Source: Alistipes sp. (GTDB lineage: Bacteria; Bacteroidota; Bacteroidia; Bacteroidales; Rikenellaceae). Taken from it: DNA of 49,895 bases. Below the pieces are notes generated by a model, which saw only the letters and a program-made list of their open reading frames with translations, had not been told where the DNA came from and searched no databases. Of the stretch, positions 1 through 49,895 are shown piece after piece; within the stretch, counting starts at the first letter, position 1, and each line of letters begins with the position of its first letter. The stretch lies in NCBI GenBank assembly GCA_017935185.1, contig JAGBIC010000037.1, positions 1 through 49,895 on the forward strand. Direction: 5' to 3'. The translations under genes and the position numbers were made by a program.

Positions 1-30
1 CCTTTGCTCTACCAACTGAGCTATGGCACC
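1..30 (-). tRNA. tRNA, 5' half only (cut by window edge)
   Basis: On the minus strand, position 30 begins an acceptor strand GGTGCCA, followed by the D arm GCTCAGTTGGTAGAGC and the first bases of an anticodon stem. The anticodon lies outside the window, so identity cannot be read. The 5' half resembles Bacteroidales tRNA-Phe, but that is only an impression. From 31 to 198 I see no gene. Confidence 0.85.
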
Positions 31-198
31 ATCATAATATGCTTCGTGTCTTAAAGCGAGTGCAAATATAGACTCTTTTTTTCATCTATGCAAATTTTTT
101 GAACAAAAACTTTCATTTTGCGCATCTCAACTTTCTATATTTTTTGTAATCGCCTTATACTCACCATATATACCGACGAGAAGTTTAAATCAGACTAA

Positions 199-233
199 TA
201 AAAAAGTCGGTCATCATTTTCTGACAACCGACC
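199..233 (-). terminator. Rho-independent terminator of aqpZ
   Basis: A 12-bp stem with G-U pairs (205-216 with 222-233) and a 5-nt loop is followed on the minus strand by six T (complement of A at 200-205). It lies 26 nt beyond the aqpZ stop codon and fits as its terminator. Confidence 0.75.
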
Positions 234-259
234 TCATTTAGTGTATTATCACCATTGTA

Positions 260-925
260 CTATTTTTTGCACTCACACTTGCATGTTAAGCATTTCCAAA
301 CTATTGCCGACAGTATTGCGCCACCAAAAGGAGCTACGATAAAGATCCACAAATCAGCCAAAGCCTGCCCGCCAGCAAGCACAGCGGGGCCGATCGAACG
401 AGCCGGATTCACCGATGTGCCCGTATAGTGGATACATACCAAATGTACAAGAACCAAAGTCAGACCTATTGCCAAACCTGCAAGATTCCCTGCGCCTTTT
501 TCAGTATCGGTTGTACCCAACACCACCAAAACAAAGATAAAGGTAAACACCACCTCTGCAGCAACCGCAGAGCCTACACATATTCCTGATTGCACAGCAT
601 TTGCACCGAGTCCCGACTCGGGAGCCAACGCATATAGGATAGCTGCGCCGATAAATGCACCAATCACCTGGAAAATCATGTACATTGCAGCATCTTTGCC
701 ACTCATACGTTTAGAGAGCCACACACCCAAAGTTATGGCAGGGTTAATATGGCATCCAGAAATACCGCCAATGGTATAAGCCATAGCTATTACCGCCAAA
801 CCGAATGCAAATGCAGTTCCAACAACAGAAGCAGCATCAACTCCACAGCTCAAACTTACGGCTGTACCGCATCCCATAAGGACTAGAACCATAGTTCCAA
901 TCAACTCCGCAAAATACTTTTTCAT
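260..925 (-). CDS. aqpZ: Aquaporin Z-type water channel
   Basis: This is a 221-aa MIP-family channel of normal AqpZ length, with about six membrane helices. Both pore motifs are present: HINPA (NPA at residues 61-63) and SVNPAR (NPA at 173-175). Arg176 and His161 match the selectivity-filter positions of water-specific AqpZ rather than the glycerol facilitator GlpF. It should pass water across the inner membrane during osmotic shifts. The start MKKYFAELIG is typical. One oddity is the C-terminal tail, which ends in closely spaced cysteines (WKCLTCKCECKK); most AqpZ proteins lack this. It is probably monocistronic: a terminator follows and a 96-nt gap separates it from the upstream nim-like gene. 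Confidence 0.93.
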   Translation of the reverse strand: MKKYFAELIGTMVLVLMGCGTAVSLSCGVDAASVVGTAFAFGLAVIAMAYTIGGISGCHINPAITLGVWLSKRMSGKDAAMYMIFQVIGAFIGAAILYALAPESGLGANAVQSGICVGSAVAAEVVFTFIFVLVVLGTTDTEKGAGNLAGLAIGLTLVLVHLVCIHYTGTSVNPARSIGPAVLAGGQALADLWIFIVAPFGGAILSAIVWKCLTCKCECKK

Positions 926-1021
926 AATAACAAAATTTTAAGTTTGCGGTATAAATATAATATATTTTTTTGATTTACAGCAACAAATAAGTCGAAAAAA
1001 ATCAAAAAATCACAATTTCGC

Positions 1022-1495
1022 CTACTTCCTTTTCCCCGTCAGTCGTTCGATTTTTATTGCTATCACTGCAGTTCTATGAATTGAGTTTTCGATTGCCTTG
1101 GGAGCTGCCGAAATGTGTTGGGGTGCATATTTTCTGACCAAAAGATTAAGTGCCAGCTTGCGTTTTTCAATATCATCAACGACATGGGCGCGCCCCATAA
1201 CCACCACAGATTCATAATAGGTGGTAAATTCGGCAGGTTGCAACTCGGTTTTGCCCACAACGACAAACGAAACACGCTCGTCATTTTCAATCGCACGTAA
1301 TTTTCTTCCTTCGGTAGCACAATGCAGATATATCACATCGTCATCTACAACATAATTTATCGGCACACCATAGCCGCCATCAGCCGACGCCATGGCCAGA
1401 AAACCATATTCTCCCGATTGCAGAAGCTCCACCGCACGCGCCTCGTCAAGCAATCGATCCTGACGGCGCACCATGCAATTATCGTAATTTATCAT
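1022..1495 (-). CDS. NimA-like pyridoxamine 5'-phosphate oxidase-family flavoprotein
   Basis: A 157-aa split-barrel FMN-binding protein. The N-terminal MVRRQDRLLDEARA, the GYGVPINYV strand, IYLHCATEG (His58) and FTTYYESVVVMG are typical of the NimA/Pyridox_ox_2 family. Some members reduce 5-nitroimidazoles and give metronidazole resistance in Bacteroides, but most chromosomal homologues have no proven drug role, so a resistance claim would be inference. Its ATG overlaps the tsaB stop by 4 nt (ATGA), so translation is probably coupled in a tsaB-nim operon. Probable substrate: a flavin-reduced small molecule, unknown. Confidence 0.82.
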   Translation of the reverse strand: MINYDNCMVRRQDRLLDEARAVELLQSGEYGFLAMASADGGYGVPINYVVDDDVIYLHCATEGRKLRAIENDERVSFVVVGKTELQPAEFTTYYESVVVMGRAHVVDDIEKRKLALNLLVRKYAPQHISAAPKAIENSIHRTAVIAIKIERLTGKRK

Positions 1496-2196
1496 AGCAG
1501 TTTTTTCTTCGATGGGATGACAACAAAGTCTTTCAGATAAAACGGCTCAAAATAGGCTATATCCTCTGTTTTTCCGGCATCCAAAAGCGACTGCGCAGGG
1601 CGAGCCAAGCCTCGAGCAGAAGGTGCCACCTTGATATATGTAGCATCAGGCATCACCTCGCAACATTTTGCTGCTCCATTGCCAAATATCACAAGTTTCT
1701 TACCCTCTCTTACATCTGCAAAACTCTCGGCCGTGATAATTTCTGCCGACACATCACTGAGGGCATTGCCATTCACATCATATTGACGTGTATACACCTC
1801 CATACGACGGGCGTCAACCATTGGACAAAGAAGAGCATTATCCCAACCATCAACATCGAAAATTCCCGCCTCATAATCCTCCAGGGCGACTTGAGTCAAA
1901 GCATCGAGCGAGCCCACGGCAAGCAAGGGGATATTCAAGCCATAGCACAGCCCTTTGGCAAACGACACGCCGATACGCAGGCCGGTATACGATCCCGGGC
2001 CCTTACCTACTGCCACCGCATCCAATTCATCGGGAGTGATACCGGTTTCACGAAGTAACTCGTCCACAAATACCCCCACTTTCTTGGCGTGGTCACGGCC
2101 TTCATCGCTCTCGCGCAACGACACCAGCTCGCCGTCGCGAGCTATACCCACCGAACATATATCGGTACCTGTTTCAATACATAGTATAAGTGACAT
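1492..2196 (-). CDS. tsaB: tRNA threonylcarbamoyladenosine biosynthesis protein TsaB
   Basis: A 234-aa ASKHA-fold protein that partners TsaD and TsaE in making t6A37 on ANN-decoding tRNAs in the cytoplasm. The N-terminus LILCIETGTDICSVG and the family signature GPGSYTGLRIG (residues 66-76) are clear. Length is normal for TsaB, whereas the paralogous TsaD would be about 340 aa. It lies 8 nt downstream of the HAD phosphatase gene and overlaps the nim-like gene by 4 nt, so the three are likely co-transcribed. Confidence 0.93.
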   Translation of the reverse strand: MSLILCIETGTDICSVGIARDGELVSLRESDEGRDHAKKVGVFVDELLRETGITPDELDAVAVGKGPGSYTGLRIGVSFAKGLCYGLNIPLLAVGSLDALTQVALEDYEAGIFDVDGWDNALLCPMVDARRMEVYTRQYDVNGNALSDVSAEIITAESFADVREGKKLVIFGNGAAKCCEVMPDATYIKVAPSARGLARPAQSLLDAGKTEDIAYFEPFYLKDFVVIPSKKKLL

Positions 2197-2204
2197 ATCT
2201 ATTC

Positions 2205-2987
2205 TTATATAAGTCCAAAATGTTTTAAGGCATTATACACTCCGTCATTATCAACATCGTCGGTAATATAGTCGGCTACAGCCTTCAACTCATCGCGTGC
2301 ATTGCCCATGGCTATACCTACTGTGGCATCCCTCACCATCGGGGCATCATTTCCACCATCGCCGAAAGCCATCGCCTCATGAATCGTATATCCGTAATAC
2401 TCCATTACCTTACTGACAGCCATCGACTTATCAACCCCCTTAACATTAACATCCATAAACGAGTCTATCCATCTACTGCCACTACATTCGGGCAACAAAG
2501 GCAATATCTTACCCTCCATCTCAGAGTCAATATATGGACACATCTGCCAAACTCTCTGCGTTGCAGCAATATGACGCAGGCTTTGCTCCTCTGGTATGAT
2601 ATTAACCACTTGCGACATCTCTCGTGCAAGCCCCTCCAAGCGCTCAACATACATATTTTTCTCGGCCAGCAGAGCCAACGAAAAGCCATGCTCATCTGCC
2701 AAATCGAGCATACGCTCAACTGTTTGACGAGAGTGTGCCTTCTCAAATATCGTTTTACCATCAGCCGCTATGCAACATCCTCCATTGACGGTAATATATC
2801 CATCTACCTCTATATCCTGCACAACGCTCATATGGCGCAACAGGCGGCCTGTGGCTATAAAAACCTTTATTCCCCTATCTCGCAACAAAGCTATCGCTTC
2901 ACGAGCCGATTCGGGAACAGTATGGGTCGTAAAACTGACCAACGTACCATCAATATCGAAAAAGACCGCTTTTATTCTCTCTCTCAT
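2205..2987 (-). CDS. HAD-superfamily (Cof-type) sugar-phosphate phosphatase
   Basis: A 260-aa haloacid dehalogenase-like hydrolase of the Cof/IIB group. Motif I is DIDGT (residues 11-15, nucleophile Asp11, acid/base Asp13), motif II is IATGR (44-48), the motif III lysine is in KGVDKS, and motif IV is GDGGND (209-214). The cap lies between residues about 85 and 180. Such enzymes dephosphorylate sugar phosphates or flavin/pyridoxal phosphates; the actual substrate cannot be read from sequence. It sits 17 nt after the MBL-fold lipoprotein gene and 8 nt before tsaB. Confidence 0.88.
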   Translation of the reverse strand: MRERIKAVFFDIDGTLVSFTTHTVPESAREAIALLRDRGIKVFIATGRLLRHMSVVQDIEVDGYITVNGGCCIAADGKTIFEKAHSRQTVERMLDLADEHGFSLALLAEKNMYVERLEGLAREMSQVVNIIPEEQSLRHIAATQRVWQMCPYIDSEMEGKILPLLPECSGSRWIDSFMDVNVKGVDKSMAVSKVMEYYGYTIHEAMAFGDGGNDAPMVRDATVGIAMGNARDELKAVADYITDDVDNDGVYNALKHFGLI

Positions 2988-3004
2988 CCCTACTTCGGCA
3001 TTCC

Positions 3005-3859
3005 TTAGTCAATACGAACCAATCCCTCGCAAGAGACATAATGCTCGGTTATGCCCAACTCTTTCATCCAATTGCGCACCTCTACGGTCTTCAATCGGCC
3101 GGTATTGAATCCTCCACCCTGATCGTTATTGTAAACCCATGATGGTGAAGGCCACAGGCATGCTCTGAACTTCACTGTCTCATAAAAATGTTTGTCGCAA
3201 CCATCTTGTCCATGATGGGCCATCTGCAGGTAGTCGCACTCCAAATCTTTGGCATACTCTGAATCGAGGAGTTTCTGACCACCCTTCACGGCCAAATCGC
3301 CAAGAAATATAATTGATTTCTTATTATCCCACACCTTAACAACCATGCTGGAATCATTATAACCCCTGATCTCGGGATTTTTCTCCGAAAGCACCTTAAA
3401 GTTCACTCCGTCGATTTCGAATTCATCGCCACAATTACAATCTATCACCTCGATATCGGTGGCATTATCCAGCAAAGAGTAGAATTTTCGAGTGAGTTCA
3501 GCGGTATTTGCATCCTCGCTATCTATAAGCTCATCATGGAAACGTGAATGATACACTTTCGATATCTTTAGGCCATTCAGGTTCTCCAACATCTTTGAAA
3601 GAGCCGTCATATGATCATCATGCGGATGCGATATAATCCATGCTTCGACCTCGCCGCCCAAAGCATCAATAAAGCCACGCAGATAATCCTTATCATAGCC
3701 GCCATCCATAACGATAACTTTTCCGTTCACGGTACGTATCACATAAGAGTTGCCAATAGTGTTAATCTGCGACTCCAACTGCCACAATGTAAACGTTTTG
3801 TTTGACCCACACGACATCAAACACATTATTCCGATAATTGCAAACAATATTTTCTTCAT
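3005..3859 (-). CDS. MBL-fold metallo-hydrolase lipoprotein (ComEC C-terminal-like)
   Basis: A 284-aa protein with a lipoprotein signal (lipobox LMSC, Cys17) followed by a metallo-beta-lactamase fold. The HxHxDH motif is intact as HPHDDH (78-83). Further metal ligands are expected in FLGDLAVKG and MAHHGQDGC. The domain is closest in style to the MBL domain of competence protein ComEC, which is nuclease-like. The signal places it at the periplasmic face or cell surface rather than in the cytoplasm. Substrate unknown; hydrolysis of extracytoplasmic nucleic acid or phosphoesters is a guess. It lies between smpB (28 nt) and the HAD gene (17 nt). Confidence 0.82.
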   Translation of the reverse strand: MKKILFAIIGIMCLMSCGSNKTFTLWQLESQINTIGNSYVIRTVNGKVIVMDGGYDKDYLRGFIDALGGEVEAWIISHPHDDHMTALSKMLENLNGLKISKVYHSRFHDELIDSEDANTAELTRKFYSLLDNATDIEVIDCNCGDEFEIDGVNFKVLSEKNPEIRGYNDSSMVVKVWDNKKSIIFLGDLAVKGGQKLLDSEYAKDLECDYLQMAHHGQDGCDKHFYETVKFRACLWPSPSWVYNNDQGGGFNTGRLKTVEVRNWMKELGITEHYVSCEGLVRID

Positions 3860-3887
3860 TGTTCAGGTTGTTTTAGGTTGTTTTAAA

Positions 3888-4349
3888 TTATTTATATCTC
3901 TTCATCGCCTTGTCCATCTCACGTTTGGCATCATTCTCTTTCAGATACTCTCGCTTATCGTACGCCTTGCGGCCGCGAGCCAAACCGATGACAATCTTGG
4001 CAAATCCATTAGGGTTCAAGAACAAGCGCAGGCCGACAATTGTCAAGCCCCTATCCTGAAGTGAGCGTTCCAACTTATTAAGTTCCTTGCGATTGAGCAA
4101 CAATTTACGATCACGTTTCGGAGCATGGTTATTACATGTTCCCCAACCATATTCGGCTATATTCACTCCTCGAATCCACAGCTCGCCTCTGTCAAAATAA
4201 CAATAGCAGTCGGTAAGCGACGCCTTGCCAAGTCGTATCGACTTAATCTCGGTACCCACCAATACCACGCCGGCGATATACTCTTCGAGTATCTCATAAT
4301 CGAATGTGGCGCGCTTATTTCTGATATTTATATTCTTATAATCTGCCAT
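3888..4349 (-). CDS. smpB: SsrA-binding protein SmpB
   Basis: A 153-aa tmRNA partner for ribosome rescue. The N-terminal [15 protein letters not shown], the core [14 protein letters not shown] and the basic C-terminal tail ([13 protein letters not shown], then KRYK) are diagnostic. I chose the Met at 4349 because family members have only a few residues before this N-terminal motif; an in-frame ATG at 4364 would add five residues. It is followed by the MBL-fold gene and separated from dnaG by 183 nt in which I see no gene. Confidence 0.95.
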
Positions 4350-4547
4350 ACCAAATTCATCCACTTAGTCTTATTGCGGCACTATTTTTGCCTATTTCTA
4401 TCACAGGCAGGGCCGGATAAAGGTAACTAATTCTTTATCTTTTGATTGTTTTTACACATCTTTCTGTTTATTTTCTGTTTGCACACGGTATGCGTAGCGA
4501 TGCGTATACGCCTCCGGTTCCTGCCTCTTTTTGCAACATCCACAACA

Positions 4548-6533
4548 TTACATTATAAGACGCTGGCTCTTCTTCGACAGGGTCAGTTTAATTTCGTTGA
4601 GTTTTGTCAGTTGACGAGTATATTCCAAAATCTCATCCTCACTCAACGTGCTGTCATCAAGACGGGCCCGAAGCGTGTCAATCATCTTCTCGAGCACCTT
4701 CGAGCGATACAACATTATCGCTTTGTGGACTCCTGCACGCAAAATATCGCTCTCGCTCTCGATGTGCACATCCTTTTGACGCCAAATCTCACTCGGCACA
4801 TAATTATCATCGGAGGTGAGGATATCCACCGCCGCATTACACACCTCGGGATCAGAATGATTCACAAAGTATTGTGCAGGCACCTCTACCCCGATACCCA
4901 ACTTCTTCCACTCCTGGCGATAAACCTCGAGCAGACTCTCATATACAGGATTCGTAAAGTGCATATTGTCGTATTCGAGATTATAGAGTATCTCGTTGGC
5001 AACATTTATCTCCACAATATTTCGGCCCTCCATAACCTCAAAACTCTTGTGACCCGATTTCAGCAGATACTTAACCAGCTCATACTCCAACGCCTCGATA
5101 CTGCTACCCGCCGTAACAGATTTATTTATATCGAGTTCGATATTCGCTCCACCCTGCCACTCCTCTCGACGCAATTGGGTCTGCTGACGGCGAATAAACT
5201 CCTGCTCCTCGGCATCACCCGATTGCGATGCGCGCTTGCGGGCAACCTCGGCAATAAGCACATTCTCATCGACATCCATAATGCGAGAGCACTCTTTTAT
5301 GAATACCGAGCGTTGAATGGAATCAGGAATCTGCACTATCGAGCGCACCATATCGCTTACCACCTCCGAGCGTTTTATCGGATCTCTGCCGGCCTCTTTC
5401 GACAATAGCGTAGCCTTGAAGGTCAAGAAATCCTCCTCATTCTCGCTTATAAACTGCTTCACCTGCTCGGCGGTATGACTACGAGCGAATGAATCGGGGT
5501 CATGTTCCGCAGGCAGCGAAACTACTCGCACATTCATTCCCTCCTTGAGTATCATATCGATACCTCGCAACGACGCTTTTATTCCCGCCGCATCACCATC
5601 ATATATCACGGTTATATTGCGTGTAAAACGGCGCAAAAGCTGTATCTGCTCGGTTGTAAGAGATGTTCCCGACGAGGCTACCACGTTCTCAACACCCGCC
5701 TGATGCATCGAGATTACATCGGTATATCCCTCGACCATAATGGCGAAATCATGCTGCTGGATGGCTCTCTTCGAGAAATAGAGACCATATAGCTCACGCT
5801 TTTTGCTGTATATCTCACTCTCCGGCGAATTCTGATACTTCGCCACGCTCTTGTCGGTACGCAACGTACGGCCGCCAAAGGCTACAACACGGCCCGAAAT
5901 ATTATGCACAGGGAAGATTACCCTTTCACGGAATCTATCGCGAAGACGACCGCTCATCTCGCTCTTAAGCGACAATCCTGTCGACAAAAGGAACTCCTCC
6001 TTATACCCTGCTGCTAGAGCCGCACTCGACAAATCATCGCCCGACGACGAACAAAATCCCAATCCGAATTTACGAATTGTGGCATCGGTAAAACCTCGTT
6101 TTTGCGAAAAGTAGCTTAATCCTACACTTTTACCTTCGGGGTTGTTATTCAGATATTTTACAAAATATTCAGCCGCCCAGCCATTCAGCGCAAACATACT
6201 TTCGCGATCGTTATTGCGCCTAACATCCTCCTCGGTTTGCTGATGCTCCTCAACCTCTATGCCATATCGTTTGGCTACGATTTTAAGTGCTTCGGGATAG
6301 CTGACGCTCTCATGCTCCATGATAAACGTAACCACATTACCACCCTTGCCACAGCCAAAACATTTGAACATACCCTTCGATGGAGATACCACAAACGAAG
6401 GGGTCTTCTCCTGATGGAACGGGCAACAAGCCTGATAATTAAGGCCTTTGCGTTTCAGCGTAACATAGTCGCCGATAATCTCTACTATATCGGCAGCTGC
6501 GAAAATGCGATCTATGGTGGAGCGATCTATCAT
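4548..6533 (-). CDS. dnaG: DNA primase DnaG
   Basis: A 661-aa primase that makes RNA primers at the replication fork. The N-terminal CHC2 zinc finger is intact (Cys37, His40, Cys58, Cys61). The catalytic core has RFRERVIFPVHN and VVAFGGRTL, and the TOPRIM domain has EGYTD (268-272) and YDGD (311-314). The C-terminal region after about residue 440 is the divergent helicase-binding part. Length is normal for Bacteroidota. The only Bacteroidota -7 box upstream lies 8 nt before the ATG (6541-6548), which would give a nearly leaderless mRNA. Confidence 0.97.
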   Translation of the reverse strand: MIDRSTIDRIFAAADIVEIIGDYVTLKRKGLNYQACCPFHQEKTPSFVVSPSKGMFKCFGCGKGGNVVTFIMEHESVSYPEALKIVAKRYGIEVEEHQQTEEDVRRNNDRESMFALNGWAAEYFVKYLNNNPEGKSVGLSYFSQKRGFTDATIRKFGLGFCSSSGDDLSSAALAAGYKEEFLLSTGLSLKSEMSGRLRDRFRERVIFPVHNISGRVVAFGGRTLRTDKSVAKYQNSPESEIYSKKRELYGLYFSKRAIQQHDFAIMVEGYTDVISMHQAGVENVVASSGTSLTTEQIQLLRRFTRNITVIYDGDAAGIKASLRGIDMILKEGMNVRVVSLPAEHDPDSFARSHTAEQVKQFISENEEDFLTFKATLLSKEAGRDPIKRSEVVSDMVRSIVQIPDSIQRSVFIKECSRIMDVDENVLIAEVARKRASQSGDAEEQEFIRRQQTQLRREEWQGGANIELDINKSVTAGSSIEALEYELVKYLLKSGHKSFEVMEGRNIVEINVANEILYNLEYDNMHFTNPVYESLLEVYRQEWKKLGIGVEVPAQYFVNHSDPEVCNAAVDILTSDDNYVPSEIWRQKDVHIESESDILRAGVHKAIMLYRSKVLEKMIDTLRARLDDSTLSEDEILEYTRQLTKLNEIKLTLSKKSQRLIM

Positions 6534-6540
6534 AAGACTA

Positions 6541-6548
6541 CAAAGGTA
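6541..6548 (-). promoter_or_regulatory. Possible -7 box immediately before dnaG
   Basis: On the minus strand this reads TACCTTTG, a match to the Bacteroidota -7 element TAnnTTTG. No TTTG lies at the usual 19-21 nt upstream. Transcription from it would start at about 6534, one base before the dnaG ATG. Confidence 0.35.
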
Positions 6549-6620
6549 GTGAATAATTCACAAAATCTCATCTTCCGAGCAAGAAAAACGGCCACCTTAC
6601 GGCAGCCGTCTGTCAAGTTA

Positions 6621-7577
6621 TCAATCAAAGAAACTCTTATTGACAACAATTTTCACACTCCTCGGACACATTTCGAACTCCAATGGAGTGCCACCCAACA
6701 ATTCGCCATCAACCTCCACCATAATTTCGGGAGTAGATTCGATACGAATTGTACGGCCTCGATGGTGAGATATATGTCCGATTTTATAGATATTGCCATT
6801 AAACAGACTTCGCAAGCGGAATATCATCTGCCACCAATGCATAGGACGTATGAGCGTAAGGTCGAAAAGACCATCATCGGCCACGGCCAAAGGCAACTGC
6901 TGCGTTCCTCCACCGTTATATTTTCCGATACCGATGGCTATACTGAAAAGCAAATCTTTATGAATCAGCTCACCATCAATCCACACCTTCACGCCGGTTG
7001 ATTTATAGTGCATAAAACTCTTTACAAAACCTTGAGCATAAAGGTGTTTACCACGTTTACCCTTTGCCTTGTAATGTTCGTAAATCTTTGTTACCGAGGG
7101 GTCGAAACCCGCACCTGCAACATTGGCCATATAACGTACCTGCCGGAAATGCGACTCCTCATACTGCACCTTGCCCACATCCTGCATAAAAGTATAGCCC
7201 TCGCGTATTGCTCGCACAGCCTCGGAATAATGGGTGGGGATACCATACATTCTGATCCAATCATTACCCGTACCGACAGGAATAACCGCCACAGTAATAT
7301 CCTCCACATCCGCTTTTGTCTGGATAAAAAGGCCATTCACCACCTCATGCAAAGTACCGTCACCACCAATGACAATAATATGGCGATAACCCTCATTTAC
7401 AGCCTGAACGGTGAGCTCTGTCACATGGTATTTATGCTGCGAAAAGACAAGCTCATATGGAATGTCATTCTCGCGAATAAGTTTGGTTATAAGTGGCAAA
7501 TCTTCAAGCCCCTTGCCGAAGCCGGCCACGGGATTAACGATCGTATACCACTTTTTTGAAACATCTACCTGTTGCAC
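6621..7577 (-). CDS. Diacylglycerol/lipid kinase, YegS/DgkB type
   Basis: A 318-aa soluble lipid kinase with the DAGK catalytic fold. NPVAG (15-19), the nucleotide-binding GGDGT (71-75) and PVGTGND (100-106) are all present, and the C-terminal half is the beta-sandwich seen in YegS and DgkB. It would phosphorylate a membrane lipid such as diacylglycerol using ATP at the inner face of the membrane; the exact lipid is not evident. It lies 30 nt downstream of pepD and 87 nt upstream of dnaG, so it may be at the end of the phoH-pepD run. Confidence 0.9.
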   Translation of the reverse strand: MQQVDVSKKWYTIVNPVAGFGKGLEDLPLITKLIRENDIPYELVFSQHKYHVTELTVQAVNEGYRHIIVIGGDGTLHEVVNGLFIQTKADVEDITVAVIPVGTGNDWIRMYGIPTHYSEAVRAIREGYTFMQDVGKVQYEESHFRQVRYMANVAGAGFDPSVTKIYEHYKAKGKRGKHLYAQGFVKSFMHYKSTGVKVWIDGELIHKDLLFSIAIGIGKYNGGGTQQLPLAVADDGLFDLTLIRPMHWWQMIFRLRSLFNGNIYKIGHISHHRGRTIRIESTPEIMVEVDGELLGGTPLEFEMCPRSVKIVVNKSFFD

Positions 7578-7607
7578 AATAATATTGTTGTTGAGGTTTA
7601 ATATATC

Positions 7608-9083
7608 TTATTTCTCGGGAGCATTTTTCAGCGTATGGAGCAAGAAATCATAGAATTTCTCTACCGATGCAATCTCCACCTTCTCGTCCGGCGAGTGGGG
7701 ATAGCAGATGGTAGGACCGAATGAGATCATGTCAAGATTAGGGTACTTTCCACCAATAATTCCACACTCCAAACCTGCATGAATGGCAGTCACAGCGGGC
7801 TTTTTACCGTATAGTGCCTCATACGAAGCAAGCATAGCCTTCAAAATAGGCGACTCCATATTTGGATTCCAGCCATCGTAGCTACCCGACAATTCCACTT
7901 GGAAGCCACTCAATTCCAAAGCTACTTTTGTAGCATTTGCCAAAGCCTCCTTCTCCGAGCGAACCGATGAACGCACAAGGCACTGCACCTTGATTTTTTC
8001 GCTATCACCTACCACACGGGCCATATTTGTTGAGGTCTGCACCAAACCCTCCATAGCCATTGACATCTTCTCTACGCCATCAGGGCAAACAAGAATAGAG
8101 CCTATTAAGCGGTATGGATAGAACACCTTTTCGGGAGCAGGGCACTCCTCAACAGCGACAGAGATAGAATCTTCAACACCTGCATACTCGGCAACAAATA
8201 TCTTCTCAAACTCTGCTACAATATTATACACCTGCTCAACATTTGCCTCCTCTACCATAATTACGGCCACAGCCTCACGAGGAATGGCATTACGCAAGCC
8301 ACCGCCATCAACTGAACCCATCTCTACACTCATAGCCTGCTCTATGGCATACAGCACACGGAAGAGCAACTTATTGGCGTTTGCACGCTGGCATACAATC
8401 TGAATACCCGAGTGGCCACCCTTGCAACCCGTCACCGAGAGTTTCAGAGCCTTCCAACCCTGAGCAGGGGCAGCAAAAGAGTCGTGAGTACAATCCTTCT
8501 CGGCATTTACATCAATACCACCTGCACAGCCAACATACAACTCACCCTCGGTCACCGAGTCAAGGTTCAGCAGAATATCACCCTGCAAAAGGCCCTCCTT
8601 CAGACCAAAAGCTCCATCCATTCCGGTCTCTTCGGTAGCTGTGAACAGACCCTCAATAGGGCCATGTTCGATTGTATCATCCTCCATGACTGCCAAAATA
8701 GCCGCCACGCCAATACCATTATCAGCACCCAGAGTGGTACCGTTTGCTGTAACCCATTCGCCATCGATATAGGCCTCGATGGGGTCATTCTCGAAATCAA
8801 AAACCTTATCGTTGTTCTTTTGTGGCACCATATCCACATGAGCCTGCAAAACGATACCCTTACGGCCCTCCATACCGGCTGTTGCTGCCTTACGCATATA
8901 TACATTACCGGCCTCATCCACGCAATGCTCAATGCCATGCTCTACTGCAAAATCAACAAGGTACTGACGAATTTTCTCCTCGCTATGTGACGGACGAGGA
9001 ATATTCACAATCTCTGCAAAGTGCTTCCACACAAGTGCGGGCTTCAAATAATGGTTATAAAAACCTGCCAAATTTTTATCCAT
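7608..9083 (-). CDS. pepD: Aminoacyl-histidine dipeptidase (M20 family)
   Basis: A 491-aa cytosolic dinuclear metallopeptidase of the PepD (Xaa-His dipeptidase) group in peptidase family M20. Metal and catalytic residues are visible: QAHVDM (His82, Asp84), LGADNGIG (bridging Asp121), ATEETG (catalytic Glu151 and Glu152), LDSVTEGE, and the late IHAGLECG. The long lid insertion and full length separate it from short M20 deacylases. It hydrolyses dipeptides such as carnosine-type Xaa-His and other small peptides. It lies 24 nt after phoH. Confidence 0.95.
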   Translation of the reverse strand: MDKNLAGFYNHYLKPALVWKHFAEIVNIPRPSHSEEKIRQYLVDFAVEHGIEHCVDEAGNVYMRKAATAGMEGRKGIVLQAHVDMVPQKNNDKVFDFENDPIEAYIDGEWVTANGTTLGADNGIGVAAILAVMEDDTIEHGPIEGLFTATEETGMDGAFGLKEGLLQGDILLNLDSVTEGELYVGCAGGIDVNAEKDCTHDSFAAPAQGWKALKLSVTGCKGGHSGIQIVCQRANANKLLFRVLYAIEQAMSVEMGSVDGGGLRNAIPREAVAVIMVEEANVEQVYNIVAEFEKIFVAEYAGVEDSISVAVEECPAPEKVFYPYRLIGSILVCPDGVEKMSMAMEGLVQTSTNMARVVGDSEKIKVQCLVRSSVRSEKEALANATKVALELSGFQVELSGSYDGWNPNMESPILKAMLASYEALYGKKPAVTAIHAGLECGIIGGKYPNLDMISFGPTICYPHSPDEKVEIASVEKFYDFLLHTLKNAPEK

Positions 9084-9107
9084 ATCAGTTTTAAGTTTTA
9101 TTGGTTA

Positions 9108-10124
9108 TTACTCTTTTCTATCTTTGGGCATACGCACAACGGGGGCCTCACGCAAAGCCGACTCCTCCATTGCCGCACGCTTATCAAACGCCTCAACTAT
9201 ATACTTCACCAGAGTATGGCGGACAATATCTCGTTTATCAAACTCCACCATTCCGATGCCATCGATTCCCTGCAATGTATCCATGGCCTGACGCAGTCCG
9301 CTGTCGCTCTTACGTGGCAAATCAATCTGGGTCATATCGCCCGTAACGATAAACTTTGCATTGCGGCCCATTCGGGTGAGAAACATCTTTATTTGAGAAC
9401 GGGTAGTATTCTGCGCTTCATCCAGAATCACAAACGCATTGTCGAGCGTACGACCTCGCATATATGCCAGCGGTGCAATCTGCACAGTGCCATCCTCAAG
9501 ATATTTCTGCAGCTTTGCAGCAGGAATCATATCATTAAGCGCATCATACAGCGGCTGCAAATAGGGATCGAGTTTCTCCTTCATATCCCCGGGCAAAAAC
9601 CCCAGCTTCTCGCCCGCCTCCACAGCAGGACGAGTCAAAATAACACGTCGCACCGTTCTATCTTTCAGTGCCCTGACAGCCAAAGCGATAGCGGTATAAG
9701 TCTTACCCGAACCCGCAGGGCCGGTAGCAAACAGCAAATCGTTTTTTTCGTACAACTCAACCAATCGGCGCTGATTTACCGTACGGGCACGGATAACATT
9801 ACCGTTATTACCGAATACGATAGTGTCCTTATCGCTCACAGGCTCGGCGCAATCACTCAACCCCGTAGAGAATGCCTGATTGACCACCTCCCGAGATATA
9901 TGCCCATATTTTATATAATATTCAACCAGCGCATTCATCTTGCGCTCGAAACTCTCGACATCACGTTTTGCACCCAAAACCTTGAGCGAAGAGCCTCGTG
10001 CCACAATCTTGACCTTCGGTGATAGTTCGCGCATAAGTTCAAGATAGGACTCCTGTGTGCCATATAGCTCACGAGGATCCACACCCTCAATAAGTATCTC
10101 TTTATTGATTGATTCCGCTGTCAT
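9108..10124 (-). CDS. PhoH-family ATPase (PhoL/YbeZ type)
   Basis: A 338-aa P-loop ATPase. An N-terminal KH-like region (residues about 1-90) precedes the PhoH ATPase domain, with Walker A GPAGSGKT (135-142), Walker B LDEAQN (234-239) and the downstream TGDMTQIDLP motif. PhoH-like proteins are linked to RNA and ribosome metabolism and often sit near ybeY; that gene is not seen next to it here. It begins 8 nt after the outer-membrane protein gene, so the two are probably co-transcribed. Confidence 0.92.
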   Translation of the reverse strand: MTAESINKEILIEGVDPRELYGTQESYLELMRELSPKVKIVARGSSLKVLGAKRDVESFERKMNALVEYYIKYGHISREVVNQAFSTGLSDCAEPVSDKDTIVFGNNGNVIRARTVNQRRLVELYEKNDLLFATGPAGSGKTYTAIALAVRALKDRTVRRVILTRPAVEAGEKLGFLPGDMKEKLDPYLQPLYDALNDMIPAAKLQKYLEDGTVQIAPLAYMRGRTLDNAFVILDEAQNTTRSQIKMFLTRMGRNAKFIVTGDMTQIDLPRKSDSGLRQAMDTLQGIDGIGMVEFDKRDIVRHTLVKYIVEAFDKRAAMEESALREAPVVRMPKDRKE

Positions 10125-10132
10125 ATATAATA

Positions 10133-10750
10133 TTAAAATCTATAACCTATGTTTAATGCAGCCCACCAGCTGCGCGCAGCAAACTCCACCCCCTCGAAAT
10201 AGTGCTGTGTATCGTTGAGGTTGGCAGTAAAACGGGCCTCTATCAGCAGGTGACGTGACACCTCCACTCCTACTCCGGCCGTCAAACCCAACGTGGGTCG
10301 CAACCGGCCAAACTCTATACGCTCCTCTTCGGTATCGTAGCGACCCGATGACGCCAACGACAAAACCGGTCCCACGTTGAAACGCATCGGGCCTAATCCT
10401 CTATACGAGAACATTATAGGGACTTCAACAATATTGGAACGCACTTGACGAGCTACCTCACCACGCCGGCCATCTATCTTGTTATGAACATAACCTATCT
10501 CCATCTGCAATGCATAGGTCTCCTGCCAACAAAAGGCCATCATCATTGCCGCACGCAGACCCATCTTTCCTTCAAGGTTGACGCTCTGTTCATTCGAGGT
10601 GGTGTTCAGATATGCCGCCCCTATTGTAACACCCATCTCCATCTTTCGCGAAGGGGTACGATTATCTAACATATATAGCGATTGCGCCATGGCAGCACAA
10701 CTGCCACACAACATAATCGTAAGCAATATAATTTTATGCCATATATTCAT
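10133..10750 (-). CDS. Outer-membrane beta-barrel protein (PorT-like)
   Basis: A 205-aa protein with a Sec signal peptide (hydrophobic run IILLTIMLCGSCAAMAQ) followed by alternating amphipathic strands and a terminal aromatic residue (GYRF), as in small outer-membrane beta-barrels of the OMP_b-brl_2 type. I chose the Met at 10750, which puts the charged residues directly before the hydrophobic run; an ATG at 10777 would add nine residues. Function unknown: structural, adhesion or channel roles are all possible. It heads a minus-strand run with phoH. Confidence 0.72.
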   Translation of the reverse strand: MNIWHKIILLTIMLCGSCAAMAQSLYMLDNRTPSRKMEMGVTIGAAYLNTTSNEQSVNLEGKMGLRAAMMMAFCWQETYALQMEIGYVHNKIDGRRGEVARQVRSNIVEVPIMFSYRGLGPMRFNVGPVLSLASSGRYDTEEERIEFGRLRPTLGLTAGVGVEVSRHLLIEARFTANLNDTQHYFEGVEFAARSWWAALNIGYRF

Positions 10751-10800
10751 CACAACACTTCGTGTTAGTAAGTCCACAACACAATAAGGTTAATATTCTT

Positions 10801-10808
10801 CAAATATA
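10801..10808 (-). promoter_or_regulatory. Possible -7 box of the barrel-protein/phoH operon
   Basis: Minus-strand TATATTTG fits TAnnTTTG about 50 nt upstream of the barrel-protein start. No convincing -33 element is seen. Confidence 0.4.
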
Positions 10809-10957
10809 CGATTTTTCAACAAATAATGAAAATATGTACGACATTTTTCTACTCTATCATGCAAAACCTCCAATCCACACAAAACCCTTTGGCAGTAAAT
10901 GTCCGCTTGGTGCAACAAAGAGTCACTTTTGAGATAAATGGCTGCCAAAAACCCGAT

Positions 10958-10974
10958 TTGGCACACTGTTTGCA
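10958..10974 (+). promoter_or_regulatory. Sigma54-like promoter
   Basis: The sequence TTGGCACACTGTTTGCA has GG and GC dinucleotides exactly 10 nt apart and matches the RpoN -24/-12 consensus (TGGCAC then TTGC) closely. It would start transcription near 10985 on the plus strand. No convincing protein-coding gene follows within the next 120 nt; a structured RNA and a terminator do. Whether this genome has rpoN and an activator cannot be seen here. Confidence 0.5.
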
Positions 10975-10984
10975 ACTTATTCCA

Positions 10985-11111
10985 TCAACTGCGGCACATA
11001 AGCAATGCCGTAGCGAGGTTTCTTCATTTATTTAAGTTTGGGTTAGTAGTTTATGGAGCTTCTGATGCTCCGAGGACGGGCGGCAGTCGTGAGACTCCCG
11101 CCTGTTTTTTT
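10985..11111 (+). ncRNA. Candidate small RNA upstream of der
   Basis: Between the sigma54-like site and a strong terminator lie about 127 nt with three hairpins: 10990-10996 with 11006-11012 (7 bp), 11055-11059 with 11067-11071 (5 bp, GGAGC/GCTCC), and the terminator stem 11079-11102. The terminator points along the plus strand, away from the barrel gene and before der's own promoter, so it must end a separate transcript. Open frames here (69 aa from 10826, 67 aa from 10938) do not look protein-like. A TAAGTTTG at 11033-11040 could be an alternative promoter for a shorter, roughly 65-nt form. I do not recognise the family. Confidence 0.5.
11079..11111 (+). terminator. Strong Rho-independent terminator of the small RNA
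   Basis: A 5-bp GC stem (11079-11083 with 11098-11102), one C-C mismatch, a 4-bp stem (11085-11088 with 11093-11096) and a GTGA loop, followed by seven T (11105-11111). Confidence 0.85.
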
Positions 11112-11182
11112 ATCAATTTTCATGCTATCGCGACAAAATAAAACATCAGACAATATTCCCGACATTGGATTTTCTTAGGTTT

Positions 11183-11214
11183 TTTGGTTTCTCAACCATA
11201 AATTGCTATCTTTG
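11183..11214 (+). promoter_or_regulatory. der: Promoter of der
   Basis: TTTG (11183-11186), a 20-nt spacer and TATCTTTG (11207-11214) form a near-perfect Bacteroidota housekeeping promoter. The predicted start, near 11221, is about 20 nt before the der ATG. Confidence 0.85.
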
Positions 11215-11240
11215 CGCCGTAAACAACAAACTTTACGACA

Positions 11241-12545
11241 ATGAGTTTAGTAGCAATAGTAGGCCGCCCCAATGTGGGTAAATCAACCCTTTTCAATCGC
11301 CTTGTTGGTCACCGTCAGGCTATCGTCGACGAGACTGCCGGCACAACCCGTGACCGCCACTACGGCAAAACCGATTGGAACGGCAAGGAGTTCTCGATTA
11401 TCGACACAGGCGGTTACGCCGTCAATAGCGACGATATTTTCGAAGATGAGATTCGCCGTCAGGTGATACTTGCCATCGAGGAGGCCGATTTGATTCTCTT
11501 TATGGTAGAGGTTAAGACTGGTGTTACCGACCTTGACATGATGATGGCCGACGTGTTGCGCCGCTCGGGCAAGAAGACGCTGGTTGTCTGCAACAAGGTT
11601 GATAACTACGACCTTATATATCAATCAAATGAGTTCTATTCACTCGGCTTGGGCGACATCTTCTGCATCAGCTCGATGTCGGGCAGCGGCACAGGCGATT
11701 TAATGGACGAAATACTCAAACAACTGCCCGAAGATACCAAAGCCGATGAGTTTGACGACCTGCCCCGCATCACCATCGTGGGTCGCCCCAACGTGGGTAA
11801 ATCATCACTCACCAATGCCCTTCTCGGCGAGGAGCGTAACATCGTGACTAATATCGCAGGTACAACCCGCGACTCTATCCACACCCGCTACAACAAATAC
11901 GGCATGGACTTCTATCTGGTCGACACCGCCGGTATGCGTAAAAAGGGTAAGGAGATGGAGGATTTGGAGTTTTACTCTGTCATGCGCTCTATTCGTGCCA
12001 TTGAGAACTCCGATGTTTGCATCCTGATGCTCGACGCACAGCAGGGTCTTGAGTCGCAGGACTTGAACATCCACAACCTTATCGTGCGCAACCGCAAGGG
12101 ATGTGTTATAGTGGTAAACAAGTGGGATTTGATTGAGAAGGAGAGCAACACCATGAAGGAGTGGAAGGAGTTTTTGGAGAAGAAACTCGCGCCATTCAAC
12201 GATATACCCATCATCTTCACCTCGGTTTTGAACAAGCAGCGCATTTTGGAGGTGTTGCAGCAGGCTATTCGCGTTTATAACTCCCGCAAGCGCCGCATCC
12301 CCACCTCGGAGCTTAACGACTATATCCTGCCCATAATCGAGGATTATCCCCCCGCATCAACCAAGGGCAAGTATATCCGCATCAAGTATGCTACGCAGCT
12401 CCCCACCCCCACGCCGCAGTTCGCCTTCTTTGTGAATCTGCCGCAGTATATCAAGGAGTCGTATCGCCGCTATCTTGAGAACAAGATGCGCGAGCAGTGG
12501 GACTTCTCGGGTGTACCTATTCAGATTTATTTCCGCCAAAAGTAG
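11241..12545 (+). CDS. der: Ribosome biogenesis GTPase Der (EngA)
   Basis: A 434-aa protein with two tandem GTPase domains and a C-terminal KH-like domain, as in all Der proteins; it is needed for 50S subunit assembly. First G domain: P-loop GRPNVGKS (8-15), DTGG (55-58), NKVD (118-121). Second: GRPNVGKS (181-188), DTAG, NKWD. The KH-like domain covers about residues 345-434. It is one of few plus-strand genes here, has its own promoter, and ends at a bidirectional terminator, so it appears monocistronic. Confidence 0.98.
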
Positions 12546-12559
12546 AAAGACAAATACTA

Positions 12560-12603
12560 GTAAAAAGAAAAGGATGCAACAATGTGCATCCTTTTCTTTT
12601 TAC
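12560..12603. terminator. Bidirectional terminator between der and the lipoprotein gene
   Basis: A perfect 19-bp stem (12560-12578 with 12585-12603) and a 6-nt loop. The outer part of the stem is A-rich on one side and T-rich on the other, so it can end transcription from both convergent genes. Confidence 0.88.
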
Positions 12604-12612
12604 GACTTCAAT

Positions 12613-13524
12613 TTACTCTAAGTCAGCTTTATCTGTTTCCCATTCGCTTACTGCGGGCAATGACCAAGCCTTACCCTCTAATGCGCTTGGAGCCGTTGAA
12701 GTTGTCTTGTACCAATAGTTTTTTGCAGTATTGCTATATAACGCGTAATACAATGTTGTGCCTGTATATTCTTTAGCAATCGACGTAAAGAAAAACGAAA
12801 CATCTTCTCCATTTTTAACACCAAGTGATTCCCAACTTCCAAACGTAGCAATCTTTGCATCACCTTCATTTATTTTACAGCCCAATGTCCTGTTACCACC
12901 CTGGAATAATCCTGGATGATTTAATGAACCATCAACAAATTCTGAATAGATATCCAGATACCACACCTCACCAACTGCAGGAGTCAGCCCCTTGACTGAT
13001 ATCTGGAATGCATCGGCAGGACGAGCCAATGTGATAGTACCAATGTTCAATTCATTGCCAGAAATAGTGTAAGTTCCATTAGCCGACATAAACTCACCTC
13101 CTGCATATGTATCAAATAGAGGATAATCAAATATATGGTAATTTTCGGCATCTATATGAATATTATCCGGATAATGGTAAGCAACATAGATGCCACCATC
13201 AACAAATCTTGCCAAATTCTCAGGAAGGTTACTTGCATCTACGTTCCAACCCTCAGCTGTTTTGGTAAGTTTTACGGTGTTTGCGTTTTCATAAGGTGCA
13301 ATCCACGCTGTACTACTCTCTTCTGCACTGCCCTTGAATATAATAAGAATCTCATCTCCAACAGCCCAATCACTCTTCACAGCACGAGAGCCATTATCAA
13401 AACCTGCCTTATCGGCAACCGCAAAGTTTACTTTTATCTTGTTGTCAACGGCATTATCATCCTTCTGACAACCTACAAAACCCATAACTGCCAATGCCAC
13501 GACAGCCATTAAAATCTTTTTCAT
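12613..13524 (-). CDS. Fimbrillin-like (Mfa-like) surface lipoprotein, copy 1
   Basis: A 303-aa lipoprotein (lipobox GFVGC, Cys19) whose N-terminal part fits the fimbrillin/Mfa_like style: SRAVKSDW then GDEILIIF (GDE at 56-58) and a repeated beta-strand pattern. It is a paralogue of the lipoprotein at 48591-49412: both have Cys19, KDD just after it, W..GDE, and GTYT.SGN followed by an ITL strand. It begins 36 nt after the 40-aa peptide gene with no promoter between, so the two are probably co-transcribed. Role unknown: a surface adhesin or a receptor/immunity partner of the peptide are both possible. The family assignment is by pattern only. Confidence 0.7.
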   Translation of the reverse strand: MKKILMAVVALAVMGFVGCQKDDNAVDNKIKVNFAVADKAGFDNGSRAVKSDWAVGDEILIIFKGSAEESSTAWIAPYENANTVKLTKTAEGWNVDASNLPENLARFVDGGIYVAYHYPDNIHIDAENYHIFDYPLFDTYAGGEFMSANGTYTISGNELNIGTITLARPADAFQISVKGLTPAVGEVWYLDIYSEFVDGSLNHPGLFQGGNRTLGCKINEGDAKIATFGSWESLGVKNGEDVSFFFTSIAKEYTGTTLYYALYSNTAKNYWYKTTSTAPSALEGKAWSLPAVSEWETDKADLE

Positions 13525-13560
13525 CCTTCGTTTAATTTTTATCGTTAGACATTCAGTTGA

Positions 13561-13683
13561 TTAAAGAGGTATTTCACCACCCGGCCATTTGGGATAGTCT
13601 CCTCCCGATTGTGCAAAACCTGCCTCCACCTGCACCTCCAGTACCTCAACCTCGGGTGCTACATAATTTAATTTGTTCTCCAT
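13561..13683 (-). CDS. Small peptide, 40 aa, paired with fimbrillin-like lipoprotein (copy 1)
   Basis: An ATG at 13683 opens a 40-codon frame. Residues 6-16 read NYVAPEVEVLE and residues 22-27 read GFAQSG; the tail is DYPKW, then PGG, ending EIPL. It matches the 43-aa peptide at 48211-48342 at about 22 of its first 27 positions, while the tails differ. Such conservation at a distant locus, with the same leader design and the same type of downstream lipoprotein, supports real translation. There is no Sec signal or membrane segment. The GG at 27-28, after a hydrophobic/acidic leader, resembles a double-glycine processing site (inference). I do not recognise a named family. Confidence 0.8.
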   Translation of the reverse strand: MENKLNYVAPEVEVLEVQVEAGFAQSGGDYPKWPGGEIPL

Positions 13684-13731
13684 AACAGTTTGATTTATTA
13701 AAGTTGATAACTAATAGACACAACAATTCGC

Positions 13732-13753
13732 CTCGCATAAACTAATATGCGAG
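13732..13753 (-). promoter_or_regulatory. Leader hairpin before peptide copy 1
   Basis: A perfect 8-bp stem (CTCGCATA with TATGCGAG) and a 6-nt loop, 48 nt before the peptide ATG. No U-run follows, so it is a leader structure rather than a terminator. It matches in size and place the hairpin at 48150-48170. Confidence 0.6.
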
Positions 13754-13795
13754 TTTTGCATTGTAAATATTTGATTTACAGTTATTTAATAAATA

Positions 13796-13804
13796 GGGGG
13801 GGGG
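13796..13804 (-). repeat. Nine-C tract (sense strand) in peptide leader, copy 1
   Basis: Exactly nine G on the plus strand, so nine C in the predicted mRNA, about 90 nt after the -7 box and 112 nt before the ATG. Homopolymers of this size are prone to slipped-strand length change. Confidence 0.9.
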
Positions 13805-13814
13805 TGCTTAAACA

Positions 13815-13844
13815 AGTTTCGGGTTTTAGACCAAACCCGAAACT
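13815..13844 (-). promoter_or_regulatory. 12-bp leader stem-loop before the C9 tract
   Basis: A perfect 12-bp stem (13815-13826 with 13833-13844) and a 6-nt loop, ending 10 nt before the C9 tract in the sense direction. No clean U-run follows. It could be an attenuator or a protein-binding element; copy 2 has no equally clear counterpart. Confidence 0.5.
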
Positions 13845-13894
13845 ATTATGTAACATATTGTTTATCACCCTCATAGAATACTGACTATAATGGA

Positions 13895-13925
13895 CAAATA
13901 TAATTACTTTATAATAAAAAAGCAA
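13895..13925 (-). promoter_or_regulatory. Promoter of peptide/lipoprotein unit, copy 1
   Basis: On the minus strand: TTG (13925-13923), a 20-nt spacer and TATATTTG (13902-13895). It matches the Bacteroidota consensus and has the same spacing as the promoter at 47977-48007. It implies a leader of about 205 nt. Confidence 0.7.
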
Positions 13926-13947
13926 CTTTTCGACCACTTTTTTTATA

Positions 13948-14931
13948 CTATTTCACCATTGGCACAATCAACTCCTTACCAACCTCAAGGCGATACATCT
14001 TCTTGCCGGCCTCCTTGTCGCGCACAAACTCCAGCGGAGCGATAAGCGTCTGGCGAGTCTGCACTCGGCGGGGTGAGAAGTGGGCATGATAGACCATATA
14101 TAGCCCTTGCTTGCTATTTAGCAGAGCATGGTGGCCCGTACCCGCATAGCCCATATGACGGTGCATAATGGGATTATGACGATAGCGCTCATAGGGGCCC
14201 ATAGGATTGTCGGCAACGGCAAAGCCTACGGCATAATCCTGACTGCGATAGTCGTTGCAACTGAATGTAAGATAATATTTTCCCTTATGCTTGATAACCA
14301 TAGGACCCTCGGCCACACGCCCCATACGATGCTCCCACGTGCCATCCTCGACAGCAATCAGTTTTTGGGCGGTTTCAAGTTTGACAGAGTGCAGATCGTT
14401 ACTCATCTCGGCCACCCAAATAACATTTCCGCCCGTGAAACGCACCCAAAACATATAGGCCTTACCATCGTCATCAACAAAAATTGACGAATCGATACCC
14501 TTCTCCTCAAGATATGGCTTCTGCTCCTCCTGCACAAACGGGCCGCAGGGCGAATCCGACTCGGCATAGCAGATATGCTCCTCGCAAGAGTAGGTCATAA
14601 GATATTTATCCCCCACCCGATAAACTTCGGGAGCCCAGAACCACTTATCGCCCCACACATCATCCTTGTGCAGAGCCAACTTCCCCTTCGCATTACCACA
14701 CAGGTCGCTCCAACTCTTCATATCTTTTGAGCGATAGACAACAATACCATCGGCAGCATGTGTACCATATATATAATACCACCCATCATCCTCCAAAATA
14801 TAAGGATCGGCCAACATCAGCTGCCCCTGAACAGCGCGCCCTGTGCTATTGCCATACCTGGCAGGCTGCTGTGCCACCGCCATAAGTGAGCAGAGAGCGG
14901 TAAAACACAAAGTCAATAAATACTTCTTCAT
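13948..14931 (-). CDS. Glycoside hydrolase family 43-type enzyme (secreted)
   Basis: A 327-aa five-bladed beta-propeller with a Sec signal peptide (cleavage after SLMAVA). The GH43 catalytic triad is visible: Asp42 in ADPYILED (base), Asp147 in GIDSSIFVDDDG (pKa modulator) and Glu208 in AEGPMV (acid). Family members cleave arabinose-, xylose- or galactose-type linkages; specificity cannot be read. It follows ccsA by 18 nt and may be the last gene of the cluster. No lipobox is seen, so it is probably periplasmic. Confidence 0.88.
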   Translation of the reverse strand: MKKYLLTLCFTALCSLMAVAQQPARYGNSTGRAVQGQLMLADPYILEDDGWYYIYGTHAADGIVVYRSKDMKSWSDLCGNAKGKLALHKDDVWGDKWFWAPEVYRVGDKYLMTYSCEEHICYAESDSPCGPFVQEEQKPYLEEKGIDSSIFVDDDGKAYMFWVRFTGGNVIWVAEMSNDLHSVKLETAQKLIAVEDGTWEHRMGRVAEGPMVIKHKGKYYLTFSCNDYRSQDYAVGFAVADNPMGPYERYRHNPIMHRHMGYAGTGHHALLNSKQGLYMVYHAHFSPRRVQTRQTLIAPLEFVRDKEAGKKMYRLEVGKELIVPMVK

Positions 14932-14949
14932 ACAATTCTAATAAATCGG

Positions 14950-15729
14950 TTAATAGACATGTACACTTGCTCCCTGTGCCGATGGCAGATAATTTATACC
15001 ATACCAGCACATCTGCAACAACAGGAACGAAAATACAAGCAGGCCAAACAGCACATTTCGATCGCTCACACGGGGTCGCAGGTGCAGGTAAAGCAGATAC
15101 GAGAGCCACGTAGCGGCTGCCCACGTCTCTTTCGGATCCCACGTCCAGAAATCACCCCAAGCCTCTTTGGCCCACAACGCGCCCATAATCATACCCAAAG
15201 TGAGGAATGCCCAGCCTATGCGGACAAGGTTATCGCACATACCCAGTTCCTCGTCACTGGCCTCACGACGTGGGCGCAGCCACAGATAGAGTGCAAAAAT
15301 CGTAACAGCACCCATCATGGCATAGGCAAACATATAAACAATAACATGCGGCACAAACCACACGCTCTGCAAAGCGGGCATCAACGACTTGCTGTGTATC
15401 TCGGGCTTAAAAAGATTTATACATATAAACACCACCGACATCATGGTGCTGAACGAAAGAATCCATTTATAACGCCAGCGGATAAATACCGCCGCACCCG
15501 CCAACGAGAGGAAGAACGAGTACCACAAGCGGGTCTCGCCCATAGTGCGCATAGGAGGACGCTCAAGCGATATCCACATACCAATAATAAATGCAAAGAA
15601 GATTGCCGAGCCAACGAGCGTTAACGAGGCAGTCGGCCACACCCTCTTGCTACGAAATGCCGACACAGCAGCAGCCACCCAGAAGATTATGGCAGCAGCA
15701 GCAAACCAGATTAAATGTTCCCAACTCAT
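14950..15729 (-). CDS. ccsA: Cytochrome c biogenesis protein CcsA/ResC
   Basis: A 259-aa polytopic haem-handling protein of the system II cytochrome c synthase. It has about eight membrane helices, the tryptophan-rich WWD motif WGDFWTWDPKETW (191-203) and flanking histidines His128 and His257. With ResB it carries haem across the membrane and attaches it to CxxCH motifs. Its ATG overlaps the resB stop by 4 nt (ATGA). Clustering with a tetraheme protein gene (19934-21466) suggests a dedicated or at least co-located maturation system. Confidence 0.93.
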   Translation of the reverse strand: MSWEHLIWFAAAAIIFWVAAAVSAFRSKRVWPTASLTLVGSAIFFAFIIGMWISLERPPMRTMGETRLWYSFFLSLAGAAVFIRWRYKWILSFSTMMSVVFICINLFKPEIHSKSLMPALQSVWFVPHVIVYMFAYAMMGAVTIFALYLWLRPRREASDEELGMCDNLVRIGWAFLTLGMIMGALWAKEAWGDFWTWDPKETWAAATWLSYLLYLHLRPRVSDRNVLFGLLVFSFLLLQMCWYGINYLPSAQGASVHVY

Positions 15730-16958
15730 ATCTTATCCCCCTTTCTCGCTTTTTTATTGGCTATTTTACGACCTCCGGCGGTGGCAAACATCACCACACC
15801 CGTTGCCAATAACATCCACAATGCTATATGAATAACGCTATACCAGCCATCACGCACACACTCCAACACGCTATATGTACTCCATCGGCCACGAGAAGTG
15901 TCATAGCCGACCTGATATATACGCCACGAGCCAATGCGGGCAGGGTGATTGACCTCGATATCAAAGTTGTGCATACCTTCATCATCTGCCACGACCACTT
16001 TCGACAAATATCGTTTCGCCTCACGGCGCGGCATAGCCACTGCATAACGTTTGCCGAGGAATAGATACGAAGGCTCGAAGATATGGCTACCGCAACTCAC
16101 CCAACCCTCATAATGCTCACCCGTAGCACTTTTTTCGGCAACGACATAAACCGCAGGCGCAGCACCGACATGGTTCATAGGCTTATACTCCTGCTCATCA
16201 GGCATACGTCCTGCCATATCGACACTTTTCACAGCCTTTATCTTCCAGCTGTCAACCTCGGCTTCATCGCCCTCTGACTCCACCAACAGGAAATCGGCAG
16301 ACGAGCTTTCGGTTTGAACATCAAGGATATATAACTTAGGAGGATACTCCTCCATGCTAAACTCTCGCAACGACATAGTAAATGGCAACTGCACCCTCTC
16401 GCCCGACTGAGTCACACATTCGTCTACAACCTTATCCAACGGCAATGTCGCCATCACTCGTTGTTTGTCGGCACTGCCGAACATCGATGCAGCAAGGATA
16501 ATAAACACCGCAGCATGTGACATTACGGCAGCTACACGGCGTTTGCGCAGATGACGAAAATCGTCTATCACAGCCAACCCCAATGTTGTTGTAAAATAAA
16601 ATAACAACAAGTTAAAACCCCATGATGATGTCATGCGGGAAAATCCCAACGCTCCAACAATCCCCTCGGTTGCGGAATCCTGACGGGTCAGACCGAAAAT
16701 AATGGTAAGCACTATCATCGACGCCAGCGAAGATATGCAGGCGTAGCCGTCGCCAAGCTGCCCCAACCACTTCCACTTGTTTTTCAGGGAGCTGATAAGA
16801 ATCAATATATAGCAATAATTTATTGCCAAAATCAATCCCCACGGGTAGCGTAGGAAAGAATTATCGAAATCACCTACGGCCAATTGCAGCGTTGTGCCCG
16901 CTAAAAATAGCAAGGCACAACGCAGAAAGGCTCGTTTATAACCCCATTTCAAGGTCAT
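15726..16958 (-). CDS. resB: ResB-like cytochrome c biogenesis protein
   Basis: A 410-aa membrane protein. Several N-terminal helices (to about residue 180) precede a large extracytoplasmic domain (about 185-375) and a final helix near 380-398, the plan of ResB/Ccs1. NHPARIGSWRIYQVGYD is the family's conserved late segment. It overlaps ccsA by 4 nt, as in many ccsBA operons. In many Bacteroidota the two are fused; here they remain separate. It lies 41 nt after the TIM-barrel gene. Confidence 0.85.
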   Translation of the reverse strand: MTLKWGYKRAFLRCALLFLAGTTLQLAVGDFDNSFLRYPWGLILAINYCYILILISSLKNKWKWLGQLGDGYACISSLASMIVLTIIFGLTRQDSATEGIVGALGFSRMTSSWGFNLLLFYFTTTLGLAVIDDFRHLRKRRVAAVMSHAAVFIILAASMFGSADKQRVMATLPLDKVVDECVTQSGERVQLPFTMSLREFSMEEYPPKLYILDVQTESSSADFLLVESEGDEAEVDSWKIKAVKSVDMAGRMPDEQEYKPMNHVGAAPAVYVVAEKSATGEHYEGWVSCGSHIFEPSYLFLGKRYAVAMPRREAKRYLSKVVVADDEGMHNFDIEVNHPARIGSWRIYQVGYDTSRGRWSTYSVLECVRDGWYSVIHIALWMLLATGVVMFATAGGRKIANKKARKGDKI

Positions 16959-16999
16959 AAAAGTTATTTTATGTTATTAAAAACTTATAAAAATTAGCG

Positions 17000-17899
17000 T
17001 TATGCCAGCTCCCACTGCTCACGCATCAACTGCACAGCGGCGGGAACAGTCTCCTCGCGCTTGCCGTTTGTACCACACTCGAAACTTACATAATAGGGAT
17101 AGTTCATCTCCTTCAAAGCGCGGAATCCGTCTACATAGTTATCTACTGCACCATCCTCACCCGGCATCTTGCGGTTGCCACGGCTAGCGATGTGAACATG
17201 CTGCAAATACTCTGGACCTGCGGCCATCAGTGCAGCGTAGTCAGATGTCTCCTCCGACATATGCCAGAAGTCACCCATACACTTAACACCTGCACTCTTT
17301 GAATCACGACAGATAGCAGCAGCATCACCCACCTGACGCAAGTAATGCGCCTCGCGACGGTTCAAGGGCTCGAGGATAACGGTTGTATTGTGCTTCAATG
17401 CATACTCACCCAACTCGTGCATCTGCTCACACAGATACTCACGGGTCTTAAGGGTATGAGGCATACAAGGCTCCTGACGGTTGAATGCAGGTACCATGAT
17501 AACACCTGTTGAACCCAAAGCACCGGCTGCATCGATAATCGCACGCATTGAGGTGTCGAATTCGGCCTTCACTGCGGGATCCTCCGCCAAGATAAAGCCA
17601 CCAAATCCTGCACAGATGGCAGACAGCTTAATATTACGATTGCTCAAGGCCTTCTGAATCTCATCAAAATTTTTAAGCAAATAACCTCCGTGAGGCTCAA
17701 AACCTACAATACCGAGCTGTTCCATGTAGTCAAACTTCGCATTAAGGCCCTCACCCGGAGCTGTACCCTCCTGGAAAGAGATCTTGAGTTCAGTCTTATT
17801 TTTGGGTGTACATGAGCTGAACAACTCTACTGACGATGTACCTACCGCAACAGCAGCTGCACCGGCCAATGATCTCTGTAAAAATTCTTTTCTATTCAT
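17000..17899 (-). CDS. Exported sugar isomerase/epimerase-like TIM-barrel lipoprotein
   Basis: A 299-aa xylose-isomerase-like TIM barrel (hydroxypyruvate isomerase style). Metal ligands fit the family pattern: Glu177 (LEPLNR), Asp210 (MGDFWH), His236 (HVHIAS) and Glu274 (SFECG). The N-terminus MNRKEFLQRS, a hydrophobic run and SSC (Cys30) suggest export, probably Tat-type with an Arg-Lys pair, followed by lipidation. Related proteins isomerise, epimerise or cleave keto-sugars. Near an exported Gfo/Idh/MocA oxidoreductase, a role on 3-keto sugars is an attractive inference, not shown. It is 10 nt after the cupin gene. Confidence 0.82.
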   Translation of the reverse strand: MNRKEFLQRSLAGAAAVAVGTSSVELFSSCTPKNKTELKISFQEGTAPGEGLNAKFDYMEQLGIVGFEPHGGYLLKNFDEIQKALSNRNIKLSAICAGFGGFILAEDPAVKAEFDTSMRAIIDAAGALGSTGVIMVPAFNRQEPCMPHTLKTREYLCEQMHELGEYALKHNTTVILEPLNRREAHYLRQVGDAAAICRDSKSAGVKCMGDFWHMSEETSDYAALMAAGPEYLQHVHIASRGNRKMPGEDGAVDNYVDGFRALKEMNYPYYVSFECGTNGKREETVPAAVQLMREQWELA

Positions 17900-17909
17900 A
17901 ATTTAATAT

Positions 17910-18404
17910 TTAGTCATTATTAAAACTCTCCTCAAGTTCTTTGACAAACCGTTCGACGGCCACAACATCCGCAACATTAGGCGACCATGGGGCGATATTC
18001 TCTGCCGAAATCGGAGCATACGGGCCTTGCTTAACCTCCATAAGCACGGTGTCATCCTCTAACACCACCAGCCCATGCCATACCCCAGCCTCGATATCCA
18101 CGCCGACGGTATCGCATGCGGCACCTACGACACGACGCTCGACAACAGTTCCATCATCAGCATATATCGTAATGCCCACTTTACCTCGCAACACCACACA
18201 ACTCTCGCTACGCGAAGGCGACAAATGGCGATGCACAGGCAGGTACGAGCCTCGATGCATAGCATTCAGCAATCGATTGACAGGGTCGCTTTCATTACGG
18301 TGAAAGTTGTAATTCATACGCCCGCGCGGTGACTTGCGGCCTTCCGCCGAGACTCTATCCATCAATTGGGTATCAATGAATTCCACCTTCAACTTATCAT
18401 TCAT
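17910..18404 (-). CDS. WbuC-family cupin-fold protein
   Basis: A 164-aa cytoplasmic cupin. RMNYNFH, then DPVNRLLNAM, YLPVHRHLSPSRSE (metal-type histidines) and VWHGLVVLEDD match the WbuC family. WbuC is found in O-antigen and sugar-modification clusters, function uncertain. Here it precedes the TIM-barrel gene by 10 nt and lies beyond the terminator of the Gfo/Idh/MocA unit, so the cupin may start a new transcript, or some read-through occurs. No clear promoter is seen in the 129-nt gap. Confidence 0.78.
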   Translation of the reverse strand: MNDKLKVEFIDTQLMDRVSAEGRKSPRGRMNYNFHRNESDPVNRLLNAMHRGSYLPVHRHLSPSRSESCVVLRGKVGITIYADDGTVVERRVVGAACDTVGVDIEAGVWHGLVVLEDDTVLMEVKQGPYAPISAENIAPWSPNVADVVAVERFVKELEESFNND

Positions 18405-18470
18405 AAAAAAACTATTATTGAATGATTTTTACCTACAAAAGCCCCCTTTTTGCGGCTTATCAAAAGAAAA

Positions 18471-18509
18471 GAGGGTGAAGAGGGAGTTATAAGCTCCTGC
18501 TCCACCCTC
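18471..18509 (-). terminator. Terminator after exported oxidoreductase gene
   Basis: A 16-nt imperfect stem (18471-18486 with 18494-18509) and a 7-nt loop. The minus strand continues TTTTCTTTTG, a U-rich tail. It lies 24 nt after the gene's stop. Confidence 0.75.
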
Positions 18510-18533
18510 GTTTACCTATTTACTTGTGTTAAA

Positions 18534-19892
18534 TTATTTTGCCTTACCGGGAACCATTACAACACACTTCTCCATATCCTGCTTGCCAAGCTCCTGCTTG
18601 AACTCTGCAAGATAGTTCTGCTTTGATGCGCTGATCTCATCCCAATTTACTGTTGCACCGCTGTAAGCAGCCTCACGACCCATTACACCGGCCAAGCAAG
18701 AGATACCGCACTCTGTAGCCTCATCGTGCATTGTGCCCTTACGGATGTGATTTACCCAATCAACATGCTCCAGAACATAAGCGTTAGTCTGCTTGTGAGC
18801 AGCCTTCTCAGCCTCGGCGTCAAACTTCCAGATTACATTGCCTGCCAAATCTTTAATCTCGTGATTTGCGCTATTCCATGAACCCTTTGTACCCTGAACA
18901 AACTCACTTACGTTGTTGCTGCAACCATCAATCTGACGGCACATTGAGTGGAGGTGAATACCATTCTCCATCTCGAAATCAACGCTGAACTGATCGTACT
19001 GATCACCTGTGATACGACGATGACGAGCACCGAAAGCAGTTGCCTTAACGGGCTTCAAGCCTGACATCCACAAGAATACGTCGATATTGTGAACGTGCTG
19101 CTCAACGATGTGGTCACCTGACATCCACTTCCAGTTAACCCAGTCGCGAATCATCCACTCAGTGTCGGTCCAACCCTTCTGACGCTCCTTATACCAAAGC
19201 ATACCCTGATTCCAATATACGTTACCACCGGTAATCTCACCAATGTAACCCTCCTGAATCTTCTGGAATGCCTCAACGTAAGGACGCTGGTGGTGACGCT
19301 GTGTACCACAAACAACACTCAAATTCTTGGCCTGTGCCTGCTTTGCAGTTGCCATAATCTTACGGTAACCTGCGGGGTCTACTGCGATAGGCTTCTCAAG
19401 GAATGAGTGAACACCCTTCTGTGTAGCATACTCAAAGTGATCGGGACGGAATACGGGAGGAGTTGCAACGATTACCATATCAACACCTGCATCGATAACC
19501 TTCTTGTAAGCATCGAAACCAACGAAGCACTTATCATCGGGAACATTCTGCTTGTACTTACCCTCAGCCAACTTCTTCTGCAAGCCCTTAACGCGATCCT
19601 CAAAAGTATCACCCAAGGCAACAACGGTAATACCGTTTGCAGCATCCAAAAGGTTGTTGATAGCACCTGAGCCACGGCCACCGCAACCGATAACACCAAC
19701 CTTAAGCTCCTTGCCATCGTCAGCCTTATCGTTCAATACGGGTACATAGTACTCACCTGCCTGACGGATAGGAGTGTAAACGGGACCCTTCTCAGCACAT
19801 GATGTCATAAAAGATGAACCAACCAAAGTTGAAACACCGGCTACTGCAGACAAAGACAAGAAGTCTTTTCTACTCATTTTGTTCTTGCTCAT
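18534..19892 (-). CDS. Exported Gfo/Idh/MocA-family oxidoreductase (lipoprotein)
   Basis: A 452-aa NAD(P)-type oxidoreductase. The N-terminus has SRKDFLSLSA, a hydrophobic stretch and FMTSC (Cys32), so it looks Tat-exported with its cofactor and then lipidated; the twin arginine is Arg-Lys here. The Rossmann motif GVIGCGGRGSGA follows at about 66-77, and FLEKPIAVDP carries the family's EKP motif. Exported members typically hold a tightly bound NAD and oxidise or rearrange glycosides. It starts 41 nt after the tetraheme-SUMF1 gene, probably in the same transcript, which suggests an electron acceptor next door (inference). Confidence 0.85.
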   Translation of the reverse strand: MSKNKMSRKDFLSLSAVAGVSTLVGSSFMTSCAEKGPVYTPIRQAGEYYVPVLNDKADDGKELKVGVIGCGGRGSGAINNLLDAANGITVVALGDTFEDRVKGLQKKLAEGKYKQNVPDDKCFVGFDAYKKVIDAGVDMVIVATPPVFRPDHFEYATQKGVHSFLEKPIAVDPAGYRKIMATAKQAQAKNLSVVCGTQRHHQRPYVEAFQKIQEGYIGEITGGNVYWNQGMLWYKERQKGWTDTEWMIRDWVNWKWMSGDHIVEQHVHNIDVFLWMSGLKPVKATAFGARHRRITGDQYDQFSVDFEMENGIHLHSMCRQIDGCSNNVSEFVQGTKGSWNSANHEIKDLAGNVIWKFDAEAEKAAHKQTNAYVLEHVDWVNHIRKGTMHDEATECGISCLAGVMGREAAYSGATVNWDEISASKQNYLAEFKQELGKQDMEKCVVMVPGKAK

Positions 19893-19933
19893 AATAGTAG
19901 TAGTTTTTTTGAGTTAATATTGTTGAAATATAT

Positions 19934-21466
19934 TTAATTTGCATTTACTCCCTCGGGGACTTCGCATACAACACGGAATCCGATACCCTTAATATCAGAA
20001 TACCACCAGATGCTCTTGGGGTTCTGCGGGTCAGTACGCAACCAATCCACATGGTTTGTCTTGCCACGCGCTGCGCTACGCAAATTCGCAGCATCATCGG
20101 TATAAAGACCACCGCGCACCACATGCTCCTCGCCCGACTCGGGACCTGTGGGATCGACTGCTCCATCCTGCATCTGCGCGTATGCATCTTCGGCATACCA
20201 ATCAGAGCAGTACTCCATAACATTACCCAACATATTCTTCAAACCAAACGGATTAGCCTTCATCTTTGCAGGCTCCTGGGTGCGGTTCTTGCTGTTGTTT
20301 ACATAAATAACATGGCTGTTAATCACAGTAGTATCTGCACCAAACATTCCATTCCAAAAGCCCTCGTTTGTAAACTTCTTGGGATTACCCTCAAAGTAAT
20401 ACGGAGTTGTCGTTCCACCACGAGCGGCATACTCCCACTCAGCCTCGGTCGGCAGACGATACTTCTTGCCGGTCTTAAGCGACAGCCACTGGCAGAATGT
20501 CTGAGCCGAATAGTGGGTCATAGTAATTGCAGGGCGGTCGCCCATACCCCATCCCTGATCGGGGAATCCAAACGGGGGAGTAGGACCACTGACAGCATCA
20601 CAATCCTCACGCTCGTTATTTGCATAGATAACCTCGGGAGGAGTACGACCTTCCGACATTGTCTCGCCATAGAATGCCCAGAACTGATCCCATGTAACCT
20701 CTACCTCCGCCATAAAGAAGGGTGAGATTGTAACATTACGCTGCGGAGCCTCGTTAGCCTTATGGAATGGTTCATCCTCGGGACTACCCATCACAAACGA
20801 ACCGCCGGGGATGGCAATCATATTGATTGAAGCTGATGTACCGGGGACAGTCTCGGTAAAGTTTGCAAACTCGGTAACAGTTGCCGCAGCCTCATATTTC
20901 ACGCCGTTATCAGTCACAGGCGCCTCGGTCATTGCCGAATGCTTGTAGTTGGGATTGTAGTGACCTGCATCGAGGTGGCAGCTTATACACTGAAGATTTA
21001 GCTTCTCCTCATTCTCCTCGTAATAGAGGTGCGATGTAACACCATCGTCAGTTATACCCTCGGGGAACAAATTTACGTGGCAAGCCTTACAAGATTCGTT
21101 GTAGACTATAGTCTGTGCATACTCCAACTCACCCTTGCTATCCCAATCGATCTCCTCGGGATTTTTTGTAATGTACGACCACACATCCCTAACACCAGTG
21201 GTCACCTTTGCCATGACATGCTCCAACGAGCCTTTAGGCGGAAGGTGACAAGCAGCGCACTCGGTCATTGTACCACTACCATTGTTGTAGTGCATCGACT
21301 GTTTCCAACTTGCATCCGATTCGGGATGAACATGGCAGGCCATACAAGATTCAGACTTCGAGCTTTGCACCCACGCATAATTCAAGGCAATCATACACGA
21401 AGCCCCGACCACAATACCGGCCAGGATTAAGAGTATGTATGTCTTTGCTTTTCCGGATTTAGACAT
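19934..21466 (-). CDS. NrfH/NapC-like tetraheme cytochrome fused to SUMF1 (FGE-sulfatase) domain
   Basis: A 510-aa two-part protein. An N-terminal membrane anchor (about 9-31) leads into four CxxCH haem sites: CMACH (41-45), CAACH (70-74), CKACH (126-130) and CISCH (160-164), as in NrfH/NapC/NirT quinol-oxidising cytochromes. From about residue 216 (MIAIPGGSFVMGSPEDEP) to the end it is a SUMF1/formylglycine-generating-enzyme-like domain with RLPTEAEWEYAARGG, GNVMEYCSDWY and HVVRGGLY. The cytochrome would move electrons from the quinone pool or a partner. The SUMF1 domain's role is unknown; many bacterial ones are non-catalytic scaffolds. It has its own promoter (21560-21591). Confidence 0.9.
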   Translation of the reverse strand: MSKSGKAKTYILLILAGIVVGASCMIALNYAWVQSSKSESCMACHVHPESDASWKQSMHYNNGSGTMTECAACHLPPKGSLEHVMAKVTTGVRDVWSYITKNPEEIDWDSKGELEYAQTIVYNESCKACHVNLFPEGITDDGVTSHLYYEENEEKLNLQCISCHLDAGHYNPNYKHSAMTEAPVTDNGVKYEAAATVTEFANFTETVPGTSASINMIAIPGGSFVMGSPEDEPFHKANEAPQRNVTISPFFMAEVEVTWDQFWAFYGETMSEGRTPPEVIYANNEREDCDAVSGPTPPFGFPDQGWGMGDRPAITMTHYSAQTFCQWLSLKTGKKYRLPTEAEWEYAARGGTTTPYYFEGNPKKFTNEGFWNGMFGADTTVINSHVIYVNNSKNRTQEPAKMKANPFGLKNMLGNVMEYCSDWYAEDAYAQMQDGAVDPTGPESGEEHVVRGGLYTDDAANLRSAARGKTNHVDWLRTDPQNPKSIWWYSDIKGIGFRVVCEVPEGVNAN

Positions 21467-21559
21467 AATAAAAGTAAAAAATTAAGTCATGTCACACTTT
21501 TCACACTTCAACCGACCTCAATTGTTGGCCAAAGAGCATAAAAAGAGGAATATTTTGCC

Positions 21560-21591
21560 CAAAAATAATAATTTTTTTCGCCAGCTACAAA
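21560..21591 (-). promoter_or_regulatory. Promoter of tetraheme-SUMF1/oxidoreductase unit
   Basis: Minus strand: TTTG (21591-21588), a 20-nt spacer and TATTTTTG (21567-21560), a full match to the Bacteroidota consensus. The leader is about 87 nt. Confidence 0.75.
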
Positions 21592-21642
21592 CATATAGCG
21601 GCGTTTTTTCAAAAAAAATATAATTATCGAATTATAAACAAC

Positions 21643-21672
21643 GATAGTGAGCGCCAATATGCGCCCACTATC
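21643..21672 (-). terminator. Hairpin after the second oxidoreductase gene
   Basis: A 7-bp stem (21643-21649 with 21666-21672), one mismatch and an inner GCGC/GCGC stem, 12 nt after the stop at 21684. The following minus-strand sequence is only moderately T-rich (GTTGTTTATAA), so termination may be partial. Confidence 0.5.
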
Positions 21673-21683
21673 ACTGTTAAATA

Positions 21684-22856
21684 CTATTTTTCAATCCATT
21701 TGCACCACTTCTGCTCGGCATCATATCCAGCCTGGACCATAGTCTCAACAAACTGCATACCTCTCACGCCATCCTCCACAGTTGGGAAGTCGAGCATCTC
21801 CTCGGTAGGTGTTTCGCCTGCATTCTTGGCACGGAGCGTCATGGCAAAATTGCGATATATGTTCGCAAACGACTCGATAAAGCCCTCGGGATGACCGGCA
21901 GGGGTACGCATATTCCACTTGGCGAAATCGCCGTAGAATGCAGCGCCATTACCAACCATCAAACTCTCGACAGGACGATCCAACCACTTTATATGCAGAA
22001 TATTGGGATCCTCTTGACGCCACTCATAGCCACCCTCTTCGCCATATACTCTCAAGCGGATATTGTTGGCCTCACCTGTTGCAATCTGCGAAGCCTGCAA
22101 CAGAGCAGTAAAGCCCTTATCGGTACGCATAAAAGCACTTGCGTCATCATCGATGGGACGACCATCGGCTATACGCTGCAAATCGGCACACAACTCAGTA
22201 ACCTTTGCACCTGTTACATACTCTACAAGATGCCAAGCATGTGTTCCGATATCGCCCACACAACCGCCTTTTCCACTCTCTTTGGGCGAGGTGCGCCATA
22301 CGGCATTGTTACCGCCCTTAAGCTCGATACGCTTTGAAAGCCAACCCTGCAAATACTCTACATACACACGACGAACCTTGCCAATCTCACCAGCGGCGAT
22401 ACGCTTCTTCATCTCCTTCACAGCAGGATAACCACTGTAAACATGAGTAAGAGCCAAAGTTAAGCCTGTTGAGTTAACCTTTTCGCGCAACGACAAAGCC
22501 TCCTCCAAAGTGAAGGTCATAGGCTTGTCAAGCACCACATTAAAGCCCAAATCGAGCGCACGCGCGGCCGGCTCATAGTGGAATTTATTAGGTGTAACAA
22601 TTGTAACAAAGTCCATACGCTCATCGGCCGGAAGGGCAGCCTCCTTCTCCAACATCTCCTGCCAAGTGGTATAGATGCGGTTATCGGGGAGATAATACGA
22701 ACGACCCGAGCTAATTGAAATTTCAGGATTGATACTGAAGCAGCCGCACACGAGTTCAATCTGGTTCTCCATGAGCGCCGCACGACGATGGATAGCACCG
22801 ATAAAAGCATCGCTACCACCACCAATCATACCCATACGAAGTTTTCTGTTTTTCAT
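21684..22856 (-). CDS. Gfo/Idh/MocA-family oxidoreductase (cytoplasmic)
   Basis: A 390-aa protein without signal peptide. It has the N-terminal nucleotide-binding fold (GMIGGGSDAFIGAIHR), VVLDKPMTFTLEEA (the DKP form of the EKP motif) and the substrate-side GDIGTHAWHLVEYVTG, whose histidines are usual in sugar and inositol dehydrogenases of this family. Likely NAD(P)-dependent oxidation of a sugar or polyol; substrate not known. It may be the inside-cell partner of the exported homologue encoded two genes downstream. A possible -7 box (TATATTTG) lies at 22925-22918. Confidence 0.87.
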   Translation of the reverse strand: MKNRKLRMGMIGGGSDAFIGAIHRRAALMENQIELVCGCFSINPEISISSGRSYYLPDNRIYTTWQEMLEKEAALPADERMDFVTIVTPNKFHYEPAARALDLGFNVVLDKPMTFTLEEALSLREKVNSTGLTLALTHVYSGYPAVKEMKKRIAAGEIGKVRRVYVEYLQGWLSKRIELKGGNNAVWRTSPKESGKGGCVGDIGTHAWHLVEYVTGAKVTELCADLQRIADGRPIDDDASAFMRTDKGFTALLQASQIATGEANNIRLRVYGEEGGYEWRQEDPNILHIKWLDRPVESLMVGNGAAFYGDFAKWNMRTPAGHPEGFIESFANIYRNFAMTLRAKNAGETPTEEMLDFPTVEDGVRGMQFVETMVQAGYDAEQKWCKWIEK

Positions 22857-23065
22857 TTGATTGTAAGTTATTATTGAGTCTATAAAAATTTATGCAACAA
22901 ATCTAAATTTTCGTTTACAAATATAATCTTTTTTTTATATTTCTCACCCTATTTTGCCATAAATATTTCTTATTTGATGCATAAAATTGCCATATTACAA
23001 CATCAGCTACGGCAGTATCCGGCATCGACAGGTGTCTAAACATCAAAAAACCATTGATAACAATA

Positions 23066-23097
23066 CAAAAAATGACCAAAAAAATCTTTGGTCATTT
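23066..23097 (-). terminator. Terminator after the alginate-lyase-family gene
   Basis: A perfect 11-bp stem (23070-23080 with 23087-23097), a 6-nt loop and a T-rich minus-strand tail. It lies 27 nt after the stop codon at 23124. Confidence 0.78.
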
Positions 23098-23123
23098 ATT
23101 TGCACTTGAGAATATTTAGCAAA

Positions 23124-24356
23124 TCAATTCATTCCAACCGTTCCCGTAAGCCAAAACAAGCTCGCCTCAGCAATTTTATACTTTTCGGCTCGGGCCAAAA
23201 TTTTATCATAGCCCTTGTCGGGGAATTTTCCATCAGCCCAATATAATATCTGATAGGCCTGATTCTGTGCCGAATCCCACTTGTTTATCTGCTCATAAGG
23301 ATACTGCGACTGCTCCACTCCGAGATATTGCGACATAAACTCAATCATCTTGGGTATTGATCGGCCATCCTCAGATGTCTGGCTGAGAAAATCCACTCCT
23401 AACACCTGAGCCATATTACACATACTCAAAGCTATTCGGATATTATATGTGGTATACGAGTAGCTATTTGTGCGAGCCAACTCCTCGGGTTGCGAACCAT
23501 CAGGCTGCACCTGCTTATAGATTCGACGCTGCATAAATTGCGATATAACTTCGTTTACCACATCTTCACGCCCTGCCATCAGAGCGTAAGCCACAATTTG
23601 CGCATCATAGGCCGTTGCATGATTATTTTTTGTAACAGACTCTGCCGTTCCATTTTTACTGGTACGCATCCACTCCACAAAATCATCATACCAATTCTGA
23701 ATAGCGACGAAATCCGCATCGGAAAAACTCTTTGAACTTCGCAATATTCTTATGGCATCCATCAGGTATACACATCCGTATTTATCAATCAAGCCAAACG
23801 AACGCCCCCAATTGTTATTATGCCCCAGCACCACCTGCGCATAGTTCATATTGGGATTCATTCGAGTCTGCGGATCCACATACCACATGCGCAACTGCTC
23901 AATCGCCTTTTCCGCATATCGTTCATCAGCGGTAAAATAGTATGCAAGAGCCAACTTGCGAACCATCGACTCCATCTGCCCCATCGCCTTGTTATCAAGA
24001 TTACGCGCCGCTGCATTGGTCTCGCCATCCTTGCGAATATATGGCAATCCATCAGAGGTTTTGGGATTGGGCCACCAATATGGAGCCATACTAAAATAGT
24101 CGTGCTTATCGCCACTGGGCGCGGTCAGACTCTTATCCATCACCGACACAGGCTCTTGATTCAAAAGATCTTCAGTCTCGGCAATGAGTTTATCATAGGC
24201 AGCCATATGGAGAAATTTTCCACTCTGGATTTGCGCCCTCGCCTCTTCCATTACCGTTTGATCAAAAGCATACAAAACAGGCTCTTCAAATCGACCGCCA
24301 CATGATGTCATCATAAACATCACAACTGCCATCAAGCTGATTAGTACCCTACTCAT
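23124..24356 (-). CDS. Alginate-lyase-family (PF05426-type) polysaccharide lyase lipoprotein
   Basis: A 410-aa alpha/alpha-barrel protein with a lipobox (MMTSC, Cys19). APYWWPNP, NNNWGRSFGLID and KNNHATAYDAQIVA (the Asn-His region used as base/neutraliser in this fold) match the alginate lyase family seen in Bacteroides, some members of which act on alginate or glucuronan. Uronic-acid polymer cleavage at the cell surface or in the periplasm is likely; the exact polymer is not. It lies 43 nt after trmB and may be transcribed from there, as no promoter was seen. Confidence 0.83.
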   Translation of the reverse strand: MSRVLISLMAVVMFMMTSCGGRFEEPVLYAFDQTVMEEARAQIQSGKFLHMAAYDKLIAETEDLLNQEPVSVMDKSLTAPSGDKHDYFSMAPYWWPNPKTSDGLPYIRKDGETNAAARNLDNKAMGQMESMVRKLALAYYFTADERYAEKAIEQLRMWYVDPQTRMNPNMNYAQVVLGHNNNWGRSFGLIDKYGCVYLMDAIRILRSSKSFSDADFVAIQNWYDDFVEWMRTSKNGTAESVTKNNHATAYDAQIVAYALMAGREDVVNEVISQFMQRRIYKQVQPDGSQPEELARTNSYSYTTYNIRIALSMCNMAQVLGVDFLSQTSEDGRSIPKMIEFMSQYLGVEQSQYPYEQINKWDSAQNQAYQILYWADGKFPDKGYDKILARAEKYKIAEASLFWLTGTVGMN

Positions 24357-24399
24357 AATATGGATTTTTTAGGTTAGTATGCCACAATACCACCGAAGG

Positions 24400-25143
24400 C
24401 TACTTTCTAGCCTCCTCGTTGTCCTTTTCCAACTTTTCGTCTTCCACCCAATCAAACATAGGAAAACTCTTGCCACCGGCGAGCGAAAAACGGGTATAGG
24501 TTATTGGCAATCCGCGCTGCAGAAACTTGGTTTCGTAGGCCGTTTTAACCGACAACTCCGCATCGGCAAAGCCCGAACCGAAAATGTCGTTATTTGAGGC
24601 CTCGCACGGTAAATCAAAGTGACGAACCACTTCGTTTGTATAGCCATAAAGGTGCTGTGAGTCGGTCTTGAGATTTATCCAGCCATCACCTGCAAGGAAC
24701 TGCGCATAATACTCCAAAAATATTGGCGATGTAAGACGTTTTTTTGCACGGCGGGTTTTAAGCTGCGGGTCGGGGAATGTAATCCATATCTCCGCCACCT
24801 CACCCTCGGCAAAAAATGAGTTTATAAACTCTATGCGAGTGCGCAAAAATCCCACATTCCGCATACCGTTTTCGGTAGCAGTCTTTGCGCCACGCCACAT
24901 TCGCGCACCCTTGATATCCACTCCGATATAATTGGCATTAGGATTGCGCTCGGCCAAAGCGATAGTATATTCGCCCTTACCACAACCCAGCTCCAGAATA
25001 ATCGGGTTGTCGTTTTTAAAGAAATCTTTATGCCAATGCCCCTTCAAAGGGTGATCCTTATGAAAAATATCCTCAAACTCAGGCTGCACCATACAACTGA
25101 ATGTGAGGTTTTCGGCAAATCGCTTAAGTTTATCTTTTCCCAT
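24400..25143 (-). CDS. trmB: tRNA (guanine-N7-)-methyltransferase
   Basis: A 247-aa SAM-dependent enzyme forming m7G46 in tRNA. The SAM-binding motif LELGCGKGEYT, the acidic VDIKGARMWRGA and the family signature WITFPDPQLKTRRAKKRLT are all present. It lies 2 nt after the gldH-like gene, so the two are transcribed together with psp1. Confidence 0.96.
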   Translation of the reverse strand: MGKDKLKRFAENLTFSCMVQPEFEDIFHKDHPLKGHWHKDFFKNDNPIILELGCGKGEYTIALAERNPNANYIGVDIKGARMWRGAKTATENGMRNVGFLRTRIEFINSFFAEGEVAEIWITFPDPQLKTRRAKKRLTSPIFLEYYAQFLAGDGWINLKTDSQHLYGYTNEVVRHFDLPCEASNNDIFGSGFADAELSVKTAYETKFLQRGLPITYTRFSLAGGKSFPMFDWVEDEKLEKDNEEARK

Positions 25144-25145
25144 TG

Positions 25146-25610
25146 TTATCTTTTTTCAAATATTACTCCTGCTGCCTCTACGCCTATAACATTCTCCACG
25201 GGAGTGATACTCACCCCATATACACCTTGTCGGGCAAGATGCACATTTTGACGGTATGGCAAAACAATCTCCTTGGATTCTGCCTCCTTATGCCATTGTC
25301 CGACGGTAACAGGCAGGGCCACACGCTCCTCATAACGCAACGAGTCGGGCGTTACAATTACCATATTGAGTTGCAACATCTTCGCCTGAAAACCACTACT
25401 CAAACGCAGCACAACACCCATATCATAGAGCGCCGATGTATCTTGATTATCGTATACGAGATCAATCTGCTCGACCCAACCCCTACGACTGACATCAGCC
25501 ATAGCCACAGAATTGGGATTTATATTGCAACTGCAACAAATGATTGCAATCACAACACCACAAACCCCCGATCTAAGCAACCCGCACAACGACATATTGC
25601 GAACCCTCAA
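25146..25610 (-). CDS. gldH: GldH-like lipoprotein
   Basis: A 154-aa lipoprotein (IICCSC, lipidation at Cys28). Size, the extended beta-rich body and its place directly after the PSP1-domain gene fit GldH, a gliding-motility lipoprotein also kept in non-gliding Bacteroidales. The sequence is divergent, and the call rests partly on gene order. The Met at residue 6 could be the true start. It begins 5 nt after psp1 and ends 2 nt before trmB. Confidence 0.6.
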   Translation of the reverse strand: MRVRNMSLCGLLRSGVCGVVIAIICCSCNINPNSVAMADVSRRGWVEQIDLVYDNQDTSALYDMGVVLRLSSGFQAKMLQLNMVIVTPDSLRYEERVALPVTVGQWHKEAESKEIVLPYRQNVHLARQGVYGVSITPVENVIGVEAAGVIFEKR

Positions 25611-25615
25611 TCTAA

Positions 25616-26998
25616 TTATTGATTATTCTGATCCGGCCTCTTGTTTTCACGTTTAGGCTGGACTTCTGAACCACCTTGATTGCCCGCACGATTATGGCGA
25701 TTCTTATGGCGGAAATCTCGTCTATCACCACGTGCCGGTCTTGCGTTACGATGCTCACCTGCACCTGCACCTGCACTATCACCGCCCTGCGCAACACGCT
25801 CCGAAGTTGCCTCCTGCGACTGATGCTCACCACCATCATTTTGACGCTGACGAGAGCCCGAACGCTGATCCCTGCGATTGCGACGGCGACGCTTATTCTG
25901 ATTATCGAAACGTGTGATGCTATCCTCCTCGGTACGGAATGTAGGCTCCTCCACAACGGGGTTGGCATCCCTGTCAACAAGCGACTCAACCTTGCGGCCG
26001 GCACGATTCATTGCAATTATCTCACGAACGCGCGAAGTTGGGATGGTCACAACATTCACCATAGCATCCTTACTACTGCTAAACGACATGGTGCGAGCCA
26101 ATATATCTGTTTTGACAAGATAATACTCACCATCCATAGCCTGCAACGGCTCGCGAACACGAGGCAGAGTTTGGCGTGCATCGGCATATACATCATACTC
26201 ATACATCAAGCAACACTTCAGCTTCGAGCATTGCCCTGCCAACTTTTGCGGATTAAGCGAAATATCCTGCACTCGTGCGGCATTAGTTGTAACGCTTGAG
26301 AAGTTCGATACCCATGAAGCACAACATAGCTCACGGCCACAAGCCCCGATACCGCCTATACGACCAGCCTCCTGGCGGGCTCCGATCTGCTTCATCTCAA
26401 TACGGATATGGAAACGCTCGGCAAAAACCTTGATCAGCTCACGGAAGTCCACACGACCCTCGGCAATATAATAGAATATCGCCTTAATCTTATCACCCTG
26501 ATACTCCACATCGCCAATCTTCATATCAAGCCCCATATCGGCAGCAATCTGACGCGACTGTATCATGGTGTCATGCTCAAGCGCAATGGCCTCCTGCCAA
26601 CGCTCGATATCAAAAGGTCGAGCCTTGCGATAAATCTTTTTGTACTCGCCATTAAATGGAGTGAAACCCGTACGACGAATCTGCTTAGCCACCATATCGC
26701 CCGTAAGCGAGATAATGCCTATATCGTGGCCGGGCGACGCCTCGACAGCCACAATATCGCCACGTTTAAGCGGCAAGTTGTTGACATTCTTATAGTAAGA
26801 ACGGCGCGTATTCTTAAACCTCACCTCAAAAATATCGGTGGGGATATTGTCGGGATACTCTTCGAGCCACGGCGTTTCGTGTAGTTTATAGCAGCCCTCG
26901 ACAGGCTCTACATGCAACTCCTCATTGCAATCACACAAGACAAAACCTCTGCCGGGTTCGGGTATATGTTTTTTTGTACAGCTCATTATCTTTAGCAA
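25616..26998 (-). CDS. PSP1-domain protein (RicT/YaaT-like)
   Basis: A 460-aa protein. After a short Cys-containing N-terminus (CDCNE) comes a PSP1 domain (about 65-290) with ASPGHDIGIISLTGD and the two cysteine clusters CGRELCC and CSKLKCC that bind Fe-S in RicT. RicT-family proteins act in RNA processing and cell-fate regulation in Firmicutes; the Bacteroidota role is unclear. The last 100 residues are a low-complexity, Arg/Gly/Asn/Gln-rich tail (KRRRRNRRDQR and similar), suggestive of RNA binding. It heads the psp1-gldH-trmB run. Confidence 0.87.
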   Translation of the reverse strand: MLKIMSCTKKHIPEPGRGFVLCDCNEELHVEPVEGCYKLHETPWLEEYPDNIPTDIFEVRFKNTRRSYYKNVNNLPLKRGDIVAVEASPGHDIGIISLTGDMVAKQIRRTGFTPFNGEYKKIYRKARPFDIERWQEAIALEHDTMIQSRQIAADMGLDMKIGDVEYQGDKIKAIFYYIAEGRVDFRELIKVFAERFHIRIEMKQIGARQEAGRIGGIGACGRELCCASWVSNFSSVTTNAARVQDISLNPQKLAGQCSKLKCCLMYEYDVYADARQTLPRVREPLQAMDGEYYLVKTDILARTMSFSSSKDAMVNVVTIPTSRVREIIAMNRAGRKVESLVDRDANPVVEEPTFRTEEDSITRFDNQNKRRRRNRRDQRSGSRQRQNDGGEHQSQEATSERVAQGGDSAGAGAGEHRNARPARGDRRDFRHKNRHNRAGNQGGSEVQPKRENKRPDQNNQ

Positions 26999-27066
26999 AA
27001 TTTTGGTAAAGATACAAAAACTTGCGTAAATATGACATCATTAAGAAAAAATCTAATAAATAGCGC

Positions 27067-27100
27067 AAAAAAATCCCATGGAAGCAATGCTCCCATGGGA
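27067..27100 (-). terminator. Terminator of the SusC/D operon
   Basis: An 8-bp stem (27074-27081 with 27093-27100), one mismatch, an inner AGC/GCT stem, and then seven T on the minus strand (A at 27067-27073). It lies 27 nt after the last gene of the operon. Confidence 0.88.
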
Positions 27101-27127
27101 CAATCATATAATTGTTAAAACCGAATT

Positions 27128-28231
27128 TTAACGCCAGTAGATACCGAACTCTCTAGCCAAACCAAACTTACCATTGCTCCAATCGCTAATGAACTCCAGT
27201 TTGATGTAGCGCGCAGTAAATGGCTCTGCAAATTCCTCAGAATGCTCCGCGCCATTATTCTCCCATGTAAACTTACTAATGAAGGTCCAGTTCTCACCAT
27301 CAAGGCTGTAATAGGTATTCACATCCTTAACTCGGTAAGAGCCATCACGGTTCATATACCAAAAGCCATTACACTGCAACTCCTTCTGCATGTCGATAGT
27401 AACAACTTTGGGATATGAAGTGTTTTTGGGCTGCAGCCACTCTGTTGAAGGATCGCCATCCAACAAGTTCTGCGGTGTACGCTTATCGCCGGCAGGGCCA
27501 TCGGCAATCCAACCTGTACGGTCATGCTTCTTCATAGCACCCAGCACCTTACACTCATCGTACGGAGAATAGAATATATCCATACACAAGCTGTCGGGCT
27601 GATAAATTGCACGATAAGTAATCGGAGTACCACTCTTGTAATCCTCAATCAAGTAGTTACCCTGCAAAGGATTAACCTTCACCATCTTCTGCTCACCCTC
27701 AAGCGGAGTATAGGTGATTTCTGAATAGATAGATGTCTCATCGGGCACACCCCACTTAACATCAACCTTCTCGGGCGAACCCTCAATCTCCGATGCAGTT
27801 CGAATAGGAGTATTAAGCAACGTACCCTCATACTGCGAACCATACACACGACCGGGAACATCAACATCCATCGACTGACCACCGGTAGCATTGAAAGTTA
27901 CAATTTGGAACGAATAAGTAGCCTCCTTCATATTGGGGATATCCACATAATACGGACCATAAGAGACCTTTGTGTCGATATCAATATCTGCATACTCGGT
28001 CTTATTGTTCCAATATACACGAGCCTTTGTCAAAGTAGGGTCTGCCACCATAAAGCTTATGCGCGCACGCTCACGTCCGGGGTAGAATACTACATCCTGA
28101 ACTACACCGGCATAATCAATTTTGCCTTCAGCCCAAAACTCTTTGAAAGTCTCATCCATATCACCACAGCCCACAAACGACGTTGCGACCAAAGCCATGG
28201 CAAAACACGATATTATTTTCTTAAGTTTCAT
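27128..28231 (-). CDS. Surface lipoprotein with DUF4998-like and F5/8-type C domains
   Basis: A 367-aa lipoprotein (SFVGC, Cys22). The N-terminal part (about 30-220) resembles DUF4998, found in SusC/D-linked lipoproteins. The C-terminal 140 residues (from TPQNLLDGDPSTEWLQ) are a discoidin/F5/8 type C sugar-binding domain ending in FGLAREFGIYW. It probably binds the glycan at the cell surface (SGBP-like). It is last in a four-gene operon, 29 nt after the preceding gene, and is followed by a strong terminator. Confidence 0.8.
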   Translation of the reverse strand: MKLKKIISCFAMALVATSFVGCGDMDETFKEFWAEGKIDYAGVVQDVVFYPGRERARISFMVADPTLTKARVYWNNKTEYADIDIDTKVSYGPYYVDIPNMKEATYSFQIVTFNATGGQSMDVDVPGRVYGSQYEGTLLNTPIRTASEIEGSPEKVDVKWGVPDETSIYSEITYTPLEGEQKMVKVNPLQGNYLIEDYKSGTPITYRAIYQPDSLCMDIFYSPYDECKVLGAMKKHDRTGWIADGPAGDKRTPQNLLDGDPSTEWLQPKNTSYPKVVTIDMQKELQCNGFWYMNRDGSYRVKDVNTYYSLDGENWTFISKFTWENNGAEHSEEFAEPFTARYIKLEFISDWSNGKFGLAREFGIYWR

Positions 28232-28260
28232 AATTTCTCTTTTTTAATAGTTAGCAGATA

Positions 28261-29502
28261 TTATTCACCTTCTCCGGTGCCGGGCTCTGTTCCCTCACCT
28301 TCACCAGGTTCCTCGGGCTTCGGGCCATTACCATCATCACCGTATAATGTCCACTCATACAAGAACACATATTGAGCATAACCCCATACCGACAGAATCT
28401 TAATACGGATATACTCATAAGCATCAAGACCCTCGGGGAATACAAAGTCCTCACCATCAACGCTGGCGCGAACATAATCCTCCTCAGTGCAAGAGCCGAG
28501 TGGCAATCCTGAAGGCTTCACCGACTGGAACTCGCCAAGAAGAGTCCAACTCTCCCATGAGCCATCAGCGGCAGGTTCATTACTACCGTAAATCTCATAT
28601 CGTTTGGGGTGACCTCCGGCCCATGTACCCTGCAATGCTGATGTATTACGCGCGTAAGTCGAGTTGAAACGGGTAAGCTTCACCTTCTGACCCATTGTGA
28701 AACAGAAATCCATCGGGAAACCAATCGACAATGTACGGCCACCTGAACTCTTATTGCCATCCCATACCTGACTCATCTTAATCTCCAACTGCGAATTGGC
28801 TGTAGTGGGAAGATCGTATGCAGCAAACTTTTTCTTATCAACCTCCACATCATATATAGGAGTGAGGTGGGTATACAAAGTATCTGAATAGTTCTGATAC
28901 TTATCACGCAGATATACACCATACTCATGCTTAACGAATGTTTGGTTACGCACCTTGAAACTTCCGCTCTCGCTTGAGGTATAAAACATATCGATAGGAG
29001 TTACCGAGCCATCCTCCAGACGCTCTACAATACCAATCGCCATATCGGCCTTTGACTCATTCTTAAAGAATACCTCAAGACCCTGATGTGCAGGCACTAC
29101 CGACAAGTTGTCAAACACATACTTGATGGGGGGATCCAATGGTACGACAACAACACTCTTAGGCTCGCTACGCTTACCATTGCGACCTACGGTAACGATA
29201 GAGACCTTATGCTCTGTCACGTCGGCCATACCATCCACCTGAATTTTATTGGTAAACACCGAAGCCTTATTACAACGAACAGTACCGTTCTTGGTTACAT
29301 ACGATGCCTCTACATAATACAACGATGGATCTTTCGGAATCTCATAACTAATTATGGCTCCTCCGGCAACAGCCTCCCACTCGATGTTAGTAACCATCTT
29401 GGGGGCGTTATCTCCGCCATCGATCGGACCATTCTCGAATGTTTCGCCACAGCTAGCAAACATGAATGCCGACAACAAAACTAAAATTATATTCTTTTTC
29501 AT
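28261..29502 (-). CDS. Surface lipoprotein of DUF4959/DUF5126/DUF5000 type
   Basis: A 413-aa lipoprotein (FASC, Cys18). The order looks like an N-terminal DUF4959 Ig-like region, a middle DUF5126-like part and a C-terminal discoidin-like DUF5000 (about 245-395, with RFNSTYARN, PKRYEIYGSNEP and YEYIRIKILSVWG). The last 18 residues are Pro/Glu/Gly-rich (PEEPGEGEGTEPGTGEGE), an odd place for a linker-like sequence. Such proteins are glycan binders encoded after SusD. It begins 21 nt after susD. Confidence 0.82.
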   Translation of the reverse strand: MKKNIILVLLSAFMFASCGETFENGPIDGGDNAPKMVTNIEWEAVAGGAIISYEIPKDPSLYYVEASYVTKNGTVRCNKASVFTNKIQVDGMADVTEHKVSIVTVGRNGKRSEPKSVVVVPLDPPIKYVFDNLSVVPAHQGLEVFFKNESKADMAIGIVERLEDGSVTPIDMFYTSSESGSFKVRNQTFVKHEYGVYLRDKYQNYSDTLYTHLTPIYDVEVDKKKFAAYDLPTTANSQLEIKMSQVWDGNKSSGGRTLSIGFPMDFCFTMGQKVKLTRFNSTYARNTSALQGTWAGGHPKRYEIYGSNEPAADGSWESWTLLGEFQSVKPSGLPLGSCTEEDYVRASVDGEDFVFPEGLDAYEYIRIKILSVWGYAQYVFLYEWTLYGDDGNGPKPEEPGEGEGTEPGTGEGE

Positions 29503-29523
29503 AATCTTACGATATTTAGGCTA

Positions 29524-31446
29524 TTACCAGCCGGGGTTTTGCACAAGATTTTCATTACGTAACATCTCGACCTGCTTAATCGGGGTCAAGTAATCACGCA
29601 AAGAGAATGTTTGATTGAAAAGAACTTTAGGACGATAGTAAGATTCGGCATCCCACTGATTGATATCCCAACCAATGATAGGCTTGTTATACTCCTCCAA
29701 AGCACGCTTCCAGCGAAGCAAATCCCAATAACGCTTGCCCTCAAATGCAAACTCAATCAAGCGCTCGTGCTGGATAATCTCACGCATACCCTCCTTTGAC
29801 TTATACTTGCTGGGGTTCTTTGAGAAACCTTCCCATGACTCCTTAACACCCATCAAACCGGCGCGGTTACGAACTCTGTCGATATACTCATAAACCTCAT
29901 CGGTAGGAGTATCGTTAGCCTCATTCAATGCCTCTGCATAGTAGAGATAGAGGTCGGTCAAACGCATCATAGGCCAGCAATATGGAGTTACCTGATATGC
30001 TGTATTAGAGTTAGGAATAGAACCCTCATAGTGAGCATACTTTTTCACGGTGTAACCGGTTACAGAGTAACGGTCCATGTTGATAGCAGCACAAGGCTGT
30101 CCCAATTTAGCCTGCACATTAGGCCAATTGTCATAATCGTTAATATCGTAGTGACCATAGCCATACCACATACCGCCATCAAAACCGAGGTGAGCGTAGA
30201 AACGAGGCTCACGGTTGATATTGATTTTTGCTGTGGGATAGTCGGGAATCAACAAATATTTGGTCTCCTGATCGGGCATCTCCACTTTGAAACGGTTTGC
30301 GTAGTCATACTCCTTATCCTCATCGATAGGCACACCATTCTTCGAGTAGTACAACTCTACCATCTTCATTGTAGGAGCATAGATACCGGCTGTCTGATAG
30401 TTCTTATCAGCGGTTGCGGCAATCACACCACGAGGAGTACAGAACTGCTGCATATCCTTTACCAAGCTGTTGGTCTGCGGCCAAAGCACCTCGCTATTGC
30501 AGTCCTCGGTAAATGAGCAACGAATATCAAGCTGTGTCTGGATATCATCCGAAATCTGATACTGGAAGAATGTAGGTCGGAATCTGTACAATACAAACTG
30601 CTGCTCCTCGGCTGCCTGAATAGCCTCCAAGCAATACTGCGCAGCGGTCTCCCACTTCTCAGCACTATACTCTTGAGAAACGAGCTGCTCACCCTTACCA
30701 TTATCAAAACCTGCATAATCGGTATTACCGTTGAACAGAGGGCTGGCTACCAACATTGCAGCCTGAACCTTCACGCAACGAGCAATAACCGTGGTAATAC
30801 GGCCCAACTCGGTGTTGGTCTCGGTGATAATATCGGGCAGATCAGGAATCGCCTCATCACAAAGCTTATAGATAAACTCTGCTACCTCGTCAATAGGACG
30901 ACGGAAAGGATATGAATCCTCACCATATGCATCCACGGGAACGCTGTGATGAACGATAGGAATAGGGCCATATGAGCGCATAAGCAAGAAGTGATAGTAC
31001 GCCTTCAAAACCTTTGCCTCGGCTATCCAACGAACCTTCTCATCCTCATCCATATCGGGAACCTTGTGAATGTTGTCGATTAGCTGGTCACAAGCTCGGA
31101 TAGCCTCAAAACAATCAACGCCACCTTTCTCGCCCTGCCAGAAGTTACCTAAAACATCGTCTACGCTCTGGAATCCGCGAGCCTGCTGCCAGCCGTAAAT
31201 ACTATTATTGTAAGAGATCGGAAACCAAACCTCATCTCCGGCAGTCATAGCGAAATTTCCGTTATGATCACCCTCTTTTGGCAAATAAGAGTAACATGTC
31301 GCCAATGCACGCTCTGCTGTTTGGCGAAGAGCAAAGGCATGATCCATAGTCGCAATATTATCAGGCACGATATCCAAGAAACTATTGCAACCCGTCATCG
31401 AGAGGAGCATTGCCAATGCAGATATATTATATATAATTCTTTTCAT
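29524..31446 (-). CDS. SusD/RagB-family nutrient-binding outer-membrane lipoprotein
   Basis: A 640-aa lipoprotein (MTGC, Cys20) with the SusD plan: an N-terminal TPR-like helical part (ALRQTAERALATCYSYL), a middle variable region, and the C-terminal RMTDLYLYYAEALNEAND, IDRVRNRAGL, and IQHERLIEFAFEGKRYWDLLRWK, diagnostic for RagB/SusD. It caps the SusC barrel and delivers oligosaccharide. It lies 11 nt after susC. Confidence 0.96.
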   Translation of the reverse strand: MKRIIYNISALAMLLSMTGCNSFLDIVPDNIATMDHAFALRQTAERALATCYSYLPKEGDHNGNFAMTAGDEVWFPISYNNSIYGWQQARGFQSVDDVLGNFWQGEKGGVDCFEAIRACDQLIDNIHKVPDMDEDEKVRWIAEAKVLKAYYHFLLMRSYGPIPIVHHSVPVDAYGEDSYPFRRPIDEVAEFIYKLCDEAIPDLPDIITETNTELGRITTVIARCVKVQAAMLVASPLFNGNTDYAGFDNGKGEQLVSQEYSAEKWETAAQYCLEAIQAAEEQQFVLYRFRPTFFQYQISDDIQTQLDIRCSFTEDCNSEVLWPQTNSLVKDMQQFCTPRGVIAATADKNYQTAGIYAPTMKMVELYYSKNGVPIDEDKEYDYANRFKVEMPDQETKYLLIPDYPTAKININREPRFYAHLGFDGGMWYGYGHYDINDYDNWPNVQAKLGQPCAAINMDRYSVTGYTVKKYAHYEGSIPNSNTAYQVTPYCWPMMRLTDLYLYYAEALNEANDTPTDEVYEYIDRVRNRAGLMGVKESWEGFSKNPSKYKSKEGMREIIQHERLIEFAFEGKRYWDLLRWKRALEEYNKPIIGWDINQWDAESYYRPKVLFNQTFSLRDYLTPIKQVEMLRNENLVQNPGW

Positions 31447-31457
31447 AACGAGTAGTA

Positions 31458-34400
31458 TTAGAGATTAATATTCACACCAACGTTAAATACTCGCTGGATA
31501 GGATATCCCAAACCGTTGCCGGCCATCTCGGGATCCCACAACTTGAATTTCGAGAATGTCAACAGGTTAGTACCGCTAACGTATACACGGAAACGTGCAT
31601 CACGCCACTTGGGAACGCGGATTGTATAACCTACCTCAACAGACTTCAGACGCAAGAATGAACCATCGCGCATCCACCATGTACTACTCTGGGCATTATT
31701 TTCCAAAGTAGTTGTACTGAAACGGGGGTGCAATGCATAGATATCGCGATTATCCTCCGACCAATGGCTGTCGGCATAAACCTTCAACAACTGGTGCTCG
31801 TTTACGAAAGGTGTGGTTGCATTGTAATCAATCCAGAATGACTCACGTGCCAGACCCTGGAAGAAGCAAGAGAAATCGAAATTCTTCTTACCGAATGAAA
31901 CACCGAAACCATAAACAATCTCAGGAGTTTGAGGATAACCGATAGGCACCTTATCCAATGATGAAATCTGACCATCACCATTCACATCGTAGTACTTGAT
32001 ATCACCGGCGATATAATCACCGAAGTTCTGATAAGGTGAGTTAGCAACCTCAATATCGTCAACGAACAAGTTCTCGGCCAAGTAACCCCATCTCTGGCTC
32101 AAAGGATAGCCTACACGGCTCAACCATGGCGCATCATCGTAACGAGGCTCCTCATAAACAAGATACTCACTTGTTGAATAGGTGAAGTTACCACGAGCCT
32201 GAATCCACCATCCGCTGGGGAACGCCTTATTTACGTCCAACGACATATCGATACCCTGACCCTTGGCCTGACCGATATTCGCGCTGGTAGCGGCCATAAG
32301 ACCCATACCCGCGGGCACATCCTGACGATCCATCAAGATATTCTCACGCTTCTCGTGGTAGTACTCCATCTGCAACTCGATTGCATTGAAAAGTTCCAAC
32401 TCAAATCCGATATTACTCTTCTTTGAAACCTCCCATGTAATCTGGTTGTTGGCATAACGGCTCAACGAGATACCGTTTATTGTATAACGGTTGGATGCGG
32501 GGCCGAATACATATTTATATGAGCTATTATTCATATTAACCTCTGAAAGATAGAGGAAACGTGAGCTACCAATAGCATCGTTACCAACCAAACCATAAGT
32601 ACCCTTAATCTTCAACTTCGAGATGACCTCCTTCAAGCTCTCTCCCCAATAAGGCTCGTTAGACACCATCCAACCAAAACCTGCTGATGGGAAGAAACCC
32701 CAACGGTGATTAGCCGAGAAACGCTCTGAACCGTTGTATCCGAAGTTTGCCTCAAGGAAATAGCGGTTGTCGTAGCCATAAGTTGCACGACCTGAAAGGC
32801 CTAGGTTACGATACGGCAATGAAGCCTGAAGCGAACCGGCATTGGTATTGATATTATGGTGTGCTTGGAATACCAGCAAAGCACCGAATGAATGTTTCTC
32901 GTTGTTGGTAGTGCGGTTATAGTTCACAGCACCCTCAAAATATGTTGAAGCGGTAACACTCTTCTCGCCCTCTCGATACTCCAAATACTCAGTACCAGAC
33001 TTATCGTTCAACGCCAACAAATCGTATGTGTTAGCATAACGATCGTAGTTATCGGCCTGATAATAGAACGGGTGGTAGAAACGTGTTGCATCAGCATATG
33101 CATAACGCTTGAGGTTAATCATTGCACGGGCTGACAGACCCTTGGTAATGAAATCGAAGTTCTGCTTAAGCTCAAACTGGGTTGAAAGTGTAGTACGAGA
33201 ATACTCCTTGTAACCCTTCACCATATCGGCATATGGGTTATTATATTTAGCATCACCGTAGTTACCGAAAAGAATATGACCTACATTCTGATATTTCTCA
33301 GACTTGGGATAGAAAGCAGGGAACAATACGGGGTTAGACGAAATAATCTGGTTGTAAACGGCTGTACCACCATTCAACGGGCCATTATAGTCGGCGAACT
33401 GACCATGCATACGAACAATCATCTCTGTCGATTTTGTCAAGTTGATATTGACATTAGCACGCAATGAGTAGTTCTTAAGGTTAATGTTATTGTTGAAGTT
33501 GTTCTCGCCGGCATCCTTCAAGTTACCACCCTCATCCGAGATAGAAGCAGCGACATAATAACGTGAGACCTTACCACCACCGCTGATTGAGAGGTTAGCA
33601 CGCTGCGTAACTGCCACATCCTTCAACAACATATCCTTCCAATTCACAGCAGGATAGTAATATGGATTAGTTCCCAACGCTGTGTTGTCAATCTTCTCCT
33701 GAGAGTAACGCAACAAAGCAAGAGGATCGCGTGATGTTGTTGCATCGTTGGCCATACGCATATATGTAACGGGATCGGCAAACTCTACCTGATCTGTCGG
33801 AGTCGAGACAGATGTCTCATAACGGAAGCTTATTTTAGCCTTACCCTCGTCACCCTCTTTCGTGGTAACCAAAATCACACCATTCGCACCACGCGCACCA
33901 TAAAGCGCAGTAGCGGTAGCATCCTTCATGATTGAGAAGCTGGCGATATCGTCAACATTCAAACGAGCAAGGTCGGTAGATGTCATCTCGATATTATCAA
34001 TCAAAATCAAAGGATCAACCTTATAACCGAAGGTTGTTACACCACGAATAAAGAAGTCGGCATTATCCTGACCGGGCTCACCACTACGCTGATATGAGAT
34101 CAAACCTGCCACACGACCTGCGAACGATGTGGTGAAGTTACTTGAAGGAACTTTCAACTCTTTCGGGTTGATAGTACCCACCGAACCAATCACCGACTCT
34201 TTCTTCTGCTTTGCAAAGGCCACAACAGTAACCTCCTCCAAGGCACTTGCCGAAGTCTTGAGTTTGATATTCTTAAATTGTGCATCGGTAACAACCACCG
34301 ACTCTTTCTGGTAACCCAAATATTCAACCTCAAGTGTAGTACCTGTCGCTACATCCAAAGTAAAGTTACCGTTGATGTCTGTTGTCACACCTTTGGTGTC

Positions 34401-34589
34401 ACCCTTAATAATAATAGTCGCACCGGGCAATGGATTATCGTTTTCATCGAGAACACGTCCATTAACTGTGATTGTCTTTTTATCTTGCTGATTATCATTC
34501 GCAAACAAGTCGATTGGCGAAATAATCATGCAACACAATGACAACACTAAAATTAAGTACGACTGAACATACTTGTAAAATTGCCACAT
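31458..34589 (-). CDS. SusC/RagA-family TonB-linked outer-membrane transporter
   Basis: A 1043-aa TonB-dependent transporter. After the signal comes a CarboxypepD_reg-like domain (ITVNGRVLDENDNPLPGATI), a TonB box region (LEEVTVVAFA), a plug domain with GARGANGVILVTTKEG, and a 22-strand barrel ending FNVGVNINL. There is no STN signalling domain, so ECF sigma/anti-sigma control through SusC is unlikely. It imports oligosaccharides from a polymer not identifiable here; the alginate-lyase-family gene nearby is a hint toward uronic-acid glycans. It is the first gene of the operon. Confidence 0.97.
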   Translation of the reverse strand: MWQFYKYVQSYLILVLSLCCMIISPIDLFANDNQQDKKTITVNGRVLDENDNPLPGATIIIKGDTKGVTTDINGNFTLDVATGTTLEVEYLGYQKESVVVTDAQFKNIKLKTSASALEEVTVVAFAKQKKESVIGSVGTINPKELKVPSSNFTTSFAGRVAGLISYQRSGEPGQDNADFFIRGVTTFGYKVDPLILIDNIEMTSTDLARLNVDDIASFSIMKDATATALYGARGANGVILVTTKEGDEGKAKISFRYETSVSTPTDQVEFADPVTYMRMANDATTSRDPLALLRYSQEKIDNTALGTNPYYYPAVNWKDMLLKDVAVTQRANLSISGGGKVSRYYVAASISDEGGNLKDAGENNFNNNINLKNYSLRANVNINLTKSTEMIVRMHGQFADYNGPLNGGTAVYNQIISSNPVLFPAFYPKSEKYQNVGHILFGNYGDAKYNNPYADMVKGYKEYSRTTLSTQFELKQNFDFITKGLSARAMINLKRYAYADATRFYHPFYYQADNYDRYANTYDLLALNDKSGTEYLEYREGEKSVTASTYFEGAVNYNRTTNNEKHSFGALLVFQAHHNINTNAGSLQASLPYRNLGLSGRATYGYDNRYFLEANFGYNGSERFSANHRWGFFPSAGFGWMVSNEPYWGESLKEVISKLKIKGTYGLVGNDAIGSSRFLYLSEVNMNNSSYKYVFGPASNRYTINGISLSRYANNQITWEVSKKSNIGFELELFNAIELQMEYYHEKRENILMDRQDVPAGMGLMAATSANIGQAKGQGIDMSLDVNKAFPSGWWIQARGNFTYSTSEYLVYEEPRYDDAPWLSRVGYPLSQRWGYLAENLFVDDIEVANSPYQNFGDYIAGDIKYYDVNGDGQISSLDKVPIGYPQTPEIVYGFGVSFGKKNFDFSCFFQGLARESFWIDYNATTPFVNEHQLLKVYADSHWSEDNRDIYALHPRFSTTTLENNAQSSTWWMRDGSFLRLKSVEVGYTIRVPKWRDARFRVYVSGTNLLTFSKFKLWDPEMAGNGLGYPIQRVFNVGVNINL

Positions 34590-35002
34590 AATTTTTCTCT
34601 TTAAAAAAATAAAAATTGAAGTTTAGGTTCCGGGATGTAAAAAATAGGGCACATCCCATCTTAAAAGTTTGTTGGTCAGTGTTTTTACGTTTCTACATAG
34701 GCAAATAATTTTGAATTAATATGTGGGTTAATTATCTGTTGCAAAAAATAAGTTTTACAAAATTAGGCAATTTATTATTAAAAAAAACCTTTAAATAAAA
34801 GATAAAACATGCACAAAATGACACTAAAACTATACAAAATGACATTTTCTGGGGGGGGGATTTTTGCCAATTTAGGGGGAATTTATTAAATAATTTAAAG
34901 AATTAAATCTTTGCAAGGAAAACAATTTAAAAGATTATTAAAAAATAATAAAACTCCGGAAAAACTTACAAAATGAAACCCAGCGATGCGTTACAATTAC
35001 GA
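34590..35002 (-). promoter_or_regulatory. AT-rich susC upstream region with C9 tract, hairpin and direct repeats
   Basis: No gene is seen. In susC sense order it holds: nine C (34859-34851), two direct copies of TGTCATTTTGT (34844-34834 and 34823-34813, start-to-start 21 nt), a -7-like TAATTTTG (34765-34758) without a clear -33, and a hairpin of 7 bp (34632-34638 with 34651-34657) 42 nt before the ATG. The helical-phase spacing of the direct repeats suggests a regulator site. Confidence 0.45.
34851..34859 (-). repeat. Nine-C tract (sense strand) upstream of susC
   Basis: Exactly nine G on the plus strand, 261 nt before the susC ATG. It is the same length and sense as the tracts at 13796-13804 and 48094-48102. 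Confidence 0.9.
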
Positions 35003-35037
35003 CAAAAAAAACACTCAACCTCAAAGAAGTCGAGTGT
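35003..35037 (-). terminator. Terminator of the MATE gene
   Basis: A 9-bp stem with one G-U pair (35011-35019 with 35029-35037) and a 9-nt loop, followed on the minus strand by eight T (A at 35004-35011). Confidence 0.78.
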
Positions 35038-35098
35038 CAAAAAAATCCGATATTCAAGCAAAGATAATCGCATCAAATATCACACATGATTGGCCGAT

Positions 35099-36505
35099 TT
35101 ATATTTCAGCTGACATCCGTTCAAAAAGTTTTATATCACGGCGAACTCTAAGCAGCGTAAGAAGTGCGCATGTCGAAAGGCCAACGATAAAGCCCATCAC
35201 AAGTCCCATCACCTCGAATCCCGCATCAAAAGCAAGCAGATAGCCCACAGGGATATTAAATACAACATACGATATAAATACTATCGGCATAATTATTTTC
35301 ACATCCTGCAAACCACGCAGCACACTTATCGAGAGCGCCTGAAGGCAATCCGAGACTTGGAACAGAGCAATCAAAATCAGCATATCGGCGGTCAACTGAA
35401 TCACCTCGCTGTTGGCTGTAAAGAATGTGGGTATGATGAACCGCAATGACACGAAGATGAGCGCCACCGAAATATTCCACATCAAACCCATCTGAAAAGC
35501 CGCATTCACACTACGACGCAGACGCTCGAAATTCCTACGGCCATAAATATGCGAACAGATGATAGTCGTGGCAGAGCCGATGGCAATGACAATCATAAAT
35601 GTCACATTCATCATATTTACGCCGATCTGATAAGCACTAACCTGCTCGGCACCAAAGGCCAAAACCAACACACCCGCCAACACAAAAGCACTCGCCTCCA
35701 TAAGCATTTGAAAGGCAATGGGTGTTCCTACCTTCAGTATTTCCCACATGGTACGCAGGCGAATTGTTGCAGCCTTAAACAAACCCGACGTGTAGTTGCG
35801 AAAACGCTTGGCACATAGAAAATATGCAATCATCATCACACACTGTACCACACGGGCTATGAGCGTCGCCCAACCTGCGCCCACTGCGCCCATAGGCTCA
35901 AATCCGAACTTACCAAAGATAAACACCCAATTCAAAAAGATGTTCACAGCGTTAGAGAGGATTATTGTAACCATCGCTATGCGGGTATTGCCAATGCCCT
36001 CCAAAAATTGCTTTGCAGTACCCCATATCATAACAGGGAATATACTCCACACTATAATATCGTAATAGGGCAACGCCATCGTCACAACATCGCTAATCGA
36101 GGCATCACCACCCGACCCCATCATCAATTCACCCAAATAGGCAAACATGGGCCTTATAGCCAGCAGCATCGCTGTCGCCAATGCACCCACAAGCAAGAAC
36201 AATACAGCTCCGTTCTGCAAAAGTTCCGATGCATGTCGCTCCTCGCCACGGGCATATCGCTCACCAACAAGTGGAGTAAGACCGAATGAAACACCCATGG
36301 CAGTGATGAAAACTATAAAGAATACACTCGTGGCAAACGACACCGCCGCCAGCGGCACAGGATTCTCGCCACCATAATTACCAACCATGGCGGTATCGGC
36401 CAACTGCACAGTTATTTGCCCCATCTGCGACAAAATCACCGGCAAAGCCAATTTCAAATTCTGCTTATAGTAAGGTTTATATTTCGTAAAAAAGTTCATA
36501 TCCAA
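35099..36505 (-). CDS. MATE-family multidrug/Na+ efflux transporter
   Basis: A 468-aa inner-membrane protein with 12 predicted helices in two halves. The N-terminus LALPVILSQMGQITVQLADTAMVG and the middle FLEGIGNTRIAM are typical of NorM-type MATE pumps. It would export cationic compounds with Na+ or H+ exchange; substrate unknown. It has its own promoter and terminator, so it is monocistronic. Confidence 0.93.
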   Translation of the reverse strand: MDMNFFTKYKPYYKQNLKLALPVILSQMGQITVQLADTAMVGNYGGENPVPLAAVSFATSVFFIVFITAMGVSFGLTPLVGERYARGEERHASELLQNGAVLFLLVGALATAMLLAIRPMFAYLGELMMGSGGDASISDVVTMALPYYDIIVWSIFPVMIWGTAKQFLEGIGNTRIAMVTIILSNAVNIFLNWVFIFGKFGFEPMGAVGAGWATLIARVVQCVMMIAYFLCAKRFRNYTSGLFKAATIRLRTMWEILKVGTPIAFQMLMEASAFVLAGVLVLAFGAEQVSAYQIGVNMMNVTFMIVIAIGSATTIICSHIYGRRNFERLRRSVNAAFQMGLMWNISVALIFVSLRFIIPTFFTANSEVIQLTADMLILIALFQVSDCLQALSISVLRGLQDVKIIMPIVFISYVVFNIPVGYLLAFDAGFEVMGLVMGFIVGLSTCALLTLLRVRRDIKLFERMSAEI

Positions 36506-36522
36506 AAATCAAATTTTGCCCG

Positions 36523-36553
36523 CAAAGATAGCAAAAAAAAGCGGCAATCTCAA
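36523..36553 (-). promoter_or_regulatory. Promoter of the MATE gene
   Basis: Minus strand: TTG (36553-36551), a 20-nt spacer and TATCTTTG (36530-36523). The -33 element lies inside the terminator hairpin of the upstream restriction-modification operon. Confidence 0.7.
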
Positions 36554-36563
36554 TGATTACCGC
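36533..36563 (-). terminator. Terminator of the restriction-modification operon
   Basis: GCGG (36541-36544) pairs with CCGC (36560-36563); a C-A mismatch and AAT/ATT extend the stem over a 7-nt loop. Eight T follow on the minus strand (A at 36533-36540). Confidence 0.75.
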
Positions 36564-36632
36564 ATATAGCACCGCCTCAAATGGCATAGTACATTTAATT
36601 TATGTGGATGCAACTCCTATTTCGTAATATTA

Positions 36633-36645
36633 GGTTAAGTATAGG
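36633..36645 (+). repeat. 13-bp direct repeat, left side of R-M module
   Basis: GGTTAAGTATAGG, identical and in the same orientation as 38356-38368. The two copies enclose the restriction and methyltransferase genes (1723 bp start to start). It could be an insertion footprint. Confidence 0.6.
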
Positions 36646-36686
36646 GGCATCAGTTGTATCGAATTAGGTAGACAGGTTAATTGGAT

Positions 36687-37484
36687 TTACAAGATTTCTA
36701 TTACTTCCTCATAAACCTTTGGGATATCCTTAAATGCAATTCTAAACTTGGTTCCGTGGTTATGCCCTGTTCGTGCATCAAAATCAACATATAGGCTACC
36801 TTCCTCAATAGCGTCAATAAATTTATCCATATTTACACGCTTAAGCATCAAAACTCGATTATAGTGAAAATACTCCTTACCACTTTCTCGCTTTACATCA
36901 GCCAAAACATAAAAGCAATTGAGCAATTTTGTTCCAGCCTTTGTATATAAATCATTAAAGCCCCAATATGGAATAATGTCAAATGGTCCTAACCCTGCTC
37001 GTTGCTCAACACTCTTCAACCACTCACTATGTCTATCACTACATTTTGAGCTGTCAAAGATAAACTCTAAACGTTGCTCTTGTCTATTAACATTCAATTT
37101 GAAACCCCTATCTGTGAATGATGTAGCATTTGTAGTACTTCTAAATGATTTTTCATCAACAGGATACTTTTGACCTGCCAACTTATGAGCCCAACCATAT
37201 TTCGGCAACAACACATTTGGGACTAAAGACAATGCACGAGGAGATGGTTCAACATGGCACAATGTTGTCAAAGAAGATGTATTGGAGCGTTGAGTTTTAA
37301 GTTCCCATTCCGCTGCATTTGGAATTGGCAAATTATTTTCTGGAATACCTAGTAAATCTTCCAAAATATTACCAACTGCACCATCGTTTCCTTTACGATA
37401 ATTCTCTATCCATCCTCTAGATTCAATCTCCTTAAATCTTGCAATCAGTTCTTCTTTAGTAATTAAATGTAGGGCAGTTGTCAT
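36687..37484 (-). CDS. MvaI/BcnI-family type II restriction endonuclease
   Basis: A 265-aa protein matching the MvaI/BcnI family: GNDGAVGNILEDLLGI (32-47), then IPNAAEWELKTQR (54-66), the PD-(D/E)xK centre. Family members cut CCWGG or CCSGG as monomers. By the family's D-x4-E-x-K pattern, the Asp position is Asn56 here, with Glu61 and Lys63 kept; this could mean lost or altered activity. It starts 3 nt after the methyltransferase stop, a typical R-M arrangement. The region is more AT-rich than its neighbours, which suggests transfer. Confidence 0.85.
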   Translation of the reverse strand: MTTALHLITKEELIARFKEIESRGWIENYRKGNDGAVGNILEDLLGIPENNLPIPNAAEWELKTQRSNTSSLTTLCHVEPSPRALSLVPNVLLPKYGWAHKLAGQKYPVDEKSFRSTTNATSFTDRGFKLNVNRQEQRLEFIFDSSKCSDRHSEWLKSVEQRAGLGPFDIIPYWGFNDLYTKAGTKLLNCFYVLADVKRESGKEYFHYNRVLMLKRVNMDKFIDAIEEGSLYVDFDARTGHNHGTKFRIAFKDIPKVYEEVIEIL

Positions 37485-37487
37485 AAT

Positions 37488-38270
37488 CTATTCGTTATAA
37501 GTAAACAATGTTGGTGCAATATCATTTGAGGTTGAAAGGATAGGTTCTCCTTTAACCGCTCTAATGCGATCCTCTGCAGCATTACAATACGATTGAGACA
37601 ATTCAATACCAATATAATGACGATTATTGCGAATTGCAGATACTGCGGTAGTTCCTGACCCCATAAATGGATCAAGTACAACTTCTGCATTTGTACTTCC
37701 AATAATCCTATCAATTAAAGCAACCGGAAATGGTGCAGGGTGTACATTGTTCGTCTCTTGCATAAACTCCCATACATCCCCAACACTATTGGCTTTAGGA
37801 GCTAATTTGAATCCTTTTTTAGCAATTAAATATATAACCTCATAGGTTGGAAGAAAATAGCCACTATTGAAATTTATACCTCCTTTTCGTTTCCATATGA
37901 TAATTTGTCGCACTGGGAAGTCTTTAACGATTTCTGATCTATCTTGGATTAGCCCATTTTGTACTCTCCACTTATGGTTATAGAAAATAGCTCCATTAGG
38001 CTTAACAAGCCTCATCATCTCAGTTAAACATTCTCTTTGCCACTGACAATATTTATCATACGGCATATTGTCATCATAATCCGCATATCCATTGCACAAT
38101 GCAGCTCCTTCCCATTTTCCACCTCTACCATCTTTCATTCCATTACCTGTGCTATTTTTTAGATTGTAAGGAGGTGATGTTACTACAATATCACAACAAG
38201 CATCAGGGAGTTCCTTCATTACAGATAAACAATCTCCACAAAATATTTTATCGATATAGTCAGAAATCAT
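37488..38270 (-). CDS. Type II DNA methyltransferase (beta-class, SPPY)
   Basis: A 260-aa SAM-dependent DNA methyltransferase. Motif IV TSPPYN (31-36) comes before motif I DPFMGSGTT (200-208), the beta order. The SPPY form fits N4-cytosine enzymes, also some N6-adenine ones. Its partner restriction gene is of the MvaI/BcnI type, whose cognate methylase is N4-cytosine, so m4C in a CCNGG-like site is a fair inference. It is the first gene of the operon, with a clear promoter. Confidence 0.9.
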   Translation of the reverse strand: MISDYIDKIFCGDCLSVMKELPDACCDIVVTSPPYNLKNSTGNGMKDGRGGKWEGAALCNGYADYDDNMPYDKYCQWQRECLTEMMRLVKPNGAIFYNHKWRVQNGLIQDRSEIVKDFPVRQIIIWKRKGGINFNSGYFLPTYEVIYLIAKKGFKLAPKANSVGDVWEFMQETNNVHPAPFPVALIDRIIGSTNAEVVLDPFMGSGTTAVSAIRNNRHYIGIELSQSYCNAAEDRIRAVKGEPILSTSNDIAPTLFTYNE

Positions 38271-38290
38271 ACTCTAAAACGTTACTCGCA

Positions 38291-38321
38291 CAAAAATACG
38301 AATTATTCAGTTATAATCAAA
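38291..38321 (-). promoter_or_regulatory. Promoter of the restriction-modification operon
   Basis: Minus strand: TTTG (38321-38318), a 19-nt spacer and TATTTTTG (38298-38291). The leader is about 14 nt. Confidence 0.75.
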
Positions 38322-38355
38322 CATGCAAGATTTTGTTCACGCAATTTTTTCTATT

Positions 38356-38368
38356 GGTTAAGTATAGG
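38356..38368 (+). repeat. 13-bp direct repeat, right side of R-M module
   Basis: A second copy of GGTTAAGTATAGG, 85 nt upstream of the methyltransferase start and about 110 bp from tRNA-Lys. Confidence 0.6.
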
Positions 38369-38447
38369 TTCAACAATCATGTGGAAGAGTCTGATTTTCG
38401 CCTAATTCCGCCACAGACCTCCGCTAAACCGAGCGTATCTACACAAA

Positions 38448-38479
38448 AAAAAGCGAAAACCATTCGATTTTCGCTTTTT
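38448..38479 (-). terminator. Terminator of tRNA-Lys
   Basis: A 12-bp perfect stem (38448-38459 with 38468-38479) and an 8-nt loop; T-rich on the minus strand. It begins 2 nt after the tRNA 3' end. Confidence 0.8.
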
Positions 38480-38480
38480 G

Positions 38481-38553
38481 TACCCCCTCAGGGGCTCGAA
38501 CCCTGGACCCCAACATTAAGAGTGTCGTGCTCTACCAACTGAGCTAAAGAGGC
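38481..38553 (-). tRNA. tRNA-Lys (anticodon CTT)
   Basis: A 73-nt cloverleaf: acceptor GCCTCTT with AGGGGGT (with G-U pairs), D arm GCTCAGTTGGTAGAGC, anticodon stem CGACA/TGTTG with loop CTCTTAA (anticodon CTT), T arm CAGGG TTCGAGC CCCTG, discriminator A. CCA is not encoded. Confidence 0.93.
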
Positions 38554-38643
38554 ATCAATCTATCCGATTGCGAGTGCAAATATAAGGCACTTTTTTATTC
38601 TGTGCAAATTTTTTTTAATATTTTTTCAAATTTATTTACACCT

Positions 38644-39969
38644 CTAATCACTATTCCACTCTCCGCCGGCCTCAACATAAAGCACAGGACGCTTCTGCTC
38701 CAGCGCTTTAAGACGCAGATAGCTCTCATAGAGATTTATTCCGTTTGAAGAATCCTCAGCCATAATATAACCGATAACACTGGCGTGACTCTTGGTGGTA
38801 CGGTATGCAGTCTCTACCCTATCGAGATAAGCCGACTTCCACTTCGGGTCATTCGACTCGTTTCCACCCAAACGACGCGACACGCCACTCTCCTTGGTGT
38901 TGATGGGTATTTGTGCAATAACATACATACCCAACGAATCGCACATACGATAGACATTCTGCGGCACAGCTCCCATCTTGAAGCGTACTGCATTATACTG
39001 CAACACTCGCGCGCCCAAAATATCCTGCTCGGTGATTTTAAGCGGGTCGAAATCGCAATAGAACAACTCGGTCTTAATACCGTTGATAAGGAAATCGCCC
39101 TTATCGTTGGTCTCCACAGTTCTGAAGCCCAACATATGCGACTGATACTCGGCATAACGTCCCTCAATTTGAGTCTTGATATTCAGGCGATAACGCACAG
39201 GCATATCGGCACACCAAGTATATACATAAGGGATCGTCGCCATAAATTTCACTGTATCCTCCTCGCGCATGCCGAGCGTAACATCCTTATAACCGTGAGT
39301 AACAACAGTTGTATCGGGGGCAATAAGCTCATAATGGATACGGGCAGTCTTTTTATTCAACGCCTCGGTCTTAACAACCATACCCACCTCGACGGTAGCC
39401 TTCTCACTATTCATATCGACACGCGTATTATGCACAACATCACGCACCCTGATTGTAGGTTGCGACATCACATACACCTCGCCCACGCGCGGCTCACGAT
39501 TCTCGACAAAGCACTCCATCTTCTGACTCCAATGCTTCTTGAATATTCTTATCGAGATTGTATTGAGATCCTCTTTTGAAGCCTTCGTTACATTAAATTC
39601 GGCGGGAGAGAACGCATTGGCCGCATAACCAACTTTTTTGCCGTTAATTATCACCTCATACGCACCCGAAGCCTCGTCAACATATAATGTCGCCTGACGA
39701 CTGAGCCACACGAAAGGAATGACATACTTCGAGGTGAACACATAGGCATCCGCCTCCTCGGTTTTGCTCCACCCTGTTACCGGACGCAGATACTTCGATG
39801 CCACAGCACCCGCACCGAGGGCTTGTGCCTCCTCTGCCGTGGGATACGACACCGTTTTACTGCGAGGCAGCTCGCGCCCCAAAGAGACGTATTCGGGAGA
39901 ATCATACTCCTGGGCTATCGCACCAAAGGCGAGCAACGATAAAACTATGCTTAAACAGATATGTTTCAT
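38644..39969 (-). CDS. Short GH2-like protein with degenerate active site
   Basis: A 441-aa secreted protein (signal ending AFGAIA). A GH2 N-terminal jelly-roll (YVIPFVWLSRQATLYVDEASGAYEVIINGKKVG is its core strand pair, described here by ends only: YVIPF to KKVG), an Ig-like middle, and the first half of the TIM barrel can be recognised. At the acid/base site the usual Asn-Glu is Glu405-Asp406 (IMAEDSSNG), and the protein stops just after the RPVLYVE strand, before the nucleophile strand. It is therefore probably not an active glycosidase: a binding protein or a decayed gene. The frame itself is intact. It lies 90 nt from tRNA-Lys. Confidence 0.72.
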   Translation of the reverse strand: MKHICLSIVLSLLAFGAIAQEYDSPEYVSLGRELPRSKTVSYPTAEEAQALGAGAVASKYLRPVTGWSKTEEADAYVFTSKYVIPFVWLSRQATLYVDEASGAYEVIINGKKVGYAANAFSPAEFNVTKASKEDLNTISIRIFKKHWSQKMECFVENREPRVGEVYVMSQPTIRVRDVVHNTRVDMNSEKATVEVGMVVKTEALNKKTARIHYELIAPDTTVVTHGYKDVTLGMREEDTVKFMATIPYVYTWCADMPVRYRLNIKTQIEGRYAEYQSHMLGFRTVETNDKGDFLINGIKTELFYCDFDPLKITEQDILGARVLQYNAVRFKMGAVPQNVYRMCDSLGMYVIAQIPINTKESGVSRRLGGNESNDPKWKSAYLDRVETAYRTTKSHASVIGYIMAEDSSNGINLYESYLRLKALEQKRPVLYVEAGGEWNSD

Positions 39970-39986
39970 AAATCTTATATATTTCG

Positions 39987-39994
39987 TATCTTTG
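39987..39994 (+). promoter_or_regulatory. -7 box before the HsdR-N-like gene
   Basis: TATCTTTG matches TAnnTTTG, 35 nt before the ATG at 40030. No good -33 element is seen. On the other strand TAACTTTG (40009-40002) may serve the GH2-like gene. Confidence 0.5.
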
Positions 39995-40029
39995 CAAAGG
40001 CCAAAGTTACGAAAATTTTTATTTTTACG

Positions 40030-40494
40030 ATGGATTCACGCACAAAACTCAACTTTCCGCCCATAAAATTAAACGCTTGCGAAGAACATGGACGTACCAT
40101 GGTCTACGACAAAGTGCGAAATACCTATATTGTACTCACTCCTGAAGAGTGGGTTCGACGTCATTTGGTCGAGTACCTGATATCATATTGCGGGGCACCT
40201 CTTCGCTCCATTGTGGAGGAGTATCCCGTAAACCTCAACTCAATGGCACAGCGTGCCGATGTGGTTGTAATGGACTCCAACGCCGCCCCGCTGATGCTTG
40301 CCGAGTGCAAAGCCCCGAATATAAATTTCAAGAGCAAAACTATCCTGCAAGAGGTCTTTTTGCAACTCACCCGCTACAATGCCATAATAAAGGCCCGCTA
40401 CATCTGTATCACCAACGGACTGCTCCACTACTGCTGGGAGTATACTCCCGATGGCTATAAACCACTAAACGGATTTCCTCGCCTCGACCTATAA
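40030..40494 (+). CDS. HsdR N-terminal-domain-like protein (HSDR_N_2)
   Basis: A 154-aa stand-alone protein resembling the N-terminal nuclease domain of type I restriction HsdR. The PD-(D/E)xK residues fit as Asp77 (RADVVV) and Glu92-x-Lys94 (LAECKAP), and LQLTRYN with ICITNG follow. I chose the Met at 40030, since the ORF's earlier in-frame ATG at 39961 lies upstream of the -7 box. Widespread in Bacteroidales as a lone gene; function unknown (possible nuclease). Its stop is 1 nt from the stop of the convergent response-regulator gene. Confidence 0.8.
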   Translation: MDSRTKLNFPPIKLNACEEHGRTMVYDKVRNTYIVLTPEEWVRRHLVEYLISYCGAPLRSIVEEYPVNLNSMAQRADVVVMDSNAAPLMLAECKAPNINFKSKTILQEVFLQLTRYNAIIKARYICITNGLLHYCWEYTPDGYKPLNGFPRLDL

Positions 40495-40495
40495 T

Positions 40496-41242
40496 TTACA
40501 TCGGTCGCTTGCGATCCACAAACTCACGAAATGCATCGCGATATGCCGCACTCACAGGCACATGCTCACCATTGTCAAGCAGCACATTTCCCCTCGAATA
40601 GCCCGAAACATGTTTCAGGTTGACGATATAGGAACGGTGTACGCGCATAAATAGGTCAGCAGGCAAAGCCGACTCCATATTTTTAAGCCTGAATAGGGTG
40701 GTGATACAAGCCCCCTTGGTCAAATGCAGACGAATATACTCGCCCACACTCTCCATAAAAATTATATCGGCATAACGCACCAACGACACCTTGTAATCTG
40801 CCTTTATCGAGATGCAATCATTCTCATCACTCTCTGCTATCGGTTCTATTTCCGGAGTGGGTGCTGAAGAGTTTCGCAGTTCATACAACTCCATCAACGA
40901 ACGAACCTTATCAACCGCATGCGCAAATTCATCAAACGAAAACGGCTTCAACAGATAATCAACAGCATCCAGTCTAAAACCTTCTATCGCATATTCCGAG
41001 TATGCAGTGGTAAAGACAATCTGTGGCGGATTCTCCAGTCCCCTCACAAAATCGATACCTGTCATATCGGGCATATTGATATCAACGAAGAGTAAATCCA
41101 CCTCAATCTTCTCAAGCACCGCAATAGCATCATGTGCACTGCTACACTTTGCCTCCAACCGCAAATCATCGATTCGGTCTATGTAATTCTCGATTTGACG
41201 CAGCGCCAACGGCTCATCATCAATTGCTAGGCATCGTATCAT
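40496..41242 (-). CDS. LytTR-family response regulator
   Basis: A 248-aa two-component regulator. The receiver domain (1-120) has Asp8-Asp9, phospho-acceptor Asp54 (LFVDINMPDM) and Lys in LLKPF. The LytTR DNA-binding domain (about 145-245) has MESVGEYIRLHL and FMRVHRSYIVNLKHV. It overlaps the 3' end of the sensor kinase gene by 23 nt, so the two are made together. Target genes are not evident; the GH78 gene directly upstream is a candidate. Confidence 0.94.
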   Translation of the reverse strand: MIRCLAIDDEPLALRQIENYIDRIDDLRLEAKCSSAHDAIAVLEKIEVDLLFVDINMPDMTGIDFVRGLENPPQIVFTTAYSEYAIEGFRLDAVDYLLKPFSFDEFAHAVDKVRSLMELYELRNSSAPTPEIEPIAESDENDCISIKADYKVSLVRYADIIFMESVGEYIRLHLTKGACITTLFRLKNMESALPADLFMRVHRSYIVNLKHVSGYSRGNVLLDNGEHVPVSAAYRDAFREFVDRKRPM

Positions 41243-42314
41243 TATTCACAGGCATTATTAGTGTCACACTATATTTATCCTCACTCTTATCATCTATATC
41301 GAGTGTATATTTCTTACCAAAGAGCAACGACAGGCGCTTACGCACATTATCAAGGCCCACGCCACCCTTCTGAACATTATTATTGGCATGACGGGAATTG
41401 CACACCTTAAATACCACATTCTCCTTATCGCACTTCAGGTTGATATGCACAAACGAAGGTTTATTATAGCTCACGCCATGCTTGAACGCATTTTCGACAA
41501 AGACTATAAACAACAATGGTGGCACCGAGGTATTCATCGATATCGGATTCTCCACCTCAAAGCGCACATCCACATCGCTGGTGTAGCGAATTTTCATCAA
41601 AGCGATATAATTTTCTATAAAACGGATATCCTTCGACAGATTGATTGAAGTATGTTCCGAATCATACAACACATACCGCATCATTTTCGACAACTCGATA
41701 ACAGTATCCTTGGCCGCCTGCGTATCAATATCAATAAGTGCATGGATATTGTTGAGTGTATTCATGAAAAAATGGGGATTCATTTGATATTTCAGGGCCT
41801 CCATCTCTGCCTGAAGACTATGTCGCTTCATATCAATCAGCTTCTTATCATCGTCAATAGCCTTAAACATAAACTTAATACCGCAGTTTGCTCCCATCAT
41901 AAACAATCCGAGCAGAACATTCCAATACCACGCAAGATCGGTGAACGAAGCTCTACCATGAATAACATACAGATCGCCTCCGGCATAGGGCAGGTAACGC
42001 AAACTCTCCTGATAATAGTCCAATGGATAGAATATCAGTGCCAGCATAACTATCGACACCCCCAAATATGCCGCATGCCTCTTCTTCAACAGCAGCTTCG
42101 GAGCCAATAACGAATTGTTGATTACGAATATAATACCGTAAGGCAACAATTTACTCCACGCTATGAGTATATTGACCAAATAGACATGCTCCTCCGACAT
42201 CATCTTGGAGTTCAGAATGGGCACAAGTATGACAACAGTCCACACCAAGAAATAGAGAACACTCTCACCTATGGCAGGTTTATTTGGATTTCGTCTTTTA
42301 AACATATCGAACAC
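41220..42314 (-). CDS. LytS/YehU-type sensor histidine kinase
   Basis: A 364-aa inner-membrane kinase with about four helices in residues 15-150, followed by the His_kinase domain: QMNPHFFMNTLNNIHALID (phospho-His181), N-box VFVENAFKHG and G-box GGVGLDNVRKRL. It lacks a recognisable extracellular sensor domain. It starts 19 nt after the GH78 gene, so the rhamnosidase, kinase and regulator may form one operon. Confidence 0.93.
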   Translation of the reverse strand: MFDMFKRRNPNKPAIGESVLYFLVWTVVILVPILNSKMMSEEHVYLVNILIAWSKLLPYGIIFVINNSLLAPKLLLKKRHAAYLGVSIVMLALIFYPLDYYQESLRYLPYAGGDLYVIHGRASFTDLAWYWNVLLGLFMMGANCGIKFMFKAIDDDKKLIDMKRHSLQAEMEALKYQMNPHFFMNTLNNIHALIDIDTQAAKDTVIELSKMMRYVLYDSEHTSINLSKDIRFIENYIALMKIRYTSDVDVRFEVENPISMNTSVPPLLFIVFVENAFKHGVSYNKPSFVHINLKCDKENVVFKVCNSRHANNNVQKGGVGLDNVRKRLSLLFGKKYTLDIDDKSEDKYSVTLIMPVNNDTMPSN

Positions 42315-42333
42315 ACTATATTCCTCTCAACCA

Positions 42334-45012
42334 CTAATGTTTTACCGATTTTTCGTTTACCACAAAGCGCATAGGTTTGCCTGTACCGTTAATGCGATAA
42401 ACGCCATCTGTATATATGACAGCCGAAGTATTCATAGGAATCGTAACCTCAAGAATTATACGATGCTTGCTACGATGCCATGCCGAACGAATAACGCCTT
42501 TCACCGTGCGTAGCGACGCCTCTGCCCAATCCATATCTTCAGGGAAATGGGGATGGATGATAATATTCTCAAAACCGGGATGCTCCTCGTCATAATTTAT
42601 TCCTGCAACATCACTCTGCATCCACGCCGCAATATCGCCAAAGAAGACGTGATTGGCCGACGAATCTGCAAAGTCATCACGAATTTGCCATGTCTCGAGC
42701 GGGGTGGTAAAACCCTCTTCAATCCAATTACCCCACGACGGTCTGCGGGTCTGCGTAGCCAGACGATAGGCCGTATCCATATAACCATATTTCACCAACA
42801 TACGTAATGTATGTTTACTTCCAAGCAATCCAAAATCGCAAATATATCCACTCGTTACAACCGCCTCATTCAGACGTGCCGCAACCAATTTCTCCATACC
42901 ATCGGGCACAATACCCAACGCCAAAGGCAGTGCCTGTGCAGTAATCTTTCCAATAGAATAGACACCTGTCTGACGATTGAGATACTTGTTATTTATAAGC
43001 TCTCGTAAAACTATCGCCTTTGCCCTATACTTGGAGTCATCATTCCCCAACATTCTCGCAAAACGGGCCATCAACAGGTTGTCATAATAGTAATAGCATG
43101 TCGATGTAAAATCAGTCGGGGTCTGGGTTTTATAATAACACCAATCACCGATGCCATTTGTGAGCGTACCCTCTTCGTTCTCGTGCGCAGCCTGATATGC
43201 CAAATAGCGCTCTGCCATGGGGTATATTTTTCTTATGGCAGTATCATCACCATAATATTTATAAATTGCATCGGGTATTATAAACATAGCAGCATCCCAC
43301 ACAGGCCCGGGCCAATCGCCATAGCCCCATCCGGCACTCGGAATTATACCCGAGATAGTACCATCCTCACGCTGATTGTCGATAAAATCATCCATCCACT
43401 TCTCGTAGGCCAAAATTGCATCGTAATTGGTTAATGCTATATCGATACTTACGTGGGCGTCCGCCGTCCAGCCATTCTTTTCGCGATGGGGGCAGTCGGT
43501 GGGAATACCATAGAAATTACACAGATATGAACGACGTACAGCGCGCCACAGCTTATTGAACATCTCATTCGAGCAACGGAAATCACCAACCGATTCAAGA
43601 TCTGTGTGCAGGAAATGCGCCTTAAGACTTGTGCGATTCAGCTCAATAGGCTTATCGGCTCGCACTGCCACGTATTGAAATCCGTTATAATGGAATCGCG
43701 GAGTAAAGCTCTCCTCGCCTCCACCTTTAAGAATGAACACATCCTGCTGGAATACCGCATCACCAACTCTCTTGGAATATATATCGATATTACCCATCTG
43801 AAGCGTACTATCTGCACGTAACAGCTCTCCATGCTGCATCTCGATACGGGTGCCGGCCTGGCCACTGACAGTCAAAGTGCAAACTCCGGCCATATTCTCG
43901 GGAAATATAAACAGATACTCCTTGTCGGATATTTTACGCATAGCCTGTGCATCAACACTCTCGCCTGCACGGATTGGAGGCATCTGTTGTGCCACAAGCA
44001 ACGGTGATGGCGCATCACACTCCACGGCATACGGATAATTCTCAAACAAGACATCTGCATCATTCCACCCAGCTATCTCTTTTCGGGCATCGACAATATC
44101 GCCTGCATAAATCACATTACCCTGCACCTCTCCGATCGCCGTACGCCATGTGCCATCCGACACAATTCTCTGCTCGCCACCATCGGCAAACTCGACAACA
44201 AGCTCGCATATCATTTTCGGGCGGCCGCGCCACGCTGCATCCTGAAAATTCCACACAGCCATGCCGGTATACTCGTTATAGAATCCATTACCGAGAGTTG
44301 CCGTAATGACATTATTACCCTTGGCCACAAGATTGGTAACATCATGCGCCAAATATAGGTTTCGCTTATTATAATGGGTATAGGCGGGATTTAGCCAATC
44401 TTCAGAGACCCTTTGGCCGTTAATCTTCGCATCATAATAACCCGCAGCACTTATATAAAGCGTGGCACGCTGTGGTTCCGACTCAATCCTAAAACCTTTG
44501 CGCAACATAGGTGCAGGGGCATAATCTTTATCGAACCCATCGGTAATCCACTTGCCACTCCACTTAATATCATCCAACTTTGCGGTTGCAAACCACGCCA
44601 CGGGCGAACATAAAATCTCTCTACCCCAGATATCATACGCCCGCACCTGCCAGCAATAACGGCTCTCCGACAACAGTTCATCGGTAGCAAGGCGCACCAT
44701 CGATTTATTATCTTTAATTCGTCCACTTGTTACAACACATTTGGCGGGGTCTGAAAGTGACTCCTCATCTGTGGCCACACGCACCTCTACACAATGCTGC
44801 TGGAAGGCTGACATAGCATCATCAACCCCTTCATAGACCCAAGTCATACGAATGGTATCGCAATCAATAGCTATCGGCTCAACTGCATATTCACAACGCA
44901 GATCAGAAATAACGACCTTATCTGCACCGCCGCTGCAACCGCTTGCCACAATCGCCATCAAGAAGAGAATAAGCACATATATTCTCGCACAAAAATCTGA
45001 TACAACCTTCAT
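42334..45012 (-). CDS. GH78 alpha-L-rhamnosidase-type lipoprotein
   Basis: An 892-aa lipoprotein (VASGC, Cys26). The order fits GH78: N-terminal beta domains (Bac_rhamnosid_N with ATLYISAAGYYDAKINGQRV), then the (alpha/alpha)6 catalytic barrel starting with PTDCPHREKNGW, where Glu511 is the expected general acid, and a C-terminal beta-sandwich. It would release rhamnose from plant or bacterial glycans. A -7-like TAATTTTG is at 45079-45072 without a clear -33. Confidence 0.92.
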   Translation of the reverse strand: MKVVSDFCARIYVLILFLMAIVASGCSGGADKVVISDLRCEYAVEPIAIDCDTIRMTWVYEGVDDAMSAFQQHCVEVRVATDEESLSDPAKCVVTSGRIKDNKSMVRLATDELLSESRYCWQVRAYDIWGREILCSPVAWFATAKLDDIKWSGKWITDGFDKDYAPAPMLRKGFRIESEPQRATLYISAAGYYDAKINGQRVSEDWLNPAYTHYNKRNLYLAHDVTNLVAKGNNVITATLGNGFYNEYTGMAVWNFQDAAWRGRPKMICELVVEFADGGEQRIVSDGTWRTAIGEVQGNVIYAGDIVDARKEIAGWNDADVLFENYPYAVECDAPSPLLVAQQMPPIRAGESVDAQAMRKISDKEYLFIFPENMAGVCTLTVSGQAGTRIEMQHGELLRADSTLQMGNIDIYSKRVGDAVFQQDVFILKGGGEESFTPRFHYNGFQYVAVRADKPIELNRTSLKAHFLHTDLESVGDFRCSNEMFNKLWRAVRRSYLCNFYGIPTDCPHREKNGWTADAHVSIDIALTNYDAILAYEKWMDDFIDNQREDGTISGIIPSAGWGYGDWPGPVWDAAMFIIPDAIYKYYGDDTAIRKIYPMAERYLAYQAAHENEEGTLTNGIGDWCYYKTQTPTDFTSTCYYYYDNLLMARFARMLGNDDSKYRAKAIVLRELINNKYLNRQTGVYSIGKITAQALPLALGIVPDGMEKLVAARLNEAVVTSGYICDFGLLGSKHTLRMLVKYGYMDTAYRLATQTRRPSWGNWIEEGFTTPLETWQIRDDFADSSANHVFFGDIAAWMQSDVAGINYDEEHPGFENIIIHPHFPEDMDWAEASLRTVKGVIRSAWHRSKHRIILEVTIPMNTSAVIYTDGVYRINGTGKPMRFVVNEKSVKH

Positions 45013-45157
45013 CTTTCAACAATTTTCATCTGCTGCCACTTAGCCATATACAGCAGGGCTTTCACACAATACAAAATTACAAAAAAACTATTCAAATGGC
45101 AGGTTTTATATCATTTTTTTGCCCCACACGACTCTCATTTATACAGATAACGGGCAA

Positions 45158-46066
45158 TTAACCCACCCTACGATACTCTTTGGGTGACATCCCTACCCTG
45201 CGCTTGAAATATTTACCGAAAAAGGTCTGTGATGGAAATGCCAGCTCATCGCTAATCTGTTGAATAGTCATTGTGGTCGATTTCAGCAAAGCTCGCGCCT
45301 CCAAAATCACATAACGTTCAACCCACTCGGCCGCCGACGAGCCCGTACACTCTTTCACCACGCGTGAAAGATAACGAGGTGTTATGCATAGCTTATCGGA
45401 ATAGAATTGCAACTGACGCTCACACCTAAAATTATCTTTCACAAGCTCCAAGAATTGTTTCGACAACACATCGGCACTCGAACGTGCCTTGTCACTCTTA
45501 TCATGTTCGCGCACCCGCTCCGAGCTATAAAATATAGCCATCATGATATGCTGCACAACCTGCATACGATAGGGATTATCCGTATTACTCAGCACCTGAC
45601 GCACAGCTTTGATAAATATATTTATTATCTGCTCGGCATGCGCCTCGTCACACTCCACAACGCTGGTCATATTCTTATCGATACGCAACGGAATAGAGCC
45701 ATTTATATAAACCAGCAGGCTCTCGATGAAACGCTTCGACATCAATACCACATGGGCATTGAAATCGTCACTGACCTTATCAATTGACACTATCTGCCCG
45801 GGAGCCAATTTAATAATATGCTGGCTATCAGCGCGCAACTCATACTCCACCATATCGACCTTTATCGTTGCACTGCCCGACAAATGGAATCCAACCAAAA
45901 AGAAATCAAATTTATGGGGAGCAGACATCATTTCGGCATAAACACCATACTCCTTCTGTATCTCCGGCAGCACATCCGCATATGTGAATATTACCAATTC
46001 GTTTTTAATGGAATCCACCCTCTTCGAAGCCTCCAGATGAGGCAACCAATCATAATACTGTATCAT
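45158..46066 (-). CDS. AraC-family transcriptional regulator
   Basis: A 302-aa regulator. The N-terminal part is a cupin-like sensing region (FFLVGFHLSGSATIKVDM), and the C-terminal 100 residues are two helix-turn-helix motifs (FYSDKLCITPRYLSRVVKECTG; ISDELAFPSQTFFGKYFKRRVG, given in parts) typical of AraC/XylS, ending SPKEYRR. I start it at MIQYYDWLPHLEAS; the longer frame to 46186 adds 40 residues that look like untranslated AT-rich leader. A -7-like TATATTTG lies at 46111-46104. It may control the GH78 gene, 145 nt downstream. Confidence 0.9.
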   Translation of the reverse strand: MIQYYDWLPHLEASKRVDSIKNELVIFTYADVLPEIQKEYGVYAEMMSAPHKFDFFLVGFHLSGSATIKVDMVEYELRADSQHIIKLAPGQIVSIDKVSDDFNAHVVLMSKRFIESLLVYINGSIPLRIDKNMTSVVECDEAHAEQIINIFIKAVRQVLSNTDNPYRMQVVQHIMMAIFYSSERVREHDKSDKARSSADVLSKQFLELVKDNFRCERQLQFYSDKLCITPRYLSRVVKECTGSSAAEWVERYVILEARALLKSTTMTIQQISDELAFPSQTFFGKYFKRRVGMSPKEYRRVG

Positions 46067-46260
46067 ATCTTTATTTTTTACATATTTTTCACATTTCTGC
46101 CAACAAATATACGTATTTACAATGTTTTTATTGCCCGATGTGTACTTTTCGACCAAATACACCCACCAATATTCCCACATTCGCACATATCTACATATAT
46201 TTATACATTATGACGCATATAAAGTAGATTATATTGGCCAAAAAGTACAATTACATACAC

Positions 46261-46295
46261 AAAAAAACACCTTAACGCATATAGCATCAAGGTGT
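46261..46295 (-). terminator. Terminator of the HtrA gene
   Basis: An 8-bp stem (46265-46272 with 46288-46295) with a smaller inner stem; on the minus strand T follows (A at 46261-46266). It lies 21 nt after the htrA stop. Confidence 0.75.
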
Positions 46296-46315
46296 TATCG
46301 TGACAATGGTATCGT

Positions 46316-47827
46316 CTACTCTACTATTACATATCTCACAGCCTGACCCGAAGGATATATTCCATCGATGGTGGCAATTTTATCACTCAATCGCTTAAGG
46401 TCGCTGAGTGAATTTACAGGGCGATCATTTATATATGTAATCACAAATCCCTCTTTGATTCCCGAACGGCCAAGCAAACCGTCACGCTCAACGCTAACCA
46501 CCTGCACGCCGCCACGAATCTCAAGCTTATCGCGCAACTTCTGACCTACATCCGAGAATTTGCCTCCGAGAACCTCGGCAACATCCTTCGTGTCGCGGGT
46601 TACAGGCTCGGCCTTGCCAACTTTGTTTTTAAGCGTAACCTCAACCTTCTTATCGCTGTCGTTACGACGGTATGACAAAGTCACCTTGTCGTTGGGACGT
46701 CGCTGCGCAATCTTCTCGGTGAGAGTTGATACATCGTTTGTGGGAGTGCCGTCGATTGCGGTAATGATATCACCCTTACGCAATCCAGCCTCGGCCGCAG
46801 CACTATTCTCCATAACTTCGTTGATATAGAGTCCGCCCGTTTTCTTAATACCAAGCTCCTCGCCCAACTCCTCGATGAATTGGTCATCAATCACACGATA
46901 GCTGATTCCGAGCAATGCACGCTGCACAACACCATACTCTTTGAGATCAACCACTACCTTACGCACGATTGTTTCGGGAACAGCAAACGAATATCCGATA
47001 TAACTACCCGTAGATGATTTGATTACGGTATTGATACCCACCAACTCGCCGCGAGTATTCACCAGCGCACCACCCGAATTACCCGGGTTCACCGCAGCAT
47101 CGGTCTGAATAAACGACTCCACACGGAACTCGTTGGGGATAACACCCAGCTGACGGGCTTTGGCACTTACAATACCTGCTGTGATGGTAGACTGAAGGTC
47201 AAACGGAGAGCCGATTGCCAACACCCACTCACCCAGACGCAAATCATCAGAATTTCCGAAAGGTATGGTAGGCAAATCCTCGCCCTTAATCTTTATAAGA
47301 GCAATGTCGGTTGTGGGGTCAGTACCGACCAACTCGGCATCGAACGTGCGGCCATCGTTAAGCTTTACCTTAAGCTTGGTAGCCTCCTCGATAACGTGGT
47401 TGTTTGTTACGATATAACCATCATCCGATATAATCACTCCCGAACCACCTGCACGCTGCTCGCGGGTTTGAGGCTCGCCATAGCCCCCACCGTAACCATA
47501 AGGTATACCGAAGAACTCATAGAAGGGGTCATAACCCTGACTACGACGACCACCGCCATACTGCACCTCCTTTATAGCCTCGATATTGACAACCGCTTTC
47601 ACCGCATTTTCGGCAGCATATGTCAAATCGGGATATTGTTCGGCCTGATATGCCGTAAAATGGTTGCCTGCCGAAGTAGTATCACCACTCCACGAACTTA
47701 CCGTATGGTGTCCCTCCGAATAGATATTATTTTTATTAAGGTAGTTACTTATACCCCATGCGGTTGCTCCGCCAATTGCAGCCGACAACATGGCTGCTCC
47801 ACAAATTAAAAATGCCGTCTTTTTCAT
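46316..47827 (-). CDS. degP: Periplasmic serine protease, HtrA/DegP family
   Basis: A 503-aa protease/chaperone with an N-terminal signal/anchor. The catalytic triad is present: His144 (TNNHVIE), Asp174 (TTDIALIKI) and Ser251 (PGNSGGAL). Two PDZ domains follow (about 300-395, with GLRKGDIITAIDG, and 420-500, with GIKEGFVITYIND). It degrades or refolds damaged envelope proteins. I chose the Met at 47827 (MKKTAFLIC); an in-frame ATG at 47845 adds six residues. A Gly/Tyr-rich stretch (GIPYGYGGGYGEP) sits in the LA-loop region. Confidence 0.95.
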   Translation of the reverse strand: MKKTAFLICGAAMLSAAIGGATAWGISNYLNKNNIYSEGHHTVSSWSGDTTSAGNHFTAYQAEQYPDLTYAAENAVKAVVNIEAIKEVQYGGGRRSQGYDPFYEFFGIPYGYGGGYGEPQTREQRAGGSGVIISDDGYIVTNNHVIEEATKLKVKLNDGRTFDAELVGTDPTTDIALIKIKGEDLPTIPFGNSDDLRLGEWVLAIGSPFDLQSTITAGIVSAKARQLGVIPNEFRVESFIQTDAAVNPGNSGGALVNTRGELVGINTVIKSSTGSYIGYSFAVPETIVRKVVVDLKEYGVVQRALLGISYRVIDDQFIEELGEELGIKKTGGLYINEVMENSAAAEAGLRKGDIITAIDGTPTNDVSTLTEKIAQRRPNDKVTLSYRRNDSDKKVEVTLKNKVGKAEPVTRDTKDVAEVLGGKFSDVGQKLRDKLEIRGGVQVVSVERDGLLGRSGIKEGFVITYINDRPVNSLSDLKRLSDKIATIDGIYPSGQAVRYVIVE

Positions 47828-47861
47828 AATAACACAACAATTCATTTACTTGTTTACAATT

Positions 47862-47891
47862 CAAAATTAGGCAATTTTCTTCATAGGCAAA
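47862..47891 (-). promoter_or_regulatory. degP: Promoter of degP
   Basis: Minus strand: TTTG (47891-47888), an 18-nt spacer and TAATTTTG (47869-47862). The spacing is slightly short. Confidence 0.55.
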
Positions 47892-47976
47892 AATTTATTC
47901 TCAAAATTCTTTTGTATACAAAACGACCATTTCCCCCTTTTTAGTATATAGCACCGATATTTTTTTGTCTGCCATC

Positions 47977-48007
47977 TTGCAATTTCATATTTTTTTACCT
48001 ACTTTTG
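47977..48007 (+). promoter_or_regulatory. Promoter of peptide/lipoprotein unit, copy 2
   Basis: TTG (47977-47979), a 20-nt spacer and TACTTTTG (48000-48007); same spacing and same TTGC start as copy 1. Predicted start near 48014, giving a leader of about 197 nt. Confidence 0.72.
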
Positions 48008-48093
48008 TGTAAATCTTTGGGTTATGGGTAATATCATGAGCATATCTCGCAACCATATCTGGGATACAACCATCTCGGACAGCACGATTTTTG

Positions 48094-48102
48094 CCCCCCC
48101 CC
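48094..48102 (+). repeat. Nine-C tract in peptide leader, copy 2
   Basis: Exactly nine C followed by TAT (copy 1 also has C9 then TAT), 86 nt after the -7 box and 108 nt before the ATG. Confidence 0.9.
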
Positions 48103-48149
48103 TATAAGCTTCTAACATCCTATAAATCAGCACAATACAGCTATTCATA

Positions 48150-48170
48150 CCCGATGACAACTTCATCGGG
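48150..48170 (+). promoter_or_regulatory. Leader hairpin before peptide copy 2
   Basis: A perfect 8-bp stem (CCCGATGA with TCATCGGG) and a 5-nt loop, 40 nt before the ATG and 47 nt after C9. No U-run follows. Confidence 0.6.
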
Positions 48171-48210
48171 CAAAATTCGTATATACATCAACTAACAAAC
48201 AATTAAAATT

Positions 48211-48342
48211 ATGGAGAAAAAAAACTATGTTGCACCCGAAGTTGAGGTGCTGGAGATTGCAGTAGAGCAAGGCTTTGCTCAAAGTGGAGTTGGCGGAGAG
48301 CCTAAGTTTGGCGGATTTGGCCCTGAGGATGATTGGTCTTAA
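48211..48342 (+). CDS. Small peptide, 43 aa, paired with fimbrillin-like lipoprotein (copy 2)
   Basis: An ATG at 48211 opens a 43-codon frame. Residues 5-15 read NYVAPEVEVLE and 21-26 read GFAQSG; the tail has VGG, EPKFGGFG and ends DDWS. It pairs with the 40-aa peptide at 13561-13683: near-identical first halves, and tails that share only a PK-aromatic start and glycines. No Sec signal or membrane segment is seen. Cleavage after the GG at 28-29 would release a 14-residue tail; in copy 1 the same rule releases 12 residues (inference). No transporter gene lies nearby. The lipoprotein gene follows after 248 nt. Confidence 0.8.
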   Translation: MEKKNYVAPEVEVLEIAVEQGFAQSGVGGEPKFGGFGPEDDWS

Positions 48343-48432
48343 ACCAAAAAATTAAGTTCAAACTAAAAAATGGAAAATATATAGATTGAATGTTGTAGAG
48401 TTCGTCACCCCACCGAGCCGATAGGCGAGGAA

Positions 48433-48485
48433 TGGAGTCTCTATCGTCGATTTCAGAAAATATCTATACAATATTAGAGATTCCA
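48433..48485 (+). promoter_or_regulatory. Intercistronic hairpin between peptide and lipoprotein genes
   Basis: TGGAGTCTCTA (48433-48443) can pair with TAGAGATTCCA (48475-48485), 11 bp with one G-U pair, over a 31-nt loop. The 248-nt gap shows no promoter, so the hairpin is probably in the mRNA and may set the ratio of peptide to lipoprotein. Confidence 0.45.
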
Positions 48486-48590
48486 ATCATCACTCACTTT
48501 CTGCTCGTGATGTGGAATGACGTAATGCAAATACAACATGAAAGTATATATTTCCGAAGAAAATTAACTATTAAATTACCAATTAGAGCG

Positions 48591-49412
48591 ATGAAAAAAT
48601 TTATTTATGCAATAAGCGCACTTGCCGTAATGTTTGCCGCAAGCTGCTCAAAAGATGATTCAAATGCACCTGCCGAATATCAGGTGGTTGTAAATATGGA
48701 TAAGCCGAGCTTTGGCGAAGGTGTTCGTGCCGCACGTACCACATGGGAGAATGGCGACGAAGTGTATGTAGTTTTCAATGGAGATGTTGAAGCTGCAAAA
48801 TATTTGAAACTCACCTATAATGCAGGCACATGGTCTTCAGAGTGGGCCGGAACGACCGCCGCAGAGGTAGCAGCCAAAGAGACCAAAACTTTGGCGGCAG
48901 GTTATATGAATGTCCCCCTTGCGAAAGCTCCTTATTATTATTCTTTTATTGATGCATTGAAGTTTGATTCAAGCATCTCTTCAGTTGGTGTGTGTGTTAT
49001 GCTGTGCAATAATGGTACATATACCGTTTCTGGCAACACCATTACTTTGGATATTACAATCAAACCCGTGGTTGCTCAAGTGACAGTTCGCGGTATCGAT
49101 GTAGCGGATAACTGGGTGCTCAAATGTGATAAATTAACACGAATTCCTGACTTCTCTGTTTCTACGAATATGTGGATTGGTGAATCAGCAGGCGATCATG
49201 ATGAAGAGCTTTATGGCTTTGCAAATACGGATGGTGTTTCGTTCTATGGTAGACCTTATCAAACATCTACTCCCACATCGTTGACATTTACTCTTACAAA
49301 TGGCGTGAAGACCTACACTCGCACATTTACCAACAAGACTCTCGCAAAAGGCGATGCTATCATTATGGATGGCCCGTCTGCCTCTTCTGATTGGGTGGAC
49401 GTAACAGAGTAA
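48591..49412 (+). CDS. Fimbrillin-like (Mfa-like) surface lipoprotein, copy 2
   Basis: A 273-aa lipoprotein (FAASC, Cys19) with RAARTTW then GDEVYVVF (GDE at 55-57), and GTYTVSGNTITLD, all aligned with the 303-aa copy at 12613-13524. I start it at 48591, where a typical lipoprotein signal begins (MKKFIYAISA); the open frame to 48432 adds 53 residues without features. It is probably made from the same mRNA as the 43-aa peptide. The copies differ in length and in their C-terminal half, as expected for surface proteins under diversifying pressure. Function unknown. Confidence 0.72.
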   Translation: MKKFIYAISALAVMFAASCSKDDSNAPAEYQVVVNMDKPSFGEGVRAARTTWENGDEVYVVFNGDVEAAKYLKLTYNAGTWSSEWAGTTAAEVAAKETKTLAAGYMNVPLAKAPYYYSFIDALKFDSSISSVGVCVMLCNNGTYTVSGNTITLDITIKPVVAQVTVRGIDVADNWVLKCDKLTRIPDFSVSTNMWIGESAGDHDEELYGFANTDGVSFYGRPYQTSTPTSLTFTLTNGVKTYTRTFTNKTLAKGDAIIMDGPSASSDWVDVTE

Positions 49413-49433
49413 AACATATAATATACCACTTAA

Positions 49434-49463
49434 AAAAGCCGCTGGCAAATGCCAACGGCTTTT
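49434..49463 (+). terminator. Terminator after lipoprotein copy 2
   Basis: AAAAGCCG (49434-49441) pairs with CGGCTTTT (49456-49463), with one mismatch and an inner TGGC/GCCA stem over an AAAT loop. The A/T arms allow use in both directions, so it may also end the mutase operon. Confidence 0.8.
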
Positions 49464-49476
49464 CTATTTATATATT

Positions 49477-49498
49477 GTAGGGCGGATAGCCGCCCTAC
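49477..49498. repeat. REP-like GC palindrome
   Basis: GTAGGGCGG and its perfect complement (9 bp) around an ATAG loop, flanked by AT-rich sequence. No T-run follows on either strand, and a proper terminator already lies next to it. It looks like a dispersed palindromic element. Confidence 0.5.
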
Positions 49499-49511
49499 AT
49501 ATAATCGGGGA

Positions 49512-49895
49512 TTACTCCTCCATCAAAAGCTCCAACATCTTGATTGAAGACTTGGCAATAGGAGTACCGGGGCCGAAGATAGCGGCAGCACCATCCTGAT
49601 ACAACTCATCGTAATCCTGTGCGGGGATAACACCACCCACAACAACGATGATATCCTCACGACCCAACTTCTTAAGCTCGGCAATAATCTGCGGAACCAA
49701 AGTGAGGTGACCTGCTGCGAGTGATGACACACCTACGATGTGAACGTCGTTCTCCACAGCCTGCTTAGCAGCCTCCTCGGGAGTCTGGAACAAGGGACCC
49801 ATATCCACGTCGAAGCCAAAGTCAGCGTAACCTGTTGCTACAACCTTAGCACCACGGTCGTGACCGTCCTGGCCCAACTTGGCAATCATAATACG
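49512..49895 (-). CDS. Methylmalonyl-CoA mutase large subunit, C-terminal part (cut by window edge)
   Basis: The visible 127 residues are the B12-binding domain of methylmalonyl-CoA mutase (scpA/mutB): [12 protein letters not shown] holds the DxHxxG cobalamin motif (His as lower ligand), followed by [14 protein letters not shown] and [12 protein letters not shown], and ending LELLMEE. The enzyme interconverts succinyl-CoA and methylmalonyl-CoA in the propionate pathway used by Bacteroidales. The frame runs off the right edge; the catalytic barrel lies outside. Confidence 0.93.

Follow-up and report, generated by a model that had tools for sequence, protein, structure and literature searches.

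Short peptides encoded beside surface proteins in Alistipes: candidate precursors of a dispersed LPP-like RiPP system

Two Peptide Loci in an Alistipes Contig

The window, i.e., the whole stretch of DNA analyzed here (49,895 nt; contig JAGBIC010000037.1, assembly GCA_017935185.1), stems from a gut bacterium, an Alistipes sp. represented by a fragmentary MAG of 49 contigs (G000, 75% complete). It harbors two short open reading frames (ORFs) on opposite strands, each followed by a lipoprotein gene. The features are as follows.

12613–13524, minus strand: partner lipoprotein 1, 303 aa, 36 nt 3′ of peptide 1
13561–13683, minus strand: proposed precursor peptide gene 1, 40 aa, one of 12 paralogues
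13564–13605, minus strand: variable tail of peptide 1, residues 27–40, proposed core
13606–13665, minus strand: conserved YxxP...GFAxS stretch of peptide 1, residues 7–26, proposed leader and phospho-acceptor Ser26
13732–13753, minus strand: 8-bp hairpin 70 nt upstream of peptide 1
13796–13804, minus strand: C9 tract upstream of peptide 1
48094–48102, plus strand: C9 tract upstream of peptide 2
48150–48170, plus strand: 8-bp hairpin 61 nt upstream of peptide 2
48211–48342, plus strand: proposed precursor peptide gene 2, 43 aa
48226–48285, plus strand: conserved YxxP...GFAxS stretch of peptide 2, residues 6–25
48286–48339, plus strand: variable tail of peptide 2, proposed core
48343–48590, plus strand: 248-nt spacer between peptide 2 and lipoprotein 2, with a repeat-like stretch
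48591–49412, plus strand: partner lipoprotein 2 (signal peptide start at 48591; mechanical ORF start at 48432)

Both window peptide genes are real. The first-pass annotation, made from the sequence of the window, described them accurately: the ORFs have the lengths and orientations it gave, the peptides that it described as sharing about 22 of their first 27 residues are identical in 22 of 27 columns when aligned by eye, and BLASTP shows the lipoproteins that it called paralogous to be related, at 29% over 211 aa (E 1e-15). The repeat-like stretch in the second spacer gives a 119-nt alignment (76%) to a sister genome (L195:14871-14972), and the orthologous unit of the sister genome has a spacer of 49 nt where the copy at 48211 has 248 nt.

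Pfam and NCBIfam scans of the peptides return no family over its cut-off, the sole hint being the paeninodin lasso model (E 0.13). Searches of the PDB with the peptide and with the family profile, as well as a plasmid search, give no match. Partner lipoprotein 1 has no Pfam family over cut-off, and neither window partner matches the Mfa_like_1 model (PF13149). Rfam reports only a tRNA in the window, with no match for the upstream hairpins.

A Multicopy Peptide Family with a Constant N-Terminal Half

The two loci had been described as twins. Both exist, but the search of the host genome finds at least 12 copies in open frames, dispersed over the assembly. In their alignment, Y6, P9, E12, E19, G21, F22, A23, and S25 are invariant in 12 of 12. 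The profile built from these 12 rows matches 23 genomes in a set of 40 relatives (own genome included): 21 of the 25 members of the genus sample (own plus 24 genomes), G032, and, marginally, G038 (E 0.098). A 44-row profile applied to an even draw of 392 genomes across the order matches 11, own included. A scan of named genome contigs yields at least 587 pattern matches; among the matches listed, 106 are relatives, from which 80 loci were kept. Their hosts, among the matches listed, are Alistipes and Rikenellaceae MAGs, Bacteroides, Bacteroidaceae, Mediterranea, and others, including the isolates B. ndongoniae and M. massiliensis. Homologs with intact frames elsewhere, on which the first-pass annotation had staked its proposal, are thus present as open frames in other Bacteroidales. 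Two contigs titled Lachnospira (L115 and L141) carry Bacteroides-like units of peptide and lipoprotein and are probably misbinned.

The constant half is under purifying selection as a protein, with a leader pN/pS of 0.15 over 181 leader pairs more than 75% identical at the DNA level, pairs that are not independent of each other. The Tyr and Pro of the YxxP motif occur in 91 of 91 peptides, and the stretch from this Tyr to the terminal Ser or Thr measures exactly 20 residues in 91 of 92, with Ser at its end in 89 and Thr in 2 of the 91. The conserved Ser persists despite switches of its codon between the TCN and AGY families, both of which are in use. In 24 more distant peptides, picked by regular expression, the stretch has 20 residues in 23 cases and 21 in one, ending in Ser (22) or Thr (2); in a cassette-linked peptide of G040, it has 19 residues as counted by eye.

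The C-terminal tails differ among copies. Among the matches listed, the tails of the 80 peptides have a mean length of 14 residues; a net negative charge is seen in 78, Cys in none, and an aromatic residue within the last five positions in 55. At one locus (L120), the peptide ORF stops directly after GFAGS and has neither a tail nor a lipoprotein within 600 nt.

Upstream elements recur in the host genome. Runs of at least eight C (or G) occur at only three places in the window, namely the two listed tracts and a run of nine at 34851-34859, the latter 261 nt upstream of a 1043-aa ORF (31458-34589). In 7 of the 12 own peptide genes, a tract of nine or ten C is located 94–155 nt upstream; of the 12 C-runs of at least eight counted in 167 kb of own sequence, most of it selected around these loci, 9 are at such upstream positions. 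The C-run is shared by just 5 of 69 loci from the scan of named contigs (among the matches listed) and is therefore a lineage feature, one that is possibly phase-variable. A G+C-rich hairpin of 6–9 bp and differing sequence is located 61–81 nt upstream of six own copies and is followed in five by a TTGT(C/T)GTG-like sequence.

Neighboring Surface Proteins

Each of the 12 own copies is followed by a same-strand ORF with a lipoprotein signal peptide, as read by eye. The gaps, given as first-ATG distances, are 5–36 nt in ten cases, a 7-nt overlap in one, and the 248 nt at 48211. The partners range from ~270 to 1173 aa and carry LRR_5 (BspA-type LRR), M64 peptidase, BACON_2, LRR_4, GLUG, or Mfa_like_1 domains. 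PF13149 is over cut-off in 2 of 10 scanned own partners; a match on C23 is over cut-off in one search but is missing when that ORF is scanned with hmmscan. Of the eight places in the genome with a Mfa_like_1 match, five are not preceded by a peptide, and the pairing is therefore not a property of all fimbrillins. At L061, a peptide is located between two fimbrillin-like genes, followed by a 1173-aa lipoprotein with LRR_5 and M64 peptidase domains.

The association extends to other hosts. Of the 80 loci kept among the matches listed, one ends at a contig edge; a lipoprotein-like next ORF lies within 100 nt at 68 of the other 79, compared with 11 of 201 other ORFs of at least 100 aa (Fisher p 3e-41, with loci from one genome not being independent). 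The median gap is 32.5 nt (among the matches listed). The 11 misses comprise lipoproteins at 153 and 178 nt (L100 and L143), one peptide ahead of a PqqD-like and then a kinase-like ORF (L106), the tail-less ORF (L120), a contig edge just upstream (L127), and six peptides behind a large protein gene (L081, L099, L109, L123, L129, and L138). The peptide starts 20–107 nt after a large ORF at L081, L099, L109, L123, L129, L147, and L158; four of these seven upstream proteins have a T9SS type A sorting domain over cut-off, and others have LRR_5, Big_2, or dockerin domains. At L138, the preceding gene itself encodes a lipoprotein. Since peptides also lie behind large secreted proteins, the constant feature is a neighboring surface or secreted protein. 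The linkage of homologs to lipoproteins, which had been named as a check, is borne out by the counts among the matches listed (68/79 versus 11/201), but the partner need not be a lipoprotein because a large secreted protein may precede the peptide instead.

The first-pass annotation further expected each peptide to have a matched partner. In Mantel tests over 65 pairs, the tail correlates with the partner N-domain (rho 0.149, p 0.003) and not with the C-domain (rho 0.038, p 0.14), but the leader correlates as highly with the N-domain (rho 0.145, p 0.003) and also with the C-domain (rho 0.166, p 0.003). Because the tail tracks the lipoprotein N-domain no better than the leader does, the matched partner is weakly supported; a special tail–partner match was rejected, and a lock-and-key pair would be conjectural. 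Searches of an open-licence PMC set found no report of such peptides beside fimbrillin-like lipoproteins.

A Candidate Maturation Gene Set

Three exceptional loci (L106, L129, and L166) revealed a set of genes encoding PqqD-like, HprK-like, S24/signal-peptidase-like, NTP_transf_5, and ABC proteins, with precursors inside or beside the enzyme cassettes at L106, L129, and L166/L246. All five types, the kinase being tentatively identified, are also encoded in the host genome. The set resembles that of the linear polyphosphorylated peptides (LPP), a RiPP class, such that the constant leader and variable tail, read earlier as the mark of a processed peptide, can now be tied to a specific maturation gene set as described in the text of PMC13381572. 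Another small ORF with a YxxP stretch, unrelated in appearance, lies at the cassette locus L256, and a second set of PqqD, NTP_transf_5, and kinase genes is found inside exopolysaccharide-type loci at L201 and L216 (G008:C58 and G024:C1).

The own PqqD-like gene is located on C41, flanked by recQ on one side and by a small ORF and a receptor gene on the other. Its product scores 45.1 bits with PF05402 (cut-off 23.4) and thereby matches the discrete RRE of LPP. The nearest solved structure for the PqqD copy of G004 is TfuB1, a weak match (E 0.007), and the PqqD match at L106 is also weak (E 0.029, on the first 60 residues).

The own kinase and protease genes adjoin on C47. Neither product reaches a family cut-off in Pfam or NCBIfam, and their naming therefore rests on motifs, weak matches, and cassette context. 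The kinase has conserved GESGTGKST and NDDSP motifs, a position in the cassette, and sub-threshold matches to PEPCK/HprK. The protease, which matches PF00717 below cut-off, has Ser31, His70, and Asp85 invariant in 10 aligned sequences, and its profile reaches the signal peptidase SEC11C (E 1.7e-5).

The nucleotidyltransferase gene (NTP_transf_5) is on C29 (L207:6467-7435); its N-terminal part is interrupted, and intact copies occur in related genomes. The MsbA-like ABC gene (61% identity) lies on C32, away from the kinase. Within the genus, the kinase gene adjoins the protease gene at 21 of 21 loci and an ABC gene at 19 of 21. At 28 kinase loci elsewhere in the order, PqqD is within the flank in 19, the protease in 22, and a peptide profile match in one. 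The proposal of a two-gene system survives in part: peptide and surface lipoprotein do form a repeated unit, but with its enzymes encoded at other places in the genome the system is not a two-gene one.

Co-occurrence of Peptides and Enzymes

In the 40 relatives, PF05402 is found in 30 genomes, and within the genus in exactly the 21 of 25 that bear the peptide. The kinase profile matches 23 of the 40, i.e., the same 21 genus genomes, G032, and, weakly, G035. PF14907, the nucleotidyltransferase family, is present in 27 of the 40, including 20 of the 21 peptide-bearing genus genomes (not G023) and none of the four peptide-less ones. Of the 15 genomes outside the genus, 9 contain PqqD, and a peptide match accompanies it only in G032 and, marginally, in G038.

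The 21/4 split in the genus has an exact p of 8e-5. In a RecQ tree, three of the four peptide-less genomes fall in one clade; two changes are needed, one not being excluded, and the split therefore represents one or two losses, involving several unlinked loci, rather than four. In the host genome, the co-missing genes are spread over four contigs.

The association also holds across the order. With the own genome excluded, the kinase is present in 9 of 10 peptide-bearing genomes, compared with 40 of 381 without a peptide match (Fisher p 3.5e-8); the one peptide-bearing genome with no kinase match is G171. Outside the own genome, 40 of the 49 kinase-bearing genomes have no detected peptide, and these may harbor divergent precursors or put the kinase to another use.

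Proposed Pathway and Alternatives

The window peptides are probably precursors of an LPP-like RiPP system, matured in trans by one machine and each co-encoded with a surface protein. By analogy with LPP chemistry, the stand-alone PqqD-like RRE (C41) would bind the leader via its Y-x-x-P motif, and the HprK-like kinase (C47) would phosphorylate the near-invariant Ser of GFAxS. Among the matches listed, 24 of 80 tails lack Ser and Thr, and thus only the motif residue (Thr instead of Ser in 2 of 80) could serve every member. The signal-peptidase-like Ser/His protease encoded beside the kinase would remove the leader, likely a few residues before this Ser, such that the variable part begins after, not at, the cut. 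The nucleotidyltransferase (C29) may modify the phosphate further, and the MsbA-like ABC protein (C32) would export the acidic core. Made together with its surface protein, mostly a fimbrillin-like lipoprotein, the modified peptide would probably act beside this partner at the surface, a speculative last step.

Cleavage right after AxS, with Ala at −3 and Ser at −1 as for a signal peptidase, was also considered. It is weakened by position −3, which is Ala in 69 and Glu in 6 of 80 peptides (among the matches listed), and by LPP, in which the text of PMC13381572 places the corresponding Ser, the phosphorylation site, three residues past the leader cut.

The pathway may also be pictured as going one step further, with the mature phosphopeptide joined, covalently or via a phosphate–sugar link, to the co-encoded surface protein or to a surface polysaccharide. 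This is an unlikely extension. If true, one central machine would give a dozen surface proteins their own variable phosphopeptide tag, and such tags would constitute a modular Bacteroidales display system using RiPP chemistry.

A different reading is that of an unprocessed small cytosolic protein acting on the synthesis or export of the surface protein, with its co-occurrence with PqqD and the kinase reflecting shared ancestry. The tight position beside surface-protein genes and the low number of losses within the genus (one or two) are compatible with such a protein. However, the co-missing genes lie on four contigs of the own genome, the association recurs outside the genus (9/10 versus 40/381), precursor copies adjoin the cassettes, and the leader matches the RRE-binding YxxP motif; we consider this reading rather improbable.

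Lantibiotics have immunity lipoproteins, and the same maturation could in principle yield antagonistic products, the downstream lipoprotein being a cognate immunity or capture protein. Antagonism is doubtful in view of the partners, which are large and diverse (BspA-type LRR, M64 peptidase, GLUG) and are elsewhere replaced by secreted proteins upstream, even though gene pairs with variable tails are scattered in many copies. The patchy distribution of LPP, typical of biological conflict according to the text of PMC13381572, also speaks for it. The tails, in contrast, track the partner no more closely than the leaders do and are acidic (78 of 80 net negative, Cys in 0 of 80, among the matches listed).

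The short ORF closely precedes the lipoprotein gene (median gap 32.5 nt, among the matches listed), but a regulatory leader peptide, or translation attenuator, is very improbable given that selection acts on the N-terminal amino acids while the C-terminal end varies, whereas conservation in arrest peptides is usually found close to the C-terminus, and that some copies come after the surface-protein gene.

Significance

The arrangement suggests that each of many surface proteins is put into use together with a modified peptide of its own. Searches for RiPP precursors usually start beside their enzymes; here the precursors are many, tiny, and far away, and were found only via the leader. If the peptides are indeed precursors of an LPP-like system, the range of LPP-type chemistry includes abundant gut Bacteroidales, and the association with surface adhesins and secreted proteins provides a lead to the role of LPP. 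The peptides would also help to single out, among the many fimbrillin-like lipoproteins, those that act with a peptide.

Comparison with Known Systems

The partners resemble fimbrillin-like lipoproteins (Mfa_like_1, PF13149) in carrying lipoprotein signal peptides, but most match no such model.

According to the text of PMC7533575, HprK-like kinases and nucleotidyltransferases are also tailoring enzymes of lasso peptides. Paeninodin-type lasso systems share the PqqD-like RRE, the nucleotidyltransferase, and, tentatively, the HprK-like kinase with the present set, as far as described in PMC7533575 and PMC13381572, but differ in the type of protease and in lacking the scattered precursors seen here. 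The lasso leader peptidase B2 (PF13471) is found in 0 of 25 genus genomes and 2 of 40 overall, and its absence from the genus led to rejection of the lasso class. No asparagine-synthetase-like macrolactam cyclase was noticed beside the cassettes viewed.

The closest system is LPP (Popov et al. 2026), whose text calls these peptides restricted to Bacillota and their role unknown (PMC13381572); the term "bacteroid" occurs 0 times in its main text. The LPP set comprises an SpI-like protease, a discrete RRE, an HprK-like kinase, an NTP transferase, and an MsbA-like transporter, and its precursors, one to three per cluster, have a constant N-terminus and a variable C-terminus (PMC13381572). LppK phosphorylates Ser3 of the core, which is the Ser of the consensus YxxPxVLxHQxIxFETxxS, whereas LppS, which needs S29, H68, and D93, cuts the leader with the help of LppB; a Ser-to-Thr change in LppA abolished phosphorylation (PMC13381572).

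Compared with these descriptions, the five protein types recur here by type, the kinase as a tentative match; they include the Ser/His/Asp signal-peptidase-like protease, in which S31, H70, and D85 would be equivalent to S29, H68, and D93 of LppS. The YxxP leader, a conserved Ser at nearly equal distance, and the variable C-terminus are likewise common to both. The Tyr-to-Ser spacing of 19 is, however, one residue longer than the 18 of LPP, and E[KQA]GF[A]xS stands in the place of FET. Unlike the one-cluster layout of LPP, at least 12 precursors are dispersed in the host genome and the enzymes are encoded on C41, C47, C29, and C32; clustered enzyme genes as in LPP are found in other Bacteroidales but not in this genome. 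Each precursor is, moreover, paired with a surface protein, which sets the family apart from LPP as described in PMC13381572. New relative to LPP are the scattered multicopy precursors, the surface-protein partner, and the occurrence in Bacteroidales.
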